Shown here piece after piece: positions 1-60,723 of a stretch of 60,723 nucleotides of DNA. Location: positions 1-60,723 of the forward strand of contig DAIDKH010000018.1 of NCBI GenBank assembly GCA_027450145.1, read 5' to 3'. Made by a program: the position numbers and the translations under genes. Every line of letters starts with the position of its first letter. Position 1 is the first letter of the stretch. The notes under the pieces are model-generated. The model had not been told where the DNA came from and ran no database searches. It was given only the letters and a program-made list of their open reading frames with translations. The stretch is from Chthonomonadaceae bacterium (GTDB lineage Bacteria > Armatimonadota > Chthonomonadetes > Chthonomonadales > Chthonomonadaceae).

Positions 1-137
1 TTGTAAGGGGATTGACACTACCTGCGGCGCCAACGTATAATAGCGTAGCTGCCGCAAGGCGGTGTCACGGCCGCTTGTTCCCTTGGTTCCGCAAAGACTT
101 GGGGGAACAGGCGGCTTTGGTTTTATCAGGGGGAAAT

Positions 138-932
138 TCAGCGCTGTTTCAACAGCAGCATGATGCCTCCCGACATGCGCAGCAAACTCTGCTGCGACAG
201 CGTTACCGGCGCCAGTGCATTAGGATCCCACACCGTCGCTGTGGCGTGCGCTCCTTTGCCATGCATGCTGAACACCGCAATGTAGTGATCTCCATTTACC
301 CACGCAATGGCGGGCATGGGAAGTTTGCTGTAACCCTGCCGGCTCGCCTGCACTGCAAGCGGTTTAAACCCGGCTGCCCTGGCGGCACGTACCATGCCGG
401 CCATGCTGGTGCCGTGCTGGTTGGTGCGGCCCACTCTCTCTAGCACGTGCAGCGATACCGCAGGCATGCGCAGGTACTTGCACACCAGGCGAATGGCACG
501 AGGACCGCAGCTGTCGTAGTGATCTAAAGTGAGTGCAGAATAAAGATTTGCCGGCCGCGGCAACGGCCTGGCAAACGGCCTAACGGGGTGCGGTATGCAG
601 CGTTGCTCCTGCCCAGCAAGCCATGCAGACTGCACTGCGGTAAGCCCGCCGTTGGCGGATTGGCTGGCAGCTAGCTGCTTCAGCTCGCCCAACGCCTTGC
701 CGTACTCGTTATGCTTGCAGTAACCGGAAGCTGTGCGAAAGTAGACTGTGTTCTGCAGCTGCTCAATTTGCCGTAGCGAATTGGCGGGCGAACTGGCGGG
801 GGTGAGCGTACCGGCATCTGCCTTTGGCACTGGCTGCGAATGGCACCCAGCTAGCAGTACTGCCACAAAACAGTTAATAGCAATCACATGGGTGGGGGCA
901 ATACACTTCCTAAATTGTTGACATCTCAGCAT
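138..932 (-). CDS. C39-like cysteine peptidase lipoprotein
   Basis: Probable exported lipoprotein with a papain-like C39-type domain. The N-terminus has basic residues, a short hydrophobic stretch and a lipobox (VLLAGC, Cys30). The C-terminal half carries a C39-like signature: DSCGPRAIR with Cys142, a His in GDHYIAVF (His216) and an Asp in VWDPN (Asp236), in the order expected for the Cys-His-Asp triad. The start at 932 is chosen because GAGGA lies 8 nt upstream; the frame is open further but those starts lack a ribosome site. C39 domains cleave leader peptides in bacteriocin exporters, but there is no ABC transporter here, so the substrate is unknown. It stands alone, facing away from the next operon. 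Confidence 0.7.
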   Translation of the reverse strand: MLRCQQFRKCIAPTHVIAINCFVAVLLAGCHSQPVPKADAGTLTPASSPANSLRQIEQLQNTVYFRTASGYCKHNEYGKALGELKQLAASQSANGGLTAVQSAWLAGQEQRCIPHPVRPFARPLPRPANLYSALTLDHYDSCGPRAIRLVCKYLRMPAVSLHVLERVGRTNQHGTSMAGMVRAARAAGFKPLAVQASRQGYSKLPMPAIAWVNGDHYIAVFSMHGKGAHATATVWDPNALAPVTLSQQSLLRMSGGIMLLLKQR

Positions 933-1369
933 TAGGCACGTCCTCACAGGTTTCAACAATGCGCGCAGGCATAACTTCATGGCGTATGCCTTTAACCGTA
1001 TTGCATTCATCTTAACAGATTTGCAAGACAGTGCCAACACTCCAGAGCGCGATTTAATGGCAAAAATTCAAATATTTTAAACATTTTTAGCTTAGCAACT
1101 ACCGAAACTTACTTTCCGCCGCACGCAGTCCAAATCACGGCAAATCCTTAAGAAACGCACGAAATCATGTTGAGCTGCGGATACCTTATGCCAGTCGCGC
1201 TTAAAAATTTGTGGTATCACGCCTTCAGGCAACTATGGGGCAACGCGCAGACGGTGCTCGTGAATAATGAGAGCCATTTTGGGTAGTTGCCATTATATCC
1301 AGGCAGGAATTCCAGTAGCGTTCGGCGTAATGGCACACGTGTACAATGTGGACAGGAGGTTGAAAGACC

Positions 1370-2137
1370 ATGCTTGATGATGCTCAGGTTGATCAGTTTA
1401 ACCGGGACGGATTTCTACTTGTTAAAGGCTTGCTATCCAAGGCGGATGCAGCCGTATATCGTAAGGCAGGGCACGAACTCATAGAGCGCCTGGCCGCTCA
1501 TTCGGATATGGACGCAACGTGGGGCAGTGCACGCGAAAGCGTAGACGGGGCAGCCAAGACCAAGCTACTGCATTGCCACGACGTGCAGTTCTACGATGCG
1601 GTTTTCACCAAACTCATCTGCAGCGATGCGTTTACACTTGCGGCCTCCCGAGTCATGGGTACTCCCAATGTTCAGTTGCATCACACGAAGATGTTCATAA
1701 AACCACCGGAAAAGGGAAGTCCCTTCCCAATGCACCAGGATCAGCCTTACTTTCCTCACGATCGCGATACCATGATCGCGGCCATTATGCATTTCGACGA
1801 TGCACCAGTGGAGAAGGGGTGTGTGCGTGTAGTGCCAGGCAGCCATAAGCTTGGCGCACTTCAGCATAGCTCAGAAGGCGGGTGGCACCTGCCATTTGCC
1901 GATTATCCTCTCGAAAGCGCCGTCCCCTGCCCCGCCGAGGCTGGTGATGTGCTTTTCTTTAGCTATCTCACTATTCATGGTTCGGGTATAAATGTAAGCA
2001 ACGAGGCGCGCACTACTCTACTAGTGCAGATGCGCGATCCGGAAGACAATCCAACCATAAAAACGCACATTTCACGAGGACAGGGCATGATGCTGCGCGG
2101 TATAAACCCGGCAGGAATACCAGAAGGACCTAAATGA
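1370..2137 (+). CDS. Phytanoyl-CoA dioxygenase (PhyH) family protein
   Basis: Fe(II)/2-oxoglutarate-dependent oxygenase of the PhyH family. The double-stranded beta-helix iron ligands are visible: HxD in PMHQDQPYFP (His122, Asp124) and a distal His in TIHGSGIN (His203), followed by Arg214 suited to binding 2-oxoglutarate. Length 255 aa is normal for bacterial members. AGGAGG lies 10 nt before the ATG. The stop overlaps the next start in ATGA, so it heads a translationally coupled operon with an M24 peptidase and aroA. The substrate is unknown; most bacterial PhyH proteins are not phytanoyl-CoA hydroxylases. Confidence 0.85.
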   Translation: MLDDAQVDQFNRDGFLLVKGLLSKADAAVYRKAGHELIERLAAHSDMDATWGSARESVDGAAKTKLLHCHDVQFYDAVFTKLICSDAFTLAASRVMGTPNVQLHHTKMFIKPPEKGSPFPMHQDQPYFPHDRDTMIAAIMHFDDAPVEKGCVRVVPGSHKLGALQHSSEGGWHLPFADYPLESAVPCPAEAGDVLFFSYLTIHGSGINVSNEARTTLLVQMRDPEDNPTIKTHISRGQGMMLRGINPAGIPEGPK

Positions 2138-3477
2138 TTCCCGTAACAGCCAATGCTGGTTCACCTCATGCAGATGAAAAGGGGCTGCTCCCACCTCCCC
2201 ATCCGTTGGACGGTTTTACGCAGCAGGAATTTATCATGCGACGCGCTGGCCTGCGTCAGCGTTTCCCTGCCGATGTCATAATCTTGCAGGGAAACGTGGA
2301 AAGCCCGGGCAGTAACGTATTGCCATACCGGCAGAATTCCACCTTCTTTTACTATACCGGCGTAGACACTCCCGGCGCATCCATGGTCCTGCTGCCAGGC
2401 GGCTTTTCTGCCGCCACAGGGCTACGGGGACTACAGCCAGACCTTCAGGAGTTCCTTTTTCTACCTGATCGCAATGCGGTTACCGAAACGTGGACCGGAC
2501 CCAAGCTGGGCCCCGGTTCGCTAACCGAGGAGCTAACCGGGTTTCAGAAGTGCCTTAGCAGCAATAGTTTGTGGAGTGCAGTAACGGGCTGGCTAAAGCA
2601 GTGCCCGCGTGTTGCCCTGCTGGCACCGTTTGGCGCGGGTTCAAATGTCACCCCGGAGTTTCAACTCCTAAGCCGTCTGCGCGATATAGCACCCGTAGCA
2701 TCCTTTCAGGACATCTCGGCAGCGGTAGCTAATCAAAGAATCATTAAATCGCCTGCGGAAGTAGAACGTATGGAGCGAGCCGCAAGCATTACGATGGCGG
2801 CACAGCACGCGGCACGAGCGGTAATTCACAAAGGCGACGGACGCAACGAATGCGAAGTGGAAGCTGCAGTGATGCAGGCATTCTACAGCCGCGGCGCTGC
2901 CGCCGCATTTGCTCCCATTATTGGGAGTGGGGAGCGAGCCACTGTTCTGCACTACGACCAGAACAACCAATCCATGGTTCAGGGTAATTCTGTTGTTGTA
3001 GACATAGGAGCACTTCTTGGCCACTACTGTGGTGATATTACTCGCACCTATGCCGTAGGCGGTCAATGGTCCACGCGTCACCGGGAAATAGCTGCGCTGG
3101 TGCTTGCGGCCCATCACCACGTAGTGAATTCGTTCAAGCTGGGGGAAGATACCGTCGAAACATTTGCGGAGAAGTGCAAATCGTTCTATAGAGAGTCACC
3201 GTTGAGGTCCAAGAAATCGGATGGTACTGAGGCAACCATGGACAACTTCTTGCCTCATGGTATATCCCATCACCTTGGCCTCGATGTCCACGACGTTCAT
3301 TCATCGGTTAACTGGACACAGCCGCTAACCCCCGGCTGTGTGGTGACAATTGAACCCGGTCTCTATCTGCCGATGGAGGGCATTGGTGTGCGCCTGGAGA
3401 ACGACTACCTCATTACAGAGCAGGGCATGAGATGCCTCGCTGAACCTCTACCCCAAAGCGTTGACGAGCTGCCATGA
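2134..3477 (+). CDS. Xaa-Pro aminopeptidase (M24 family)
   Basis: Cytosolic metallopeptidase predicted to remove N-terminal residues preceding proline. It has an N-terminal creatinase-like domain (about residues 25-200) and a C-terminal pita-bread domain. Metal-ligand motifs of M24B are visible: VVVDIGALLGHYCGDITRTY (two Asp), HGISHHLGLDVHD (His), TIEPGLYLP (Glu) and a final Glu in VRLENDYLI. Length 447 aa fits PepP-like enzymes. It overlaps the PhyH stop and the aroA start by 4 nt each (ATGA), implying coupled translation. No signal peptide is seen. Confidence 0.92.
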   Translation: MIPVTANAGSPHADEKGLLPPPHPLDGFTQQEFIMRRAGLRQRFPADVIILQGNVESPGSNVLPYRQNSTFFYYTGVDTPGASMVLLPGGFSAATGLRGLQPDLQEFLFLPDRNAVTETWTGPKLGPGSLTEELTGFQKCLSSNSLWSAVTGWLKQCPRVALLAPFGAGSNVTPEFQLLSRLRDIAPVASFQDISAAVANQRIIKSPAEVERMERAASITMAAQHAARAVIHKGDGRNECEVEAAVMQAFYSRGAAAAFAPIIGSGERATVLHYDQNNQSMVQGNSVVVDIGALLGHYCGDITRTYAVGGQWSTRHREIAALVLAAHHHVVNSFKLGEDTVETFAEKCKSFYRESPLRSKKSDGTEATMDNFLPHGISHHLGLDVHDVHSSVNWTQPLTPGCVVTIEPGLYLPMEGIGVRLENDYLITEQGMRCLAEPLPQSVDELP

Positions 3478-4763
3478 GCCTGTATAAGGTGAACCCTTTG
3501 GAAGGGTCTGTGAATGCTGTAATTCGGGTGCCAGGCTCAAAATCCATCACCAACCGCGCCTTGATACTGGGTGCTTTGGCAAATGGCTCCTCTACCATAA
3601 CCGGTGCGCTGGAGAGTGAAGACACCCAGGTAATGACGGAGGCACTACGCGCGTTAGGTTTTTCAATTGATGTTGATGGCTCCGGCGCAATCACTGTGCA
3701 AGGACGGGGAGGAGTTGTTCCAGCAAATACTGCTTCTCTTAATCTGTCTAATTCTGGAACATCCATCCGCTTCTTGGCTGCGCTCTGTTCCTTGGGCCAC
3801 GGCACATACCACCTTGATGGCACGGCAAGAATGCGCGAACGGCCGCAGGGCCCACTTCTTAACGGGCTGCAGCAGTTGGGTGTACATGCGTTTTCACCGG
3901 CCGGCACGGGCTGTCCTCCCCTGGAAATTGAGACTACAGGCTGGAAGCACGGCGAATGTGAGCTGGATGCAACAGCCAGCAGCCAGTTTATAAGCGCTCT
4001 TTTGATGGCAGCGCCATGTGCGGCTAGGAGCGTGCAAATCACAGCCAACGAGAGGTTTCGACCTCTTTACGTAGAAATCACCACGCAGATGATGCGTCAA
4101 TGGGGCATTAATGTCACAAACACCAACGGACATACGTGGCGGATAGAGAATGGACAACATTATGTGCCTATGCCTGCCTACCAGGTAGAACCAGATGCTT
4201 CTAGCGCCTCCTATTTCTTCGCTGCAGCAGCACTCACCGGAGGATCGGTGATAGTAAGCCAACTGCACAACCACGCGTTGCAAGGTGATATCCGATTCGC
4301 AACGGAAATCCTCCCTGCCATGGGTTGCACCACGGTTGAAACTGCGGAAGGGCTTAGGGTCACCGGGCCGCCTACATCCTGTTTGCACGGTATCGATGTC
4401 GACATGTCACTGATCTCGGACACAAGCCTTACTCTGGCAGCCCTCGCCCCATTTGCAGACGGACCCACCAGGGTACGCGGCATAGCCCACAGCAGACTGC
4501 AAGAGTGTGACCGCATTCATGCGGCCGTTACGGAGGTGCGCAAACTGGGAGCCGTTGCGGAAGAGTATGAGGACGGATGGCAAATTTGGCCGTCAGACAG
4601 TCTCCACGGGGCGACCATCGAAACCTACAACGACCACCGGGTCGCAATGAGCTTTGCATTGGCAGGTCTCAGAATACCCGGCGTTAATATCTTGAACCCA
4701 TCCTGTACCGCCAAAACCTTTCCAGGGTACTGGCAAACATTAGAACAGCTGTGTTCGTCCTAG
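3474..4763 (+). CDS. aroA: 3-phosphoshikimate 1-carboxyvinyltransferase (EPSP synthase)
   Basis: Sixth step of the shikimate pathway: shikimate-3-phosphate plus PEP gives EPSP. Hallmarks in order: PGSKSITNRALILGAL near the N-terminus, NSGTSIRFLAAL, DGTARMRERPQGPL, the catalytic-loop segment LQECDRIHAA and the C-terminal NDHRVAMSFALAGL. Length 429 aa is standard. It is the last gene of the coupled phyH-peptidase-aroA operon, an uncommon partnership since aroA usually sits with other aro genes or cmk. No terminator hairpin is obvious in the 170 bp that follow. Confidence 0.97.
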   Translation: MSLYKVNPLEGSVNAVIRVPGSKSITNRALILGALANGSSTITGALESEDTQVMTEALRALGFSIDVDGSGAITVQGRGGVVPANTASLNLSNSGTSIRFLAALCSLGHGTYHLDGTARMRERPQGPLLNGLQQLGVHAFSPAGTGCPPLEIETTGWKHGECELDATASSQFISALLMAAPCAARSVQITANERFRPLYVEITTQMMRQWGINVTNTNGHTWRIENGQHYVPMPAYQVEPDASSASYFFAAAALTGGSVIVSQLHNHALQGDIRFATEILPAMGCTTVETAEGLRVTGPPTSCLHGIDVDMSLISDTSLTLAALAPFADGPTRVRGIAHSRLQECDRIHAAVTEVRKLGAVAEEYEDGWQIWPSDSLHGATIETYNDHRVAMSFALAGLRIPGVNILNPSCTAKTFPGYWQTLEQLCSS

Positions 4764-4936
4764 ATCAAAGCGGATAAAGCGTACCCCGCCGAAAACGGCT
4801 GCACGCGCAATTGAGAGGTGCAGGGTACCGGGCTGAAGAAGGTGGACTAAACCTGCGCCTATTCCAAATTAGAGAACGAAACGCCGTGGATCACCCCGCG
4901 CGATTCTTAGTATTGCACACGCGCTTATCTATCAAC

Positions 4937-5536
4937 CTACGGCAACGACTTCTGGGTAAACGGCGCAGCAGTGGAGCCTCCCAGCAGCGGCCAGCTCAAT
5001 CGCGCTCTCCCTGTAACCGTAATTCTACCTGGCTCACACTCAATAGACTCCAGGAAAACCGGTACTGGTAATTTGTTCAGGTCGATTGCCATCAGATGTT
5101 GACTAATCGCATCAACGATGAAGGAGGGCATCGACACACCCATCTGAGCGTCTTTGAAATCAAAATGGATTTTGACGCCGTTCTCTATTCTGGGTACACA
5201 TTCTACAACAAAAGGAAGTCGCAGAATGCTCTTGACATAGGTACCATGAACCCTCAGCTTCCCGGTGAGCACCACTATGGAGACATCCTTTGCGGGCACC
5301 TTGTCTGCATTCTCCCTTAAAAGCAGATTTACATGCGGTTCAGTCATCATCACCCGAAATTGCGATTCTTTCACATCAGCCGCCGGCTGCGTACCTGCAG
5401 CGCCCGGGCCAGCCGCATGAATGCCAGCAAAATCTAGATGGACCTCATCGATCACCAGGCCGTAGGGCAGTTGCACCTGATTGAAAGTGAGATGCGCTTT
5501 GTCCACATCAACAGTCGGATTCTGAGGTATCTGCAT
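4937..5536 (-). CDS. DUF2993 / LmeA-like phospholipid-binding domain protein
   Basis: Protein of 199 aa resembling the DUF2993 (LmeA) family. The pattern is repeated beta-strands ending in short hydrophobic runs, with the C-terminal EPGRITVTGRARL typical of these proteins, which adopt a TULIP-like lipid-binding fold. No signal peptide is apparent at this start; AAGGGGAG sits about 6 nt upstream, supporting it. Family members are linked to envelope lipid handling in actinobacteria and occur in cyanobacteria; the role here is unknown. Convergent with aroA. Confidence 0.6.
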   Translation of the reverse strand: MQIPQNPTVDVDKAHLTFNQVQLPYGLVIDEVHLDFAGIHAAGPGAAGTQPAADVKESQFRVMMTEPHVNLLLRENADKVPAKDVSIVVLTGKLRVHGTYVKSILRLPFVVECVPRIENGVKIHFDFKDAQMGVSMPSFIVDAISQHLMAIDLNKLPVPVFLESIECEPGRITVTGRARLSWPLLGGSTAAPFTQKSLP

Positions 5537-5673
5537 AGAAAACTCCCCTTATCGTAAGTCTCACCATCTTGGGGGCCCGGCCTACAATGATGACGGACCG
5601 TACATCCATTCCGTTTCCTGGCTGAGTACCGCTGTCACGCGGTACGGCGTTCGCTTGCGCCCGCATGGTAGTT

Positions 5674-6090
5674 CTAAACGTTTCGCAGCAGATACACGGC
5701 CAGAACAACACCAACCGCCAGTACTGCGCCAGCGAGCAACATGTCTAGAAAATAGGATGGCGCGTAGCTGTCCGCATCTATTTGCCTGCCAGTTTGCTGA
5801 AAGCGAGCAAATCCCAAAACCGCCATCAATGCCCCCGCAGAAACTAGAAAAATACCAGCAGCAGCGGTATAGCCACTAGAATGCGTGGAGGCTGGTACCT
5901 TTGATAAGCCTGATTTTTCCAGAACGTACGACAGTTTTTTTATGAACAGGGCGAACTTCTCTACAACGAATCCGAACGCCATGACACCAATGCTGGTGCG
6001 AATCCAGGCAAGGTACGTGCGCTCGTTCGCCAGGTGATCGGACGTGTGGCGAGACACCGAGCCGGTTTGTTGTTTATTCTCATCCGTCAC
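5674..6090 (-). CDS. DUF202 (YidH-like) inner-membrane protein
   Basis: Small membrane protein of the DUF202 family. The signature HLANERTYLAWIRTSIG is followed by three hydrophobic segments (roughly FGFVVEKFALFI, AAAGIFLVSAGALMAVLGF and LLAGAVLAVGVVLAVYLL). A GTG start at 6090 is preferred because GAGG lies 9 nt upstream; an upstream in-frame GTG at 6150 would add 20 residues with no ribosome site. Function of the family is not established. Monocistronic as far as can be seen. Confidence 0.8.
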   Translation of the reverse strand: MTDENKQQTGSVSRHTSDHLANERTYLAWIRTSIGVMAFGFVVEKFALFIKKLSYVLEKSGLSKVPASTHSSGYTAAAGIFLVSAGALMAVLGFARFQQTGRQIDADSYAPSYFLDMLLAGAVLAVGVVLAVYLLRNV

Positions 6091-6200
6091 CGAATAGTCC
6101 TCGCCGTCGCGGTACTGCCAACTCCATGCTGACAAAAATGCGTCAGCCACCGAAACGATTGCGGCGCGGTTGGCAAGTGGCAGATTGATTTCTACGTCTT

Positions 6201-7847
6201 TTAATCGGCCGCCAGGGTGTCGTCTACAATCTGTTGCGCCTCGGAGAGGATCATTTGCAGGTGCTCTTGCCCCTTCAGACTCTCGGCGTAGATCTTATAG
6301 ATGTCCTCTGTTCCGGAAGGTCGAGCGGCAAACCATCCGTTTGCCGTCTCTACCTTAATTCCACCAATAGGCTTGTCGTTTCCAGGTGCGTTACTCAAAA
6401 TTCGCACAATGGCGTCACCGGCGAGTGTTGTAGAAGTGATTTGCGACGGGTTAAGCTTCGCAAGCCTCGTCTTCTGCGCCGCCGTAGCCTTGGCCTCCAC
6501 TCGTTCATAGGCAGCTTCCCCAAACTCGCTTGCAAGTTCCTTGTAAATGTCGCCTGGGTCTCGTCCGGTTTTTGCCGTGATTTCTGCCGAGAGTAGGGCA
6601 GGAATTAATCCATCTTTATCGGTAGACCACACTGTACCATCACGCCGCAGGAAGGAGGCACCCGCGCTCTCCTCGCCGCCAAACGCGATAGAACCATCAA
6701 GCAAGCCCTCTACAAACCACTTGAAGCCCACGGGAACCTCGCAAAGCCCACGTCCAAGCTTCGTTGCAACACGGTCTATCATTAGCGTACTTACAACAGT
6801 CTTGCCTATTGCAGATCTTGCCGGCCAGTTGGGACGGTGCTGAAATAGATAGTAAATTGCAGCTGTTAGATAGTGGTTGGGAGAAAGCAACCCCTGACTG
6901 TTGGTCACTATTCCGTGTCGGTCGTGATCTGGATCACAGGCGAAGGCAATGTCGAAACCGCCCCGCAGACCAATGAGGCTGTGCATGGCATAGGGAGACG
7001 ATGGGTCCATCCGAATGCGGCCATCCCAGTCTACGGTCATAAATCTGAACGTAGTATCCACTAACTTATTAACTACTGTAAGATTGAGCCGGTACTCCTC
7101 TGCAATTGCCTCCCAGTACCTAACCCCAGCGCCACCCAAAGGATCAACCGCCATGCGAATCTGGGAGTCGCGCAGCAGGTCCATGTCTATAACGTTGGGT
7201 AAGTCCACAACGTACTCGTGAAGATAATCGAATGAGTGCGTCGTATCAGCTGCCAGGGCCTTACGGTAGGTTATCCTCCTAACATCCTTCAGGCCATCGG
7301 CAAGTATGGCGTTTGCACGGTTCTGTATCCATCCAGTTACATTGGTGTCTGCGGGTCCACCATTAGGAGTGTTGTATTTGAAACCGCCGTCCTCTGGGGG
7401 ATTGTGTGAAGGTGTAATTACAATTCCATCCGCCAACTCGCTGCTAAGGCCTCGGTTGTGTACTAAGATTGCACGTGATACAGCCGGCGTCGGCGTGTAA
7501 CCACCCTCAGCAGCCACCATTACCTCCACTTCATTGGCGGCTAAAACCTCCAGCGCACAGGCAAATGCGGGTTCCGAGAGCGCGTGAGTATCTATTCCTA
7601 TGAATAGTGGGCCAGTTATTCCGCTTACAGTACGGTATTCGCAAATGGCCTGGGTAATTGCAATGACATGGTTCTCGTTAAATGTGGTGCGGAGGGAAGA
7701 ACCCCTGTGACCTGAGGTTCCAAATGAGACTCTCTGCCCGGAATCGTTCGCGTCGGGTACTTCGCAATAGAACGAATTGACCAGTTTAGCAATGTTGGTC
7801 AGCATTTCAGGTGGCGCCGGTTTGCCAGCCAATGGGCTAATATTCAT
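6201..7847 (-). CDS. pgm: Phosphoglucomutase (alpha-D-glucose-specific)
   Basis: Interconverts glucose-1-phosphate and glucose-6-phosphate, feeding glycogen and nucleotide-sugar synthesis. The phosphoserine loop TPSHNPPEDGGFKYN, the metal-binding loop CDPDHDRHG, the sugar-binding GGEESAGASF and the C-terminal phosphate-binding ARPSGTEDIYKIY are all present in the usual order. About 548 aa matches the E. coli Pgm type. The ATG at 7847 is chosen over the GTG two codons upstream because GGAAGG is then 9 nt away. Confidence 0.97.
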   Translation of the reverse strand: MNISPLAGKPAPPEMLTNIAKLVNSFYCEVPDANDSGQRVSFGTSGHRGSSLRTTFNENHVIAITQAICEYRTVSGITGPLFIGIDTHALSEPAFACALEVLAANEVEVMVAAEGGYTPTPAVSRAILVHNRGLSSELADGIVITPSHNPPEDGGFKYNTPNGGPADTNVTGWIQNRANAILADGLKDVRRITYRKALAADTTHSFDYLHEYVVDLPNVIDMDLLRDSQIRMAVDPLGGAGVRYWEAIAEEYRLNLTVVNKLVDTTFRFMTVDWDGRIRMDPSSPYAMHSLIGLRGGFDIAFACDPDHDRHGIVTNSQGLLSPNHYLTAAIYYLFQHRPNWPARSAIGKTVVSTLMIDRVATKLGRGLCEVPVGFKWFVEGLLDGSIAFGGEESAGASFLRRDGTVWSTDKDGLIPALLSAEITAKTGRDPGDIYKELASEFGEAAYERVEAKATAAQKTRLAKLNPSQITSTTLAGDAIVRILSNAPGNDKPIGGIKVETANGWFAARPSGTEDIYKIYAESLKGQEHLQMILSEAQQIVDDTLAAD

Positions 7848-8196
7848 TAACACTTACCTTCCAGGGTGTAAATAAAATCCCTGGTCCGATCAGCGGAGCC
7901 GGGATGTTCCGTACGAATATATTACTACACTCTGACGCAACATCGGGCAGATTAACGGTATGTATGGTGACATAGCACGGTGCATGGTGCAGAATAGGAA
8001 GTTATCGTACGACGATAATCCACCGCCAAAACTGTTAAAGTTTCTTGTTTTAATTATGGTAAATGGGAGTCCGTACGGTGTCACAACGAATGGTGTATTC
8101 TGTGTGAATAAACTGAAGCCAATTTAGCACAAAAGCGCACGGGTATAATATCCGTACGGTGCTGGTCGAGTTCCAGCCACATCAAAAGGAAATGCA
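7848..8196. other. Intergenic region with CCGTACGGTG repeats
   Basis: Divergent intergenic region between pgm and the LolA-like gene. It contains two copies of TCCGTACGGTG (about 8071-8081 and 8150-8160), each built on the palindrome CCGTACGG, plus related CGTAC words near 7914 and 8007. The second copy lies just after a TATAAT (about 8145-8150) that could be the -10 of the downstream operon, so it may be an operator over the transcription start. No coding sequence is convincing here. Confidence 0.35.
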
Positions 8197-8973
8197 ATGC
8201 AGTTTCATCACAAAACGACTACTGGTTTGGCAGCATTGTGCTGCGTACTTGCATTGGGGATCTCCGTGCCCAAACCGGCGAATGCGGCGCCCATTAGCCC
8301 CAACATACAGTCGTATGTAAACCACGGGCTCATAGATTTCAGCGCCTATATGCACCTGGTGCGTTATGATGCCGCGGCAGGTCGCCGGATTAACAAAGAT
8401 TTCGGCCTGATCTACGAGTGGATGAGGAAATCTCACAGCGATCTCCTACTACGTTTTCGCCTTCCCGATATGATGCGCATTGACGGCAGATTTGGTGCCG
8501 CCACAGGTATCTATATCGTTAACTCCACCGCGCAGGATGTCAGGCTCAGCGTGGGGCTCAACGTGCGTACAGACCTGTCAAAAACTCCGGGTAAACGCAA
8601 AACCCTGCTCGACATGGGCCTTCTGTCTGAAGACTACCTAAGCTACACAGAGGCGAAGTTCATGGGTGCACGCCCATATGAAGGCAAGATGTGTGCTGTA
8701 TTTAACATAAGCTACCGTGACAAATCGCTGGACACTTCGCATCGCCTTGTATGGATTGATCCTGAGACCAAAATAACAGTAAAGCGTGAGGAGTTTAGCC
8801 AGCAGGGCAAATTACGTTCCATTTGGTATTACAGGAAGCCAAAAGAGGTTGCACCTAACCTCTGGATGCCGTCCATCATTGAAATTGATGACAACCAGGG
8901 CAACTTGGCTGGCGAAACCGAGTACCGCGACGTAAAGGTAAACATTCCTATGTCCTTAGACTTGTTTAAATAG
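8197..8973 (+). CDS. Exported LolA-like outer-membrane lipoprotein-sorting family protein
   Basis: Secreted protein of 258 aa. A Sec signal peptide (basic start, hydrophobic core, cleavage near ANAAP, residue about 31) precedes a beta-rich domain typical of LolA/LolB-like proteins: LLRFRLPDMMRIDG, then HRLVWIDPETKITVKREEF and a final ETEYRDVKVNIPM. These folds bind lipids or lipoproteins in the periplasm. Ribosome site AAAGGAA lies 7 nt before the ATG. It is followed after 24 nt by a DUF697-type gene. The layout resembles the roughly 300-aa proteins of the 49-60 kb array, though direct sequence similarity is low. Confidence 0.65.
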   Translation: MQFHHKTTTGLAALCCVLALGISVPKPANAAPISPNIQSYVNHGLIDFSAYMHLVRYDAAAGRRINKDFGLIYEWMRKSHSDLLLRFRLPDMMRIDGRFGAATGIYIVNSTAQDVRLSVGLNVRTDLSKTPGKRKTLLDMGLLSEDYLSYTEAKFMGARPYEGKMCAVFNISYRDKSLDTSHRLVWIDPETKITVKREEFSQQGKLRSIWYYRKPKEVAPNLWMPSIIEIDDNQGNLAGETEYRDVKVNIPMSLDLFK

Positions 8974-8997
8974 CATCGATGCGTTAAGGAGCAGCCC

Positions 8998-10107
8998 ATG
9001 ACGAAGGTACCAGGGCCTAAAGGTTTCTGGGAGATTATAAAGAGCATCAACGTATCAGAGGTGCAGCGCGCTGCAGCAAAGCATCTTCGGGTTGCGCTCG
9101 TTGGCAGTGAAGCGGGAAGGGCCGCAGCTCTAGCGGCCCTAGCTGTGGACAGTGACTCTAAACGCATTGGTGTTGCTAAGGCACCGGTATGTGAAGCTGA
9201 AATTCATCAATACGATGCAATCTCACCAGAAACTGACTTCCCACAGGAACCCGGCTTTTTCGATGTGATATTGGTCCTGGAGGGGGCGCGCACCGGCCCC
9301 GTCTTGTCCGGCCGGGTCTACACTGTCGCAGAAATCGGCGGGTGGGAAAGCGTGGTACCCCGCATACTGGATGATCAGCCTGGACTGGCGATCCCTATTT
9401 CACGAGCCTTCCCGGCATTCCGAGCGGAGGCAGCCGCTAGAGTAATCGCACAGACCTCGGCCGTGAACGCTCAGTTCGCGCTCCTTACCGGAGTCGCCGA
9501 ACAAGTACCCTTCCTGGGGCAAATTGGACTGCCCGTCGCCGCTTTCTCCGACATGATTATGTTGACCAAAAACCAGGTCATGATGACATTGAAGCTGGCG
9601 GCTATTTACGGGTTGGATACTGACCTGAAAGCCCGGGGAAAGGACCTCCTACCCATTCAGGGTAATGCATTTGGCTGGAGGGCTGTTGCACGAGAATTAG
9701 TGGGTATCGTTCCGGTAGTAGGCTTCTTACCGCGGGCCATGATTGCATATGCAGGCACGCAGGCAGTGGGCCGCGCCATGCAATTCTTCTACCTAACCGG
9801 CGAACACGTAACCACAAAACACTTACGGCAACTTTATCTGGAAGCTTATACCGGTTCCCGCGGAGTTGTCAAGCAGATTGCTGCAACCGTGAAAAAAGGC
9901 AAGCCGAAACCAAAGCTAAAACCCGCTGAGGCAACAACGAGTGCCACCTCCGTGCCTCTCATGCTCACGGCAGATGAACCGGAGACCGACGAGAAATTAC
10001 TAGTTCCATATCAGCCCATTGAGACTGATACGCCATCTTCCTCAGACAACAGCTCACAGGATTCGGCGGAACCTATTTCCTCAAAGTCGGCGACCACACC
10101 AGAATAG
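8998..10107 (+). CDS. DUF697 (YcjF/GTPase-associated) domain protein
   Basis: Protein of 369 aa. An N-terminal alpha/beta part contains VALVGSEAGRAAALAAL, which resembles a degenerate P-loop region without the canonical GKS/T. The centre and C-terminal half match the DUF697 pattern: VPFLGQIGLPVAAFSDMIML, LAAIYGLD and a Gly-rich hydrophobic segment LVGIVPVVGFLPRAMIAYAG, which associates with membranes. A Lys/Pro-rich, low-complexity tail follows. AAGGAG lies 7 nt before the ATG. Probably cotranscribed with the exported protein upstream. Function unknown. Confidence 0.65.
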   Translation: MTKVPGPKGFWEIIKSINVSEVQRAAAKHLRVALVGSEAGRAAALAALAVDSDSKRIGVAKAPVCEAEIHQYDAISPETDFPQEPGFFDVILVLEGARTGPVLSGRVYTVAEIGGWESVVPRILDDQPGLAIPISRAFPAFRAEAAARVIAQTSAVNAQFALLTGVAEQVPFLGQIGLPVAAFSDMIMLTKNQVMMTLKLAAIYGLDTDLKARGKDLLPIQGNAFGWRAVARELVGIVPVVGFLPRAMIAYAGTQAVGRAMQFFYLTGEHVTTKHLRQLYLEAYTGSRGVVKQIAATVKKGKPKPKLKPAEATTSATSVPLMLTADEPETDEKLLVPYQPIETDTPSSSDNSSQDSAEPISSKSATTPE

Positions 10108-10160
10108 CCGCAGTAACATAGTCATTATCAGCACGGCGTACAGAGCACTACCGCATAAGG

Positions 10161-10661
10161 CTATCTGTTTGGTTCAACTACCGGTTCATTCATCCTACCT
10201 TCCACGGCTTTAAATGACCAGAATTTACTACCTAAGAAGTTCCAAACAGAAACGATTGTGATGGCCACCAGAAAGGCGATGGCGGTCTGTCGTTTGTCCT
10301 GTTGATGAGCGGTAGGCGCGTGACCAAGCTGCACAAAGTACATAAATTTCATGATCGCCAAATTTAAAGCGAGACCTACAATATTAATACCAAAGAATTT
10401 AACGAACTGGCTTTGGCGAGATCCCGCATGCTGAGCCTTAAACGTCCACATGCGGTTCCATACAAATCCATTTATAACAGCCACTGTGAACGACATGCTG
10501 CGAGCAAGCATCCATGGAATATGTGCTTTAAAGTGGAATGTGTAAAATAATCCACCGTCAACTACCGCACAGGTTGCACCGACCACGCAAAACTTCACAA
10601 ATTGCAAAAGCGCGTCGTGATCCTGCACGTAATCGATAACGCCATTGAGCTTATCGAGCAT
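10161..10661 (-). CDS. GtrA-like membrane protein
   Basis: GtrA family protein, 166 aa, with four predicted membrane helices. The first helix FVKFCVVGATCAVVDGGLFY and later NGFVWNRMWTF and FLGSKFWSFK are characteristic. Family members are thought to flip or present polyprenyl-linked sugars, or to be substrate-binding subunits for surface glycosylation. No glycosyltransferase is adjacent, so the pathway cannot be named. Confidence 0.88.
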   Translation of the reverse strand: MLDKLNGVIDYVQDHDALLQFVKFCVVGATCAVVDGGLFYTFHFKAHIPWMLARSMSFTVAVINGFVWNRMWTFKAQHAGSRQSQFVKFFGINIVGLALNLAIMKFMYFVQLGHAPTAHQQDKRQTAIAFLVAITIVSVWNFLGSKFWSFKAVEGRMNEPVVEPNR

Positions 10662-10771
10662 AAATAGCTTGTCTCCAGGAAACCAGTATTTCTTCCTGGC
10701 AAATCATTAACCACTTCACCATTGCATATATTGTAGGTAGGTCGCGTGACTCTTGCTTTGCCGTAGGTGTA

Positions 10772-11008
10772 TTAATAGTACACCTTATCGTTGCTTTCTG
10801 CAACATCTTTAAGCTTCAGTCGCAATATTAGGCGGGAATCACCAGGATCGGTCGGTGGTAGGTACTTTTCACCACAACGTTCACATCGCACATAGCCGCC
10901 CCCAATATCCTGGCGCAAAATGTGAGCCGTGTCACCTGGATGCGCGGATGGGCACGTATGTATGAGTACGCGATGCATTAAACACGTCTCAATTGTCCAG
11001 TTAACCAT
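10772..11008 (-). CDS. Small zinc-ribbon-like protein
   Basis: Short protein of 78 aa with one CxxC knuckle (YVRCERCGEKYLPP) plus three Cys/His residues in the N-terminal half (CLMHRVLIHTC). The arrangement hints at a zinc-binding fold but fits no family I recognise. The start at 11008 is chosen because AGGAG precedes it by 9 nt; a longer frame to 11074 lacks such a site. Isolated between GtrA and a divergent gene. Hypothetical. Confidence 0.45.
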   Translation of the reverse strand: MVNWTIETCLMHRVLIHTCPSAHPGDTAHILRQDIGGGYVRCERCGEKYLPPTDPGDSRLILRLKLKDVAESNDKVYY

Positions 11009-11281
11009 TACCTTATCTCCTAACCAACGCCTTACACTTAGTATAACGCTAATAGTCGCATTTACGTAAGCCAACTATAAATTAATTTAGATATGGAGTG
11101 GCATGCTCTGCTTGACAACCAACACTATTCCCCGTCATCTTACCAATAACATTCACCAACAGTAAATCCTGGGCTACACGGTCCGTTGGTCAGCCTCCCA
11201 GCATGTCGCAAGTAGCAGGTACCTGTTGCTTGGATGTATACTTTACGATACGTAACAAACAAGCCATAGAGGTTAATCGGT

Positions 11282-11947
11282 ATGTTAATAATCACCGGGC
11301 CCGGGCGCAGCGGTACCAGTCTGCTCGCCCTATTTTGCAAGGAAATGGGGTTCGACCCTGGGGGCACGTGGCACGAATTTGTCGATGCGGGCCTTGAATA
11401 TCCGCCCGTTGTACGAATTAATACAGCACTACAAAAGGACATTGCAGAAACAGGCAACACTAACGCCTCAATAGCAGAGCAGGCACAGGCTATCACCTCT
11501 CTTGACTTTGCCGTCGTGAAGGACCCCAGATTCACTTACCACCCGCTTATCATTCGGGCGTGGGCTTCATTGAGGGATGATCTATCCGTGCTCGTTACCT
11601 ACCGCCGACCGGAGCATGCCATTGCATCACGGGAGCGAAAGGCTAAGGACCTGATGCGTGGTTTGGACAAGAACCGCAGCGGCGACAATGTCAGGCAGGA
11701 GCTAGCCGACACTCTTGAGGTCCTACTCGACATGCAGATCCCGCATAGAATGATCCTGTTTCCACAGATGCTTGATCGTTACAATGAGGTCTACAATGCG
11801 TTCAATGACCTGGGTTTGCCGTTCGACAAGGAACATGGAAAGGAAGTGTGGTCAAGAATTATACGGCCGGATAAAGTGCACTTTAGGCCAGACGAAAAAG
11901 CACAGCAAGCACCGCGCCTATTTGGATTCCTGCGCGGAAAGAAATAG
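11282..11947 (+). CDS. Sulfotransferase-like P-loop protein
   Basis: Protein of 221 aa beginning directly with a PAPS-binding-like loop, IITGPGRSGTSLLALF, the 5'-phosphosulfate loop pattern of sulfotransferases. A later segment, FAVVKDPRFTYHPLII, resembles the 3'-phosphate-binding strand and helix (usually RxP...S), and VLVTYRRPEHAIAS also fits the fold. AGAGG lies 8-9 nt before the ATG. The acceptor is unknown; a kinase-like P-loop role cannot be excluded. Converges with the TauE/SafE operon through a short hairpin. Confidence 0.7.
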   Translation: MLIITGPGRSGTSLLALFCKEMGFDPGGTWHEFVDAGLEYPPVVRINTALQKDIAETGNTNASIAEQAQAITSLDFAVVKDPRFTYHPLIIRAWASLRDDLSVLVTYRRPEHAIASRERKAKDLMRGLDKNRSGDNVRQELADTLEVLLDMQIPHRMILFPQMLDRYNEVYNAFNDLGLPFDKEHGKEVWSRIIRPDKVHFRPDEKAQQAPRLFGFLRGKK

Positions 11948-11978
11948 GACCGGAAATCACGCCACTACCTCCGGTCCT
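11946..11978. terminator. Possible bidirectional hairpin between convergent genes
   Basis: Inverted repeat AGGACCGGA / TCCGGTCCT (9 bp perfect, 15-nt loop) lies between the convergent ends of the sulfotransferase-like gene and the TauE/SafE gene. There is no T-run on either side, so an intrinsic terminator role is only probable. Confidence 0.4.
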
Positions 11979-11990
11979 GGCAGAGCGGCA

Positions 11991-13100
11991 TTACCCCTCC
12001 TGCGGAACGAGTTTCATCCTTTTAAGTATATAGGAGCGCGCGAGTACTCCCCATACAATGGGTATGATGAGGCATACTATCAGGTATCCGACCAGCCACA
12101 GAGCCGAATATCGAATAACCTCGGGATGACCCGACATAGGTATTCCAGTTGCACCAGGCACAAAAAATGGCGAGAGATCTAGCCAGATGACTCCAACAGT
12201 CATGAAAATTAGAACCCCAAAAATTAGACGAAGCACGCGGTTAGTCCAATAGTGAGTACTCAGTGCCCCTAGCTGCGCGCCGACTGAAGAGCCTACTAAA
12301 ATGAGCATGCTTAATGGTATGCTCACAAACCCTCGCAATGCAGCCTCAATTGTGCCTACGGTAACGGTCACATAGAGCAGCAAAATACCCGTGCCTGCGG
12401 AGTTCCTAACTGAAAGCCCAAATCCATACATCAAAATGGGAGTAAATATCACACCACCGCCGATCCCCATCAGCCCTGAGGCCACTCCCAGCACGAAACC
12501 CAAATACGCCATCATAGGCACGGACACTTGCTCAAGCTGCACAAGTGGCAAGTCAACAAACGGCGGTATCCTAATTCCCTTCACTAGAAATCCAGGTATC
12601 GTAACGTCGCCGCGCGGTATTACGCGCTTACGGGCTTCCAATGCGTCACGCATCGTGTAAAGACCAATCGCAATTAACATCACCAGGAATAGTCCGTCGA
12701 GCACTACCTGCACTGCAGGCATACGCGCGCCATGGCCAAAGTGCCAGTTGCCCAGACCGGTCAGCCATGCCAGAAGACGATTACCCGCGTCTACGCCAAT
12801 CAAACTGCCGCCCATCATAACTAGGTCAATGCGCGGTTCACCACGTTTCAACGCCCTGTATTTAAGAAAAGACGATATGGAGGTACCGCACTTTTGACCC
12901 AAAGCGGAACCGACTGAAACCTGCGCCGGAATACGCAGGATATTAATCATAAACGGAGTGAGTACGAATCCTCCTCCTACACCGAACATGCCCGCAACGT
13001 ACCCAATAAAAAGTCCAAGAACGATCACTTCCAGGGCGGAGACAGGGTGGCCAACACCGGGAAGCACAGGGAACCAAAAACTGCCGACTTCAGCCTTCAA
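11991..13100 (-). CDS. TauE/SafE-family sulfite/organosulfonate exporter-like permease
   Basis: Polytopic membrane protein of 369 aa with the duplicated TauE/SafE motifs: GYVAGMFGVGGGFVLTPFMI in the first half and VLGVASGLMGIGGGVIFTPI in the second. The loop between the halves is longer than in the usual 250-aa members, giving a large cytoplasmic or periplasmic insert around residues 100-180. Family members export sulfite, sulfonates or related anions. It is the last gene of a three-gene coupled operon (VOC protein, 61-aa membrane peptide, permease), overlapping the upstream gene by 4 nt. Confidence 0.9.
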   Translation of the reverse strand: MKAEVGSFWFPVLPGVGHPVSALEVIVLGLFIGYVAGMFGVGGGFVLTPFMINILRIPAQVSVGSALGQKCGTSISSFLKYRALKRGEPRIDLVMMGGSLIGVDAGNRLLAWLTGLGNWHFGHGARMPAVQVVLDGLFLVMLIAIGLYTMRDALEARKRVIPRGDVTIPGFLVKGIRIPPFVDLPLVQLEQVSVPMMAYLGFVLGVASGLMGIGGGVIFTPILMYGFGLSVRNSAGTGILLLYVTVTVGTIEAALRGFVSIPLSMLILVGSSVGAQLGALSTHYWTNRVLRLIFGVLIFMTVGVIWLDLSPFFVPGATGIPMSGHPEVIRYSALWLVGYLIVCLIIPIVWGVLARSYILKRMKLVPQEG

Positions 13101-13282
13101 CTACCGTTCCTTTCGTCGGGATCGTCATGTTTGTGACTGCCGATTGGCGCCGAATTTTCATCGTGATGCAGAATACCGATGCCAAATCGATTTTCTATTT
13201 GATTAATGACAAACATCACGAAGAGGCCATAGAGTGTGGGCAGTACTACCGCAAGTATTGCCTCGGGTATTCGCTCAATCAC
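13097..13282 (-). CDS. Small single-span membrane protein
   Basis: A 61-aa protein with one hydrophobic helix (ILAVVLPTLYGLFVMFVIN) and a hydrophilic His/Asp-rich tail. Overlaps of 4 nt with the VOC gene upstream and the TauE/SafE gene downstream argue that it is real and translated. It probably acts with the permease, for example as an accessory subunit; no named family is recognised. Confidence 0.65.
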   Translation of the reverse strand: MIERIPEAILAVVLPTLYGLFVMFVINQIENRFGIGILHHDENSAPIGSHKHDDPDERNGS

Positions 13283-13728
13283 AGATTGGGGTTCTCAAAA
13301 AACTCGATTACTTCACCGTCTGGCCCCTTGCAGAAGGCGATGTGGAACGTTTCAGGTACGTCTCCAGCGACTTCCACCTTCTTTGGCTCCACGGTTACCA
13401 CAGCACCAGCAGCTCGAGCACGCTCCAGCGCTTTTACGCAGTCGTTCGTTCGCAGCGCGAAATGGAACATGACCGGCTCTGGTTCGTTCGAGTCTCGCTT
13501 TGGTCCTCCCGCAAATATCTCAAGGTAATTACCATCACCAGTGTCGAGCATTACTGCGCGACTGTCCTTGCCACCGCTTGCACGTTCGTCTGAACCCCAT
13601 CCATACCGCCGCGTGCAGCCCAACCCTTCAATATAAAACTTCAACGTGGTGTCGTAATCATGCGATCGGATGGCCAGGTGGTGAAACCCGCCTCCTGCAA
13701 TCGTTTCGTTTTTGCCCGATTTACTCAT
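13279..13728 (-). CDS. VOC-superfamily (glyoxalase/dioxygenase fold) protein
   Basis: Protein of 149 aa with the vicinal-oxygen-chelate fold. The first metal-ligand strand is GGGFHHLAIRSHDYDTTLKF, the middle strand GDGNYLEIFAGG supplies a Glu, MFHFALRTND a His, and PDGEVIEFFEN the last Glu. This ligand set (His/Glu/His/Glu) fits glyoxalase I-type or related lyases. First gene of the operon with a small membrane protein and a TauE/SafE permease, which suggests processing of a small electrophile or sulfonate-like compound; the exact substrate is not readable. Confidence 0.85.
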   Translation of the reverse strand: MSKSGKNETIAGGGFHHLAIRSHDYDTTLKFYIEGLGCTRRYGWGSDERASGGKDSRAVMLDTGDGNYLEIFAGGPKRDSNEPEPVMFHFALRTNDCVKALERARAAGAVVTVEPKKVEVAGDVPETFHIAFCKGPDGEVIEFFENPNL

Positions 13729-13788
13729 GGTTTTAGGCTGGCTCCTATACGTAATCTTTCCGTTAAATTATACCCGTGGCACATTCGC

Positions 13789-15531
13789 TCACCAATCGGG
13801 CACCTTAAAATCTCGAATGTCCAACTGCAGCCGTGTCCTGCCATTGAAGGTGTTCTCGGCTAGAGCAAAGCAGATATCGAGTGAACTGATCCTTTCGAAC
13901 TCCGCGGCGTACTGCCCCATGCGCCACAACGGGGCGGCAATGACATCGTCGCCATTTACACCCTCCGCTCTAAAGAGCAGGCGAAGATGCTCTTGCTCTT
14001 TGCCCATGGTCTTAACCTCGGCAATCCTACATCCCTCACTCACAAATAATGGCTGCGGATTACCGTTACCAAACGGAGCGATTTTGTAGATATCGCGCAC
14101 AAGTTGTTCGCTGAGCTCATCCAGCGAAATCCTCATGTCTGCGTTTATGACGCGTGCCAGGTCGCTGTCAGACAAGCAGGTATCTGCAATCTCATTTATG
14201 CGGCTCCGGAGCTCGGGGACGTTCTTGAGGGCGATGGAAAATCCTGCCGCGCCCGCGTGCCCGCCAAATTCCTTTAGTAGATCGCTACAGCCTTTAAGCG
14301 CGTCGGCAATGTGAAATGCCGGTATCGATCGCGCAGAGCCTCTGCCCTCATTCGTTTCCGGATCACACGCAATGACGATTGCAGGGCGTCCAGTCTGCTC
14401 TAGAAGCTTCCCAGCGACGAGGCCCACCAGTCCCGCTGACCAGCCCTCCCCTGCAATCACAAGACAACGATGTTCTGGGTAGTTTTCCGCTTGTTGGCAT
14501 GCCTCAGCGAGTATCTTGCTCTGGTCCTCGCGCCGAGCAATGTTCATCTGGTTTAGCCTGCCCGCTAGGTGGTCGGCCTCATTTTCATCGCGCGTCATTA
14601 GAAGCTGTAGCGCCAAATCAGTCTCGCCCATGCGGCTAGCCGCATTCAGGCGTGGTCCAATACCGTAGCTGATCGTCTCGACTGTTATCTCTGAGCTGCT
14701 TTTTCGGTCAGCCGTTGCCAGCTTTATGAGTGCACGTATACCCGGTTTTCTACTATCTGCCAAAGTATTTAAGCCATGGCTTACCAGGATACGGTTGTCG
14801 TGCGTTAACGGCATAATGTCCGTTATTGTGCCTATTGCACAAAGGTCGATGTACGCCCGTTGATAACCTGAAACGCTCCCGCCTAGGGTTCGTACAAGCG
14901 CCTCGCCCAGCCTGTAGGCGACACCCACGCCGGCAAGGTCCTTGCACGGGTACCGGCTATCATCACGATGCGGGTTCACCACGGCACACGCCGCGGGCAG
15001 TTGACCATGGGGTAAGTGATGGTCGGTAATTATGACGTCCAATCCCAGTTGCCGTGCATGTTCCACCTCATCAACGCGCTGAATACCACAGTCTGTCGTA
15101 AGGATTAGCTTGCACTTATTGCGTGCTGCTTCCTCCACCCCATCTACCCTTAAGTCGTAGCCGTTGCGCTTTCTATGCGGCACAAATGGCACCACATCGG
15201 CGCCAAGTGCGCTTAACATTCGCGTCCACAGCGCCGTGGAGGTCACACCGTCACCGTCATAATCACCGTAAACTTGTATGCGCTCCTTCGTTGCAAGCGC
15301 CCGCTGCAGGCGTGCACATGCAACATCCGCGTCGGGAAGTAGAAAGGGATCCGACAGGTCCGACATCGTGGGACGCAGAAATGCCTCGGCAGCTTCAGGG
15401 GAGTCTACGCCACGGGCAACCAGCAGGTGCGCTATAATAGGGTGGATTTTTAGTTCGCACTGTAGCTTGGTAACTTGCACACTGTCTGCCGTCCGGCACA
15501 CCCAGTGGGCTTTGGGGAAATGATCAGTCAT
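13789..15531 (-). CDS. recJ: Single-stranded-DNA-specific exonuclease RecJ
   Basis: 5'-3' exonuclease on single-stranded DNA, acting in recombination and repair. The DHH phosphoesterase motifs are clear: VYGDYDGDGVTSTALW, then TTDCGIQ and ITDHHLPHGQLP (the DHH motif), VNPHRDD and GIGPRLNAASRMG. The DHHA1 motif GGHAGAAGFSI follows, then the C-terminal OB-like region ending in LQLDIRDFK. About 580 aa is normal. The ATG at 15531 is preferred (GGAG 5 nt upstream); a start at 15633 would run into the divergent thioesterase gene. Confidence 0.96.
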   Translation of the reverse strand: MTDHFPKAHWVCRTADSVQVTKLQCELKIHPIIAHLLVARGVDSPEAAEAFLRPTMSDLSDPFLLPDADVACARLQRALATKERIQVYGDYDGDGVTSTALWTRMLSALGADVVPFVPHRKRNGYDLRVDGVEEAARNKCKLILTTDCGIQRVDEVEHARQLGLDVIITDHHLPHGQLPAACAVVNPHRDDSRYPCKDLAGVGVAYRLGEALVRTLGGSVSGYQRAYIDLCAIGTITDIMPLTHDNRILVSHGLNTLADSRKPGIRALIKLATADRKSSSEITVETISYGIGPRLNAASRMGETDLALQLLMTRDENEADHLAGRLNQMNIARREDQSKILAEACQQAENYPEHRCLVIAGEGWSAGLVGLVAGKLLEQTGRPAIVIACDPETNEGRGSARSIPAFHIADALKGCSDLLKEFGGHAGAAGFSIALKNVPELRSRINEIADTCLSDSDLARVINADMRISLDELSEQLVRDIYKIAPFGNGNPQPLFVSEGCRIAEVKTMGKEQEHLRLLFRAEGVNGDDVIAAPLWRMGQYAAEFERISSLDICFALAENTFNGRTRLQLDIRDFKVPDW

Positions 15532-15598
15532 GGTTCTCCGAACGTCAAAAAGAGGTTCAGACAAATGATACTCTATAATCCAGTGCGCAGTACCATCC

Positions 15599-16003
15599 AT
15601 GGATTCTAACCCGCGCGATGTTGTCACGAGCATCCGAGTACGTTATGCCGAGTGTGACCCCATGCAGGTGGCGCATCATAGCACCTATCTCATTTGGTTT
15701 GAGGCAGGCCGCGCAGATCTGTGCCGCGTTCGAGGAATCGATTACCCTGCTATGGAGCGTAGCGGACTCTTCTTGCCAGTAGTCGAGGCTCGCTGCAGGT
15801 ATATCGCAAGTGCCCGCTACGATGAGGTACTGGAATTGACCACGTGTATACTGGAAATTAAGCGCCGTACCGTTCGGTTTGGTTATCGCCTTGTGCGCGA
15901 TAACCAAACAGTAGCTGAAGGCGAAACCTACCAGATGCTGGTAGATTCCTCTGGTCGGCCCCGTACGTTCCCTGCCGAGCTTTTTGAGCGCTTTCAGCCA
16001 TAA
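15599..16003 (+). CDS. YbgC/FcbC-type acyl-CoA thioesterase
   Basis: Hot-dog-fold thioesterase of 134 aa. The N-terminal motif VRYAECDPMQVAHHSTYLIW with Asp20 and the following WFEAGRADL is the 4-hydroxybenzoyl-CoA thioesterase signature; Asp20 is the expected catalytic residue. In Proteobacteria YbgC sits with tol-pal genes, but none are here. It is transcribed divergently from recJ with a very short gap and converges with the flavoprotein gene. Confidence 0.92.
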   Translation: MDSNPRDVVTSIRVRYAECDPMQVAHHSTYLIWFEAGRADLCRVRGIDYPAMERSGLFLPVVEARCRYIASARYDEVLELTTCILEIKRRTVRFGYRLVRDNQTVAEGETYQMLVDSSGRPRTFPAELFERFQP

Positions 16004-16042
16004 TAACACGCGTTCCAGCGGCTTGCCTATATCTGAGTGAAG

Positions 16043-17554
16043 TTACCTCCTCAGGCGCTGCCCTAAAGCGGCAGCCGCCGCAGCGCCTAGAACCGCCCCT
16101 GCAGCGATGAAGCGATTGTATGGCCGAACACGCTGAATATACACGTCCAAAACTGTGCTTACAGCTCTTCTGCCAGCCATCTCTTCGTACCACTTTTGAG
16201 CAGCGCGTTGGCTCGCCATTGATAACGTGGGGTACGGATGAGTGAGGTCGGCAACCGTCATAATTGAGTGGCCTTTTTCCATTGCAAACACCCACTCCTG
16301 GATGAGTTCACCGGCTCGAGGTCCCAGTATATGAACTCCCCATATATGCCCTGTCATTGGATGCGCAAGAACCTTCACCCATCCACGAGCTTCGTGATCC
16401 GTAATGGCTCGATCATCTTGGGTAAAGGGCTTGGTATAGGTCCTGTAGGTCTTATTTTGGGCGATTGCTTCCTGTTCAGTAAGCCCAACCGACGCCAGTT
16501 CCGGATCAGTGTAAAGCACACGCGGTACCACATTGAACTTAGCCTTGCTCGCACCAGGAAAGAGAATGTTGCGCACTGCAAGCTTGGCTTCGTACTCTGC
16601 CATATGCGAATACTGCCAATCACCAAGTAGGTCACCGCACGCGTAGATGTGCTTGCAACTTGTGCGTAGTTGCGCATCGACCGGTATTCCTAAGTCAGTC
16701 ACATGAACTCCGGCCTTATCAAGGTCTAGGCCCGAGGTGTTTGGTCGCCGACCAACTGCGCACAGCACGTTAGACACCTCAATTGTATGGGTGTTGGTCG
16801 CATTCTTAATTTCGGCTGATACCCTATCACCCGTCCACCGTACTTGAGATATTTGCGCACTAGGATGGATGTCGATTCCTTCGTCTGTTAACATCTGCTG
16901 CAGGGCGAGCGCTGACTCAGCATCTTCGCGTGGTACGATTCGCTCGTTTCGTTGAACGATCGTTACGCGTGAACCAAGTCTTGCAAATGCCTGGGCCATC
17001 TCAACTCCAATTGGCCCACCGCCCACTATGAGTAGCGATTCCGGTATCTCCTGCAGGTCGAAAACCGATGTGTTTAACAGGTAAGGCACTGTGTCTAGAC
17101 CGGGAATGTCTGGAACAGCTGGGTGAGACCCAGTAGCTAACACAAAGTGACTGGCGCTTATCTCCTCCCCGTTCAACTGTATCGTATGTGAACCGGTAAA
17201 ACGAGTATCGCCATACTTAATCTCTACATTGAAATCCTGGAGCATGCGAACTGTCTGATTGGCATTTGCAACCCCCTGAATGCTCTCTTTAACCCACCGC
17301 ATAACTCCCGAGGCATCTTGCCGGGAAACGTCGGTTGACGGCAGACCAACCTGATGTGCCAACCGCATCTTATGAGCGAGATGAGCCGCGTGCAGTAGGG
17401 CTTTACTAGGCACGCAACCAGTATACAGACACTCTCCCCCTATAAGCTCCTTCTCAATCATGAGGACGCGGAGATGTAAGCCACCTGCCATGACAGCTGA
17501 CACAATGCCAGCTGCGCCGCCTCCAATTACTACCAAATCGTACCTTTCAGCCAT
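16043..17554 (-). CDS. Mercuric-reductase/dihydrolipoyl-dehydrogenase-like flavoprotein with C-terminal membrane tail
   Basis: FAD- and NAD(P)H-dependent disulfide oxidoreductase. FAD loop DLVVIGGGAAGIVSA, redox pair GGECLYTGCVPSKALLHAA (CxxxxC), NAD loop LLIVGGGPIGVEMAQAF, second FAD motif YACGDL, and dimer-interface HPYPTLSM. In lipoamide dehydrogenase the last region carries a His-Glu acid-base pair; here it is HPYPT, the pattern of the mercuric-reductase-like subgroup. After the canonical end comes a hydrophobic Ala-rich segment (FIAAGAVLGAAAAAALG), a probable membrane anchor. The ATG at 17554 is preferred over the GTG at 17566. It sits 21 nt after arsS and likely belongs to the arsenosugar cluster; no mercury-specific N-terminal domain or merR is present. 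Confidence 0.88.
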   Translation of the reverse strand: MAERYDLVVIGGGAAGIVSAVMAGGLHLRVLMIEKELIGGECLYTGCVPSKALLHAAHLAHKMRLAHQVGLPSTDVSRQDASGVMRWVKESIQGVANANQTVRMLQDFNVEIKYGDTRFTGSHTIQLNGEEISASHFVLATGSHPAVPDIPGLDTVPYLLNTSVFDLQEIPESLLIVGGGPIGVEMAQAFARLGSRVTIVQRNERIVPREDAESALALQQMLTDEGIDIHPSAQISQVRWTGDRVSAEIKNATNTHTIEVSNVLCAVGRRPNTSGLDLDKAGVHVTDLGIPVDAQLRTSCKHIYACGDLLGDWQYSHMAEYEAKLAVRNILFPGASKAKFNVVPRVLYTDPELASVGLTEQEAIAQNKTYRTYTKPFTQDDRAITDHEARGWVKVLAHPMTGHIWGVHILGPRAGELIQEWVFAMEKGHSIMTVADLTHPYPTLSMASQRAAQKWYEEMAGRRAVSTVLDVYIQRVRPYNRFIAAGAVLGAAAAAALGQRLRR

Positions 17555-17575
17555 TTTCGGTGCCACCTTCAGGTT

Positions 17576-18610
17576 CTAAATTCTAGCCGTTAGCTGACCA
17601 CCACAAGACGAACCAGCGCCCGCTGTACACCCAAAACAGTGGTTTCCGGTGGCAATCTCTCGTCCGTTTAGAAAGCGCTCATCCAAATCGTCAATGGTCA
17701 TTGGCAGGGAGTGTAGAGGCGGTAGGTCGAGCATCTGGTTGAAGTCACAGTCGTACAGCCGGCCATCCCACGAAACGCTTGCCATCGTCCGACACATCAG
17801 TCTTTCAACAGCCTCAGGATTAAAGGCAGCCATTAAGGCGTTCTCGTAATCGTGCAGGAGTCCCTCACGCTGTAAATAATGTCTAAATCGTGCAATTGGC
17901 ATATTTGCCAACACAAACAGATTGTTGAACTCCACGCCATACCGTCTCCGAAGCTCAATGCGGTATTCTTGCTCCAACTCATTTTGGTCCCCGGGTATCG
18001 TCGCTCCCGCTGGATTGTAGACCAGGTTTAACGCTAATCCGCTATCCGTTTGGCCGTAACCCACTTCGTTCAGCCGCTTCATGGCAGCGATGCTTTTTGC
18101 AAATACACCCCTTCCTCGCTGTGCATCGGTGGTTTCTTCTGTATAACACGGGAGCGAAGCAATCACCTGGAGGCGGTTATCTCGGAAAAACTCTGGCAGG
18201 TCTTCATTGCCGGGTGTAAACTGAACCGTAAAATTATGACGAACGATCATGGTATTACATAGGCCACGAGCTTTGGTGACGAGATACCGAAAGTTCGCAT
18301 TCAACTCAGGTGCCCCACCCGTTATGTCCAGCGTCGAAATCTTAGCACGCTCCAATGCTAATAACACCTTTTTGACGGTCTGTAGGGTCATCTGCTCGGT
18401 GCGATTTGGGCCAGCGTCAACATGACAGTGACTGCACGCCTGATTGCAGCGCTTTCCCAAGTTAAGCTGCAGAGTCGTAACTCGTGATGCACTGAGCACC
18501 GGCCAGCCGGACTGCGCCAATCGGCTTCGAAACATTGAGGTCGGTTCCCTTTGGCCAATGTGGATGTTCTGTGAAGGCTGCAATTCATTTGCATCTCTTG
18601 TGGCGTCCAT
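17576..18610 (-). CDS. arsS: Arsenosugar biosynthesis radical SAM protein ArsS
   Basis: Radical SAM enzyme with DUF3641 C-terminal domain, reported to add a 5'-deoxyadenosyl group to dimethylarsinous acid on the way to arsenosugars. The 4Fe-4S cysteines are in NLGKRCNQACSHCHVDAG (CxxxCxxC), and the family-specific C-terminal motif is HCFGCTAGAGSSCGG. About 344 aa is the standard length. Cysteine occupies the C-terminal motif; some family members reportedly use selenocysteine. Divergent from two transferases of the same pathway across a 230-bp gap and cotranscribed with the flavoprotein. No arsM methyltransferase gene is seen in the window. Confidence 0.93.
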   Translation of the reverse strand: MDATRDANELQPSQNIHIGQREPTSMFRSRLAQSGWPVLSASRVTTLQLNLGKRCNQACSHCHVDAGPNRTEQMTLQTVKKVLLALERAKISTLDITGGAPELNANFRYLVTKARGLCNTMIVRHNFTVQFTPGNEDLPEFFRDNRLQVIASLPCYTEETTDAQRGRGVFAKSIAAMKRLNEVGYGQTDSGLALNLVYNPAGATIPGDQNELEQEYRIELRRRYGVEFNNLFVLANMPIARFRHYLQREGLLHDYENALMAAFNPEAVERLMCRTMASVSWDGRLYDCDFNQMLDLPPLHSLPMTIDDLDERFLNGREIATGNHCFGCTAGAGSSCGGQLTARI

Positions 18611-18842
18611 AGTCGATCATCCCCTTCAAAAGTTCATCTTTCCCGACATCCATCGAATAAACCGCGTTGATGCGTCATATCGTTCGGTTACTATGTAAAT
18701 AATGTCTGTAGTACATGGACGCTCAATCTTAAGCGACCAGATATATTGAGTGTGCCAGCACGATTCTTTTGATAGCACGCTAATAGACCTGTTTTCTACC
18801 TTAAATTAGTGCCGGCCGACCGGTAGCGAACTCACAACGCGG

Positions 18843-19553
18843 ATGCACACGAACTTATATACAACCCCTGCAGCCATTTTGATGACTAAAATACCTCAGA
18901 GTGGACTTATAAAGACGAGACTAACACCGGATGTAAACCCTGAGGAGGCCGCAGAGCTAGCGTGGTGCTTTCTACGGGATACGATTGCCAAACTGCAACA
19001 GTTGAATGCGGAGGTATGGTACGCAGTCACTCCACCCAATTCTATTGCACTGGTTAAAAATCTTGAGTTAGATACCGGCCGGTTGTTTGTGCAGGAGGGA
19101 GACAACCTTGGCGCCCGGATGAACCATGCGTTCGAAACGGTACTCGGGCGTAATCTTGTTCCGGCGGTGCTCATTGGTTCTGACCTGCCTACACTACCGG
19201 TCGAACATATGGTGAATGCGACACGCATTCTGGAGAGCAAGCAAGCTGACCTCGTGTTTACACCCACTCGAGACGGTGGATTCGGGCTGATCGCCATGAA
19301 CCAACCGTGGCCAGCACTAATGGACTGCGTGGAGTGGAGTGCTGAGACTACACTTCAGCAAGTACTGACACGTGCGCGCATGCTTCGACTGCGATACACA
19401 CTGCTGCCGGAATGGTACGATATCGACGTGGTCGAGGATCTTGTCACTCTTCGTGCTGAACTGGAATCGAATGAGGCCGCTCGAAACGGAGCGCCCAATA
19501 CCTGGAGGTGGATGGCCCGTTATGAGGATCGCTGTAGTCATCCCAACCCTTAA
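18843..19553 (+). CDS. TIGR04282-type arsenosugar-associated glycosyltransferase
   Basis: Protein of 236 aa, the rSAM/selenodomain-associated transferase 1 family (DUF2064). Recognisable motifs: MTKIPQSGLIKTRLTPDV near the N-terminus (nucleotide-binding region, usually P..G..KTRL), VLIGSDLPTLPVEH (metal-binding Asp) and FTPTRDGGFGLIAMN. The fold is GT-A-like. It overlaps the next transferase by 32 nt, so the pair is coupled, and both lie divergent from arsS. The predicted role is sugar or nucleotide-sugar handling in arsenosugar synthesis. Confidence 0.88.
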   Translation: MHTNLYTTPAAILMTKIPQSGLIKTRLTPDVNPEEAAELAWCFLRDTIAKLQQLNAEVWYAVTPPNSIALVKNLELDTGRLFVQEGDNLGARMNHAFETVLGRNLVPAVLIGSDLPTLPVEHMVNATRILESKQADLVFTPTRDGGFGLIAMNQPWPALMDCVEWSAETTLQQVLTRARMLRLRYTLLPEWYDIDVVEDLVTLRAELESNEAARNGAPNTWRWMARYEDRCSHPNP

Positions 19554-20214
19554 CGAAGAACGAGCGCTGCCTCACACGCTTCGAAACGTGGCTAAAGTAA
19601 TGCCCGGTGCAACCGTGATCATCGCAGATGGAGGCAGCACCGATGGAACGCGCGCGATAGTTGAACAGTGCGGATTAACTCGACTATTTATGATTGACGC
19701 AACCCGTGGCCGTGGCAGTCAAATGAACGCAGGAGCTGCCCTAGCCAGCGATGACATACTGTTATTTCTCCACGCAGATACGCAGTTGCCCGCTGCAGCG
19801 GTGAAGTCCATTCTCGATGCCATGGAGGATCACAACGCTGTTGGCGGCTTTTTCAGGATCGCTTTTTCCCCAGCCACACCTTTCACATCGCTTTATGCAT
19901 GGTTATATAACACGCGCAGCATAAGCAGCCTTTGTTACGGAGATGCAGCGATCTTTGTGCGCCGCGAAATTTTTGACGAACTTGGTGGCTACAAGAATGA
20001 ACTGCTCATGGAGGATCTCGATCTCGTGTTACGGCTTCGAAAACGCGGCCGGCTGATGTACATTCGTGAGTGCGCAGTCACCACATCATCGCGTCAGTTT
20101 CCCACCACCTGGAGCAGCATTAAGATGGCAGGGATATGGTTGGTTTTACCTATCTTGTATGCTATGGGTGTTTCGCAGCGGCAGCTAGCAAGACTCTATC
20201 CCACCGCTCGCTAA
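19522..20214 (+). CDS. TIGR04283-type arsenosugar biosynthesis glycosyltransferase (GT2)
   Basis: Family 2 glycosyltransferase of 230 aa. RIAVVIPTLNEERALPHTL begins the Rossmann-like domain, ADGGSTDGTRAI and RGRGSQMNAGAALA follow, LLFLHADTQLP carries the DxD-like motif, and the C-terminus has FGGY-type recognition elements (FDELGGYKNELLMEDLDL) and a hydrophobic helix near the end. The ATG at 19522 is internal to the upstream transferase frame; GGAGG lies 13 nt upstream. Partner of the preceding gene, completing the ArsS-associated set. Confidence 0.9.
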   Translation: MRIAVVIPTLNEERALPHTLRNVAKVMPGATVIIADGGSTDGTRAIVEQCGLTRLFMIDATRGRGSQMNAGAALASDDILLFLHADTQLPAAAVKSILDAMEDHNAVGGFFRIAFSPATPFTSLYAWLYNTRSISSLCYGDAAIFVRREIFDELGGYKNELLMEDLDLVLRLRKRGRLMYIRECAVTTSSRQFPTTWSSIKMAGIWLVLPILYAMGVSQRQLARLYPTAR

Positions 20215-20319
20215 AGTCCGATGGCCAGTGGAAAGTACCTAAGCCTGCAAACGTCTAAGAAATGCACGCTCATAGCACTCCATAACCGAACATAACACAC
20301 GGCGCTCCTGTCGACAATC

Positions 20320-20349
20320 TTGACAGTACGCGCAGGGTTACGGTATATT
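20320..20349 (+). promoter_or_regulatory. Predicted sigma-70-type promoter of rpmB
   Basis: TTGACA (20320-20325), an 18-bp spacer, then TATATT (20344-20349), about 58 bp upstream of the rpmB start. The -35 is a consensus match. Confidence 0.65.
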
Positions 20350-20406
20350 ATCCCAACGGGCGAACATGACCGAATGGTTTTCGCCGTCTCAATACAGGAG
20401 AAAGCC

Positions 20407-20682
20407 ATGTCCAGGGTTTGCGAGATATCTGGTGTTGGTCCCATGAAAGGCCATCGACGGCGTCACCCACATAGTGGCGCGTGGAACCTTCGAGCACCTA
20501 AAAAGAACCACACGTTTCTACCCAACCTTCAAACAGTGACGATACGCACTCCAGAAGGTAAAGTTCGGCTTAAGGTTACGACCAGTGTAATGTCAAGTCC
20601 GGAATTTCAGGATTATTGCGCTGGTGTGAAGCCATTGCCGGCACATCTCAAGAAGGGCTCACAGCATCACCTTAAGAAGTGA
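20407..20682 (+). CDS. rpmB: 50S ribosomal protein bL28
   Basis: Large-subunit ribosomal protein of 91 aa. MSRVCEISGVGPMKGH is the typical start (a SRVCEITGKRP-like pattern) and FLPNLQTVTIRTPEGKVRLKVTTS the typical centre. Only one Cys is seen near the N-terminus, so it is a zinc-free (C-minus) form. AGGAG lies 6 nt before the ATG. It is monogenic, flanked by a strong promoter and a terminator hairpin. Confidence 0.96.
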   Translation: MSRVCEISGVGPMKGHRRRHPHSGAWNLRAPKKNHTFLPNLQTVTIRTPEGKVRLKVTTSVMSSPEFQDYCAGVKPLPAHLKKGSQHHLKK

Positions 20683-20704
20683 AAGTGGTACCTTAAGATT
20701 TGCA

Positions 20705-20737
20705 AAGGGGCTGCTCTTATTACAAGAGCAGCCCCTT
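20705..20737. terminator. Bidirectional intrinsic terminator
   Basis: Perfect 14-bp inverted repeat AAGGGGCTGCTCTT / AAGAGCAGCCCCTT around a 5-nt loop, between the convergent rpmB and thioredoxin-like genes. The A/T ends give short U-runs on both strands. Confidence 0.85.
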
Positions 20738-20739
20738 CT

Positions 20740-21015
20740 CTATTTAATCGTAGCCTCGCCTTCCGCACGCGCGTGCTTAAGCGCCTCCATTAGCTCATCA
20801 TCTGCAGGTTCCACGAGCACTCTCCTGCCACCCGAGGTATCTATCACAATGGTCGGGACTTTACCGGACCCACCGTTGACATTGCGCATCGCGACTTCAG
20901 CGTCCTCGGTTTCGTCAATGTCAATCAGCGAATACTCCACACCCGCCTGCTGCAGTACCCTTAAGGATCGTACACAATCCGGGCACCAGTCTGTCATGTA
21001 TCCCAATACTCTCAT
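20740..21015 (-). CDS. Thioredoxin/glutaredoxin-like protein with CPDC motif
   Basis: Small redox protein of 91 aa starting VLGYMTDWCPDCVRS, with the CxxC active site (Cys11, Cys14) and a cis-Pro segment GKVPTIVI. The length and layout match NrdH/glutaredoxin-like proteins of the TDWCPDC type. It starts 16 nt after the end of the zinc-ribbon protein, so the two are probably cotranscribed. No signal peptide; cytosolic. Confidence 0.88.
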   Translation of the reverse strand: MRVLGYMTDWCPDCVRSLRVLQQAGVEYSLIDIDETEDAEVAMRNVNGGSGKVPTIVIDTSGGRRVLVEPADDELMEALKHARAEGEATIK

Positions 21016-21031
21016 GATTAGCTTTTCACTT

Positions 21032-21808
21032 TCAGTGCACTTCTTCGAGTCTAAGCTTCGCGCCAAGCTGCCGCAAACTCTCTGCAAGATTATCGGCTTC
21101 TCCTATAGGTATGTCATAGGCAACTACGAGTGGAGCCGACTCACTTACGGTCTGCAGCATCGTGCGTAGTTCAGCAGCGCTCGTACCCCGTATTTCCCGC
21201 TGCAAGAGCAGAGCAAGTTGATCGGAACGGGATGCGTCGTACCCTACTATTGATACGCTCTGATTAGGCCCACCAAGCAGCATGCCTCCCGGAAAAGTGG
21301 AGGGGACTTTTGGTGCAAACTCGTTTGTTGCTTCCATCTGCTTTAGATCCATCACATGGTTGCATCTGTCACACACCATCTTCTCCGCCCCAACCCAAAC
21401 TTTATGTTCAACATGGCACCCTGCACATGTCACCGTTTTGAGAGGCGCTAGAACGCCGTTCTCAAAATGAATTTGCCTGCGGCAATGCTCGCAGTCAAAG
21501 TTCGTGGTTGGCCTGGCTAGAAGCTGGTTTAGTCCATCGCAATAAGGACAACGGAACGGAATTCCCTTGCGGGCCTTAACCTTGCCTAGGCGTACAAGCG
21601 ACGTAACCATGAACACTCCGCCAACCACCGCAGCGATAGATAGCGCGGCCCCGGCAAAGAGCATAGAAGAACCAGTAAGGCTCAGGTGCATGATGTATAT
21701 GAGCAGTAGACATACAATCAGAATTGCCCCACCTCGGCCCGCCATCGAAACCGCGTCTGCAACCTGCTCTTCCTGCCAGTCTACAAGCCTAACAGTCGGT
21801 TCAGCCAT
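21032..21808 (-). CDS. Membrane protein with zinc ribbons and an L7/L12-like C-terminal segment
   Basis: Protein of about 258 aa. Two hydrophobic helices lie near the N-terminus (GAILIVCLLLIYIMHL and AALSIAAVVGGVFMVTSL). Four CxxC knuckles follow: CPYC, CEHC, CAGC and CDRC, forming two zinc ribbons. The last about 65 residues (DQLALLLQREI to LRQLGAKLRLEE) look like the ribosomal bL12 C-terminal fold, where a Glu/Lys helix ends in GAKVEL. The start at 21808 is chosen; an upstream TTG is possible. Probably cotranscribed with the thioredoxin-like gene. Function unknown. Confidence 0.55.
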   Translation of the reverse strand: MAEPTVRLVDWQEEQVADAVSMAGRGGAILIVCLLLIYIMHLSLTGSSMLFAGAALSIAAVVGGVFMVTSLVRLGKVKARKGIPFRCPYCDGLNQLLARPTTNFDCEHCRRQIHFENGVLAPLKTVTCAGCHVEHKVWVGAEKMVCDRCNHVMDLKQMEATNEFAPKVPSTFPGGMLLGGPNQSVSIVGYDASRSDQLALLLQREIRGTSAAELRTMLQTVSESAPLVVAYDIPIGEADNLAESLRQLGAKLRLEEVH

Positions 21809-21844
21809 ATTACACCGTGCCCCCACCAATTTTGTTGTCTGCAA

Positions 21845-22239
21845 GTATAAGTTATTAACTCAATCCTGTCAATAGGTTTGGCAATAACTCCGATGTGGGC
21901 ATGCGGGCAGGAACTGCACGCAATTGTTTGCGCTCTACATATCGAAATACGCGCGGGATGTGGGCCAAAACAACCTTGCGTCCAGGTTGCTTGTTTTGAA
22001 GCGAACAATGTCAACCCGGCTTGGTCGACGTCAAAACGTCCGCGGTGTTCCAATTCACTTTGGCTGCCTCTGTAAACTAATCGTATGTGCAATTCCCAAG
22101 CAACAGTACTCTAGCAACACAACACATGTATATTGTAGTCCTGCTACATGCATAAAAATACAAGTAATTATGCGATTTAATCACAAATGTAATGACAATC
22201 ATAACATCGGTTCGAATATGGTGTTGCATCGCCGTACAC
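21845..22239. other. Intergenic region without recognised gene
   Basis: About 400 bp between the divergent zinc-ribbon protein and MFS gene. Open frames here have no ribosome site, signal or family signature. I see nothing beyond the MFS promoter at its right edge. Confidence 0.4.
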
Positions 22240-22268
22240 TTGACTCACGTATAAATACGTGATAAGAT
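22240..22268 (+). promoter_or_regulatory. Promoter with palindromic operator in the spacer; probable leaderless start
   Basis: TTGACT (22240-22245), a 17-bp spacer and TAAGAT (22263-22268). The spacer is almost filled by the palindrome TCACGTATAAATACGTGA (22245-22262, 8-bp arms, central AA), a likely repressor operator. The -10 ends 6 nt before the MFS ATG at 22275, so transcription should start at or next to the A of the start codon. No ribosome site is visible. Confidence 0.6.
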
Positions 22269-22274
22269 TCTCTT

Positions 22275-23555
22275 ATGAGTTCAACACACATTCCCGATTC
22301 AAGATCCAAGCCTGGCTTGACACGTGACCAGCGCGTTGCAGGTATCGCCGCATGGATGGGTTGGCTGTTCGATGGGCTGGATGGCTACCTGTACGTTCTG
22401 GTAGCAGTTCCCTTCGTCATGGAATTGCAGCACGCTACCAAGTCTAGCAGCGACGTATTGCATCACGCTGCGTACATACAGGCCGCGTTTCTGGTTGGGT
22501 GGGCGCTTGGGGGTACGGTATTTGGGCGCATAGGAGACCGACTGGGTCGCAGTCGGACGCTGTCACTCACCATCCTGATGTATGCCCTGTGTACAGGCTT
22601 GTCGGCACTGTCAACGAGTTGGCAGATGCTCCTGGTACTTCGCTTTCTCGCGGCACTCGGAATCGGTGGCGAATGGGCTGCCGGCGCATCACTGGTGAGC
22701 GAAACCTGGCCAGTTCCCTGGAGGCCATGGGCGGGAGCCGCCCTTCAGTCTGCATTCCAATGCGGTTTGCTTATTGCCGGTGTCGTAGGTACGCTCTTCG
22801 CGGGACACGTGCGATGGGTATTTCTCTGCGGAGCTCTACCGGCACTTCTCGTATTCTGGTTACGCAAGAACGTACCAGAAACCGCTGAGTGGCAGCATGC
22901 CGTAAAAAAAGAGACAAAGCCCGATATGCTCGACCTCTTTCGCATGCCTGTACTCCCCACTACCATTATCACAATTGCCGTCTGTTCCCTGGCCCTTACA
23001 ACCACGTGGGCCTACATCTTTTGGTTTCCACAGCAGCTCATGCACTTACCAGACATCAAGAACTGGAGCAGCACTGAGAAGACTAGGTACGTAGTAGAGG
23101 TTGCTACGTTTGTAAATGTGGTAGCGATAGGTGGTAACTTTCTGGCAGGGGCGCTGGCAAAATTTACCGGCTACCGAAACGCGCTTGTCATTATGTTTAT
23201 CGGGTCTGGCGTATTCCTGTATCTTACATATTTTGTACCACGCAACCATATTGACATACTGTACTGGGCGCCGTGGGCTCACCTCTTTGTTCAAGGAGTG
23301 TTTGGGCTATTCCCACTGCTCATACCGCCTCTGTTTCCCACGTTACTGCGTACTACAGGCGCTGGGCTCTGCTACAACATTGGTCGGCTCGCGGCCGCAG
23401 CCGGAACTATTTTCTTTGGAGTCATGCTGGGCCACGCAGTTAACCTGCGGCACTCAATGCTGTGGGTGGCGGCACTGTACATTCCCGCAACTCTGATTGC
23501 AATGTTTATGCCCGTACCACCTGCTATGAATGGGCAACCTGCGGTCCAAAACTAA
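22275..23555 (+). CDS. MFS transporter (organic-acid/sugar-phosphate symporter type)
   Basis: Twelve-helix major facilitator of 426 aa. The N-terminal helix has WMGWLFDGLDGYLYVLV, with the acidic residues typical of aromatic-acid and sialic-acid/sugar symporters. The MFS signature loop FGRIGDRLGRSRTL follows helix 2, and helix 4 has FLAALGIGGEWAAGASLV, the AAHS/metabolite-H+ symporter pattern. The substrate cannot be read. It is transcribed from an apparently leaderless promoter and ends in a terminator. Confidence 0.88.
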   Translation: MSSTHIPDSRSKPGLTRDQRVAGIAAWMGWLFDGLDGYLYVLVAVPFVMELQHATKSSSDVLHHAAYIQAAFLVGWALGGTVFGRIGDRLGRSRTLSLTILMYALCTGLSALSTSWQMLLVLRFLAALGIGGEWAAGASLVSETWPVPWRPWAGAALQSAFQCGLLIAGVVGTLFAGHVRWVFLCGALPALLVFWLRKNVPETAEWQHAVKKETKPDMLDLFRMPVLPTTIITIAVCSLALTTTWAYIFWFPQQLMHLPDIKNWSSTEKTRYVVEVATFVNVVAIGGNFLAGALAKFTGYRNALVIMFIGSGVFLYLTYFVPRNHIDILYWAPWAHLFVQGVFGLFPLLIPPLFPTLLRTTGAGLCYNIGRLAAAAGTIFFGVMLGHAVNLRHSMLWVAALYIPATLIAMFMPVPPAMNGQPAVQN

Positions 23556-23587
23556 AGCGCCTCCTGAGAGAACTCAGAAGGCGCTTT
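23554..23587 (+). terminator. Terminator hairpin after the MFS gene
   Basis: AAAGCGCC / GGCGCTTT with an inner CTGAG / CTCAG stem and AGAA loop, starting within the stop codon of the MFS gene. A short T-run ends the stem. Confidence 0.75.
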
Positions 23588-23646
23588 GCGGTAGGTGCAG
23601 CACAGTTCACACATTGCACTTACGCAATGTCATTCTTAAGACAGTA

Positions 23647-24057
23647 CTACTTCTTCTTTAACGTTGTAAGGAACGCAACCAGGTTGGAAAGCTCCTTGCC
23701 CTTCACACGGCCCTTGAAGGATGGCATGCGGGAATGGTGGGCGGAAGGATCAAGAATCTGCACTTTGAACCACTGTGCTGTATGGCCCTTTTCGCCGGCG
23801 ACGCCATCCAGTTTGATGCGGCCGCCTTTGCCACCCACAGAGTGACAGTTGGAGCAGCCAACAGTGAAGAACGCCTTCTTTCCTGCGGCAATCTCTGCTT
23901 TGGTGGGAGCTGCCACTTTAGCGCTCTTCTTCATTGGATGCTTCATTTTCATTTTCATCGCACCGTGGTGTGGTGCAGCAAATGCCGCAGAGACAATTAC
24001 CAATGCAGCGAGGCTAAGGCCAAGCTTTGGAACAACGGGATGCAGTGTTCGTGTCAT
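23647..24057 (-). CDS. Exported c-type cytochrome
   Basis: Periplasmic monoheme cytochrome of 136 aa. A signal peptide (basic start, LSLAALVIVSAAFA) precedes a Met/Lys/His-rich linker (KMKMKHPMKK). The heme site is CSNCH (Cys68, Cys71, His72) and the distal ligand Met111 lies in SRMPSFKG. ATG at 24057 is chosen with GAAGGA 7 nt upstream. The Met/His-rich linker resembles copper-handling proteins, so a copper role is possible. Class I cytochrome; redox partner unknown. Confidence 0.85.
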   Translation of the reverse strand: MTRTLHPVVPKLGLSLAALVIVSAAFAAPHHGAMKMKMKHPMKKSAKVAAPTKAEIAAGKKAFFTVGCSNCHSVGGKGGRIKLDGVAGEKGHTAQWFKVQILDPSAHHSRMPSFKGRVKGKELSNLVAFLTTLKKK

Positions 24058-24129
24058 GTTCGGTTCCTTCAAATTTGCGATGTCTAAAGAATGCTGCGGT
24101 GCAGCAGGTCAACCAGTTTAGTATAACCT

Positions 24130-25010
24130 CATTTAAGAGTGTTCGGATTATAATACGCTATAAAATCCAGTAATCCTCCTAAATCTAACACTAAAGTTGC
24201 GATATCGTGACGTATTTCGTCCGCTATTCGCAGGACTTTGCCCAACAATTCTTAGTCCACACAGGTCGTTTGCACCCACTTGGTGTATGGGCGCAGCTAA
24301 CCGATATGCGACGCCGTGGACCGTGCGAAGGGTCTTTTCAGCGTTAAATAGCAGCCAGCTTCGGCCCGTGCGAACAAAAGTTTCTACCACGCGCGCGTTT
24401 CCGAGATAGTTGTAACCCCAAACTTGAGCGAATGGCGGCTGTAGTGAAAAGACGTCCCGGCATGTGACGGTATAACGCCCAACAGGACAAATTTACGTCG
24501 GGTTCAGAGAACCTAGTCAATAGTGAACTTTGTCGGCTTGCTAGCCCAATCGATCATAAAAGCTCCTGATGTAACCGAATTCTCTGCACCGATGGGCGTC
24601 TGCTTTCAAAACAGTAGTTGTAAGCGGGCGATTATTCCGGCAGGAAACACTGGCAACACGATAATATCATCCTCTAGAGCTACAAGCCCGGCTGCAGCCA
24701 TGACGGCTGTCGTCAACCGGTCGAACTCTTTCTCTAATGTTTGAGAAGGTGACGATACACCTGTGTGCCGACTGTGAGGTCTACAATCACCACCAAGCGC
24801 AGCCACCAAGCCGGCCAATTTACCTATTGCACCCGGAAAGCGCTGGCGGAGCAACTGAAACACCGTACGATATTGACAGCGGCGGTAGAAGGTTGAACAA
24901 CCTCCTCGTTGCCCGGGACCCGGTGGATATCATAACAAGGGTGATGTCACCAGGAACCAGAAGTTATTTGCGGAGGCTAGGCAACATTTCTAAGTGGCTT
25001 GAAGATTAAT
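24130..25010. other. Long region with no confident gene; possible decayed gene
   Basis: Nearly 900 bp without a convincing intact gene. On the minus strand, 24863 down to 24513 can be read as MFQLLRQRFPGAIGKLAGLV then FDRLTTAVMAAAGLVALEDD and QTPIGAENSVTSG, interrupted by TGA at 24606-24608. The first segment recalls an ACT domain (R.PG.IGKLA..V..LGGD), which suggests a pseudogene fragment, but no parent family is secure. From 24150 to 24510 I see neither an ORF with a ribosome site nor a known RNA motif. Confidence 0.35.
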
Positions 25011-25014
25011 TTAC

Positions 25015-25044
25015 TTGACACTAACCGTAAGACGTGATTATAAT
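25015..25044 (+). promoter_or_regulatory. Consensus promoter of the CRP-like gene
   Basis: TTGACA (25015-25020), 18-bp spacer, TATAAT (25039-25044). Both hexamers are perfect, giving a leader of about 58 nt before the ATG at 25109. Confidence 0.8.
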
Positions 25045-25108
25045 CATGCTGCTCGTACGGTTAACAGGTGTACGAACGCTCTCGAAATCATCGCGCGGAG
25101 TTGCACAA

Positions 25109-25804
25109 ATGACAGTGGAAATGGAAGTTCTGCCGACCGTCACGCTTTTCCGGAACCTATCCGATGAGCAGATGCGCATGATTGCTCTCAACAGTCGAGT
25201 ACGTTCTTACAAAACTGGGGTCGCCATCATGCAGCAGCTCGACCCTGGGCAGTCCTTCTTCGTTATATTAGAGGGGACTGTAAAGGTTTCGCTCAATCTA
25301 CCAGATGGCAGTGAGGTGTTTCTTGCAGTACTAGCAGCAGGCGATACGGTGGGTGAGCTTAGCCTGATTGATGCCGGCGGCCGTTCGGCTGATGTTACCG
25401 CTCAGGAGCCAACGCGTATCCTGGAGATGGACAGACAGCTATTCGACACACTCCTCGCCTCTGGCGCCGAGTTTCCTAGAAACCTTATGCGCATTCTTTC
25501 GCGACGACTGCGATTGGCCAATGTGCGCATACAGGCCCACTGCACGCTTGATACGTTTGGCATGGTGGCTCATCAGCTACTGGAGTTCGCCGAACTCTAT
25601 GGAACTCCTACGGGTTCAGGCGCGACCTATGTCCCCATTCGGCTCACCCAAAGTGATCTAGCAACGTTAATAGGAGCTTCAAGGGAACGAGTGAACCAGG
25701 TGATGGTCGCCTACAAAAAGAGCGGCATCATCACCGTGGACTCGCGGTTTCACATTACTGTCGAACGCACAGACCTGCTGCGGAAGCGAATCTCAGATAA
25801 CTAA
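25109..25804 (+). CDS. CRP/FNR-family transcription regulator (CRP-like)
   Basis: Regulator of 231 aa with an N-terminal cyclic-nucleotide-binding beta-roll and a C-terminal winged helix-turn-helix. The phosphate-binding cassette is kept: GEL (82-84) and RSA (Arg92, Ser93), the positions that hold cAMP in E. coli CRP. No Cys cluster of FNR type is present. The recognition helix reads LIGASRERVNQVM (about 187-199); Arg192-Glu193 match CRP Arg180-Glu181, which read the TGTGA half-site, while Arg185 is replaced by Gln. The ATG is supported by GGAG 8 nt upstream. The gene ends against the convergent GAF kinase gene. It may control the promoters at 49, 53.5 and 56.8 kb. Confidence 0.88.
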   Translation: MTVEMEVLPTVTLFRNLSDEQMRMIALNSRVRSYKTGVAIMQQLDPGQSFFVILEGTVKVSLNLPDGSEVFLAVLAAGDTVGELSLIDAGGRSADVTAQEPTRILEMDRQLFDTLLASGAEFPRNLMRILSRRLRLANVRIQAHCTLDTFGMVAHQLLEFAELYGTPTGSGATYVPIRLTQSDLATLIGASRERVNQVMVAYKKSGIITVDSRFHITVERTDLLRKRISDN

Positions 25805-27196
25805 CTACGCCTGCCGCAACGGAAGCTTCATCCAAAATCTCGCACCTTCGCCGGGCTCGCTTTCCACTCCCACTACTCCCCCGTGGGCGTCGGCAACGCT
25901 CTTTACAAATCGTGTGCCGATGCCGGTGCCCCCAGCCGTCGTGCTGATTGCTGCCGTAGTAAAAAGCGAATCGCGTACCTTGTTTGGCATTCCTGGCCCA
26001 TCATCCTTGACTTCTAGCAGGCAATAACCACCATCCGGAAACTGGCCGTCTACAACAGCGGAGGTTGAAACCTGAATGTGGAACTGTCTCAAGGGAATTG
26101 CCCCACGTTTTACCCCATCGCTAATTGCGCCCAGTGAGTTATTGATCAGGTTAAACACGGCTCTACCAACCAGGCGCTGATCAAACATGAAGTCAGGTAC
26201 CGTCTCCAACCCACCAAGCGTAATTTCCACCCTGCGCGACTGTGCGACAACCTGCAAGCGCCGCAACCGATCCTGCAACACCTGACCTAGGTCATTTAGG
26301 ACTATGTGCGTGGACTGTGTACCCTTAATGTAGTCGGCAATTTCAGACACCATCTCTCGAATATCGGCGCACCCATCTTTTACGGAAGCGCGCGCTTCGG
26401 GGCACCACTCCTTTAACGGTGTAACCGCTGCAACAATGCTGTCGGCTACCTCTTCAGATTGATTACGACAAGTATTAGCGATTACATCAAGGTCATCGAA
26501 CATCGGCTGGATAAACGCCTCCACAGTCGTATCCATGAGAGTTTCAATGGGAGTCAAGGCGTTTTTAATATCGTGACTTAAATCTCCCACCGCACGTGCA
26601 ACCGCGGCTAGTTGCGCCTCAATAGCGAGCTGTGCATTTACAATTGCACTGGCGGATAGGCCGCCGATTATCTCCAGCAGTTCGGTATCTTCGTGGTCAA
26701 AATGACCGGTCTTCTTATTAATGGCCTGCATCACACCAATTGGATTGCCTTGCAGGTCGCGCAGAGGCACTGTAAGGATCGATCGAGTACGATAGCCGGT
26801 ACTACTGTCAAACTGCGGATTGTAATCCGTGGAATCAACGGTTTCACTCACTAGAGACTTTCCCGTACGGAAAACCGTGGCAGCCCTGCCGTTTTGATCG
26901 GTGTATGGGTCGATTTCCTGTCCAATTAGTGAAGTGTTACCAACCACGTGTTTGAACACAAGCTTTCGTGTTTCGCTGTTGTAAAGCAGTAACGAGCCGG
27001 CATCTGCATCTACCGTAGTCAGGGAGGTACTCAACGTCTGGCGTAAAAGTGTGTCGAGATCATGTCCAGCACCTAGGGCGACGGTAATTTGGTGGGTCGC
27101 CTCCAGGCGTCTTTGGCACATCCTTAAATGGTGCCGTAGTTCGCCAATCTCCGACTCTAGGCCCGCGGAGCCTCGATTTATATCTGCATTATGCAA
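25805..27196 (-). CDS. GAF-domain sensor histidine kinase
   Basis: Soluble sensor kinase of about 463 aa. A short N-terminal coiled coil (EIGELRHHLRMCQRRLEA) is followed by a GAF domain (about 35-190; SILTVPLRDLQGNPIGVMQA), a dimerisation helix with LSHDIKNALTPIETL (phospho-acceptor His), and an HATPase domain with N-box FNLINNSLGAISD, G1 VKDDGPGMP and G2 TTAGGTGIGTRFVK. No membrane segment or receiver is present. The start is uncertain: TTG at 27196 lies 8 nt after GAGG, while the GTG at 27205 abuts it. No response regulator lies next to it. Confidence 0.85.
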   Translation of the reverse strand: MHNADINRGSAGLESEIGELRHHLRMCQRRLEATHQITVALGAGHDLDTLLRQTLSTSLTTVDADAGSLLLYNSETRKLVFKHVVGNTSLIGQEIDPYTDQNGRAATVFRTGKSLVSETVDSTDYNPQFDSSTGYRTRSILTVPLRDLQGNPIGVMQAINKKTGHFDHEDTELLEIIGGLSASAIVNAQLAIEAQLAAVARAVGDLSHDIKNALTPIETLMDTTVEAFIQPMFDDLDVIANTCRNQSEEVADSIVAAVTPLKEWCPEARASVKDGCADIREMVSEIADYIKGTQSTHIVLNDLGQVLQDRLRRLQVVAQSRRVEITLGGLETVPDFMFDQRLVGRAVFNLINNSLGAISDGVKRGAIPLRQFHIQVSTSAVVDGQFPDGGYCLLEVKDDGPGMPNKVRDSLFTTAAISTTAGGTGIGTRFVKSVADAHGGVVGVESEPGEGARFWMKLPLRQA

Positions 27197-27418
27197 CGAT
27201 GTCACCTCGTGTAAGTGTTTACAAATTACTACGCTAGTTTTGCCAGGAAACCTACCTGAATGACTTGCATTGTGAACAAGTTAACAGCCACAGGAAGCCT
27301 CCTAACCACACAGCGATTCCAGCCCTATGATATACTACGTGATATATCTTACAACCTTTGTTCTTATTACGTGGCATTAACGTTGTTTGGTTGTGTGCCA
27401 CAGGAGCCAACGAAATAA

Positions 27419-28873
27419 ATGCTTGAGTCGCCTGCTTTACCACTCAACTCGCCTCATATACACACGGTGGTCAAAAACCGCGGCGGCTACCATGTTATGA
27501 CATGGGGATGCCAGATGAATGAGGAAGACTCGGAGCAGCTTGCACTCTACCTCGAGCGTGACGGATATCACGCTGTTGAGGCCCTGGAGGATGCCAGCGT
27601 CATCTTGCTCAACACCTGCAGCGTGCGCGCCAAACCAGAGGACAAGGTGTGGTCTATTCTCGGGCGCCTAAGAGATATGAAACAGGAGCGCCCAGGTCTC
27701 ATTATTGGAGTGTGTGGATGCATGGCACAAGTTGAAGCCACCAATCTCGCCAGGCGCGCTCCGCACATAGATATTATAATTGGCACCGGAAACATCTCCA
27801 AGCTTCCCGAACTACTGGACAAGGTGCGCAATGGTGAAAGAGTGCATCCTGCAACCGCGTCCGCGCCCGGACGCAACATGATGCCGCTTACTGCGCTCCA
27901 GCTTCCACCGCGCAAGGGCGCAGTGGTTGCAGACCTTCCCGGTCGTGCGCCAGAACGAAAACCAAAGCTGAAGTCTCATGTTCCCATCATGTATGGATGC
28001 GACAAGTTTTGTACGTTCTGCATTGTGCCGCACACTCGGGGCAGAGAACGTAGCCGACCAACGGCGGAGATACTTACTGAAATTCGTCAGCTCGCTGCAG
28101 GTGGAACTCTAGAGGTTACGCTGCTTGGGCAAACAGTGAATTCCTATGGCAAAAACCTTCCAGAAGGGAGGATTCCATTTGCACGGTTACTTGAGCAGAT
28201 CAACGACGTGCCAGGGATAGAACGCATTCGATTCACATCGCCGTACCCTCGAGATTTCACACAAGATCTAATAGAGACCATTGCACGCCTGCAGCATGTG
28301 TGCGAGCACGTTCATCTGCCCTTACAAGTAGGTGATGACGCACTGCTAAAGGCGATGCACCGAGGTTATACAGTTGAGGAATTCAAGTCAATTGTACACA
28401 GTTTGCGCACTCTCATTCCGGGCATCGCTATCACCACGGATATAATGTTGGGCCACCCGGGAGAAACGGACGAGCAGTTCGAAAATACGCTGAACGTAGT
28501 TCGTGAAATACGCTTTGACTCTGCATTTATGTTTGCCTACAGCCCTCGTCCTAACACTCCCGCGGCACTTCGTAAGGATCAAGTCGAACAAACTCTCAAG
28601 ATGCATCGTCTAAATAAACTAATAGATGTGCAAAATTGCATTACACAGGAGGTAAACGCGGGGTTAGTCGGGACAATACAGGAAGTACTCATTGAAGGAG
28701 CAAGTGCGAAGAACCGCCAGCGCCTATCTGGTTACACGCGAACTCTAAAACTTGTAAACTGCGCGTTACCGGAAGGGTCGTCACTAAACAGCGAGTCTTT
28801 CGTTGGAAAACTCGTACCGGTACTGATTACTGACGGCATGCAGACGGGTCTTTTAGGTGAAATTATACTGTGA
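27419..28873 (+). CDS. miaB: tRNA-2-methylthio-N6-dimethylallyladenosine synthase MiaB
   Basis: Radical SAM methylthiotransferase acting on tRNA A37. The N-terminal cluster cysteines are in TWGCQMN, LNTCSVRAK and VCGCMAQ; the radical SAM cluster is YGCDKFCTFCIVPHTRGRE; a TRAM-like domain ends the protein (SGYTRTLKLV). At 484 aa it is slightly long because of an insert around residues 140-175. AGGAG lies about 12 nt upstream of the ATG. Transcribed alone. Confidence 0.95.
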   Translation: MLESPALPLNSPHIHTVVKNRGGYHVMTWGCQMNEEDSEQLALYLERDGYHAVEALEDASVILLNTCSVRAKPEDKVWSILGRLRDMKQERPGLIIGVCGCMAQVEATNLARRAPHIDIIIGTGNISKLPELLDKVRNGERVHPATASAPGRNMMPLTALQLPPRKGAVVADLPGRAPERKPKLKSHVPIMYGCDKFCTFCIVPHTRGRERSRPTAEILTEIRQLAAGGTLEVTLLGQTVNSYGKNLPEGRIPFARLLEQINDVPGIERIRFTSPYPRDFTQDLIETIARLQHVCEHVHLPLQVGDDALLKAMHRGYTVEEFKSIVHSLRTLIPGIAITTDIMLGHPGETDEQFENTLNVVREIRFDSAFMFAYSPRPNTPAALRKDQVEQTLKMHRLNKLIDVQNCITQEVNAGLVGTIQEVLIEGASAKNRQRLSGYTRTLKLVNCALPEGSSLNSESFVGKLVPVLITDGMQTGLLGEIIL

Positions 28874-29051
28874 TTGTGTAATATTACTTATTAGTGATAC
28901 ATACACCTAAAGATTGCATTGCGGATTACCGAAATGGTTGTTAATACTCGGTATTGCAGCGGCCCTCAACCGGTTTGATTTACAGCTCAAGTACTTTCCG
29001 GTACCTACGTGCTGCATAGTCGCTAGGCTCTTTTACTGGTCGGAGGCTAAC

Positions 29052-31451
29052 ATGCGGAATTACCCGCTGCGTGCTAAAGTTTTATTGGTGATGGAATGGG
29101 TGCTGGCGGCTGTTGCTTTAACTCAAACAGTCTTAGCACCCGCTACGACTCAACCTAGATGGTCAGCCTTAGGTGTGGCCATTGCGGCAATTTTAGCACT
29201 CGCTGCGGGTGCCCAAAAAGTTGCTGTTGTTCGGTCGCACAACAATTCTGAAGATATCAATATATCGCTGGGTTTCCTGGTAACTTTTACCTCCATGGTG
29301 CTGTTTGGGCAGCGGGCGGCCGTTCTTACCGGCCTGCTGTCTGGAATGGCAGCCACAATGTTCCCTAAGCGGCAGCCATTCTACCAATTGTCCTTCAATT
29401 TAAGCGTAATAGTCGTAAGTGCCTGGACCTCATCCCTAGTCTATCACGCATTGGGTGGTTATAGTGGTGGCCAACATGCCATCACCATATTCGCTCTTTT
29501 GCTTGCAGCAACGACCTATTTTGTGTTCAACACGATGCCTGTTTCTGCCATCGTGTCTGCTTTCAGTGGGCAGAGCACCACGGCTTTATGGACCAAGGAG
29601 ATTCTTTGGTCCCTTCTCAGCTACCTAGCGGGTGCTTGTTGCGCAGGCTTTGCAAAGTTGCTCGTCATGAGCGACGTCGCCATGGTGATTTTGGCACTGC
29701 CAGTTCTTGCCTTTATCTTGCAGTCCTACAAGGTCTACTCCGATCGCAGTAATCAGAAGGAGACGTACATTCAGGAGTTGCAGAAGGGCAAGCAATCGCT
29801 CGAGGATCTTTACCAGTCCACTATTAGGTCGCTTGCCGCTGCTATCGCCATGAAAGATCGCAGTACCCACACCCACCTTCATCGTGTACAACGGTACGCA
29901 ACTGCAATTGCCTCAGCCATGAATGTGACGGGGCAGGATATGGAAGCGGTTAAAACAGGCGCACTCCTTCACGATATCGGCAAGCTAGGGGTTCCAGATT
30001 ACATTCTCTTAAAGACAGGACCTCTAACCGCTGAGGAATTCTCCCGCATGAAGCGGCACACGCTCATTGGTGTCTCCATATTAGAGCCGGTAAGGTTTCC
30101 ATGGCCGGTTATAGACGTTGTACGCCATCATCATGAGCGGTGGGACGGCAAAGGCTATCCGGATGGCCTGTCTGGTGAGACAATTCCGCTTTGCGCCCGC
30201 ATTATGGCCGTGGCTGATGTATACGATGCGTTGACGAGCGACCGCCCCTACCGCCCTGCATGGACCCAGGAGCAGGCACTTTCCTACGTAAGGGATGGAA
30301 GCGGAACTGCATTCGACCCGGCAGCCGTGCGCGCCCTGGAAAATGTGCTCGCGATGGAGGCTGCCGGCCAGCTGCCCCTGCCACCAGTGGAGGCACCAAG
30401 GCGCGACATTTCCGATCCACTATTCAGAACGATCTCAGAAGAATGGATGCTCTACCAGACTACGAGCATCATAAACAGCAGCCGCACGCTGCCGGAGCAA
30501 CTAAATGTGTTGGCGGACCGTTTAACCTCGGTCATGCCAGACACCTATTGCCTGTTTGCTATTGCCGAAAATGATCTGTCCGACAGTTCAGAATGCCCCA
30601 GCGGCTACAAACTCATGAACGTTCCGGACAACCTGCCGTTTGATCAGCAGCTCGTCTTATCTCATGGCAGCCCCGTGGTCACAGCGCTCAAATCTGCGAA
30701 ATTAGTCCATAAAGTTGCGGTGTTCGGTGGCATAAACTACTCCACCATTACAGCGCCGTTGCTTCACGAAGGCAGTGTGGTGGGCGCCATGGCCGTGATT
30801 CATCCTTCTGTTGCAGCTTTCACCTCGGATGACGAAACGCTCATAGTGACGATCGCGTCGCTCGTAGAAACCGCCGTACATCGCGAGATAACTACGCTGC
30901 GTATACGCTCTGAAGCGTTTATTGATCCGCTGACAGGGCTCTTTAATGGTCGGTACCTGAAGGATGCTCTAGGACACACACTGACCGCAGGCGATAAAAC
31001 CACAGGGATGTTCGCAGTACTCTACCTGGATATGGATGACTTTAAACAGGTGAACGACACCTATGGCCATCAACAAGGCGACAGAGTGCTGGCAGAAATT
31101 GCTCGCCTGCTGCATGATGTGGTCCGGGTGAAGGATACCGTCGTCCGATTGCATGGTGACGAGTTTCTGGTGGTACTGCCAGATACGGCAGCCCAGGAAG
31201 CGCAGGAGGTTGCCAACCGCGTGAGAAGAGTGCTGGGTTCGGTACCGGTTCTCATCTCAAACGACGAGGGAGACAGATCAGGCACGTCTCTGCACATGCA
31301 CCTTTCTATTGGCATAGCATGCGCCCCGGATGACGGCCTGGATCTCGATACGCTATCGGCCGTTGCAGACAAACGGATGTACGATGCAAAACGGCTAACG
31401 CACTCGGCAGCTATTACCACTCCGTCACCCAAAGCACAAATAGTAGGCTAG
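29052..31451 (+). CDS. HD-GYP / GGDEF hybrid cyclic-di-GMP signalling protein
   Basis: Membrane signalling protein of 799 aa. The N-terminus has about seven hydrophobic helices (roughly residues 5-230), a MASE-like sensory region. Then come HD-GYP (LLHDIGKLGVPD, HHHERWDGKGYPDGL, ADVYDALTSDRPYR), a GAF-like part and a GGDEF domain (YLDMDDFKQVNDTYGHQQGD, VVRLHGDEFLVVLP). The GGDEF box is HGDEF, with the first Gly replaced, so cyclase activity is uncertain; the HD-GYP motifs for hydrolysis are intact. The ATG at 29052 is supported by GGAGG 6 nt upstream. Its 3' end overlaps the convergent OGG gene by 4 nt. Confidence 0.92.
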   Translation: MRNYPLRAKVLLVMEWVLAAVALTQTVLAPATTQPRWSALGVAIAAILALAAGAQKVAVVRSHNNSEDINISLGFLVTFTSMVLFGQRAAVLTGLLSGMAATMFPKRQPFYQLSFNLSVIVVSAWTSSLVYHALGGYSGGQHAITIFALLLAATTYFVFNTMPVSAIVSAFSGQSTTALWTKEILWSLLSYLAGACCAGFAKLLVMSDVAMVILALPVLAFILQSYKVYSDRSNQKETYIQELQKGKQSLEDLYQSTIRSLAAAIAMKDRSTHTHLHRVQRYATAIASAMNVTGQDMEAVKTGALLHDIGKLGVPDYILLKTGPLTAEEFSRMKRHTLIGVSILEPVRFPWPVIDVVRHHHERWDGKGYPDGLSGETIPLCARIMAVADVYDALTSDRPYRPAWTQEQALSYVRDGSGTAFDPAAVRALENVLAMEAAGQLPLPPVEAPRRDISDPLFRTISEEWMLYQTTSIINSSRTLPEQLNVLADRLTSVMPDTYCLFAIAENDLSDSSECPSGYKLMNVPDNLPFDQQLVLSHGSPVVTALKSAKLVHKVAVFGGINYSTITAPLLHEGSVVGAMAVIHPSVAAFTSDDETLIVTIASLVETAVHREITTLRIRSEAFIDPLTGLFNGRYLKDALGHTLTAGDKTTGMFAVLYLDMDDFKQVNDTYGHQQGDRVLAEIARLLHDVVRVKDTVVRLHGDEFLVVLPDTAAQEAQEVANRVRRVLGSVPVLISNDEGDRSGTSLHMHLSIGIACAPDDGLDLDTLSAVADKRMYDAKRLTHSAAITTPSPKAQIVG

Positions 31452-32395
31452 CCAGCTACTGACCTGTCTCGGCTTCGGCGCAACTCACTGTAAAACAGTA
31501 TCTGTTGCGCCCAGCCGGCAAACGCCCCAAATCGCTGTCTATAGGAGTCACCGATTTGGGCATACACGCGAGGTGTCAACGAACTTCCTGTCTGCTTCAT
31601 CGGCCACAGCCGCTGTGCAAGCTGTAGTACATGCGTATCTACAGGTATGGCTCCCCACTTATCCAGGCAGAATAGACAGACGCAGTCTGCCAACTTCGCC
31701 CCCATTCCCGGCAACGCGGTCAGGGCGTCGTGGCACTCCTTGTAGGGCAGATCAACCAATTCATTTAGCCAGCCAACACCGCGCTCCTGGACAATTTTCG
31801 CCAACGATATTACTCTGGGCGCGCGGTAGCCCCAAAGTGCCGTTCGAAGCACAGCCTCGCTAGCGTGAGCAATTGAGTTGGTGGTGGGAAATAGCCATAC
31901 GTTTCCCCATGGTGTCATTGCGGCGGCACCGTACACTCGTGCAAGTTCACCCACACTACGCTCAATTTTGGTGACTGTGTTACAGGAAGCACATTGAAAT
32001 GAATAAAGGCATTCTTCCACTGGTTGCCGGAGGAGGCGCAAACCTACGTGCTGCGTAAATACGTCCGCTGTCAGCGGCTCAGCCATGATCCATTGGTGCT
32101 GCAGCTGACGCAGGTTGATACCCATGTTAAGGTACTTCGCAATGAGGTCCCAACCGTCGGCGGTGGGGAATGTCTGCCAGTAAAAATGATCTACACATCC
32201 ATCAGGCTGCCACAACGCCGCAGCCTGGCACCCGATACTGCCCAACCATGCGCCATCCTGTTGACGACGCCACCGAAAAGTCTGGCCGCAGGTGAGTGTG
32301 GAGGTCAGGTTTACCTCGTCGTGTGTGCAGTCTGCCCTGTTCCATCGCAAGTTGGCACGAACAGGTAGGTAATTAATTGGGGAATTGTTATTCAC
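31448..32395 (-). CDS. ogg: OGG1-type 8-oxoguanine DNA glycosylase
   Basis: DNA repair glycosylase/lyase of 315 aa removing 8-oxoguanine. The N-terminal OGG domain has LTCGQTFRWRRQQDG; the helix-hairpin-helix reads LPGMGAKLADCVCLFC with catalytic Lys234, and IPVDTHV gives Asp253, 19 residues later, as in human OGG1 (Lys249/Asp268). SFQCASCNTVTKIE matches the OGG1 SFICSSCNNIARI segment. No Fe-S cluster cysteines. It is the last gene of the efflux operon: its GTG overlaps the kinase stop (TAGTG), so it depends on coupled translation. Confidence 0.93.
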   Translation of the reverse strand: MNNNSPINYLPVRANLRWNRADCTHDEVNLTSTLTCGQTFRWRRQQDGAWLGSIGCQAAALWQPDGCVDHFYWQTFPTADGWDLIAKYLNMGINLRQLQHQWIMAEPLTADVFTQHVGLRLLRQPVEECLYSFQCASCNTVTKIERSVGELARVYGAAAMTPWGNVWLFPTTNSIAHASEAVLRTALWGYRAPRVISLAKIVQERGVGWLNELVDLPYKECHDALTALPGMGAKLADCVCLFCLDKWGAIPVDTHVLQLAQRLWPMKQTGSSLTPRVYAQIGDSYRQRFGAFAGWAQQILFYSELRRSRDRSVAG

Positions 32396-33708
32396 TAAAA
32401 GACGATTGTCGCGGTAACACCTGTATTGTCCTGCTCAAGGAAAATTTGCCAGCCACTCGCGTTAGCTATCGCGCGGCAAATGGCTAGTCCAAGTCCGTTA
32501 CCGCCGGTCCGGGAGTTGCGTGACCGATCTGGCCGAAAGAAGGGGTCGAAAAGCTTCCCAAGATCCGCGTCCTCAAGCGGCGTACACTCATTATACACTT
32601 GCAGCCGCGGATGATAAGCATCTGCAATCGTACTAACAATCACCTCTCCGCCCTCGCGAGCATATTTCAGTGCGTTCTCAAGGATGTTTCTTAACACGAT
32701 CCCTACATAGTTCGGTGAGGCACCCAATGTCACGCTGTCGCCGAAGTGCCAGCTCACCTCAATCTGCCTGCTTGCTGCAACGGGTTGAAGCGCAGAGTAG
32801 ACCGACTGGCACATTTCATTCAGCTCCACAGGTTCGGCGGGAGGCAGCGGCGCGGTTTCAAGGCGATTAAGGACGAGGAGGTCGCGCACCAAAGCGACAA
32901 GACGGTCAGTTTGGGCACGGGCTTCCAATAAAATTTCACGATATTCATCGTTCGAACGAGGCCTCATCCCAGCCAGCTCAAGATGGCCAGAGAGAGCCTG
33001 CAGCGGTGTTCGAAGTTCATGGGAGGCCGCCGAATAAAAGCGGCTTCGCGCGTTCGCCGATTGGCCCAGCCGCACAAGCAGTCCGTTTAGCGTATGGACA
33101 AGCTCCTGAATTTCGGCGTCTTGAGACGGTGCCTGCAGCCTCACGCTAAGGTCTTCACCGCCCGCCGCTTCTGCCTGTCGTGCCAGCAAGGCAATTGGCA
33201 TGAGGGTCTTGCCGATAAGTGTGTGTGCACCCAGGGTAGCGGCGACAATGGCAATGGTACTGAGAATGATGAGGAACAACTCCTGTTCGCGAAGTTCCTC
33301 GGGAAGCAGGTGCCTGTAAAGTGCGACGTATATAATGCCATTCTTCGCTATCACATGGCCGGTATACCAGTGCGGTCCAGGATGATATGGATTGTAGGCA
33401 GGGAGACTGTTTCCTGCTCCCTGGGAGATAATCTGCCCCTTAAGGTTGTAGGCAACAACGCGCATGTTCTCGCCGCCCAGCCCGTATTCCTCCTCCTGCA
33501 ATTCGGGAAGGCTAATGGTACCGTCAGGATTAAGTGCCTCACGCCTCACCTTATTGGTGGCATAGTCCAGGAGGTGATCGGCATCCCGTTCGGCTGCACG
33601 GCGACCGTAGACCACTAAACCTAGGCACGCGGAACCAATAAGAACAGTGGCCGCCGCTGCAAATGCAAGGGTTAGGCGAACGCGGATGGAATTAACCTTT
33701 ACCCGCAT
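32395..33708 (-). CDS. Sensor histidine kinase of the efflux operon
   Basis: Membrane-bound kinase of about 437 aa. One N-terminal helix (LTLAFAAAATVLIGSACLGL), a periplasmic segment of about 100 residues, a second helix (LFLIILSTIAIVAATLGA), HAMP, a HisKA motif YSAASHELRTPLQAL and an HATPase with NILENALKYAREGG and GGNGLGLAICRAIA. ATG at 33708 follows GAGGA by 5 nt and lies within the end of the response-regulator gene. Pairs with the regulator upstream; the likely signal is a compound or metal handled by the RND pump. Confidence 0.93.
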   Translation of the reverse strand: MRVKVNSIRVRLTLAFAAAATVLIGSACLGLVVYGRRAAERDADHLLDYATNKVRREALNPDGTISLPELQEEEYGLGGENMRVVAYNLKGQIISQGAGNSLPAYNPYHPGPHWYTGHVIAKNGIIYVALYRHLLPEELREQELFLIILSTIAIVAATLGAHTLIGKTLMPIALLARQAEAAGGEDLSVRLQAPSQDAEIQELVHTLNGLLVRLGQSANARSRFYSAASHELRTPLQALSGHLELAGMRPRSNDEYREILLEARAQTDRLVALVRDLLVLNRLETAPLPPAEPVELNEMCQSVYSALQPVAASRQIEVSWHFGDSVTLGASPNYVGIVLRNILENALKYAREGGEVIVSTIADAYHPRLQVYNECTPLEDADLGKLFDPFFRPDRSRNSRTGGNGLGLAICRAIANASGWQIFLEQDNTGVTATIVF

Positions 33709-34375
33709 CTGATTCCTCAATGCGGTACCCCACTCCCCTTACAGTATGAATGAGCGGCTTGGTTCGGCCGCGGTCTATCTTACCGCGCAGGTAACTGATG
33801 TATACCTCCAGCACATTATCATTTCCCTCGAAATCGTACTCCCAAACGTGCTGCAAGATCATTGACCTTGTTAGAACTTTCCCCTTATTGCGCATAAGAT
33901 AATTAAGCAGCGTAAATTCTGTGGCAGATAGATGAATAGTCTTGCCGGCACGAGCCACTCGGCGAGTAGCGGGATCAAGTGAAAGGTCGGCAACCTGTAA
34001 CAGCGGTGCCTGCTGAACCCCACGACGTAAAATGGCACGCATGCGTGCCAGCAGCTCACCCACCAGGAACGGCTTCACCACGTAGTCATCAGCACCCGAG
34101 TCCAGACCCTCAATCTTGTCTTCAATCGTGTCTCGGGCTGTAATGATGAGTATCGGGGTGTCAACACCCTTCTCGCGCAGAGTTCTACAAACGGTAAGAC
34201 CGTCCATAGCCGGCAGCATCACGTCTAACAAAATAAGATCAAACCGTTCACTGGTCGCGTGCTGCAATGCAAGAAGGCCATTGCCCACTACCAACGGCGC
34301 GTAGCCTGCCTCTGATACTGCCTGCTTAAGGAAGCGGGCTACACTGTCGTCATCTTCAACAATTAGGATATTCAT
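33692..34375 (-). CDS. OmpR-family response regulator
   Basis: Two-component regulator of 227 aa. Receiver domain with the acidic pair IVEDDDSVAR, phospho-acceptor Asp in LILLDVMLPAMDG and Lys in VVKPFLVGELL; then a winged-helix DNA-binding domain with LSATEFTLLNYLMRNKGKVL and VYISYLRGKID. It starts inside the RND gene stop (ATGA overlap), so its level follows the pump. A direct repeat GAATTC-N5-GAATTG at 40451-40467, 11 bp apart, lies upstream of the tolC-like gene and could be its target. Confidence 0.93.
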   Translation of the reverse strand: MNILIVEDDDSVARFLKQAVSEAGYAPLVVGNGLLALQHATSERFDLILLDVMLPAMDGLTVCRTLREKGVDTPILIITARDTIEDKIEGLDSGADDYVVKPFLVGELLARMRAILRRGVQQAPLLQVADLSLDPATRRVARAGKTIHLSATEFTLLNYLMRNKGKVLTRSMILQHVWEYDFEGNDNVLEVYISYLRGKIDRGRTKPLIHTVRGVGYRIEESDAGKG

Positions 34376-37300
34376 GCCGGTTCCGGTGCGTTCTCCTTCA
34401 CTTTGCTCCTCTGCTGCACTCGCCGAAAGACCACATACAGTAGCGGAGCGTACAACAGTGTAAAGACGGTGGAGAATGTAAGTCCTCCTATGACCGCAAT
34501 GGCAAGGGGTTGCTGCATCTGTGCGCCGGCTCCAATGCCGAGCGCCAACGGTGCAAGGCCCAAAATCGCGGTAAGCGTCGTCATCAGAATGGGCCGCAGG
34601 CGCACCCGTCCTGCCTGAACCACCGCCTCCTCAGGATGCACTCCTTCGCCCTCCGCCTTTTGAGCCTGATCTAACAACAAGATACCATTCTTTACGACAA
34701 TTCCTACCAGCATGATGGCGCCCATAAACGAGGACACATTAAACGGCGTCCCGGTAATCCACAAACCAAACGTAACACCAAAGAGTGACAGGGGCATTAC
34801 TATCAGAATTACCGTAGGCGAGGTGAACGATCCGAACTGAAAAAGCATGACTGAGAAGACGAGCAGAATAGCAAGTGCGAGTACTTCCATCAGGTTAGTA
34901 AAGGCTGTTTTCTGGCTCTCGTACTGGCCCCCTAGTACATAGTTAACGCCTGCGGGCAAGGTCTGCCTCGCCATCATAGCTTTCACGTCTCCCATCACGC
35001 TTCCTAGATCTCGTCCTGAAATTCGGGCGGTAACATCAATGAGGCGCCGCTGATTTTCACGACGAAGCTCATAACTCTGCGCTATTTTGGAGACCGTAGC
35101 CAGTGATGCTAGCGGCACGGTATACCCTCCAGGAGCAGCGAGAGGAAGCATCTCAAGCGCCTGTTTGCTGTCGCGATAAGCCGCCGGGAATCGCACTCGA
35201 ACAGCAATTTGCTTCTCCCCTTGCAGCACTTGGGTAACCACGTCACCATACATAGCACCGTTCACCTGCTGTGCAACCATCTGCGGCGTAAGCCCAACGC
35301 GACCGGCTTTGATAGAATCTACGTTGATGATCAACTCCGGCCCCATAACCACCACACCACTTTTCTGGTCTACAACGCCAGGTATCTTTCCGAGTTTCTG
35401 TGCAATTTGCTCTGCAACTGGTCGAATGCGCGAAGGGTGGTCGCCAAACAACTTGATCTCTATGGGGGCCGGCGCCCCGGAAAGGTCGCCAATGAGGTCC
35501 TGAAGCGCCTGTGAAAAGTCGATATCCACACCAGGAACCGTGGTCAAGATGCGGTGGCGCACACTGTCCATAACCGCATTAATATCTCGACTGCGCTTGT
35601 TGTGCAACATTACTGCGAAATCGCCGCTATTTGGCTCTGTGATGGCGAAGCCAAGCTCGCTGCCCGTCCTTCGCGAAAACGACTTCACTTCTGGTGTGGT
35701 CATCAGGATCTTCTCGATATGCATGAGAATACGATTGCTCTCTTGCAGCGAAGTACCTGGCGGTGTGACATAGTCGAGAATAAACGACCCTTCGTCCATT
35801 TCGGGCATGAATCCGCTACCCACATGAGTAGCAAAATAGCCCGTACAACCTATCAGTACCACGGCTACTGCAGGAAGTACCCATGCCCTCCGCAGGCATG
35901 TGCGCAGAACCCGTTCATACCATTGCAGGAACCTCTCGAATAACCTGCCATGTTCCTCGGCGCCTTCTCTCACCTTTAGGAAGGCGGCGCACAGGCTGGG
36001 GCTCACAAGGAGTGCGAGAGCCAACGAAACCATCAATGCAATGGTAAGCGTTACAGCCAGTGCAGTAAAAAACGCGCCGGCAATGCCGCTAAGAAGCATC
36101 AGCGGCATAAACACGACGACCGTAGTCATCGTAGAAGAAACCATCGGTGCGGCAATTTCCTTGGCTGCTCGCTGAATTGCTGCGCCGGGAGACTCCCCAT
36201 GCGATAGGTGGCGAAAGACATTTTCAACCACAACAATGGCGTCGTCTATTACAAGCCCTATTCCAACGGCAAGTGCACCTAGCGTCATTAAATTCAGCGT
36301 GAGACCTGCTAGTCGCATAAGAAGAAACGTGATAAGCACTGTCGACGGAATGATCAACGCAGTGACCATGGTGGCTCGAAGGTCGCCCAGGAACAACATT
36401 AGAACGAAGATAGCCAGCACGGCGCCGGTTAACACGGCGTCGCGTACGCTACCTACGGCCCCGTTGATAAGGATAGACTGATCGTAGAATGTGTTGAACT
36501 TTATGCTGGGAGGCAAACTGCCCTTGATCTCCCTTAGGGCTTTCTTAACTCCCAGCACCGTCGTCACAGTGTTCGCAGACGGCTGCCGAATAATGTTTAG
36601 GAGAACGCTCTGCTTACCATTGGCAGTAACGAGCATTGTCTGATCTTGCAACGTCGGTTTTACGGTAGCAACCTGAGCAAGAGTAATGGGCACCCCATTC
36701 GTATGAGCAACGACGATGTTGGCAACCTGCTCTGGCGTAACAGTTTGACCGGACACCATCGCCTGGTAGCCCTGGAAGTGCCGGTTGATAAGCCCTACGG
36801 CCTGTATCTGGTTGGTTTGAGCGATTGCAGCTTCCACGTCTGCCTGGGTTAGGTGAAATGCCGCCAGCTTCTGTGGGTCCACGCTCACCCCAATCTCAGG
36901 GATACGGCCGCCCTGCACCTCCACGCGGGCCACTCCCGGGACACGGCTTAACCATGGCTCTAGAGTATACACAGCTAAATCATGTAGCTGTGCCTGAGAC
37001 AAGACGGACGACTGAAGTGATATACCGTAGATTGGGAAAACTGTAGGGTTCATGCGGTGAACCCGAATCTGCGTGTCTGCGGGGAGTGACGAGCGCAGCT
37101 GACTTAAGCGCGTGTTAACAATCTGCTCGTCCGTTAAGATGTCACTACCCCAGTTGAAGTCGACGTCTATAGCCGTTGCACCACGCTGCAGGCGCGCACG
37201 AATATCAGTGACACCAGGAACGGTGGCGATCGTCTGCTCCATGGGTCGGCTAATCTCCGCCTCCATCATGTTAACGGGCAGAGCGCCGCTGCGTGCAATG

Positions 37301-37440
37301 ACAACCAACCGTGGAAAGGTCACATCAGGCAATATGGAGACGGGAAAGGTGGTAATCATCACCGCGCCTATTCCACATAAAATGCAGGTTACAAACAGGA
37401 TTGCGCGGAGGTTTTGCGTGGCGAACCGGCTGATATTCAT
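34372..37440 (-). CDS. RND efflux pump, inner-membrane subunit (CzcA/AcrB superfamily)
   Basis: Proton-driven inner-membrane transporter of 1022 aa with twelve helices and two large periplasmic loops. MNISRFATQNLRAILFVTC starts the first helix; AVGIGLVIDDAIVVVENVFR in helix 4 carries the paired Asp residues of the proton relay; MAPVM-like motifs and LLFSVMLFQFGSFTSP follow the family pattern. TAATG junction with the adaptor gene. Closest in style to multidrug/organic RND pumps of the metal-efflux clade; substrate not readable. Confidence 0.95.
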   Translation of the reverse strand: MNISRFATQNLRAILFVTCILCGIGAVMITTFPVSILPDVTFPRLVVIARSGALPVNMMEAEISRPMEQTIATVPGVTDIRARLQRGATAIDVDFNWGSDILTDEQIVNTRLSQLRSSLPADTQIRVHRMNPTVFPIYGISLQSSVLSQAQLHDLAVYTLEPWLSRVPGVARVEVQGGRIPEIGVSVDPQKLAAFHLTQADVEAAIAQTNQIQAVGLINRHFQGYQAMVSGQTVTPEQVANIVVAHTNGVPITLAQVATVKPTLQDQTMLVTANGKQSVLLNIIRQPSANTVTTVLGVKKALREIKGSLPPSIKFNTFYDQSILINGAVGSVRDAVLTGAVLAIFVLMLFLGDLRATMVTALIIPSTVLITFLLMRLAGLTLNLMTLGALAVGIGLVIDDAIVVVENVFRHLSHGESPGAAIQRAAKEIAAPMVSSTMTTVVVFMPLMLLSGIAGAFFTALAVTLTIALMVSLALALLVSPSLCAAFLKVREGAEEHGRLFERFLQWYERVLRTCLRRAWVLPAVAVVLIGCTGYFATHVGSGFMPEMDEGSFILDYVTPPGTSLQESNRILMHIEKILMTTPEVKSFSRRTGSELGFAITEPNSGDFAVMLHNKRSRDINAVMDSVRHRILTTVPGVDIDFSQALQDLIGDLSGAPAPIEIKLFGDHPSRIRPVAEQIAQKLGKIPGVVDQKSGVVVMGPELIINVDSIKAGRVGLTPQMVAQQVNGAMYGDVVTQVLQGEKQIAVRVRFPAAYRDSKQALEMLPLAAPGGYTVPLASLATVSKIAQSYELRRENQRRLIDVTARISGRDLGSVMGDVKAMMARQTLPAGVNYVLGGQYESQKTAFTNLMEVLALAILLVFSVMLFQFGSFTSPTVILIVMPLSLFGVTFGLWITGTPFNVSSFMGAIMLVGIVVKNGILLLDQAQKAEGEGVHPEEAVVQAGRVRLRPILMTTLTAILGLAPLALGIGAGAQMQQPLAIAVIGGLTFSTVFTLLYAPLLYVVFRRVQQRSKVKENAPEPA

Positions 37441-39023
37441 TACTGCGTACCTCCGTGTGGGCTTACGGGTTTCACGGGCGACCCCTCGCTAAGCTCGTAC
37501 TGGCCCACCGTGATCACTTGCTGGCCTGGCTTAAGTCCCTTATCAACTTCCACCAGGCCATCCTGCTGCGGCCCCAAGGTCACATCAACCTCATGGGCAA
37601 TATTCTTTTCGCCCACTACGAACACCTGTTCACCCTTCTCGTTGGAAACGATTGCTTCTTTTGGCACAACCAACGCACGTTTATTGACTCTGATAATGAT
37701 AGAGGCCGTGGCAAACATACCTTGTTTCAACAGTTGGGAAGAATTACCTACCGCTATACGGATGGACATGAGGCTGGTAAGCGGATCGACCTGGCCCACG
37801 AGCGTAACGACGCCGCTGAACGATTTGCCCGGGAGATCTGGAGTCGTGATCGTGGCACGCATTCCGGGCCGCACCTTGACACCAGACTCTGCGGGGATCC
37901 TGGCATTTAAGTCCAACTTGGCAATGTTGGAGATTTCGACAATGGGAACGGTGGTTTCGGCCATATCACCCGCGTTGAGAGCGCGATGAACCACCACGCC
38001 TGTTATTGGCGACTTCAATACCGAGTAGCCGGCCGCTGCCGCTGCTGCGGTTAAGTCCGCCTGCTTCTGCAGGACTGTTGTACGCATAGCTCGAGCGGCA
38101 GCGTCTTTTGCCGCCACCTGCAGGGCCCCCTGTTTGGCGATGATAAGGGCTGTTTTTGCCTGCGCCACAGAGGCAGCGGCCTGCGTGCGTGCCTGTTGCA
38201 GCGCGGTTTTTGCGGCTTCCACCTTCAGTTGGGCTGCGGTAATGTCCTGCGGTCGTGCACCTGCTTTAAGTAAGCTCACCTGTTGTTGAGCCGATGTAAG
38301 GTTTGCCTTGGCAATGGTATAGGCGGTGTGTGCATCCTCCACCATGCTTTTCGATGCCACGCCGTTCTTAAAGAGGTACTCCTCCCGCGTATACTGGTTC
38401 TCTGCGTGGCTTTCGGTAGCTGCCGCCTGAACAACAGCCTGCTGCGCCTGTTCGAGCTGCTGCGGTCGAGCTCCTGCCCGAAGTCTTGAAAGCTCTGCCT
38501 CTGCAGTCTTCACGCCTGTTTGGGCAATGGCTATACTCTGCATACTCTGCTGCTGAGCGGCTGCAAGCTGCTGCTGCGCCAATTGCAGACTACTAGCCTG
38601 ATTTTGGGCTGCCGCTTTAGCCGCGAGTGACGCCACTTCAGCTTGCTGCTGGGCAGCGGTAAGGGCGGCAGACGCCCCCTGGGCCATGGCCTGCTGGGTG
38701 CTATAGTCCAATACTGCCACAGGTTGCCCCGCCGTGACGTGCTCTCCTTCCACCACCAGAACCTGTTTAATTCTGCCTGGCATCACCGCCGCTACACTGG
38801 CACTACCACCCTGCTCTGGCTGCAGCGTACCCTGCGCCAACACTGTGTCTGCCATGGGCATTATCTTGGTCATGCTGGTTTGAACAGCGGAAGCGCCCAT
38901 GGTTGGGTCCTTGGCGGCATCTGCCGCACTACTTTTATTGCACCCCGCTGTCGCCACTGCCAGGGGTACGACGGCGGCAACGGCCCACCAATTCCGGCTG
39001 AATACAACTCTGTTTAATTTCAA
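37440..39023 (-). CDS. RND efflux periplasmic adaptor (membrane fusion protein) lipoprotein
   Basis: Periplasmic adaptor of 527 aa joining the RND pump to the outer-membrane channel. Lipobox near residue 28 (AVATAGC). A long alpha-hairpin rich in Ala and Gln (about residues 125-330) lies between two lipoyl halves (VLDYST, then VLKSPITGVVVHRALNAGD), followed by a beta-barrel and membrane-proximal domain (GMRATITTPDLPGKSF). The hairpin is longer than usual, with two repeated KAGARPQDI-like turns. TTG start with GGAGGA 8 nt upstream; the TTGA overlaps the stop of the channel gene. Confidence 0.93.
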   Translation of the reverse strand: MKLNRVVFSRNWWAVAAVVPLAVATAGCNKSSAADAAKDPTMGASAVQTSMTKIMPMADTVLAQGTLQPEQGGSASVAAVMPGRIKQVLVVEGEHVTAGQPVAVLDYSTQQAMAQGASAALTAAQQQAEVASLAAKAAAQNQASSLQLAQQQLAAAQQQSMQSIAIAQTGVKTAEAELSRLRAGARPQQLEQAQQAVVQAAATESHAENQYTREEYLFKNGVASKSMVEDAHTAYTIAKANLTSAQQQVSLLKAGARPQDITAAQLKVEAAKTALQQARTQAAASVAQAKTALIIAKQGALQVAAKDAAARAMRTTVLQKQADLTAAAAAAGYSVLKSPITGVVVHRALNAGDMAETTVPIVEISNIAKLDLNARIPAESGVKVRPGMRATITTPDLPGKSFSGVVTLVGQVDPLTSLMSIRIAVGNSSQLLKQGMFATASIIIRVNKRALVVPKEAIVSNEKGEQVFVVGEKNIAHEVDVTLGPQQDGLVEVDKGLKPGQQVITVGQYELSEGSPVKPVSPHGGTQ

Positions 39024-40264
39024 GGAAGTTTTCCTCCCACAGCATGCTGAAGTGCTGCCAGCGCAAGATCATAGGAAGCGAGCGCATTTACGGTATTTGT
39101 CTGCTCAATGGCGTAGGTCTGTTGGGCATCAATGTATTCAAGATAGGAATTTGCGCCATGGCTGTACCCAATTTGCACCATCCTGAGAAGCTCTTTGGCA
39201 CGCTGAAGCCGACCGTTTTGAAACGACTGGACCACACGCTGTGCAGCAACCAGATTGTTGTATGCCGTCTTAACATCTAACTGCACCGTGAGTGCGGTTA
39301 GCTTTGTGGCCGCACTCTGTGCCCGTAACTGGGCCTGGGCTGCATGGACCTTGGATCTAATGGCGCCAAGATCAAACAGAGGAAAGATGATGCCAACTCG
39401 CAGTGAATTACCGCCGGGGCGGAAATCCAGCGGAGTATGACGGTATTCCACGAACATATCGGGCTGTGACTGTGCCTTTGCAAGATGCACCAACGAGGTA
39501 TCAGCAGAGGTTGTCTGTTGGGCGGCAAGAAGGTCTTGACGGTGGATCAACGCGTAGGCCTGCAGTTCATCAAGCGTGGAATGTATCGGCGTAAAGTTCA
39601 GTTCACCGGTAAGCTTGACCTGTTGTCCTTGAGGGAAATCCAACAGCGACGTGAGCTTGTCCAACGCATTAGAGCGCGATGCCTGCGCATCAGTCAAAGT
39701 TTGATCTGCTTGCGCCACTGCAATCTCGCTTCGTACTACATTGCTCTGTGGCACAGTGCCTGCCTTAAACTGGGTCTTGGCAGCGGCTTGAAATCGTTGA
39801 ACGGTTCGCAGGTTATCCTGGGCGAGCCGGTATTGAGCCTCTGCCTGCAGGGCTGTATAGTACGCCTGTTGGACCTGGTAAACGAGGTTGCTCTTAATTA
39901 GGCCATACTGATTCTTAGCAGCAGCTACACCAGAACGGGCAGCATATATCCGCTGCCTCAGCTTGTCGCCGAGGGGTAGGTCCTGTGTAACAAGGATGTC
40001 CTCATCCAGCCCGCCTGTTTTTACACCCGTATGCTGAGCCAGACTCAACGTTGGGCTGGGAAGCGACGCCGCAAAGTGCTCCTCGTCTTGAGCGATCTGC
40101 ACTGCAGCATTGGCCTGTTTAACGGCAGGGTTGTTTTTAAGCGCTAACTGAACTGCTTGAGTCAACGACAAACTTTGTGGCTCAGGTACCGACTGAGCGA
40201 AAACAGGAGATGCGCAGCTAGCACAAATCGCTAGCACTGCCATGGCGCGATTTCTCACCGACAT
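39020..40264 (-). CDS. TolC-family outer-membrane efflux protein
   Basis: Outer-membrane channel of 414 aa. Signal peptide ending near SPVFAQ (residue about 24); the paired outer-membrane-factor repeats begin with LSLTQAVQLALKNNPAVKQA and contain long coiled-coil helices (VAQADQTLTDAQASRSNAL, YNNLVAAQRVVQSFQ). First gene of the six-gene operon tolC-MFP-RND-RR-HK-OGG in which every junction overlaps by 1-29 nt. Confidence 0.93.
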   Translation of the reverse strand: MSVRNRAMAVLAICASCASPVFAQSVPEPQSLSLTQAVQLALKNNPAVKQANAAVQIAQDEEHFAASLPSPTLSLAQHTGVKTGGLDEDILVTQDLPLGDKLRQRIYAARSGVAAAKNQYGLIKSNLVYQVQQAYYTALQAEAQYRLAQDNLRTVQRFQAAAKTQFKAGTVPQSNVVRSEIAVAQADQTLTDAQASRSNALDKLTSLLDFPQGQQVKLTGELNFTPIHSTLDELQAYALIHRQDLLAAQQTTSADTSLVHLAKAQSQPDMFVEYRHTPLDFRPGGNSLRVGIIFPLFDLGAIRSKVHAAQAQLRAQSAATKLTALTVQLDVKTAYNNLVAAQRVVQSFQNGRLQRAKELLRMVQIGYSHGANSYLEYIDAQQTYAIEQTNTVNALASYDLALAALQHAVGGKLP

Positions 40265-40529
40265 AAGGTTATCCTATTCTCTACTTGAAGACCTGTGCAA
40301 TTCCTACCAGGTTCGTCACCCACTGCTCGGTGCGTTTGGTTCGGTTATCTCAAAGTTTGAACCGTCACACCTGTTCCAATTCAACGTATCATTCTCATTT
40401 GCACTATAAGTGTGGCATTAGAAACTTTGGTGCAACTTAAGCTCCGCTGAGAATTCTCTAAGAATTGAACGAGGCGTAGATATCCATATTGTTCGCTCTA
40501 TGCCTCGTTCTTGCCGGTTCGACGACTGG
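40265..40529 (-). promoter_or_regulatory. Upstream region of the efflux operon
   Basis: About 265 bp between the PepSY gene and the tolC-like gene. A 15-bp dyad AATTCT-CTA-AGAATT (40452-40466) overlaps a direct repeat of GAATT with 11-bp period, typical of OmpR-family sites. An AATGAGAATGA word on the minus strand near 40395-40405 resembles half a Fur site. Core promoter elements are weak. No gene is seen. Confidence 0.35.
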
Positions 40530-40940
40530 CTACTTGTTTGCTCTACCGCTGTTGCGCAACGGCGAGCGCATGCCGAGTGCTGACCGTAGATCACTGGCAA
40601 GCTCTTGCCCTTCGCCGGCAGGATCGACATTCTCTGCGGCATCAGCTTTACCCGTCATGGCGTTCACCTCAACCTCACTCAACTTGTGACCTCGTACGAG
40701 GATGACATCATAACTCCAGTGTCCGCCGTCGAACGAGTACGTGGCGCTAAACGGTCGTCCACCTGCTTTGTGTGAAGCGATGCGCATGGCTGCCCAGGGG
40801 GTAACCTTTGCGGCGGCGGGGCTCTGCAGGACTGCAACGACCGGTTTGGCGGATGCAAATGCGGGAAGCAATGCCACCACAGCAGAGCCCGCCATCGTTA
40901 CAAGAGCAGCAACTGCAAGAACATTCGTATTCATTTTCAT
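40530..40940 (-). CDS. Exported PepSY-domain protein
   Basis: Secreted protein of 136 aa. A signal peptide (VLAVAALVTMAGSAVVALLPAFASA) is followed by a PepSY domain: TPWAAMRIASHKAGGRPFSA, then HWSYDVILVRGHKLSEVEV and VNAMTGKADAAE. PepSY proteins act as protease inhibitors or metal/heme-linked sensors near the envelope. The start at 40940 is preferred (GGAG 12 nt upstream). It lies just upstream of the efflux operon on the same strand and may be cotranscribed. Confidence 0.8.
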   Translation of the reverse strand: MKMNTNVLAVAALVTMAGSAVVALLPAFASAKPVVAVLQSPAAAKVTPWAAMRIASHKAGGRPFSATYSFDGGHWSYDVILVRGHKLSEVEVNAMTGKADAAENVDPAGEGQELASDLRSALGMRSPLRNSGRANK

Positions 40941-41172
40941 CTGTTTATAAATCTCCGTAGGTTTGTGGTTTTGCGCGCGGCTTTTAACCTCGCACACCTA
41001 GCGGCAGGTTGCCGACCACAGCGGCTATCCTGCCCCGTAAAATCGTTCATAGAGCGGCCATAACCCGCTGATTACATCGCGCAAGTTTACGAGCCAGAGG
41101 TCCTTTGTATTGCATTCGTGGCAATACGTTCACACACGATCATCGGGTATGTTCTGTCCTCATCTACAAGTC

Positions 41173-42309
41173 TTAGTGCAATAAGCGGCTGGCAGGTTGA
41201 TCGTCCTCGGGCTCGCCCGGCGTGTCCGGTCCATCCTCCAAAGGCTGTGCGCCATCATCTTGCTTCACGTATCCATGTTTCTCAACGCCTTGCCTGGTAT
41301 TTAAGACTAATGCCGCGGATCCCGTTCCCCGTAAAGCACTGTTTGTTACTGGTACAACGAACATAAAACCCAGTGAACCTGCAGCGACACCAATCATAGC
41401 AGTCCTCATAACGTGATCTACTGCAGGAACGATCTGCCCCGCCAGGCGCTTAACACGTGCAAGCACCAGTCCGTCCGAGGCCGCGAGCGCTACCATGCGG
41501 CGGGAGGACTGCCGATGAGCCACAGCAGCAAGGGCTTGAAGGTAGACCAACCTATCGCATATCTGCACCACGCACTCATCGCAGCACACTTCTCGCTCCT
41601 CGCGAATTCGACGCGAGGTCCACAATACCACCGGATTGAAGAACAGAACGGCCTCCACTAGAGCTTGCAGATAGTTGAACACGCCATCCTTGCGCACAAC
41701 ATGCATCAGCTCGTGTACGACCAGAGCCTCGACCTGTCGGCCGGTAAGCTCCCGGTCGATGCCTGCCGGAAGTATAAGAATTGGCCTAACGGCCCCAATT
41801 ACCATAGGGCCTAACACCTGTGCGGAAGTCAATACCTGTGGACACGTGCGAAGGCCAACAGAATCAGCCAAGGCTTGTACCCGGCTCATTACTTCGTAAT
41901 TAACGGGTGCGGCGAACAGGATCAGGCGGCGTAGGGAAATCAGCCCAGTTATGCCGGCAGCAGCTTTCGCAATACCACCAACCATCCAGGCTAGCATTAG
42001 GAAGGGGAGAAACCGCGCAAGTGTCCTCGCAAGATTATTGCCGCCAAACGAACCATGCATCAACGCCAATGACGGTCCATCGTTTGGCAGCCTGAAGAGC
42101 AGCCAGGTAACCAGGGGTGGCCCAACAATCATAGCAGTGAAAAACAGACTGAGCGTTGCGTAACGAGTACGAGCAAGTAGCGCTGTTTGTCTATACATGA
42201 TTGCAACCAGTGCTACCAGTAGCAGGCTGTCAATCCAGAGCGAGTTCAACAGAACGGCGGTAACAACGGAGGCGCTTCTCGCCCACTCATTGGCGTAAGG
42301 TGCTGTCAT
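41173..42309 (-). CDS. M56 (BlaR1-like) membrane metallopeptidase
   Basis: Integral-membrane zinc protease of 378 aa, the sensor/protease half of a BlaI-BlaR1-type pair. Several N-terminal helices precede the zinc motif VVHELMHVVRKDG (HEXXH); the third ligand region is REEREVCCDECV. Another helix lies near residue 305, and the C-terminal part is short and lacks a penicillin-binding sensor domain, so beta-lactam is not necessarily the signal. Starts in ATGA overlap with the regulator. Confidence 0.92.
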   Translation of the reverse strand: MTAPYANEWARSASVVTAVLLNSLWIDSLLLVALVAIMYRQTALLARTRYATLSLFFTAMIVGPPLVTWLLFRLPNDGPSLALMHGSFGGNNLARTLARFLPFLMLAWMVGGIAKAAAGITGLISLRRLILFAAPVNYEVMSRVQALADSVGLRTCPQVLTSAQVLGPMVIGAVRPILILPAGIDRELTGRQVEALVVHELMHVVRKDGVFNYLQALVEAVLFFNPVVLWTSRRIREEREVCCDECVVQICDRLVYLQALAAVAHRQSSRRMVALAASDGLVLARVKRLAGQIVPAVDHVMRTAMIGVAAGSLGFMFVVPVTNSALRGTGSAALVLNTRQGVEKHGYVKQDDGAQPLEDGPDTPGEPEDDQPASRLLH

Positions 42310-42704
42310 GCCCTCTCCCTTTCGAGGTTCTCGACGATAGCCCTAATCTCCGCCAGTTCTTGTGGGGTGACGTCGCCACTCGCAAGGGCACCTAGCACAA
42401 GCTTCTGAGTTGAGCCCTGAAACACTCGCTTTACGAGGTCGCCTACAAATTCGGTCTGCACGGAATCCTCATCGATTGCTGCCGCATAAAGATGCGCTCG
42501 TCCGTGAGGCTGGCGGGTTACCAATCCCTTCTCAGACATTATCTGCAAGAACTTTAACACAGTGGTGTATCCCCATTTCTGTTCTGACTGCAGCGCGTCA
42601 CACAACGCTCTAACCGTGCAGGGACCGCTGTTCCAAAGGCATCTCAAAATGTGAAGTTCTGCTTCTGTTGGTTTTGTCACATTACCGTGTCTTCTGTCTC
42701 TCAA
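42306..42704 (-). CDS. BlaI/MecI-family transcriptional repressor
   Basis: Winged-helix repressor of 132 aa. TEAELHILRCLWNSGPCTV begins the DNA-binding domain; YTTVLKFLQIMSEKGLV is the recognition helix, and the C-terminus is a dimerisation helix pair. The TTG start at 42704 has GGAGG 7 nt upstream; the in-frame ATG further upstream lies beyond two palindromic operators and would overlap the promoter. Its membrane protease partner follows directly. Two matching dyads at 42757-42803 are the likely self-regulatory operators. Confidence 0.88.
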   Translation of the reverse strand: MRDRRHGNVTKPTEAELHILRCLWNSGPCTVRALCDALQSEQKWGYTTVLKFLQIMSEKGLVTRQPHGRAHLYAAAIDEDSVQTEFVGDLVKRVFQGSTQKLVLGALASGDVTPQELAEIRAIVENLERERA

Positions 42705-42750
42705 GGCATTGCCTCCATTCAAGTTAGCTGCATCAATCTGGGGTTTCTCT

Positions 42751-42803
42751 ATTATGTACGAAGAAATTCGTAGTAAGCAACCGTAAATACGAAAACCTTC
42801 GTA
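42751..42803 (-). promoter_or_regulatory. BlaI-type promoter with two operator dyads
   Basis: On the minus strand TTGCTT (42775-42780) and CATAAT (42751-42756) are 18 bp apart. A perfect dyad TACGAA-GAAA-TTCGTA (42757-42772) fills the spacer. A second, TACGAA-AACC-TTCGTA (42788-42803), lies upstream, 31 bp centre to centre (three helical turns). They share the TACGAA-N4-TTCGTA form, differing from the staphylococcal TACA/TGTA boxes, as expected for a diverged repressor. Confidence 0.75.
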
Positions 42804-42990
42804 TATTCTAAGCAAACTGCAAAAGAGGACGCTTCGCAATTCGTTTCAACCCATTGCCCGGCTATGGCGACACGATTATGCACAAAAGTTCCACAACTAC
42901 ACGTATAATGTAAAGTAAGGTCTGTAGTGCGGCTCAACGGATGGGGTTCGTCACTCGGCAGGTCTTTGAGTGCATCCCGGAGGGTTCTCT

Positions 42991-44364
42991 TTGCTTAATT
43001 TTCTAAAATTATCTGCTGCACTAATACTTGTGGCATTTGCTGCAGATACCGCTTACCTTGCCGGGCAGAACCTGGGGCATGGAACAGCGCAGCCCCTTGG
43101 CGGTATCTCGCGACTAATCGCCGAACAATCGATGCCTGGCAACATGGGCACCGTAGCTATGGCAGATCCTTCCAGCGCCTCGAAAGTACCGCCCCGCGAG
43201 GTATTTCAGAGCATCATTGAGCGAATACACAAGCGCTACGTGCGTGACTACGGCGGAAATGGCAACCTGAGCAACGGCGCACTTGCGGGGATGGTGGCCG
43301 CGCTCAATGATCCCTATACGTCCTACCTTACGCCGGGCCTGTGTACGACGCGCGAGCAGAGTCTTGCAGGAACCTATCATGGAATTGGCGCGGATCTCGT
43401 CATCACCAGGCAGACAAAAGATGACGTAGACTATGATTACCTTACAGTGCTTGATACCGCACCTGGCGGGCCGGCAGCAAAAGCAGGTCTTGAACCTGGC
43501 GACCACATTACGAACATTGATGGTCACTGGATAATCGCCTATTCAATTCTTGCGGACGTTGCAAGAATTGTGAAGGAGAAGAATAAGGATGCAGCCGCAA
43601 AGCAGGCTGAACTAGATCCTATCGCAAGCCGCTTTCAAGCGGGTTACTCCCTTCCAAAGTCCCTGCGTCTGCTTACAGAAGGAAGCGGCCTAAAGTACAA
43701 GATTACATACACCCGTGTTGGCCAGAAAGTGCCCCAATCAGTTACCTTAACCACTGCTGTTACCACCACCAAACCAGCGGAATTCTCCACGGATGCTGGT
43801 GGATTTACCTATTTGAAGATCCGCCAGTTCAACGGTGCGGTCACGACGATAGTTAACCAGGCAATGCCGCAAATCAAGCACTCTAAGGGATTAATCCTGG
43901 ATCTTCGGAACAATAGCGGCGGTGTTGTCAGCTCCGCGAATTCCGGTATAGATGGTTACAGTGCTGCCCTTCACCTTATTTCGGTTCTGGGCAAAGGCGG
44001 CCACATTGCTACAATTGAAAAGCACGCTGGCAAATTCGTAGGCGTCAACGTATCCACATCGCCTGGCGTTGGTGTGCCTGTCGCAATTCTAATCAACGGC
44101 GGAACTGCAAATCTGGCTGAGATGGTCGCCCAGAACCTGCGCAACAAAATTGACGCTCCTCTAATTGGCGACAAAACGTTTGGTGACTCCATTTTGCAGC
44201 TGTTCGCGCCACTAGATGACGGAGGCGCATTACAAGTCGACACTGCACATATTGCTAACCTGGATGGAAAGCCTATGACCCAGCCAGTGAAGCCAACAGT
44301 CGCTCTGCAGCCGGCGGATGCCAATGGCCCTGCGGCAATTGCCCGCGCTCAATCGCTGCTCTAA
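42991..44364 (+). CDS. S41-family (CtpA-like) protein lacking the catalytic dyad
   Basis: Exported or membrane-anchored protein of 457 aa with N-terminal helix (LNFLKLSAALILVAFAADTA), a PDZ segment (APGGPAAKAGLEPGDHITNI) and an S41 fold with LILDLRNNSGGVV. In active relatives the Ser and Lys lie 25 residues apart in SASASE...TFGKG. Here the same positions read INGGTANLAEM and TFGDSIL: Asn374 replaces Ser and Asp399 replaces Lys. It is therefore probably a pseudoprotease. TTG start with GGAGG 7 nt upstream. Followed after 25 nt by an active paralog. Confidence 0.85.
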   Translation: MLNFLKLSAALILVAFAADTAYLAGQNLGHGTAQPLGGISRLIAEQSMPGNMGTVAMADPSSASKVPPREVFQSIIERIHKRYVRDYGGNGNLSNGALAGMVAALNDPYTSYLTPGLCTTREQSLAGTYHGIGADLVITRQTKDDVDYDYLTVLDTAPGGPAAKAGLEPGDHITNIDGHWIIAYSILADVARIVKEKNKDAAAKQAELDPIASRFQAGYSLPKSLRLLTEGSGLKYKITYTRVGQKVPQSVTLTTAVTTTKPAEFSTDAGGFTYLKIRQFNGAVTTIVNQAMPQIKHSKGLILDLRNNSGGVVSSANSGIDGYSAALHLISVLGKGGHIATIEKHAGKFVGVNVSTSPGVGVPVAILINGGTANLAEMVAQNLRNKIDAPLIGDKTFGDSILQLFAPLDDGGALQVDTAHIANLDGKPMTQPVKPTVALQPADANGPAAIARAQSLL

Positions 44365-44389
44365 TTCGTTTTACGGGAATTTGAATTTC

Positions 44390-45841
44390 ATGACAAACAA
44401 CCCAAAACTATCGCCTTATCGAGCCTTTTATTTACCGGCCGCAATCGGCATCATATCGCTGTCGATGTTAGCAGGTTACATGAGTAGCCGACGGGCCGCA
44501 GCCCAATCAGATAAGCGCGTAAAATCCCAGGTTATGGTGTTCAATCCTGCCAAGACAGCGCAGCCAGTAAGTTACCTTTTACCATCCTCCGGCATGCGTG
44601 ACACTGCGATCAGCCCAACGGATGACTATCGGGTGGGAATGCAGCTGCTAGAACGAAACTACTACGGCGCTCCAATAACGGCATCGAAACAGCGGAGCCT
44701 CACATACAGCGCAATAAGGGGCATGCTGCTTAACCTGCACGACCCATTTACGAGTTTCATGACACCCACGGAATGGAACCAATTTCAAGCGACTACTACG
44801 CGCGGCGATTTCGAGGGAATTGGCATCATGCTGATGAGTAACGGTCCAAACACCGTGGTTGAAGAGCCAATCAAGACCGGTCCCGCGGAAAAAGCCGGGG
44901 TTAAAGCAGGTGACATCATCACCGAAGTGAATAAAGTGCCTGTCACCGGCAAGTCACTGGACGATGTCGTTAAGTTAATCAAGGGCCCCGCGGGCAGCTC
45001 CGTGCATATCACAGTTGTCCGCGGCAAGAAAACGCTGCATTTCGTGCTGATTCGCGCGCTTGTACGCCCGCCCATTGTTCAGTACTGGATGGAAGATCCC
45101 AAATACAAGATTGGGCATATCGTCCTCGATGAGTTTAACGAACAGACGATGACGCAAATGAACCAGGCGTTCGTTGCTTTGCGGAAACAGGGGATGCGGG
45201 CACTGGTACTCGACTTACGTTATAATCCCGGCGGGTTGCTTACCATGGCGATACGCCTGGCCTCCGCATTCGTACCGCGAAACTATGTTCCCTCCTTGCA
45301 TAACAATGCGGTGATCATTCATGACGGCTCGGGAGCCGAGGAAGGCGAGCAACTAATCGGCAACCAAACAGCCTACAAACGGGTTCCGTTAGCTGTTCTG
45401 GTAAATGGCAGCACAGCATCGGCATCTGAGATCGTCTCAGGTGCAATTCATGACTATGGCGTGGGAACCCTTATAGGGGAGCGAACCTTTGGCAAAGGAT
45501 GTGTACAGACACTGTATCCATTGGATGACGGTTCCTGCCTTCGCCTAACCACTGCGCTTTACTACCCGCCCAAGCACTATGACATCAATTACAAACAGGA
45601 CGAGAACCATAACCGTATTCCTGGTACCGGTGGGCTCGTTCCAGCAATTATTGTGAAGCAGTCACCCAAGTGGATCCCGGATGATTTTGAGGACAAGAAG
45701 GACGACACCCAGCTTAAAGCTGCTCTCGCATTCCTTCGCGACCGACTACAGGGCCAATCAGTGCCAGCGTCTATTGCGGCGGTGTCGCACGAATATAGCA
45801 ACCCTAAAGAAATCGCGCTTGCAGCCGAAAAGTCTCATTAG
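44390..45841 (+). CDS. C-terminal processing protease (S41, CtpA-type), catalytic dyad intact
   Basis: Envelope protease of 483 aa anchored by an N-terminal helix (AAIGIISLSMLAGY). The PDZ domain spans about 155-215 (PAEKAGVKAGDIITEVNKV). The peptidase core has VLDLRYNPGGLLTMA and VNGSTASASEIVSGA with catalytic Ser344, and TFGKGCVQ with Lys369, spaced 25 residues apart as in Prc and D1 protease. Likely targets are periplasmic protein C-termini. Same operon as the pseudoprotease upstream and the selenoprotein 41 nt downstream. Confidence 0.94.
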   Translation: MTNNPKLSPYRAFYLPAAIGIISLSMLAGYMSSRRAAAQSDKRVKSQVMVFNPAKTAQPVSYLLPSSGMRDTAISPTDDYRVGMQLLERNYYGAPITASKQRSLTYSAIRGMLLNLHDPFTSFMTPTEWNQFQATTTRGDFEGIGIMLMSNGPNTVVEEPIKTGPAEKAGVKAGDIITEVNKVPVTGKSLDDVVKLIKGPAGSSVHITVVRGKKTLHFVLIRALVRPPIVQYWMEDPKYKIGHIVLDEFNEQTMTQMNQAFVALRKQGMRALVLDLRYNPGGLLTMAIRLASAFVPRNYVPSLHNNAVIIHDGSGAEEGEQLIGNQTAYKRVPLAVLVNGSTASASEIVSGAIHDYGVGTLIGERTFGKGCVQTLYPLDDGSCLRLTTALYYPPKHYDINYKQDENHNRIPGTGGLVPAIIVKQSPKWIPDDFEDKKDDTQLKAALAFLRDRLQGQSVPASIAAVSHEYSNPKEIALAAEKSH

Positions 45842-45882
45842 ATGTTAAGCACCGAAGGCGTTTCGATGGAACATGGTACACA

Positions 45883-46443
45883 ATGCGAAAAATAATTCCG
45901 ATCCTGGGAAGTGTGACGATCGCAGCAGCATTGGTGGCCAGGTTCATAGCTCCTAGTGCCGTTACGCAAACGCACAAAAGCGCGCCTCCACCCCCAGCGG
46001 CAATATACAGGTACGCGTTTCCAGACAGCAACAACCATCTAATTCACCTAAGCGATTTCAAGAACAAAATACTAGTCGTATGCTTTTACGGCTTCTATTG
46101 AGGAACCTGCAATGAGGAGGCTCCTCATGTTGAAAAGAGTATATGGCAGAGATATCGCAAAGATGGTGTACAGGTGGTCGGTATCTCCGTGCCAGAGGGA
46201 GCTTCCATGCCGCTGTCGCAGCTTCGAAAATTTGCCGATAAGCATGGTGTCACGTACCCGTTAATCAGCGACCCCCAGGGTGTGAGTGCACAAAAATATG
46301 GGGTGGAGGCCATACCCGAAACCTTTGTGTTCAACAAACAGGGCAAGGTAATTGGATCGTCCTGGAAATGGGATAAGATCGCTTCTATTGTCAAGGCAAT
46401 GGTAACCAAAGATTCGCATCTACAGCACACGCAGAAGCTGTAA
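45883..46443 (+). CDS. Thioredoxin-fold redoxin with in-frame UGA: probable selenoprotein (UxxC)
   Basis: Reads as 186 aa if TGA at 46099-46101 is selenocysteine. N-terminal helix (IIPILGSVTIAAALVARFIA) anchors it to the membrane; the TlpA/Bcp-like domain follows. The UGA falls exactly on the first redox cysteine: FYGFYUGTCNEEAP (Sec73, Cys76), compared with the WCxxC of TlpA relatives. Both sides of the UGA are in frame, with the fold complete: ISDPQGVSAQKYGV and the cis-Pro IPETFVFN (Pro145). A hairpin lies 17 nt after the UGA. Expected role: thiol-disulfide or peroxide reduction at the envelope face. A plain nonsense mutation is the alternative, but no other damage is seen. The start is uncertain since the ribosome site is weak. 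Last gene of the S41 operon. Confidence 0.82.
46102..46128 (+). promoter_or_regulatory. Candidate bacterial SECIS element
   Basis: Right after the UGA, ATGAGGA / TCCTCAT (46112-46118, 46122-46128) forms a perfect 7-bp stem with loop GGC. The loop begins 17 nt after the UGA, inside the 16-37 nt range accepted for bacterial SECIS, and starts with G's as in the fdhF loop. It lies within the coding sequence. Confidence 0.7.
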
Positions 46444-46475
46444 TAAGCTGGATATCTAACCTACGCTCTACTCAC

Positions 46476-46509
46476 CTTAACCAGCCTAATTGGCTGGTTA
46501 AGCTTTTTT
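46476..46509 (+). terminator. Intrinsic terminator of the S41/selenoprotein operon
   Basis: Stem CTTAACCAGCC / GGCTGGTTAAG with loop TAATT, followed by CTTTTTT. A textbook Rho-independent terminator 33 bp after the selenoprotein stop. Confidence 0.93.
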
Positions 46510-46527
46510 GTTATTCCCCTGTGATGA

Positions 46528-47817
46528 CTACAACTCTACAGCTGCAAGAGAACCTTCCAATTCTATCGCCACTGCTCGACGTGCTTCGTTCCGTCTGGCC
46601 GCAATATGCAGTAACAACGCAACCACAACCATACCGGTACCAACAGCACAAACACCCGTCCAGCCGGCCAGGCTCCATCCCATCACGCCTAGGTAGGCGC
46701 CGATGCTTCCTCCAGCCGAATAAGCTGCGCGATAGACAGTGTAGAGCCGGCTCTGTGCGTGTGCGTTGAGGCCAGTCACCATAGTTTGATTACTAATCGT
46801 TGCAGATTGTGCGGCCATATCAAGGAGCAGCACGCCCGCAATCAGGCCCAGCAAATGAGTACCAAACAGCCATAACAAGAGGTACGCGAACACCATTGCA
46901 CCGGTCGCTACTGCCACGGTAACATGTGGACTTATACGGTCCGCAAGCTTTCCAACTCGTGGAGCAATGATCGCGCCTCCCGCCGCTACCAGACCAAACA
47001 TACCTGCAGCCGCGGGGCCATACCGGTATGCAGGACTGGCTACCAGAAAAACGAGGGTCGCCCAGAAGGCCGAGAGTGCACCGTACAACAACATTCCATT
47101 CAACGTGGATTCACGCAAAACCGGCTCAGTCTTGATAAACCCGATCATCGACCGAATGAGACTGCCATAGCCCATGGATGCCGGAGGCTGATTCTTGGGC
47201 AGCATAAAGCGCAAGCAGGCTGCAAGCACAACCATCAACATGGCGGCGGTACCGTAAACGCAGCGCCAACCAAACAGTTCACCCACAGCGCCGCTTAGCG
47301 TTCGCGACAGCAGAATTCCCACAAGCATTGCCCCGACGATAGCCCCTACCGTTTCACCACGCTGCTGCTCCCCCGCTAAGGAGACCGCGAAGGGTAGAAC
47401 CAATGTTGAAATTACACTAGTAAACCCTATGGCCATGCTTGCCAAACCAAGAACAGTTATGTTGCTAGCGAATGCTGCCACAGCAAGCGAAACAGTTACA
47501 AGCGCCAACATGATGAGTATCAGCCTGCGGCGCTCAAGAATGTCGCCCAAGGGCGCAAGAAAAAACACAGAAACTGCGAAACCAATCTGCGTGTATACGG
47601 CCAGTGAGCCGGCCGCTGCCATCGTGGTATGAAGCGACCGCTGTATTTGGCCCAACAGCGGCTGGCAATAATACAAATTCGCAATGCCTAACCCGCATGC
47701 AGCTGCCATAACTACAAGCTGCGTTCGATTCAGGCCCGGTGCGGATGTGCAGGTCCCGCTAATATCTCTAATGCCTGTACTTCCAGCGGAACGAGAGTGT
47801 ATCAATTCGGCATTCAT
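46528..47817 (-). CDS. MFS drug/metabolite exporter
   Basis: Twelve-helix major facilitator of 429 aa of the drug:H+ antiporter type. After helix 1 (LVVMAAACGLGIANLYYCQP, a YwfA/arabinose-exporter-like start), the loop FFLAPLGDILERRRLILIM carries the family motif. About half of the C-terminal region is Gly/Ala-rich helices. AGGTAGGGG lies about 8 nt before the ATG. Convergent with the selenoprotein operon terminator. The substrate is unknown. Confidence 0.87.
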   Translation of the reverse strand: MNAELIHSRSAGSTGIRDISGTCTSAPGLNRTQLVVMAAACGLGIANLYYCQPLLGQIQRSLHTTMAAAGSLAVYTQIGFAVSVFFLAPLGDILERRRLILIMLALVTVSLAVAAFASNITVLGLASMAIGFTSVISTLVLPFAVSLAGEQQRGETVGAIVGAMLVGILLSRTLSGAVGELFGWRCVYGTAAMLMVVLAACLRFMLPKNQPPASMGYGSLIRSMIGFIKTEPVLRESTLNGMLLYGALSAFWATLVFLVASPAYRYGPAAAGMFGLVAAGGAIIAPRVGKLADRISPHVTVAVATGAMVFAYLLLWLFGTHLLGLIAGVLLLDMAAQSATISNQTMVTGLNAHAQSRLYTVYRAAYSAGGSIGAYLGVMGWSLAGWTGVCAVGTGMVVVALLLHIAARRNEARRAVAIELEGSLAAVEL

Positions 47818-47990
47818 CTTTAATTGCCCCTACCTAGGCAGATATTCAATCTCCGTCAATTCTGCCATTAATTCAACGTCTTAATTGTAGTCCCATTTAA
47901 CTGATATGTCCAATTGGAATTTTATTAGCAATTAATCTGTTTTACATATTAATCACAGTTTTACATGGGATGACGTTTCATCTAAAACAA

Positions 47991-48035
47991 AATCCAGTCC
48001 GACGGGCCCGCGGACGGGGCCAATCGGACTGGATT
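47991..48035 (-). terminator. Intrinsic terminator for the DinB-like gene
   Basis: Perfect 12-bp inverted repeat AATCCAGTCCGA / TCGGACTGGATT, with an inner GGCCC / GGGCC hairpin. On the minus strand it is followed by TTTTGTTTT, so it terminates the gene at 48189-48656. A second GC-rich hairpin, with CCCC-CTG / CAG-GGGG arms, lies at about 48073-48104. Confidence 0.75.
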
Positions 48036-48188
48036 GGATAATCACGACTAATACATCACTGTTTTTACACGGGCCTGTCCCCCGCTGCACAAGCAGGGGC
48101 CCAAGTTTTGCACTTCGCAAATACTGGCAAATTCCACCCTTTGCGTCAATGAGGCATCATGGCAGCTTGGTTGACAGTTCGATGGGCG

Positions 48189-48656
48189 TCATTCGGCCGT
48201 ATAGTAATCCCATGAAGTATCGGATGCCTGTCGCAAGAAGGAGATCTGCCCGTTATGGTAGCCGTATTCCGCGGCCATATTAAACAGCGCTGCCAGTACC
48301 GGTCGTTCTGATCCAAATAGCTGTACTGGCGTATCGAGAGGTTTCGACTCATAGTTATGTCTGTAGTGATTCTCAAAGTTGACTAGCGATGCATCCAGCA
48401 GATCTAGCAATTTCTCTGGGCTAGCCTGTCGCTCTTCCTCACTCACCAGGGCATCCCACTGGAAATTCATGGGGTCGTCCATCTTAACGATTGCGGAGCG
48501 GTCGACGATGAGCAGATGTATAAGAGTTGTACGGATAGTGTTGAGTTGCTTGTAGGGCTGGTAGTCCCACTGGGCATCATGCAGGTCGTTCGTAAGTCGG
48601 CGCAGTTCTGTTCGCTGCGCACGTAGCTGGGCCAATGCGAGTTCAAATATCGACAT
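48189..48656 (-). CDS. DinB/YfiT-like metal-binding four-helix protein
   Basis: Protein of 155 aa with a DinB-like four-helix-bundle pattern. Helix 2 has RTTLIHLLIVDRSAI, where His begins the usual HxxxxD-type metal site, and helix 4 has EYGYHNGQISFLRQAS, the typical HxxQ/H signature. Many relatives are thiol-S-transferases (bacillithiol, mycothiol) or of unknown role. GGGAGAAAGAGA lies just before the ATG. Confidence 0.72.
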   Translation of the reverse strand: MSIFELALAQLRAQRTELRRLTNDLHDAQWDYQPYKQLNTIRTTLIHLLIVDRSAIVKMDDPMNFQWDALVSEEERQASPEKLLDLLDASLVNFENHYRHNYESKPLDTPVQLFGSERPVLAALFNMAAEYGYHNGQISFLRQASDTSWDYYTAE

Positions 48657-48960
48657 AGATCTCTTTCTCCCTCTAAATTACCCGAACTGTGAAGCACCAC
48701 AATTGAGGTACAACGCCATTATACAACAAATAATACATATTTATCACTATTTTTGTCTACTTTTTTAATTTGCCCCATATTACACAGGAACCAGACGAAG
48801 TCGTTTTATCGGGACCGCACTGATGAAATGCACAGAATTAACCGTAGTCTTGCCGGCTCAGTCATAAAACCGTTCCAGTGAAATCTACATTGGAATTGGA
48901 TGACCGCTGATCAATTTTGCAGGGCGTACGTTACAGATGACGAATAAGTTTCCACTTTGG
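48657..48960. other. Intergenic region before the cassette array
   Basis: About 300 bp between the divergent DinB-like gene and the first cassette promoter. It is AT-rich (for example a TTATACAACAAATAATACATA-like stretch around 48720-48740) and holds no convincing ORF. It probably contains the DinB-like promoter. Confidence 0.35.
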
Positions 48961-49027
48961 TGTGAATTAATTCACACCAAAGTTGCGGAATATTTCACAT
49001 CGTCGATTCGTTTAATTGCAATATAAT
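48961..49027 (+). promoter_or_regulatory. Cassette A promoter with CRP-type sites
   Basis: Perfect CRP-type dyad TGTGAATTAATTCACA (48961-48976), then a half-degenerate site TGCGGAATATTTCACA (48984-48999) 23 bp away, then TATAAT (49022-49027). The centre of the second site is 30.5 bp before the -10, so it sits near -42, a class II position; no good -35 hexamer is present. Confidence 0.75.
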
Positions 49028-49071
49028 AGAAATGTGTTGACGAGGTGCGCAGCAACTGGCCAGGCCGCCAG

Positions 49072-49098
49072 TCCTCTGCGTCCTCTGCGTCCTCTTGG
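49072..49098 (+). repeat. 9-bp leader repeat, cassette A (2 units plus partial)
   Basis: TCCTCTGCG twice (49072-49080, 49081-49089), then TCCTCTTGG (49090-49098), in the untranslated leader. Just downstream, ATGs at 49103, 49113 and 49132 fall in three different frames; the third starts the secreted protein, with AGGA 10 nt upstream. Confidence 0.85.
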
Positions 49099-49131
49099 AA
49101 GGATGACAGATTATGAAAGGATCTTACTGCT

Positions 49132-49599
49132 ATGCAGAGTTTGCATATCACCCGAGTGAGAGCAACATTCGCCCATTGTGCTATTCCGGCACTTGTCGCC
49201 CTCTTCGCTGTCCTGCTGTTCGTTTCCCCCCGCACCGCTAAAGCACAGAGCGGTAGTTGGATGTGGACGAGCCAATCCCCTAATACGCTCACCTACAGCA
49301 GATATTGGAAGCAGAAAATCTTCAACGTGGGTAACAGCAACTACTCACTAACCGAGTCGGCCAGCGGCGTAACTCAGTACATCTACGCGCTGTGGGCGAT
49401 AGATTACAACACAGGTGCTTCCTTTGGTTACCAGGAATCCGGGCAGGGAATGAATGCAATTCACACCTTTACGCTCGTTAACGAGGCTCCCGGCCTTTAC
49501 TACTGGACCGCCGCCCTTTCAGATGATGCTGCGCCGCTCACTGTCGTTCCTAATTACCAGGAACCTTGGGGACCTTTCGGGAATGTTAACGGGCCGTAG
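49132..49599 (+). CDS. Small exported cassette protein (type S), cassette A
   Basis: Secreted protein of 155 aa, family not recognised. Signal peptide: VRATFAHCAIPALVALFAVL, with cleavage near TAKAQ (residue about 38). The mature part is beta-rich and Trp/Tyr-rich, with the core AIHTFTLVNEAPGLYYW. All four small cassette proteins share the AIHxFTxVN core, suggesting one beta-sandwich fold. The start is set by AAAGGA 10 nt upstream and by the signal peptide. First gene of the four-gene cassette A. Confidence 0.8.
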   Translation: MQSLHITRVRATFAHCAIPALVALFAVLLFVSPRTAKAQSGSWMWTSQSPNTLTYSRYWKQKIFNVGNSNYSLTESASGVTQYIYALWAIDYNTGASFGYQESGQGMNAIHTFTLVNEAPGLYYWTAALSDDAAPLTVVPNYQEPWGPFGNVNGP

Positions 49600-49668
49600 A
49601 TAGCATGTGAAAGAAGCGCTGGGGTTACTTACTAGGCCGCAGCGCTTCAACACTCGAGGAATAGAGCG

Positions 49669-50607
49669 GTGACGAAAGTGAAATGGCATCATGTCGTACC
49701 TATAGTGACTGTTGCGATGGCAGCCTGCCATGCATCTGCCGCAGGCCCGAACGCGGCCCACACTTCTAAGCCTAAGATAGTGGCCACCTCTTGGGAGGAG
49801 GAAGCGGTCACCTCGGGGGTCCATAATTCAAAACAAATCACATTTTTTACTAAACCAAACGGCCCGATTGCTTTAGGGTTCGTAGTTAGCGACAAATTCC
49901 ACCTATTCGGATTCAGACCATCTAACGAAGGAGTACATTGGGTCTACATTGAGCCCGGTGTGGTTGCACCATCATATCCAGACATCAAGAAGAGGGTACG
50001 ATACCTCGTCAAAAAGTACGGTCTCAGGACAGTTGAGCGGAAGGCGCACTGGCCGGTAGGAACGCCCGGATTCGTTGCTGCAGACGGCAAACAGGATTTG
50101 CCGCCGCGTTATTATGCAGGTAAAACTGTACATTCGATCTCCGGCCTTAAACTTCTAGCGAAGACAACGTTTCGCGGACATAAATGTGAGGTGTATGGCG
50201 CCAGGCCAGTTTCTAGAGGTGTCCAGGGCACCACGCAACAAATATTTTATTGGGATCCAAATTCGGGGTTTATATGGAGGGCTGTTTATCTGCGAATCCC
50301 GACGCCTGGCGGCATCGTGCCACCATCTAAAACATCCGTGAATATTGAATTCATAAAGCAAATCCACCGAATTCCACGGCAATGCCTACGGTTTCCACCA
50401 GGCACCAAATACATATTGCCTACCTGCATGGGCCATATTACCCCACCGCCAGGCGCCGCACGGTTAAATCTTCCGAAGTATTCCGCCTTCCTCGGGTACT
50501 CCGTCGAGGCTCGTACAAAATCTACTGAGACCGCTCCCCACCGCAGTACCTTAACGCCGCCGACAGGCAAGACCTTAGGCAATGGAAATATAAGGATTAA
50601 ACGTTAA
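49669..50607 (+). CDS. Exported LolA/RseB-like cassette protein (type P1), cassette A
   Basis: Secreted protein of 312 aa; no exact family recognised. GTG start, GAGGA 9 nt upstream. Signal peptide (VVPIVTVAMAACHASAAG; the Cys could also be a lipobox). Layout: a WEEEAV-type strand near residue 40, the AHWPVGTPGF loop, GHKCEVY, YWDPNSGFIWRAVYL, then RIPRQCLRFPPGTKYILPTC and a glycine-rich end. The pattern C...D...IWR...RFPxGT recalls LolA/RseB-like periplasmic proteins. Its closest relative is the next gene, and both share an almost identical 36-nt segment. Confidence 0.7.
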   Translation: MTKVKWHHVVPIVTVAMAACHASAAGPNAAHTSKPKIVATSWEEEAVTSGVHNSKQITFFTKPNGPIALGFVVSDKFHLFGFRPSNEGVHWVYIEPGVVAPSYPDIKKRVRYLVKKYGLRTVERKAHWPVGTPGFVAADGKQDLPPRYYAGKTVHSISGLKLLAKTTFRGHKCEVYGARPVSRGVQGTTQQIFYWDPNSGFIWRAVYLRIPTPGGIVPPSKTSVNIEFIKQIHRIPRQCLRFPPGTKYILPTCMGHITPPPGAARLNLPKYSAFLGYSVEARTKSTETAPHRSTLTPPTGKTLGNGNIRIKR

Positions 50608-50661
50608 CCTCATTCAATACCCGACTCTGCGGATATCAAACCGGTCAATGGAGGCGTTTCA

Positions 50662-51525
50662 ATGTCTAAGCCCTTTATAGGATTCGCTACTTACTTGATG
50701 TTCGTTGCTTCAGCTCTGCCCCTCGACGCTGCCGCGGGCTTAAAGGTGACCCACACTAGTAAGCCCAAGGTGGTGACGACCTATTGGGAAGAGGCCATCG
50801 TTGTGCCCGGAGCGCTCAATCTGGATATCGTCACCTATTACACCAAACCAGGTGGACTAGAAACCACAGGAGGGATTGTACGCGGTAAATTCCGACTACT
50901 GGATTACAGGGCAGCAACAGAAAGTCCTTTATGGAGCTTCGCACAACCTGGCGTGCCGCGCGGTACGCTGACCATCGATTGGAGCAATATTTATCGCGCC
51001 ACGCAACAACTTGTGCGAAAAATAGGGTTGGCAGCCGTGGAGAGGAAGGCTGGCTGGCCCGTTGGAAGACCGGGGTTTGTGGAGGCCAGGACCCGTCCGC
51101 AACCACCGCAGATTAATGGCGTTGGTGAGTACATGCGCTCGATGAAGGGCTTAACAGCGAAAAAAGACGTGTTCTTCCACGGGCATAAATGTGAGGTCTT
51201 AATGAGCAGCCATGCCGCCCATCTGGATCGCCATCGAAAGACAATCTACTATGTGGACACAAAAACGCACTTTATATGGAGAGAAGATGACCTCTACAGC
51301 CCGCCGCCCGGCACAATTCAACCGCCCAGCAGGTCGACCGCATACGTGGCTTTCAACCGCCAGGTCACTCGTATACCTGCCAAATTCCTGCGGTTTCCCC
51401 CAGGAACCAAATACATATTGCCTACCTGCATGGGCCATATTGCCACTCCGCCAGGCGCCGTACGCTTAATCCTTCCAAAGGATTCCGCGTTTTTCGGGTA
51501 CTCCATCAAGATTCGCATCAAATGA
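50662..51525 (+). CDS. Exported LolA/RseB-like cassette protein (type P2), cassette A
   Basis: Secreted protein of 287 aa, a tandem paralog of the preceding gene. Signal peptide to about ALPLDAAAG; GGAGG lies 8 nt before the ATG. Shared landmarks: TSKPKVVTTYWEEA, AGWPVGRPGF, FHGHKCEV, YYVDTKTHFIWREDDL and RIPAKFLRFPPGTKYILPTC. The two genes share the DNA stretch around 50405-50440 and 51407-51442 (ACCAAATACATATTGCC onward) without mismatch. Duplicated only in cassette A. Confidence 0.7.
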   Translation: MSKPFIGFATYLMFVASALPLDAAAGLKVTHTSKPKVVTTYWEEAIVVPGALNLDIVTYYTKPGGLETTGGIVRGKFRLLDYRAATESPLWSFAQPGVPRGTLTIDWSNIYRATQQLVRKIGLAAVERKAGWPVGRPGFVEARTRPQPPQINGVGEYMRSMKGLTAKKDVFFHGHKCEVLMSSHAAHLDRHRKTIYYVDTKTHFIWREDDLYSPPPGTIQPPSRSTAYVAFNRQVTRIPAKFLRFPPGTKYILPTCMGHIATPPGAVRLILPKDSAFFGYSIKIRIK

Positions 51526-51717
51526 AATGAGAGAGTTCCTCGCGCAAGGACCTCAACGCTGCCAGCCGGCAAGACTTCGAGCAATGTTTGCGCGAGAGTA
51601 GACCGGTATCTCCACTTAAAACATGATTGTCCATGTTTGGGACCGTTTGGCGCGGTTTAATTTGGCATCAACCTTTCAGCGCTAATTGGGACCGCCGACC
51701 CTCAGGAGATTGATTTC
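51526..51717. other. Spacer between cassette A genes
   Basis: About 190 bp between the type P2 gene and the large gene, longer than the other junctions of the array. Near 51540-51590 it still resembles the C-terminal coding end of the P1 gene (CCGGCAAGACTT compared with CAGGCAAGACCT), so the P2 gene probably lost its last residues through an early stop. Confidence 0.45.
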
Positions 51718-53400
51718 GTGACCAACACCGCACCAAAGTTCGTCATCGCAATGGTGGCCTTCACCCTTGCCCCAACAATTTGCTGTGCAACATCGCGAGG
51801 TGTGCCCGATACCGACAGAAGGCTGATCAAACAAGTTCATATAGCCTCGAGCAACAGTTCGCTTGCCAGTACTGCAACAGCGCTAAGTACTCAAACTGGA
51901 GTTCCATTAACCGTTGATAAGAGCCACAAGGGTTTGCATGACATTATCTACGCGTCGCATATCCCTGCCCGCAATGTAATGATCGCCATAGCGTGGGCTC
52001 ATCATATGACCTGGCGAAAGCTGGGCCACGGCTACATCCTCACGCAGACCACCCTCCAGCAAAAAACTGAAATGCTACAGGTAGATCGCGTTGCGCAGCG
52101 GCGTGCACTCTATACCCGTCTAGCTGCCGGTGCGATTGCCAATGCATTGGAGACGTTCGTTATGAAAAACCAGGCCGGTAACCCCGTCAGTGACCTAATT
52201 CACGATATGGATACTGCGACCTTTAACGCCTTGTGTCTTATGGGAACACGGCAAATGGCTGCCTATCCGGTCGGCGGAAGCGCCCACGTATTTCGGAATT
52301 ATCTCTTCGGCGTCATGACCTTTCGGCAGTTAGCCGCGGTTACGGGAATGACAACTGCCAAACTTTATAAGTTTCTGGTGTCACACGCAATAAGGGTACC
52401 AGCATTTATTGCCCCACGGACGATCTCTGAGCTAACTTATGGGATATTTGTTTACGACGGTATCGTGAACTTTGCAGTTATTTCTCATGGTAACACCAAT
52501 ATTTGGTGGACCACCCCAATAGCGATGCGAAAGTATATAACAAACTTTGATATCAACGATAATGATACCGATCCACAAGTAGTTAAGCTCCTGCCACACG
52601 CCCACTTCGACCTAACCGAACCCCTGCCTGAGCGGCTTACCGAGCCTTCCCTTCATTTTACTACTTCGCAATACTTACCCACTCTCATGAAAGAATTTCA
52701 CACCGCTACTGGCGCCACAGTGGTATGCACGCGGTTCATTAACAGCATCGCAACCAGGGTACAAGGGTTACTCACCTACCATGATAAGTTTGCACTCCCA
52801 GATGCAGTTGGTGAGGTTGACCGCGCTTTTGGATACCACTCTGCATGGTTTGGAGGGATGCTGGTAAGTAGGACAACTGACCCAGGGCCAAACATCGCGT
52901 ACGAACCGCCCCTGGGGTTGGTAACGCGTATGGCCAAGTTTGCCGAAGGCAAGGGCTCAATGTCAATGAATGACGTGCGTAGTTTAGCGGACATGACGCA
53001 CCCGGCGTGGACAAACCTGTGGTCTCACGCAGTGGCAGAAAAGGTCTTTCATTCAAACGGCGCCGACATTGGACCCAAGTGGCGCGTCGCATTCATGAAG
53101 CTGTTTGCTTCGCTGAAACCCGCGCAGTTGGCGGCTGCCGAAAGCCCTGCCGGCATACCTGCCAGCCAACTCTCCGCCACTCAGTTGACTCAGCTTATCC
53201 TCGCCACAGACATGGGGCCGCTGCCCGTCCATCCGCGCGTTGTACCTACCGGTCTGCACGCTGGATTCCACGTACATGTCATTGGCACTAACCGCGCCGT
53301 TAAGACTATCCACTTCATAGCGGCCTACCCCTACCTGGGAAAACTGCGCGTGACGCCCTGGAACTTTATCGCAAAAATGAAAAGAACTCTATCTAATTAG
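51718..53400 (+). CDS. Large exported cassette protein (type L), STN-like, cassette A
   Basis: Secreted protein of 560 aa, family not recognised. GTG start, AGGAG 9 nt upstream; signal peptide ending near PTICCATS. Mature start RGVPDTDRRLIKQVHIAS leads into an STN-like segment (about 37-110: SLASTATALSTQTGVPLTV ... MIAIAWAHHMTWRKLG ... YILTQ), the small domain at the front of secretins and TonB receptors. A second STN-like segment lies near 320-395 (LPTLMKEFHTATGATVVCTR, then GYHSAWFGGMLVSRTTDPG). No membrane barrel or secretin domain follows. Central part GTRQMAAYPVGG, FRNYLFGV. Last gene of cassette A. Confidence 0.72.
   Translation: MTNTAPKFVIAMVAFTLAPTICCATSRGVPDTDRRLIKQVHIASSNSSLASTATALSTQTGVPLTVDKSHKGLHDIIYASHIPARNVMIAIAWAHHMTWRKLGHGYILTQTTLQQKTEMLQVDRVAQRRALYTRLAAGAIANALETFVMKNQAGNPVSDLIHDMDTATFNALCLMGTRQMAAYPVGGSAHVFRNYLFGVMTFRQLAAVTGMTTAKLYKFLVSHAIRVPAFIAPRTISELTYGIFVYDGIVNFAVISHGNTNIWWTTPIAMRKYITNFDINDNDTDPQVVKLLPHAHFDLTEPLPERLTEPSLHFTTSQYLPTLMKEFHTATGATVVCTRFINSIATRVQGLLTYHDKFALPDAVGEVDRAFGYHSAWFGGMLVSRTTDPGPNIAYEPPLGLVTRMAKFAEGKGSMSMNDVRSLADMTHPAWTNLWSHAVAEKVFHSNGADIGPKWRVAFMKLFASLKPAQLAAAESPAGIPASQLSATQLTQLILATDMGPLPVHPRVVPTGLHAGFHVHVIGTNRAVKTIHFIAAYPYLGKLRVTPWNFIAKMKRTLSN
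53092..53153 (+). repeat. 62-bp patch identical to 56421-56482
   Basis: The segment from TTCATGAAGCTGTTTGC to AAAGCCCTGCCGG is identical in the large genes of cassettes A and B, while flanking sequence differs clearly. It codes for the FMKLFASLKPAQLAAAESPA region. Suggests recent gene conversion. Confidence 0.85.
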
Positions 53401-53451
53401 CCATCAGGCGAAACAAACTGTGCCACTACGCACAAACTACTGGCGCAAAGG

Positions 53452-53518
53452 TGTGAAATAATTCACAACAGAAGTGTGAACTATTTCACACCAACAATTT
53501 GTTTAATTGCAATATACT
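53452..53518 (+). promoter_or_regulatory. Cassette B promoter with two CRP-type sites
   Basis: Two perfect TGTGA-N6-TCACA dyads, TGTGAAATAATTCACA (53452-53467) and TGTGAACTATTTCACA (53475-53490), 23 bp apart, followed by TATACT (53513-53518). The second centre is again 30.5 bp from the -10. Similarity to cassette C begins about 22 bp upstream, near 53430. Confidence 0.8.
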
Positions 53519-53562
53519 AGAAATGTGTTGATGAGGTTCGCGGTATTCCGGCAGCATGCCGA

Positions 53563-53607
53563 TCCTCTGCGTCCTCTGCGTCCTCTGCGTCCTCTGCGTC
53601 CTCTCGG
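53563..53607 (+). repeat. 9-bp leader repeat, cassette B (4 units plus partial)
   Basis: Four perfect TCCTCTGCG units (53563-53598), then TCCTCTCGG. Two more units than in cassettes A and C, so copy number varies between otherwise near-identical leaders. The conserved start block follows, with ATGs at 53612, 53622 and 53641. Confidence 0.9.
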
Positions 53608-53640
53608 AAGGATGACAGATTATGAAAGGATCTTACTGCT

Positions 53641-54063
53641 ATGCAGAGTTTACGTAACTCTCTCGATGCGTCTACCGCACGTCGCCACTTCCATGCGGTA
53701 TTTGCGCTTGTTGCTTTGGGGATTGTAGCCTTAATGGCCCCACGACCCGCTGCTGCCGAGCAGGCGTGGATTAGTGCATCGAGTATTGCACCAGGATCAC
53801 ACGTCGCGCTGAACGGGAAGTACACACTTACCGTAACGGGTAACGCTGGCCCCAACGGTGTCTACACATTGAACCTCATGGACGACACAACGGGCGGCCA
53901 GTACAGTTGGTCTGCCCATGGAGTTGGCCCCTCGGCGATTCATTCCTTTACCGTGGTCAATCAGGCCGACGGATCCTATTGGTGGACGCCCGGTATGGCA
54001 GACGCATACGATCATACCCTTATCTGGTACTACCAGATGTACGGCGCATTTACAACTCCTTAG
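53641..54063 (+). CDS. Small exported cassette protein (type S), cassette B
   Basis: Secreted protein of 140 aa. Signal peptide with core FALVALGIVALMAP, cleavage near AAAEQ. Mature part: TLTVTGNAGPNGVYTLNLMD, then GVGPSAIHSFTVVNQADGSY and a Trp/Tyr-rich end. It shares the AIHSFTVVN core with the other small proteins but differs strongly elsewhere, unlike its nearly identical leader. First gene of cassette B. Confidence 0.8.
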   Translation: MQSLRNSLDASTARRHFHAVFALVALGIVALMAPRPAAAEQAWISASSIAPGSHVALNGKYTLTVTGNAGPNGVYTLNLMDDTTGGQYSWSAHGVGPSAIHSFTVVNQADGSYWWTPGMADAYDHTLIWYYQMYGAFTTP

Positions 54064-54132
54064 GTCGTCCGTTTCGCGAAGAGGCGGCCAAAACTGCCTC
54101 TTCGCCCTCTTTATGCGAAAGGCCCTGTCGCC

Positions 54133-55035
54133 ATGAAAACCTGCCGATTTTCACACCACATTTGCCTGGCTCTGATACTCTTCGTGTTCAGCACGGTCAT
54201 ATGCGCAGCTACTGATGTCACCACCACGAAGGTCACCTATTGGGAGTCCAAAACCCATTTTAACGGCCCTTCACAATACTCGTATCTGGACTACTTCTCG
54301 TCTAACCCGCTGGGACCACATGTTCAAATCTATATTCACGACGGTAAGTCCACAGTGTTCTACCTTTTACAGAATGGAATCAAATGGGTAATCATAGGTC
54401 ACACAGCAAAAATAGACATGCCCGAACTCGTCGCACGAATTAAGGTGCTAATCAAGCGATTAGGCAAAAAGCGCGTGAAGCAGCTCTCATACTGGCCGGT
54501 AAATGAACATGACTATCCGTTTAGTCGGCGAACGTTTTTTCAGCCAACCATCACCACTGGCATGTATATAAAAGACACCAGTAACCTCAATCCTGTGCGG
54601 CGCGCAAGTTACCTGGGGCATGCATGCCTGGTGCTTCGGAGTCGGCCGGGTCCCGGCGATAACGGAAACAACTACTTCGACTACTGGGTGGATATGCGTT
54701 CTCATATGGTTTGGCGTGTGGATTATATCTTTCTGCCCGCACCGGGCAATGCTGCACCACCTTCACGACAAACAAGCCGCATACTTTGGCTTAAGCAGAT
54801 CGATCACATTCCTGCGCGGCTACTCAGGTTCCCTTCAGGCACGCGCGTTATTGTGCCAACTTGCATGGGTAACATAGAGGTGCCCATGGGCGGTACGCAC
54901 ATGCAACTTCCAGCTGACGCTGCATTCCTCGGATTCTCGTTAAAACCTGTGTTGGCAAGCATTCGCAAACTCAACCCTGCGAACAAGCCCGAGATTGCTC
55001 CCAACACCGGTGCAGCACACAAGGAGGAGAGATGA
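54133..55035 (+). CDS. Exported LolA/RseB-like cassette protein (type P), cassette B
   Basis: Secreted protein of 300 aa. Signal peptide LALILFVFSTVICAAT. Landmarks match the family: VTYWESKTHF near the start, LSYWPVNEHDYPF, YLGHACLVL, YWVDMRSHMVWRVDYIFL, then HIPARLLRFPSGTRVIVPTC and FLGFSLKP. Only one copy here, unlike cassette A. The end overlaps the large gene start (ATGA at 55032), indicating coupled translation of the two. Confidence 0.72.
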   Translation: MKTCRFSHHICLALILFVFSTVICAATDVTTTKVTYWESKTHFNGPSQYSYLDYFSSNPLGPHVQIYIHDGKSTVFYLLQNGIKWVIIGHTAKIDMPELVARIKVLIKRLGKKRVKQLSYWPVNEHDYPFSRRTFFQPTITTGMYIKDTSNLNPVRRASYLGHACLVLRSRPGPGDNGNNYFDYWVDMRSHMVWRVDYIFLPAPGNAAPPSRQTSRILWLKQIDHIPARLLRFPSGTRVIVPTCMGNIEVPMGGTHMQLPADAAFLGFSLKPVLASIRKLNPANKPEIAPNTGAAHKEER

Positions 55036-56741
55036 AGTACTACAGAGCCGCCGGTGCCTGTTGCCTGTTCATATCATGTGGTGCCAGCCATTGCGCCGCC
55101 AGCCAACGGGGCGTACCTGCCTCCGATCAACGCCTAATCCAACCGATCACAATTGCCTCGCGTGGAATGTCTCTACAGACAGCCCTGAGCCTCTTCTCGC
55201 GCGACACACACGTCGCCCTCGGCGTAGATTCCGCGCACCAGGGTTTTAAGGACATTCTATTCGCTAACAACTTACCTTTGCGAAACATGATGATCGCCCT
55301 GGCTTGGGCGAATAGAATGACGTGGCAGAAACAGGGTAATGGCTACCTGCTGACACAAACGCCGGGGCAGAAGGCCGTTGAGACAGCCGCCGTATGGCAT
55401 GCACACACACGCCGCCTTTTCTACCGTCATGCTCAAATTAGCTTATTCACTGCTGCCGTTCAACAGTTTGTTGCAGGACCTCAGCCCGCTAATCCCGCGT
55501 GGCAGATGCTGAATGCGATGGATGCATCTACATTAATGGCGTTGGAATCGCTGGGCGATAACACGATGGCGGTGTTTTCAGCGGGTGGCACAGCCCGAAC
55601 GTTTCGCAACTACCTGTTCGGGTTAACACCCTATGGAAGCCTCCCGGATAACGTGCAGCGCGAGTTGACCAACTACATCATATGGCAGCACAGTTCAATA
55701 TCCAAGGACCTACATTTTCCGCTGCCTGGGTATCTTACCGCGGCTTCACTCCCCTCCGACACCTTCGGCTTCTTCACATATAATGGATTCCTTAACTTCG
55801 CCATTGCCACAGGTGGCAGCGGGCACCTATGGTGGGGTCCCAACTCACTTGCTGCACGAAAGCCAATTCCAGGTTACGACATCAACAACGATGACTCGGA
55901 TCCTCGGGTGGTGAAGCTGCTTCCCAAAGCTCGGTTTGATCAGGTTGACGCACTCCCAAAGCGATTGCTCCGCCCATCGCTCCACTTTACAACTAGCCAA
56001 AATCTCGCAGATCTCATGCAGCAGATGCACACTACCACAGGCGCGGCGGTGATCTGCACACGATTTGTCAACAGTCTTTCCACCCGCTATCAGGGATTGC
56101 TCACGTATCGCAGCAAATTCACATTGCCAGATGCAATTAATGAAGTGGATCGCGCGTTTGGTTACCATTCGGCGTGGTTCGGTGGAATGTTGGTGAGCAG
56201 AACGACAGACCCCGGATCGAATATATACAACGAACCTCCCGCCGGCTTGTTAACACGTCTCTCTACTTTCGCCCTAGGCAAAGGTCCCCTGTCGCTCGTG
56301 GATATTCAGAGACTTGGAAATCTCGACTACCAACAACGAACTAATCTCTGGTGGTACGGAGCAGCGCAGAGGGCCTTTCATCGCAGCGGTTACATCATTG
56401 GCCCCAATTGGCGCTCCCATTTCATGAAGCTGTTTGCTTCGCTGAAACCCGCGCAGTTGGCGGCTGCCGAAAGCCCTGCCGGTATACCGGCAAAGCAGCT
56501 TACCGCCGCGCAGCGGATACAGCTCATTTTGGCAACAGACATGGGGCCTTTGCCCTTGCACCCCAAGCCAGTGCCTGCAGGCTTAAAGCCAGGGTTGTAC
56601 GTACACATCAATGGCACGCCAGCAGCCGTTCGAACCATCCAGTTCATAGCCGCCTACCCTTACCTGGGCAAACTGCGCGTAACCCCCTGGACCTTCATTG
56701 CAAAAATGGGCCAGAACTACCTCTCGGTAGCGAAAAAGTAA
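55032..56741 (+). CDS. Large exported cassette protein (type L), STN-like, cassette B
   Basis: Secreted protein of 569 aa. Signal peptide (ACCLFISCGASHCAAS), then RGVPASDQRLIQPITIAS and an STN-like segment (LFSRDTHVALGVD ... MIALAWANRMTWQKQG ... YLLTQ). The middle has FRNYLFGL and YDINNDDSDPRVVKLLP; the second STN-like segment is around 325-400 (LADLMQQMHTTTGAAVICTR, GYHSAWFGGMLVSRTTDPG). AAGGAGG lies just before the ATG. The C-terminal coding DNA contains both conversion patches, shared with cassette A and with the last gene. Confidence 0.75.
   Translation: MKYYRAAGACCLFISCGASHCAASQRGVPASDQRLIQPITIASRGMSLQTALSLFSRDTHVALGVDSAHQGFKDILFANNLPLRNMMIALAWANRMTWQKQGNGYLLTQTPGQKAVETAAVWHAHTRRLFYRHAQISLFTAAVQQFVAGPQPANPAWQMLNAMDASTLMALESLGDNTMAVFSAGGTARTFRNYLFGLTPYGSLPDNVQRELTNYIIWQHSSISKDLHFPLPGYLTAASLPSDTFGFFTYNGFLNFAIATGGSGHLWWGPNSLAARKPIPGYDINNDDSDPRVVKLLPKARFDQVDALPKRLLRPSLHFTTSQNLADLMQQMHTTTGAAVICTRFVNSLSTRYQGLLTYRSKFTLPDAINEVDRAFGYHSAWFGGMLVSRTTDPGSNIYNEPPAGLLTRLSTFALGKGPLSLVDIQRLGNLDYQQRTNLWWYGAAQRAFHRSGYIIGPNWRSHFMKLFASLKPAQLAAAESPAGIPAKQLTAAQRIQLILATDMGPLPLHPKPVPAGLKPGLYVHINGTPAAVRTIQFIAAYPYLGKLRVTPWTFIAKMGQNYLSVAKK
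56453..56581 (+). repeat. 129-bp patch nearly identical to 60595-60723
   Basis: Against the last large gene only two of 129 bases differ (positions equivalent to G/T and C/T within ACCGGC and ACCGCC), although the genes diverge widely upstream. The second copy is cut by the window edge, so the patch may continue. Confidence 0.85.
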
Positions 56742-56792
56742 CCATAGCGCGAACTAGACAGAACTGCTGGGCACAAATTACTACCGCATAGG

Positions 56793-56859
56793 TGTGAAAT
56801 AATTCACAACAAAAGTGTGAACTATTTCACACCAACAATTTGTTTAATTGCATTATAAT
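56793..56859 (+). promoter_or_regulatory. Cassette C promoter with two CRP-type sites
   Basis: Perfect dyads TGTGAAATAATTCACA (56793-56808) and TGTGAACTATTTCACA (56816-56831), then TATAAT (56854-56859). The spacing is identical to cassette B. The two dyad sequences equal those of cassette B exactly. Confidence 0.8.
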
Positions 56860-56895
56860 AGAATCGTGTTGATGAGGTGCGCAGCAACTGGCCAG

Positions 56896-56922
56896 TTCTC
56901 TGCGTCCTCTGCGTCCTCTTGG
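56896..56922 (+). repeat. 9-bp leader repeat, cassette C (2 units plus partial)
   Basis: TTCTCTGCG (56896-56904), TCCTCTGCG (56905-56913), TCCTCTTGG (56914-56922). The start block follows with ATGs at 56927, 56937 and 56956 in three frames. Confidence 0.85.
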
Positions 56923-56955
56923 AAGGATGACAGATTATGAAAGGATCTTACTGCT

Positions 56956-57396
56956 ATGCAGAGTTTGCAATTCACTCGCGCGATCGCTAACTTTACCCGC
57001 CGCCTTGCCGCGAGCGCACCAGTCGCTGTATTCGTTGTGCTGGTGTTCGCCACACCCAGTTCCGCTAAGGCGCAATCCCGAGTTTTTTTCTCCAGCGCAC
57101 CGGCTCCAGGGACCATAGAGCCAATCGGACAGAATTACGAGTTAACAGTGCAGGCTTACGATGAGTTTCAGGACATAAATGCCCTAGGCGTAAACGACGT
57201 TACTACAGGTGGGCACGTTCTAGGTTGGAAGGCGGTCGCTTGCGGACCAGGCGCAATTCACGTGTTCACCGTCGTTAACCAAGCACCACCGCCGCCAGGT
57301 TGGAGCGGCTTTCTTTGGCAAGCTGACATGCAATCGTGTTTAAATCCTACTGTTTGGTTATCGACTTACTCCACGGCAGGACTTTATCCGATTTAG
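56956..57396 (+). CDS. Small exported cassette protein (type S), cassette C (orphan)
   Basis: Secreted protein of 146 aa. Signal peptide with VAVFVVLVFATPSSAKAQ. Mature part starts RVFFSSAPAPGTIEPIGQNY, followed by ACGPGAIHVFTVVNQAP and a Trp-rich SGFLWQAD and STYSTAGLYP end. Close to the next small protein (same FFSS-PxPGTxEPIG start and STYSTAGLYP end). It has the standard promoter-leader but no P or L gene of its own; the next gene is another S gene without the leader. Confidence 0.8.
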   Translation: MQSLQFTRAIANFTRRLAASAPVAVFVVLVFATPSSAKAQSRVFFSSAPAPGTIEPIGQNYELTVQAYDEFQDINALGVNDVTTGGHVLGWKAVACGPGAIHVFTVVNQAPPPPGWSGFLWQADMQSCLNPTVWLSTYSTAGLYPI

Positions 57397-57725
57397 GATG
57401 ATTTGTGGATCTGGAGCATGATTGGAATGACCCGGATCCACAACAGTTGGTCTCGAATGAAAGCACGGTGCTACGACGTTGCTATGCTTAACCAATTATC
57501 ACGTAAGAACAATGTCCCGTCGCTTGGATTATTGCAAGGGACGCATTTTGTTCGATTTGCTCGAGATTTTGGTTCAATAACGGCAAATTATTAAGGCTGG
57601 CTGCTGAGCATGAGATAACCTTCCAGTGGGTCCTCAATATTCGCCAAATCTGCATCTTTAGTACGCCTGCAACTGCTTTGTTCGATTAATTTGAATACCG
57701 TACGAGTCGATAGGAAGTGTCCACA
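57397..57725. other. Intergenic spacer between S genes
   Basis: About 330 bp with no confident gene; an open frame at 57403-57594 lacks a ribosome site and any signal. No CRP-type dyad or 9-bp repeat is found. The start of the next gene has TAGGAA 10 nt upstream, the same spacing as in the leadered S genes. Confidence 0.4.
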
Positions 57726-58151
57726 ATGGCCATCGTGCAACACAATTTTCAACAACGCGTAGCAATCTGCGCAATTCTATTTTTGTTTTTACTTACGTTT
57801 TCGGCGATTGGCAACGCTCACGCCCAAACGCCTACCCAAGTGTTTTTCTCCAGCTGCCCAACACCGGGTACAGTCGAACCAATTGGACATGTGTACCCCC
57901 TGTTTGTCCAGGGAACCGACTCCTTCGGGGTGGCGTCGTTGGGGGTATTCGACATTACAACAAACGGACCGGTCATTGGATGGTCCGCTCAAGGGTGTGG
58001 TCCCGGGGCGATTCATGAGTTTACTGTGGTAAATGAGGGGCAGCCGCCAAGTGGTTGGTCTGGATTTTTGTGGGAAGCAGAAATGCAGCAGTGCGTCGAT
58101 ATTGGATTTTGGTTTTCCACATATTCGACCGCCGGTTTATACCCCACATAG
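57726..58151 (+). CDS. Small exported cassette protein (type S), cassette D
   Basis: Secreted protein of 141 aa. The ATG at 57726 is preferred over a GTG at 57717, giving a clean signal peptide (VAICAILFLFLLTFSAIGNAHA) and AGGA 10 nt upstream. Mature part VFFSSCPTPGTVEPIGHVYP, then GCGPGAIHEFTVVNEGQPPSG and STYSTAGLYP, making it the closest relative of the orphan S gene upstream. It lacks the CRP-site leader, so it may depend on upstream transcription or a different promoter. First gene of cassette D. Confidence 0.8.
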   Translation: MAIVQHNFQQRVAICAILFLFLLTFSAIGNAHAQTPTQVFFSSCPTPGTVEPIGHVYPLFVQGTDSFGVASLGVFDITTNGPVIGWSAQGCGPGAIHEFTVVNEGQPPSGWSGFLWEAEMQQCVDIGFWFSTYSTAGLYPT

Positions 58152-58209
58152 GTCGGATCCGAATTTGAGGGCCTCGGAGGAAATGATGGCCCTCATAGGA
58201 GTGCCCAAC

Positions 58210-59145
58210 ATGAGAATAAAACCTAAACCCATTGTAGCGTTCCTAACTGCCGCCCCATTGGTGGTGGTCAATTTTAATGCTGCCTGCGCTCGCACCACAT
58301 TGAAACCACATGGCAACGTTAGGTACTGGAAGCGAATGATTGTTACTCATCGATTCAATGGCGCCGAGATCACTACTCTAACCTATTACAGCACAGATCC
58401 ACATGGCCCTATCATGAGCGAAGCGCTACAACACGGCAAGATGAGCCAATTTCTACTGGCGCCAAATGGTATGTCCGGTCTCTTATGGGATGAAGCAGGT
58501 AACTCGGCAAATCTGGATTTCTTTTCTGTGGTCAAGCTGGTTAAACTGCGATCGCAGCAGATTGGCTATGCAAAGGTAAAGAAACTATCTGGATGGCCCG
58601 CGGATATTCATCCATTTGTGGCTAGCCCACATTTCAGGATCCCTGCACCTCCGCGTTTCTACGCAAGCGAAATTCCAAAATCTGTTTCGTCACTTCAGAG
58701 AGTGGGTGCTTCGGTTTTTGAGGGCCATCAATGCCTCATTTTACAACAACCCGCGATCAAACTGGGTAGCGCAGGCAACATCATAGACCGCTTCTGGTGG
58801 GATGTCCACACACACTACATCTGGAAGGAAGAAGACACTAACTATCCAGCACCCAATAGCCCCAAGCCACCCAGTCGACAAGTTACCTACGTCAAGTGGG
58901 TGCGCCCGGTGAAGCGATCAGCGGTAGATGTCTTCAGGTTTCCCGCTGGTACGCGAGTCGTTGTACCAGGTATTCTTGGAAAACTACCGGTACCTCCTGG
59001 CGGCATCAAAATAAAGCCCCAGGGTGATTCCAGTGCATACCTTGGACTATCCTTCACAGCACAACTACGCTACCTGGAAAGCGTCAAGGGCACCAAAAAC
59101 GAAGTCCATTTTTACAAACCAGGACACGTTCCAAAACACCCATAG
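58210..59145 (+). CDS. Exported LolA/RseB-like cassette protein (type P), cassette D
   Basis: Secreted protein of 311 aa. The ATG at 58210 has GGAG 8 nt upstream and yields a signal peptide (IVAFLTAAPLVVVNFNAACA); open frame upstream overlaps the S gene and is not used. Landmarks: VRYWKRMIVTH, LSGWPADIHPF, FEGHQCLIL, FWWDVHTHYIWKEEDTN, DVFRFPAGTRVVVPG and YLGLSFTAQ. The Cys of the PTCMG motif in the other P proteins is replaced (PGILG). Confidence 0.72.
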   Translation: MRIKPKPIVAFLTAAPLVVVNFNAACARTTLKPHGNVRYWKRMIVTHRFNGAEITTLTYYSTDPHGPIMSEALQHGKMSQFLLAPNGMSGLLWDEAGNSANLDFFSVVKLVKLRSQQIGYAKVKKLSGWPADIHPFVASPHFRIPAPPRFYASEIPKSVSSLQRVGASVFEGHQCLILQQPAIKLGSAGNIIDRFWWDVHTHYIWKEEDTNYPAPNSPKPPSRQVTYVKWVRPVKRSAVDVFRFPAGTRVVVPGILGKLPVPPGGIKIKPQGDSSAYLGLSFTAQLRYLESVKGTKNEVHFYKPGHVPKHP

Positions 59146-59182
59146 AGTTGCACTCGTAGAATATCAAAGGAGCCTTGTGCCC

Positions 59183-60723
59183 ATGCATGGCAAGATTGGT
59201 TGGTTACATGTGTTCGGTTTGCTGCTCTGCTCTTGTCCGGCATGGGCAGCAACCAGCCAGCGTGGTGTCCCCTCTAGCGACCGCCGATTGCTAACCCCGG
59301 TCACTATCGTCGCACGATCTATCACGCTGCGAAATGCACTCGCCCAGATGTCTGCACAATCGCACGTAGAGCTTACTGTGCAGAAAAGCCAGGCAGGTTT
59401 TCATGACATCCTGTTGGCACATAGCCTGACCCTTAGAAATATGATGATAGGCATCGCCTGGGCCAACCGAATGACATGGACGCAAACGGGGTCAGGTTAC
59501 AAGTTAGTCCAATCCGCTCAGCAGAAGGCGGCGCAGATCGACGAGATACGACAGACAAAGCGACAATCTGCATTCTTCGCAGAAACGCTCGCTCAAACCT
59601 ACCTGGCTTCCATTCAGCGCTTCATTGCGAAGGATAACCTGCACAATCCTGCAACCACCTTTCTGCGTTCCATGGACATAGACACACTCAACGCGCTGGC
59701 ATCCACAGCAAACAGACAGTTACCCGCCTTTCCCGCAGGCGGCAATGCCAACTTCTTTCGCAACTACCTTTTCGGCATTACAAGATTCAAGGACCTCTCT
59801 GCTGCGAATAAAAGGCTTATTGTCAACTACTTTGGGGGGCAGCGAACCGTAATGGGCACCGTACCCAATCTGCTTAGACAGGAGTCGCAGTTCCTCAACG
59901 AAGATTTTGGCTTCTACACACAAGATGGTCAACTCTACCTCGCGGTGATAGGACCCCACAACGGGTCTGTTTGGTGGCCCAACAATTTCGTCGCAGATCG
60001 AAAATACCTCGTGGGATACGACATCAACGACGACAACACAGACCCAAGGGTGGTGAAGCTGCTGCCAAAAGCTCATTTCGATCTCACCGAACCATTGCCC
60101 GCCCGCCTAACTCACCCAACGCTGGTGCTCAAGACGTCGGAATATCTGCCCAATCTGATGGCCCAGCTCTACCATGCAACCGGTTCCCCCGTTATCTGCA
60201 CGAGATTTGTAAACAGCATGCACACGCGCATTCAGGGACTATGGACATTTGAGGACAAGTTTCCCTTAACAGAAGCCGTTCGCGAGGTCGATAGAGCCTT
60301 CGGCTACCACTCCGCCTGGTTTGGCGGTATGCTTGTGAGCAGAACAACCGACCCCGGGCCTAATATCCTCAATGAGCCACCGGCTGGCCTGGTAACCCGC
60401 ATGGCCGCGTTTGCACTCGATAAAGGGCCTATGTCATTAAACGATGTGCATATCATGGCAGGAATGACACACAAACAGTGGGTCGATTTGTGGCAATCTG
60501 CCGTAGCTGAAAAAGCATTTCATCGAATCGGCTACGAAATTGGCCCCAATTGGCGCGCTGCTTTCATGAAGCTGTTCGGCTCGCTAACAACCGAGCAGTT
60601 GGCGGCTGCCGAAAGCCCTGCCGGTATACCTGCAAAGCAGCTTACTGCCGCGCAGCGGATACAGCTCATTTTGGCAACAGACATGGGGCCTTTGCCCTTG
60701 CACCCCAAGCCAGTGCCTGCAGG
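59183..60723 (+). CDS. Large exported cassette protein (type L), STN-like, cassette D, cut by window end
   Basis: Runs open to the last base, about 513 residues so far; by comparison about 40-50 more are expected. Signal peptide WLHVFGLLLCSCPAWAAT, then RGVPSSDRRLLTPVTIVA and an STN-like segment (LAQMSAQSHVELTV ... MIGIAWANRMTWTQTG). Middle: FRNYLFGI, YDINDDNTDPRVVKLLP; second STN-like segment with LPNLMAQLYHATGSPVICTR and GYHSAWFGGMLVSRTTDPG. AAAGGAG lies 10 nt before the ATG (4 nt before an in-frame GTG at 59177). The last 129 bp match cassette B closely. Confidence 0.75.
   Translation, partial: MHGKIGWLHVFGLLLCSCPAWAATSQRGVPSSDRRLLTPVTIVARSITLRNALAQMSAQSHVELTVQKSQAGFHDILLAHSLTLRNMMIGIAWANRMTWTQTGSGYKLVQSAQQKAAQIDEIRQTKRQSAFFAETLAQTYLASIQRFIAKDNLHNPATTFLRSMDIDTLNALASTANRQLPAFPAGGNANFFRNYLFGITRFKDLSAANKRLIVNYFGGQRTVMGTVPNLLRQESQFLNEDFGFYTQDGQLYLAVIGPHNGSVWWPNNFVADRKYLVGYDINDDNTDPRVVKLLPKAHFDLTEPLPARLTHPTLVLKTSEYLPNLMAQLYHATGSPVICTRFVNSMHTRIQGLWTFEDKFPLTEAVREVDRAFGYHSAWFGGMLVSRTTDPGPNILNEPPAGLVTRMAAFALDKGPMSLNDVHIMAGMTHKQWVDLWQSAVAEKAFHRIGYEIGPNWRAAFMKLFGSLTTEQLAAAESPAGIPAKQLTAAQRIQLILATDMGPLPLHPKPVPA

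Follow-up and report, generated by a model that had tools for sequence, protein, structure and literature searches.

The 60,723-nucleotide stretch of DNA analysed here (the window), an entire contig of a soil bacterium of the family Chthonomonadaceae in the little-studied phylum Armatimonadota, carries between positions 48,961 and 60,723 a series of S-(P)P-L cassettes arranged in tandem, an array truncated at its far end by the contig end. The array contains exclusively genes for a small secreted protein (S), a protein assigned by modelling to the LolA/RseB fold (P) and a large protein (L) with two predicted STN/N0-type domains. We propose that these genes form an envelope module under Crp-type control, with P and L as probable periplasmic partners that would handle or sense S, a reading to which we give a probability of about 0.45. 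The novelty is an undescribed combination of known folds: the LolA/RseB fold and tandem STN domains, known separately from envelope stress and cell-surface signalling, are joined with a secreted protein in one co-inherited operon. Our literature search, which used mostly unspecific queries and is weak evidence, found no description of the S, P or L proteins. Armatimonadota envelopes are almost unstudied. With L-like STN pairs widespread in the phylum, the array offers an entry point to a phylum-wide envelope device.

Organization and conservation of the S-P-L sets

All genes of the array are on the forward strand. The first cassette comprises S1 (49132-49599, 155 aa), two genes of the LolA/RseB-fold family, P1a (49669-50607, 312 aa) and P1b (50662-51525, 287 aa), and L1 (51718-53400, 560 aa). 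The second comprises S2 (53641-54063, 140 aa), P2 (54133-55035, 300 aa) and L2 (55032-56741, 569 aa), with the P2 and L2 reading frames sharing 4 nt. S3 (56956-57396, 146 aa) stands alone, lacking P and L, and is followed by S4 (57717-58151, 144 aa; alternative ATG at 57726), P4 (uncertain start at about 58183-58210, end at 59145) and L4 (59183-60721), whose C-terminus is lost at the contig end. These 11 genes, their order and their repetition match the preliminary description of four cassettes, one of them reduced to its small gene. Its "fixed order" holds in that all three cassettes equipped with P and L read S-P-L; the number of P copies, however, varies, from 1 or 2 in the array to 3 in one relative. 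The array it described is real, yet the description overlooked the shared promoter, the leader repeats and a Crp/Fnr gene in the window. As it had also stated, all 11 proteins carry predicted export signals by a hydropathy and cleavage-motif heuristic; hydropathy revealed no further membrane segment in any of them.

The S-P-L combination recurs in other genomes, so that the lack of co-occurrence which the preliminary description had named as refuting it is not observed. Because of this recurrence and the 52-54% identity of L1, L2 and L4, the array is not a chance arrangement. P is adjacent at every near-full-length L locus in the family, and S is present wherever the contig reaches, barring one locus without S and one with an S remnant. 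The host genome has additional S-L sets on contigs C96 and C9; because P is absent from both, S and L are the core of the set. For a genome scan, a wide alignment proved to lack any conserved stretch; the narrower alignment used instead returned 7 loci, all in genomes already found by the earlier search. Trees of S, P and L resolve the same three cassette types, which are shared with another genus, and the sets were therefore inherited together. The diversification previously suggested for the paralogs stands insofar as they have diverged into three types, but it is old, predating the genus split, and all three genes evolve under purifying selection (dN/dS 0.09-0.25). Such ratios give no sign, at the gene level, of antigen-style positive selection.

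These data bear on two alternatives. The lone S3, the set on host contig C1, in which P-P-L is accompanied by a remnant of S, and the degenerate P and S of another genome (G010, contig C49) are what a decaying paralog array without unit function would leave behind. We consider this very improbable, given that S, P and L are alike under purifying selection, that matched sets are co-inherited and that the promoters are conserved. Diverged small secreted proteins in tandem behind a common 5' module could also suggest a polymorphic toxin/immunity or immune-evasion antigen array. This explanation is hardly credible: toxin-like motifs and immunity-type partners are absent from the S array, and positive selection of S was rejected at the gene level on its low dN/dS (0.09-0.23).

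Predicted folds of the array proteins

Profile searches with S, P and L matched no Pfam or NCBIfam family, in agreement with the earlier view of cassettes of an undescribed type. For S, the weak matches were to Ig-like folds (Kre9_KNH, 0.02; antibody heavy chain, 0.014), and the protein may be a single small Ig-like beta-sandwich domain.

The resemblance of P to LolA and RseB, noted in the preliminary description, was confirmed in an AlphaFold2 model of P2 (pLDDT 84.9). Foldseek matched the model to MucB, RseB and LolA with a probability of 1.00 (E 7.7e-6 for MucB), and structural alignment returned a Thermus protein (2yzy, Z 10.8) and MucB (Z 9.6). Against curated models, the best P scores were sub-threshold (MucB_RseB 0.024 and LolA_like 0.09, one member each), with no NCBIfam match. 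The assignment of P to the LolA/LolB/RseB fold superfamily is thus well supported by the predicted structure.

The L proteins had been described as "double STN-like". The profile of the N-domain matched among solved domains the N0 domain of PilQ (4ar0, E 0.0014) and, more weakly, the N0 domain of GspD (0.037) and a PupA-type signalling domain (2a02, 0.059); such matches to STN/N0 domains are weak, though consistent and spanning the whole domain. Further, hhalign revealed homology between the N- and C-halves of L (P 95.5, E 1.5e-8). Together, these comparisons bear the description out, and the prediction of two STN/N0-type domains in L is well supported. Pfam STN (PF07660) had no match in the host genome at E 0.01, the L on contig C96 reaching only 0.053, and none of the 17 L members matched Pfam. 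The AlphaFold2 model of L was poor (pLDDT 53.5, from an 11-sequence alignment), Foldseek found nothing meaningful with it, and it was not used as evidence. No L relatives were found among viral contigs.

L as a secretin or TonB receptor was ruled out, in keeping with the preliminary description: at about 560 aa it has no plug, barrel or secretin channel domain. L could instead be an accessory of type IV pili or type II secretion, its N0-like domains docking PilQ/GspD-type secretins with S as the substrate. In sequence, the L domain indeed matches PilQ N0 best, followed by GspD. We regard such a role as improbable, since N0/STN is a general docking fold, the cassettes contain no pilus or secretion gene and P has no counterpart in these machines.

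STN-pair relatives of L

Of 291 Armatimonadota genomes sampled, about half (150) encode L-like STN pairs. At 5 of 53 L-like loci, all in other Armatimonadota, an ECF sigma gene shares the operon with the L-like protein (Fisher p 0.02). At one such locus (L149), the sigma gene is followed by a single protein that starts with a zinc-binding anti-sigma-like part and continues with a membrane segment and an STN pair; at another (L127), it is followed by a cytoplasmic part, then a membrane segment and an STN pair. The phylum has 2 cases of an STN pair inside a membrane-anchored anti-sigma-type protein. The order at L152 is sigma, anti-sigma-like, an STN protein (Pfam STN 3.5e-18) and L, and at L142 the sigma gene precedes a membrane protein with one STN. 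The location of L relatives in sigma operons is compatible with sensing and with assembly alike.

Transducers and anti-sigma factors are known to bind each other through their STN domains (PMC11637429, PMC7186176). P and L could be the periplasmic sensor of an ECF-sigma/anti-sigma pair encoded elsewhere, in an orphan form of cell-surface signalling, with S the monitored ligand or effector, either secreted or at the surface. The architectures at these four loci, the operon association and the MucB/RseB proteins that top the fold matches of P all speak for this explanation. However, 48 of the 53 L-like loci have no adjacent sigma gene, the control of the array is Crp-type, and cognate sigma or anti-sigma genes are found only beside distant L relatives, neither in the array nor in any S-P-L cassette seen. 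On balance, we view signalling as possible but not probable. The idea of an "envelope or surface assembly unit" holds to the extent that S-P-L is a conserved unit of exported proteins, but assembly itself is conjecture, and sensing is a serious alternative because L relatives sit in ECF-sigma/anti-sigma operons.

Operators and leader repeats

Twin Crp-type palindromes (TGTGAAN4TTCACA) lie upstream of S1, S2 and S3, centred at about -65.5 and -42.5 from a start site placed by means of the -10 box. In the first promoter, the 16-bp palindrome that begins at window position 48961 is perfect (48961-48976, -65.5) and its partner degenerate (48984-48999, -42.5), with a TATAAT -10 box at 49022-49027. 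Both operators are perfect for S2 (53452-53467 at -65.5 and 53475-53490 at -42.5; TATACT at 53513-53518) and for S3 (56793-56808 and 56816-56831; TATAAT at 56854-56859). All are on the forward strand; S4 has neither operators nor leader. The palindrome has 11 copies in the 4.14-Mb genome, 5 of them in the array (reversed control, 0), and its -65.5/-42.5 spacing is identical in 6 promoters from 3 genomes when up to 2 mismatches are allowed. The operator geometry makes Crp-type regulation of the array well supported as a prediction. The candidate binder is a Crp/Fnr-family regulator encoded in the window (25034-25804, forward strand; Pfam cNMP_binding 1.9e-21, HTH_Crp_2 4.4e-11), which is the top HTH_Crp_2 match genome-wide.

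Downstream of the promoters are 9-nt leader repeats, the unit of which runs antisense to AUGCAGAG, the start region. The S1 leader (49074-49139) has two repeats (CTCTGCGTC) and a conserved leader and start (ATGCAGAG), the S2 leader (53565-53648) four repeats and the S3 leader (56898-56963) two, each with the same start and on the forward strand. Repeat number varies among copies and genomes. The predicted fold of the leader RNA is only slightly more stable than that of shuffled sequence (z -1.2 to -2.4), and we did not accept a structure on energy alone. The one hit that Rfam returned (E 0.77, 24 bits against a family cut-off of 140) is chance, and nothing credible was found there. A coding use of the repeats was rejected on account of an in-frame TGA that, in the window, immediately precedes the start (absent in G010), as was an upstream peptide (MTDYERILLL) as a conserved element, its ATG being lost in G010.

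Proposed mechanism

As an envelope module, each cassette would be transcribed when a Crp/Fnr activator binds the twin operators, and the start-codon-antisense repeat leader might then fold back and limit S translation. The exported S would consist of a single small beta-sandwich domain, probably of the Ig type. P, as a soluble periplasmic protein, and L, likewise periplasmic, may bind, hold or place S, or a hydrophobic ligand of S, at the envelope, with the STN/N0 domains of L docking S or the ligand to a membrane component. Matched duplicate sets could serve different versions of S. Computed support comes from the gene sets, their co-inheritance, the P and L-domain folds, the operator geometry and the conserved leader; we infer the biochemical role of the module, along with the identity of the activator, the translational gating, the fold of S and the action of P and L on it. 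The array contains no outer-membrane component, secretin or usher.

A more specific and rather unlikely variant treats the cassettes as adjustable surface-protein operons. The leader repeats would lie antisense to both the S start codon and its Shine-Dalgarno region, and slippage in their number might retune or switch each S gene in addition to Crp-type activation, a suggestion we make tentatively. With similar reserve, P and L would be a new S-dedicated periplasmic device, an RseB-like holder with an STN pair that lacks a receptor barrel. The leader yields a specific and cheaply testable prediction of translation control by antisense repeats.

Comparison with known systems

Like RseB and MucB, P is predicted to be an exported beta-clam protein (Z about 9-10 across 140-150 residues). 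However, identity is only 11-14%, P has no Pfam family, and 1-3 copies lie between S and L with no adjacent RseA-type anti-sigma or sigma-E genes in 48,961-60,723 or in the relatives' listed cassettes. The predicted L domains match the N0 domains of the secretins PilQ and GspD and a signalling domain of the TonB-dependent transducers, the class of FecA and PupB. In contrast to both groups, L combines its pair of STN-type domains with helical linkers and a C-terminal region and has no plug, barrel or channel; some relatives in the phylum, fused to anti-sigma-like parts, resemble the anti-sigma factor PupR.

Crp activates transcription in E. coli from class I and class II site positions. The array operators (TGTGA-N6-TCACA at about -65.5/-42.5) are close to these positions, as in Crp-activated two-site promoters, but they are followed by the start-codon-antisense repeat leader and their regulator is a candidate. 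Another parallel is offered by genes such as Moraxella uspA2, whose 5' untranslated region contains variable repeats: in the cassettes, too, repeats lie between promoter and start, and their number differs by copy and genome. The cassette unit differs in being 9 nt long and complementary to the start region, and its variation is seen between copies and genomes.

Conservation and inheritance of the S-P-L cassettes

The evidence supports a co-inherited set of exported proteins (S, P and L) under a shared activator-type promoter. The array (48,961-60,723, plus strand) comprises four genes for small secreted proteins (S), four for proteins with a predicted LolA/RseB-type fold (P) and three for putative tandem STN/N0 proteins (L), all on the plus strand in the order S1-P1a-P1b-L1, S2-P2-L2, S3 and S4-P4-L4. 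The source, a MAG-like Armatimonadota genome, comprises 4.14 Mb in 168 contigs, one of which (C18, 60,723 bases) is the entire window; the array is incomplete because this contig stops inside L4. A simple heuristic predicted an export signal in all of the S, P and L proteins of the array and a further membrane segment in none, and no Pfam or NCBIfam family matched the proteins at its cut-off. DinB-like genes, recognized by inspection only, adjoin the array (window 48189-48656) and a related set on contig C1 (L006 7569-8093), probably by coincidence.

We searched L, P and S profiles against 17 genomes of the family Chthonomonadaceae and counted L loci that matched most of the profile length or were cut by contig ends. 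P adjoins L in all of the approximately 20 loci and S accompanies nearly all of them, the loci without an intact S being G004:C294 (no S), the C1 set (S remnant) and those at contig ends. Gene order can differ (L-S-P in G013, L-P in G004). The S, P and L trees recovered the same three cassette types (1, 2 and 3/4), and in each of them the type 4 cassette of a genome from genus g9 (G010:C70) clusters with type 4 of the window. Where computable, the dN/dS of orthologs was 0.09-0.25. The dS values against genomes G001 and G002 were approximately 0.8-1.4 for most array genes, P1b (0.43) being the exception, versus 0.3-0.4 for the C1 set, a difference that could mean that the array has recombined or evolves faster. 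G010:C49:3462-4637 carries degenerate pieces of P and S and no L.

The same genome encodes additional sets. Contig C96 carries an S-L pair with an array-type leader and an S protein whose mature part differs. The set on contig C9 (L174 3515-5980), a 233-aa secreted-looking protein followed by two single-STN proteins, resembles an S-L set whose L is divided into two proteins. On contig C1 (L006), an intact P-P-L is preceded by an S remnant (3600-3930) with a large internal deletion. The tandem repeat upstream in this set, CGAGCGCTTTAATTTAC, is of another kind; the S of this set type is intact in two relatives.

Promoters and leaders of the S genes

The genome contains 11 copies of the Crp-type palindrome TGTGAAN4TTCACA, 5 of them in the array, and 0 of the control pattern read backwards. 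Assuming that transcription starts 7 bases past the -10 box, the S1, S2 and S3 promoters have twin sites at -65.5 and -42.5; promoters in G001 and G002 have twin sites at equal or near-equal distances with at most two mismatches in ten. The region upstream of S4 has no Crp-type operator. Outside the array, the palindromes (L173 3019, L172 2955, L171 3012, L077 2473, L078 2423 and L079 2470) lie near nuoA (Oxidored_q4), efp, and sigma-70-type, Mur-ligase-type (probably folC) and metallo-beta-lactamase-type genes, pointing to a general regulon of energy or growth. A candidate binder of the array operators is the Crp/Fnr-family protein encoded 23 kb upstream of the array (25034-25804), the top HTH_Crp_2 match of the genome.

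Between promoter and S start, CTCTGCGTC is repeated 2 to 11 times. The next 50 bases, through ATGCAGAG, are near-invariant in 11 leaders from four genomes, despite strong divergence of the S proteins. AUGCAGAG can pair with the repeat across all eight bases; 8 of the 1024 possible AUGNNNNN octamers pair fully with the repeat, and among these only AUGCAGAG reaches seven Watson-Crick pairs. In predicted folds, the start region is commonly in stems with the repeats, and the Shine-Dalgarno less often; leader fold energies, however, are only modestly below those of shuffled sequence. We hypothesize that the leader repeats may gate the start site.

Comparison of the S leaders of the window, L081, L085, L080, L047 and L084 gave copy numbers of 2, 4 and 2 for S1, S2 and S3 (2 on C96), 10, 10 and 11 in G001, and 6 and 6 in G002. 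Numbers are thus alike within a genome (2-4, 10-11, 6) and unlike between genomes, as if homogenized between copies, with an assembly effect possible.

Putative roles of P and L

P2 was modeled with AF2 from 16 sequences (pLDDT 84.9), and the model has LolA-type strands and helices. Its top Foldseek matches were MucB, RseB and LolA (E 7.7e-6 to 1e-4), and VIA-align gave Z scores of 10.8 to the Thermus protein 2yzy and 9.6 to MucB. Proteins of the LolA fold family differ in function, some carrying lipoproteins or lipids and RseB controlling an anti-sigma factor (PMC6363788), so the fold does not determine the role of P.

A profile of the L N-terminal domain, built from 65 sequences across the phylum, matched the N0 domains of PilQ (E 0.0014) and GspD (E 0.037) and the signaling domain of a TonB-dependent transducer (E 0.059), and also recovered a protein with clear Pfam STN matches. 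By hhalign, the middle and N-terminal domains are homologs (probability 95.5, E 1.5e-8). Together, these profile matches identify L, at the level of sequence rather than of a good structural model, as a tandem STN/N0 protein. STN domains bind one another as well as periplasmic parts of membrane proteins (PMC11637429, PMC7186176).

L-like proteins are present in 150 of the 291 Armatimonadota genomes sampled. An ECF sigma gene shares the operon run in 5 of 53 distinct L-like loci, a modest enrichment (Fisher p 0.02); the architecture is more telling. At L149 (3225-6337), an ECF sigma gene precedes the gene of a protein whose zinc-binding, anti-sigma-like start is joined to a membrane segment and the L-type STN pair; L127 (4620-7543) has a similar arrangement without the zinc motif, and L142 and L152 are variants. 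In L130, a sigma-like gene is followed by the gene of a small secreted protein and then by two L-like genes, and at L122 the gene immediately upstream of L encodes a DUF2092 protein, a member of the LolA clan. P and L might report on S to a sigma/anti-sigma pair encoded elsewhere, a serious reading that we consider less likely than the main one. In the main reading, to which we assign a probability of about 0.45, P and L would act as periplasmic partners of S and place it in the envelope.

All of the folds in the cassettes are already known, whereas neither the S-P-L combination nor L nor the leader is described in the part of the literature searched.
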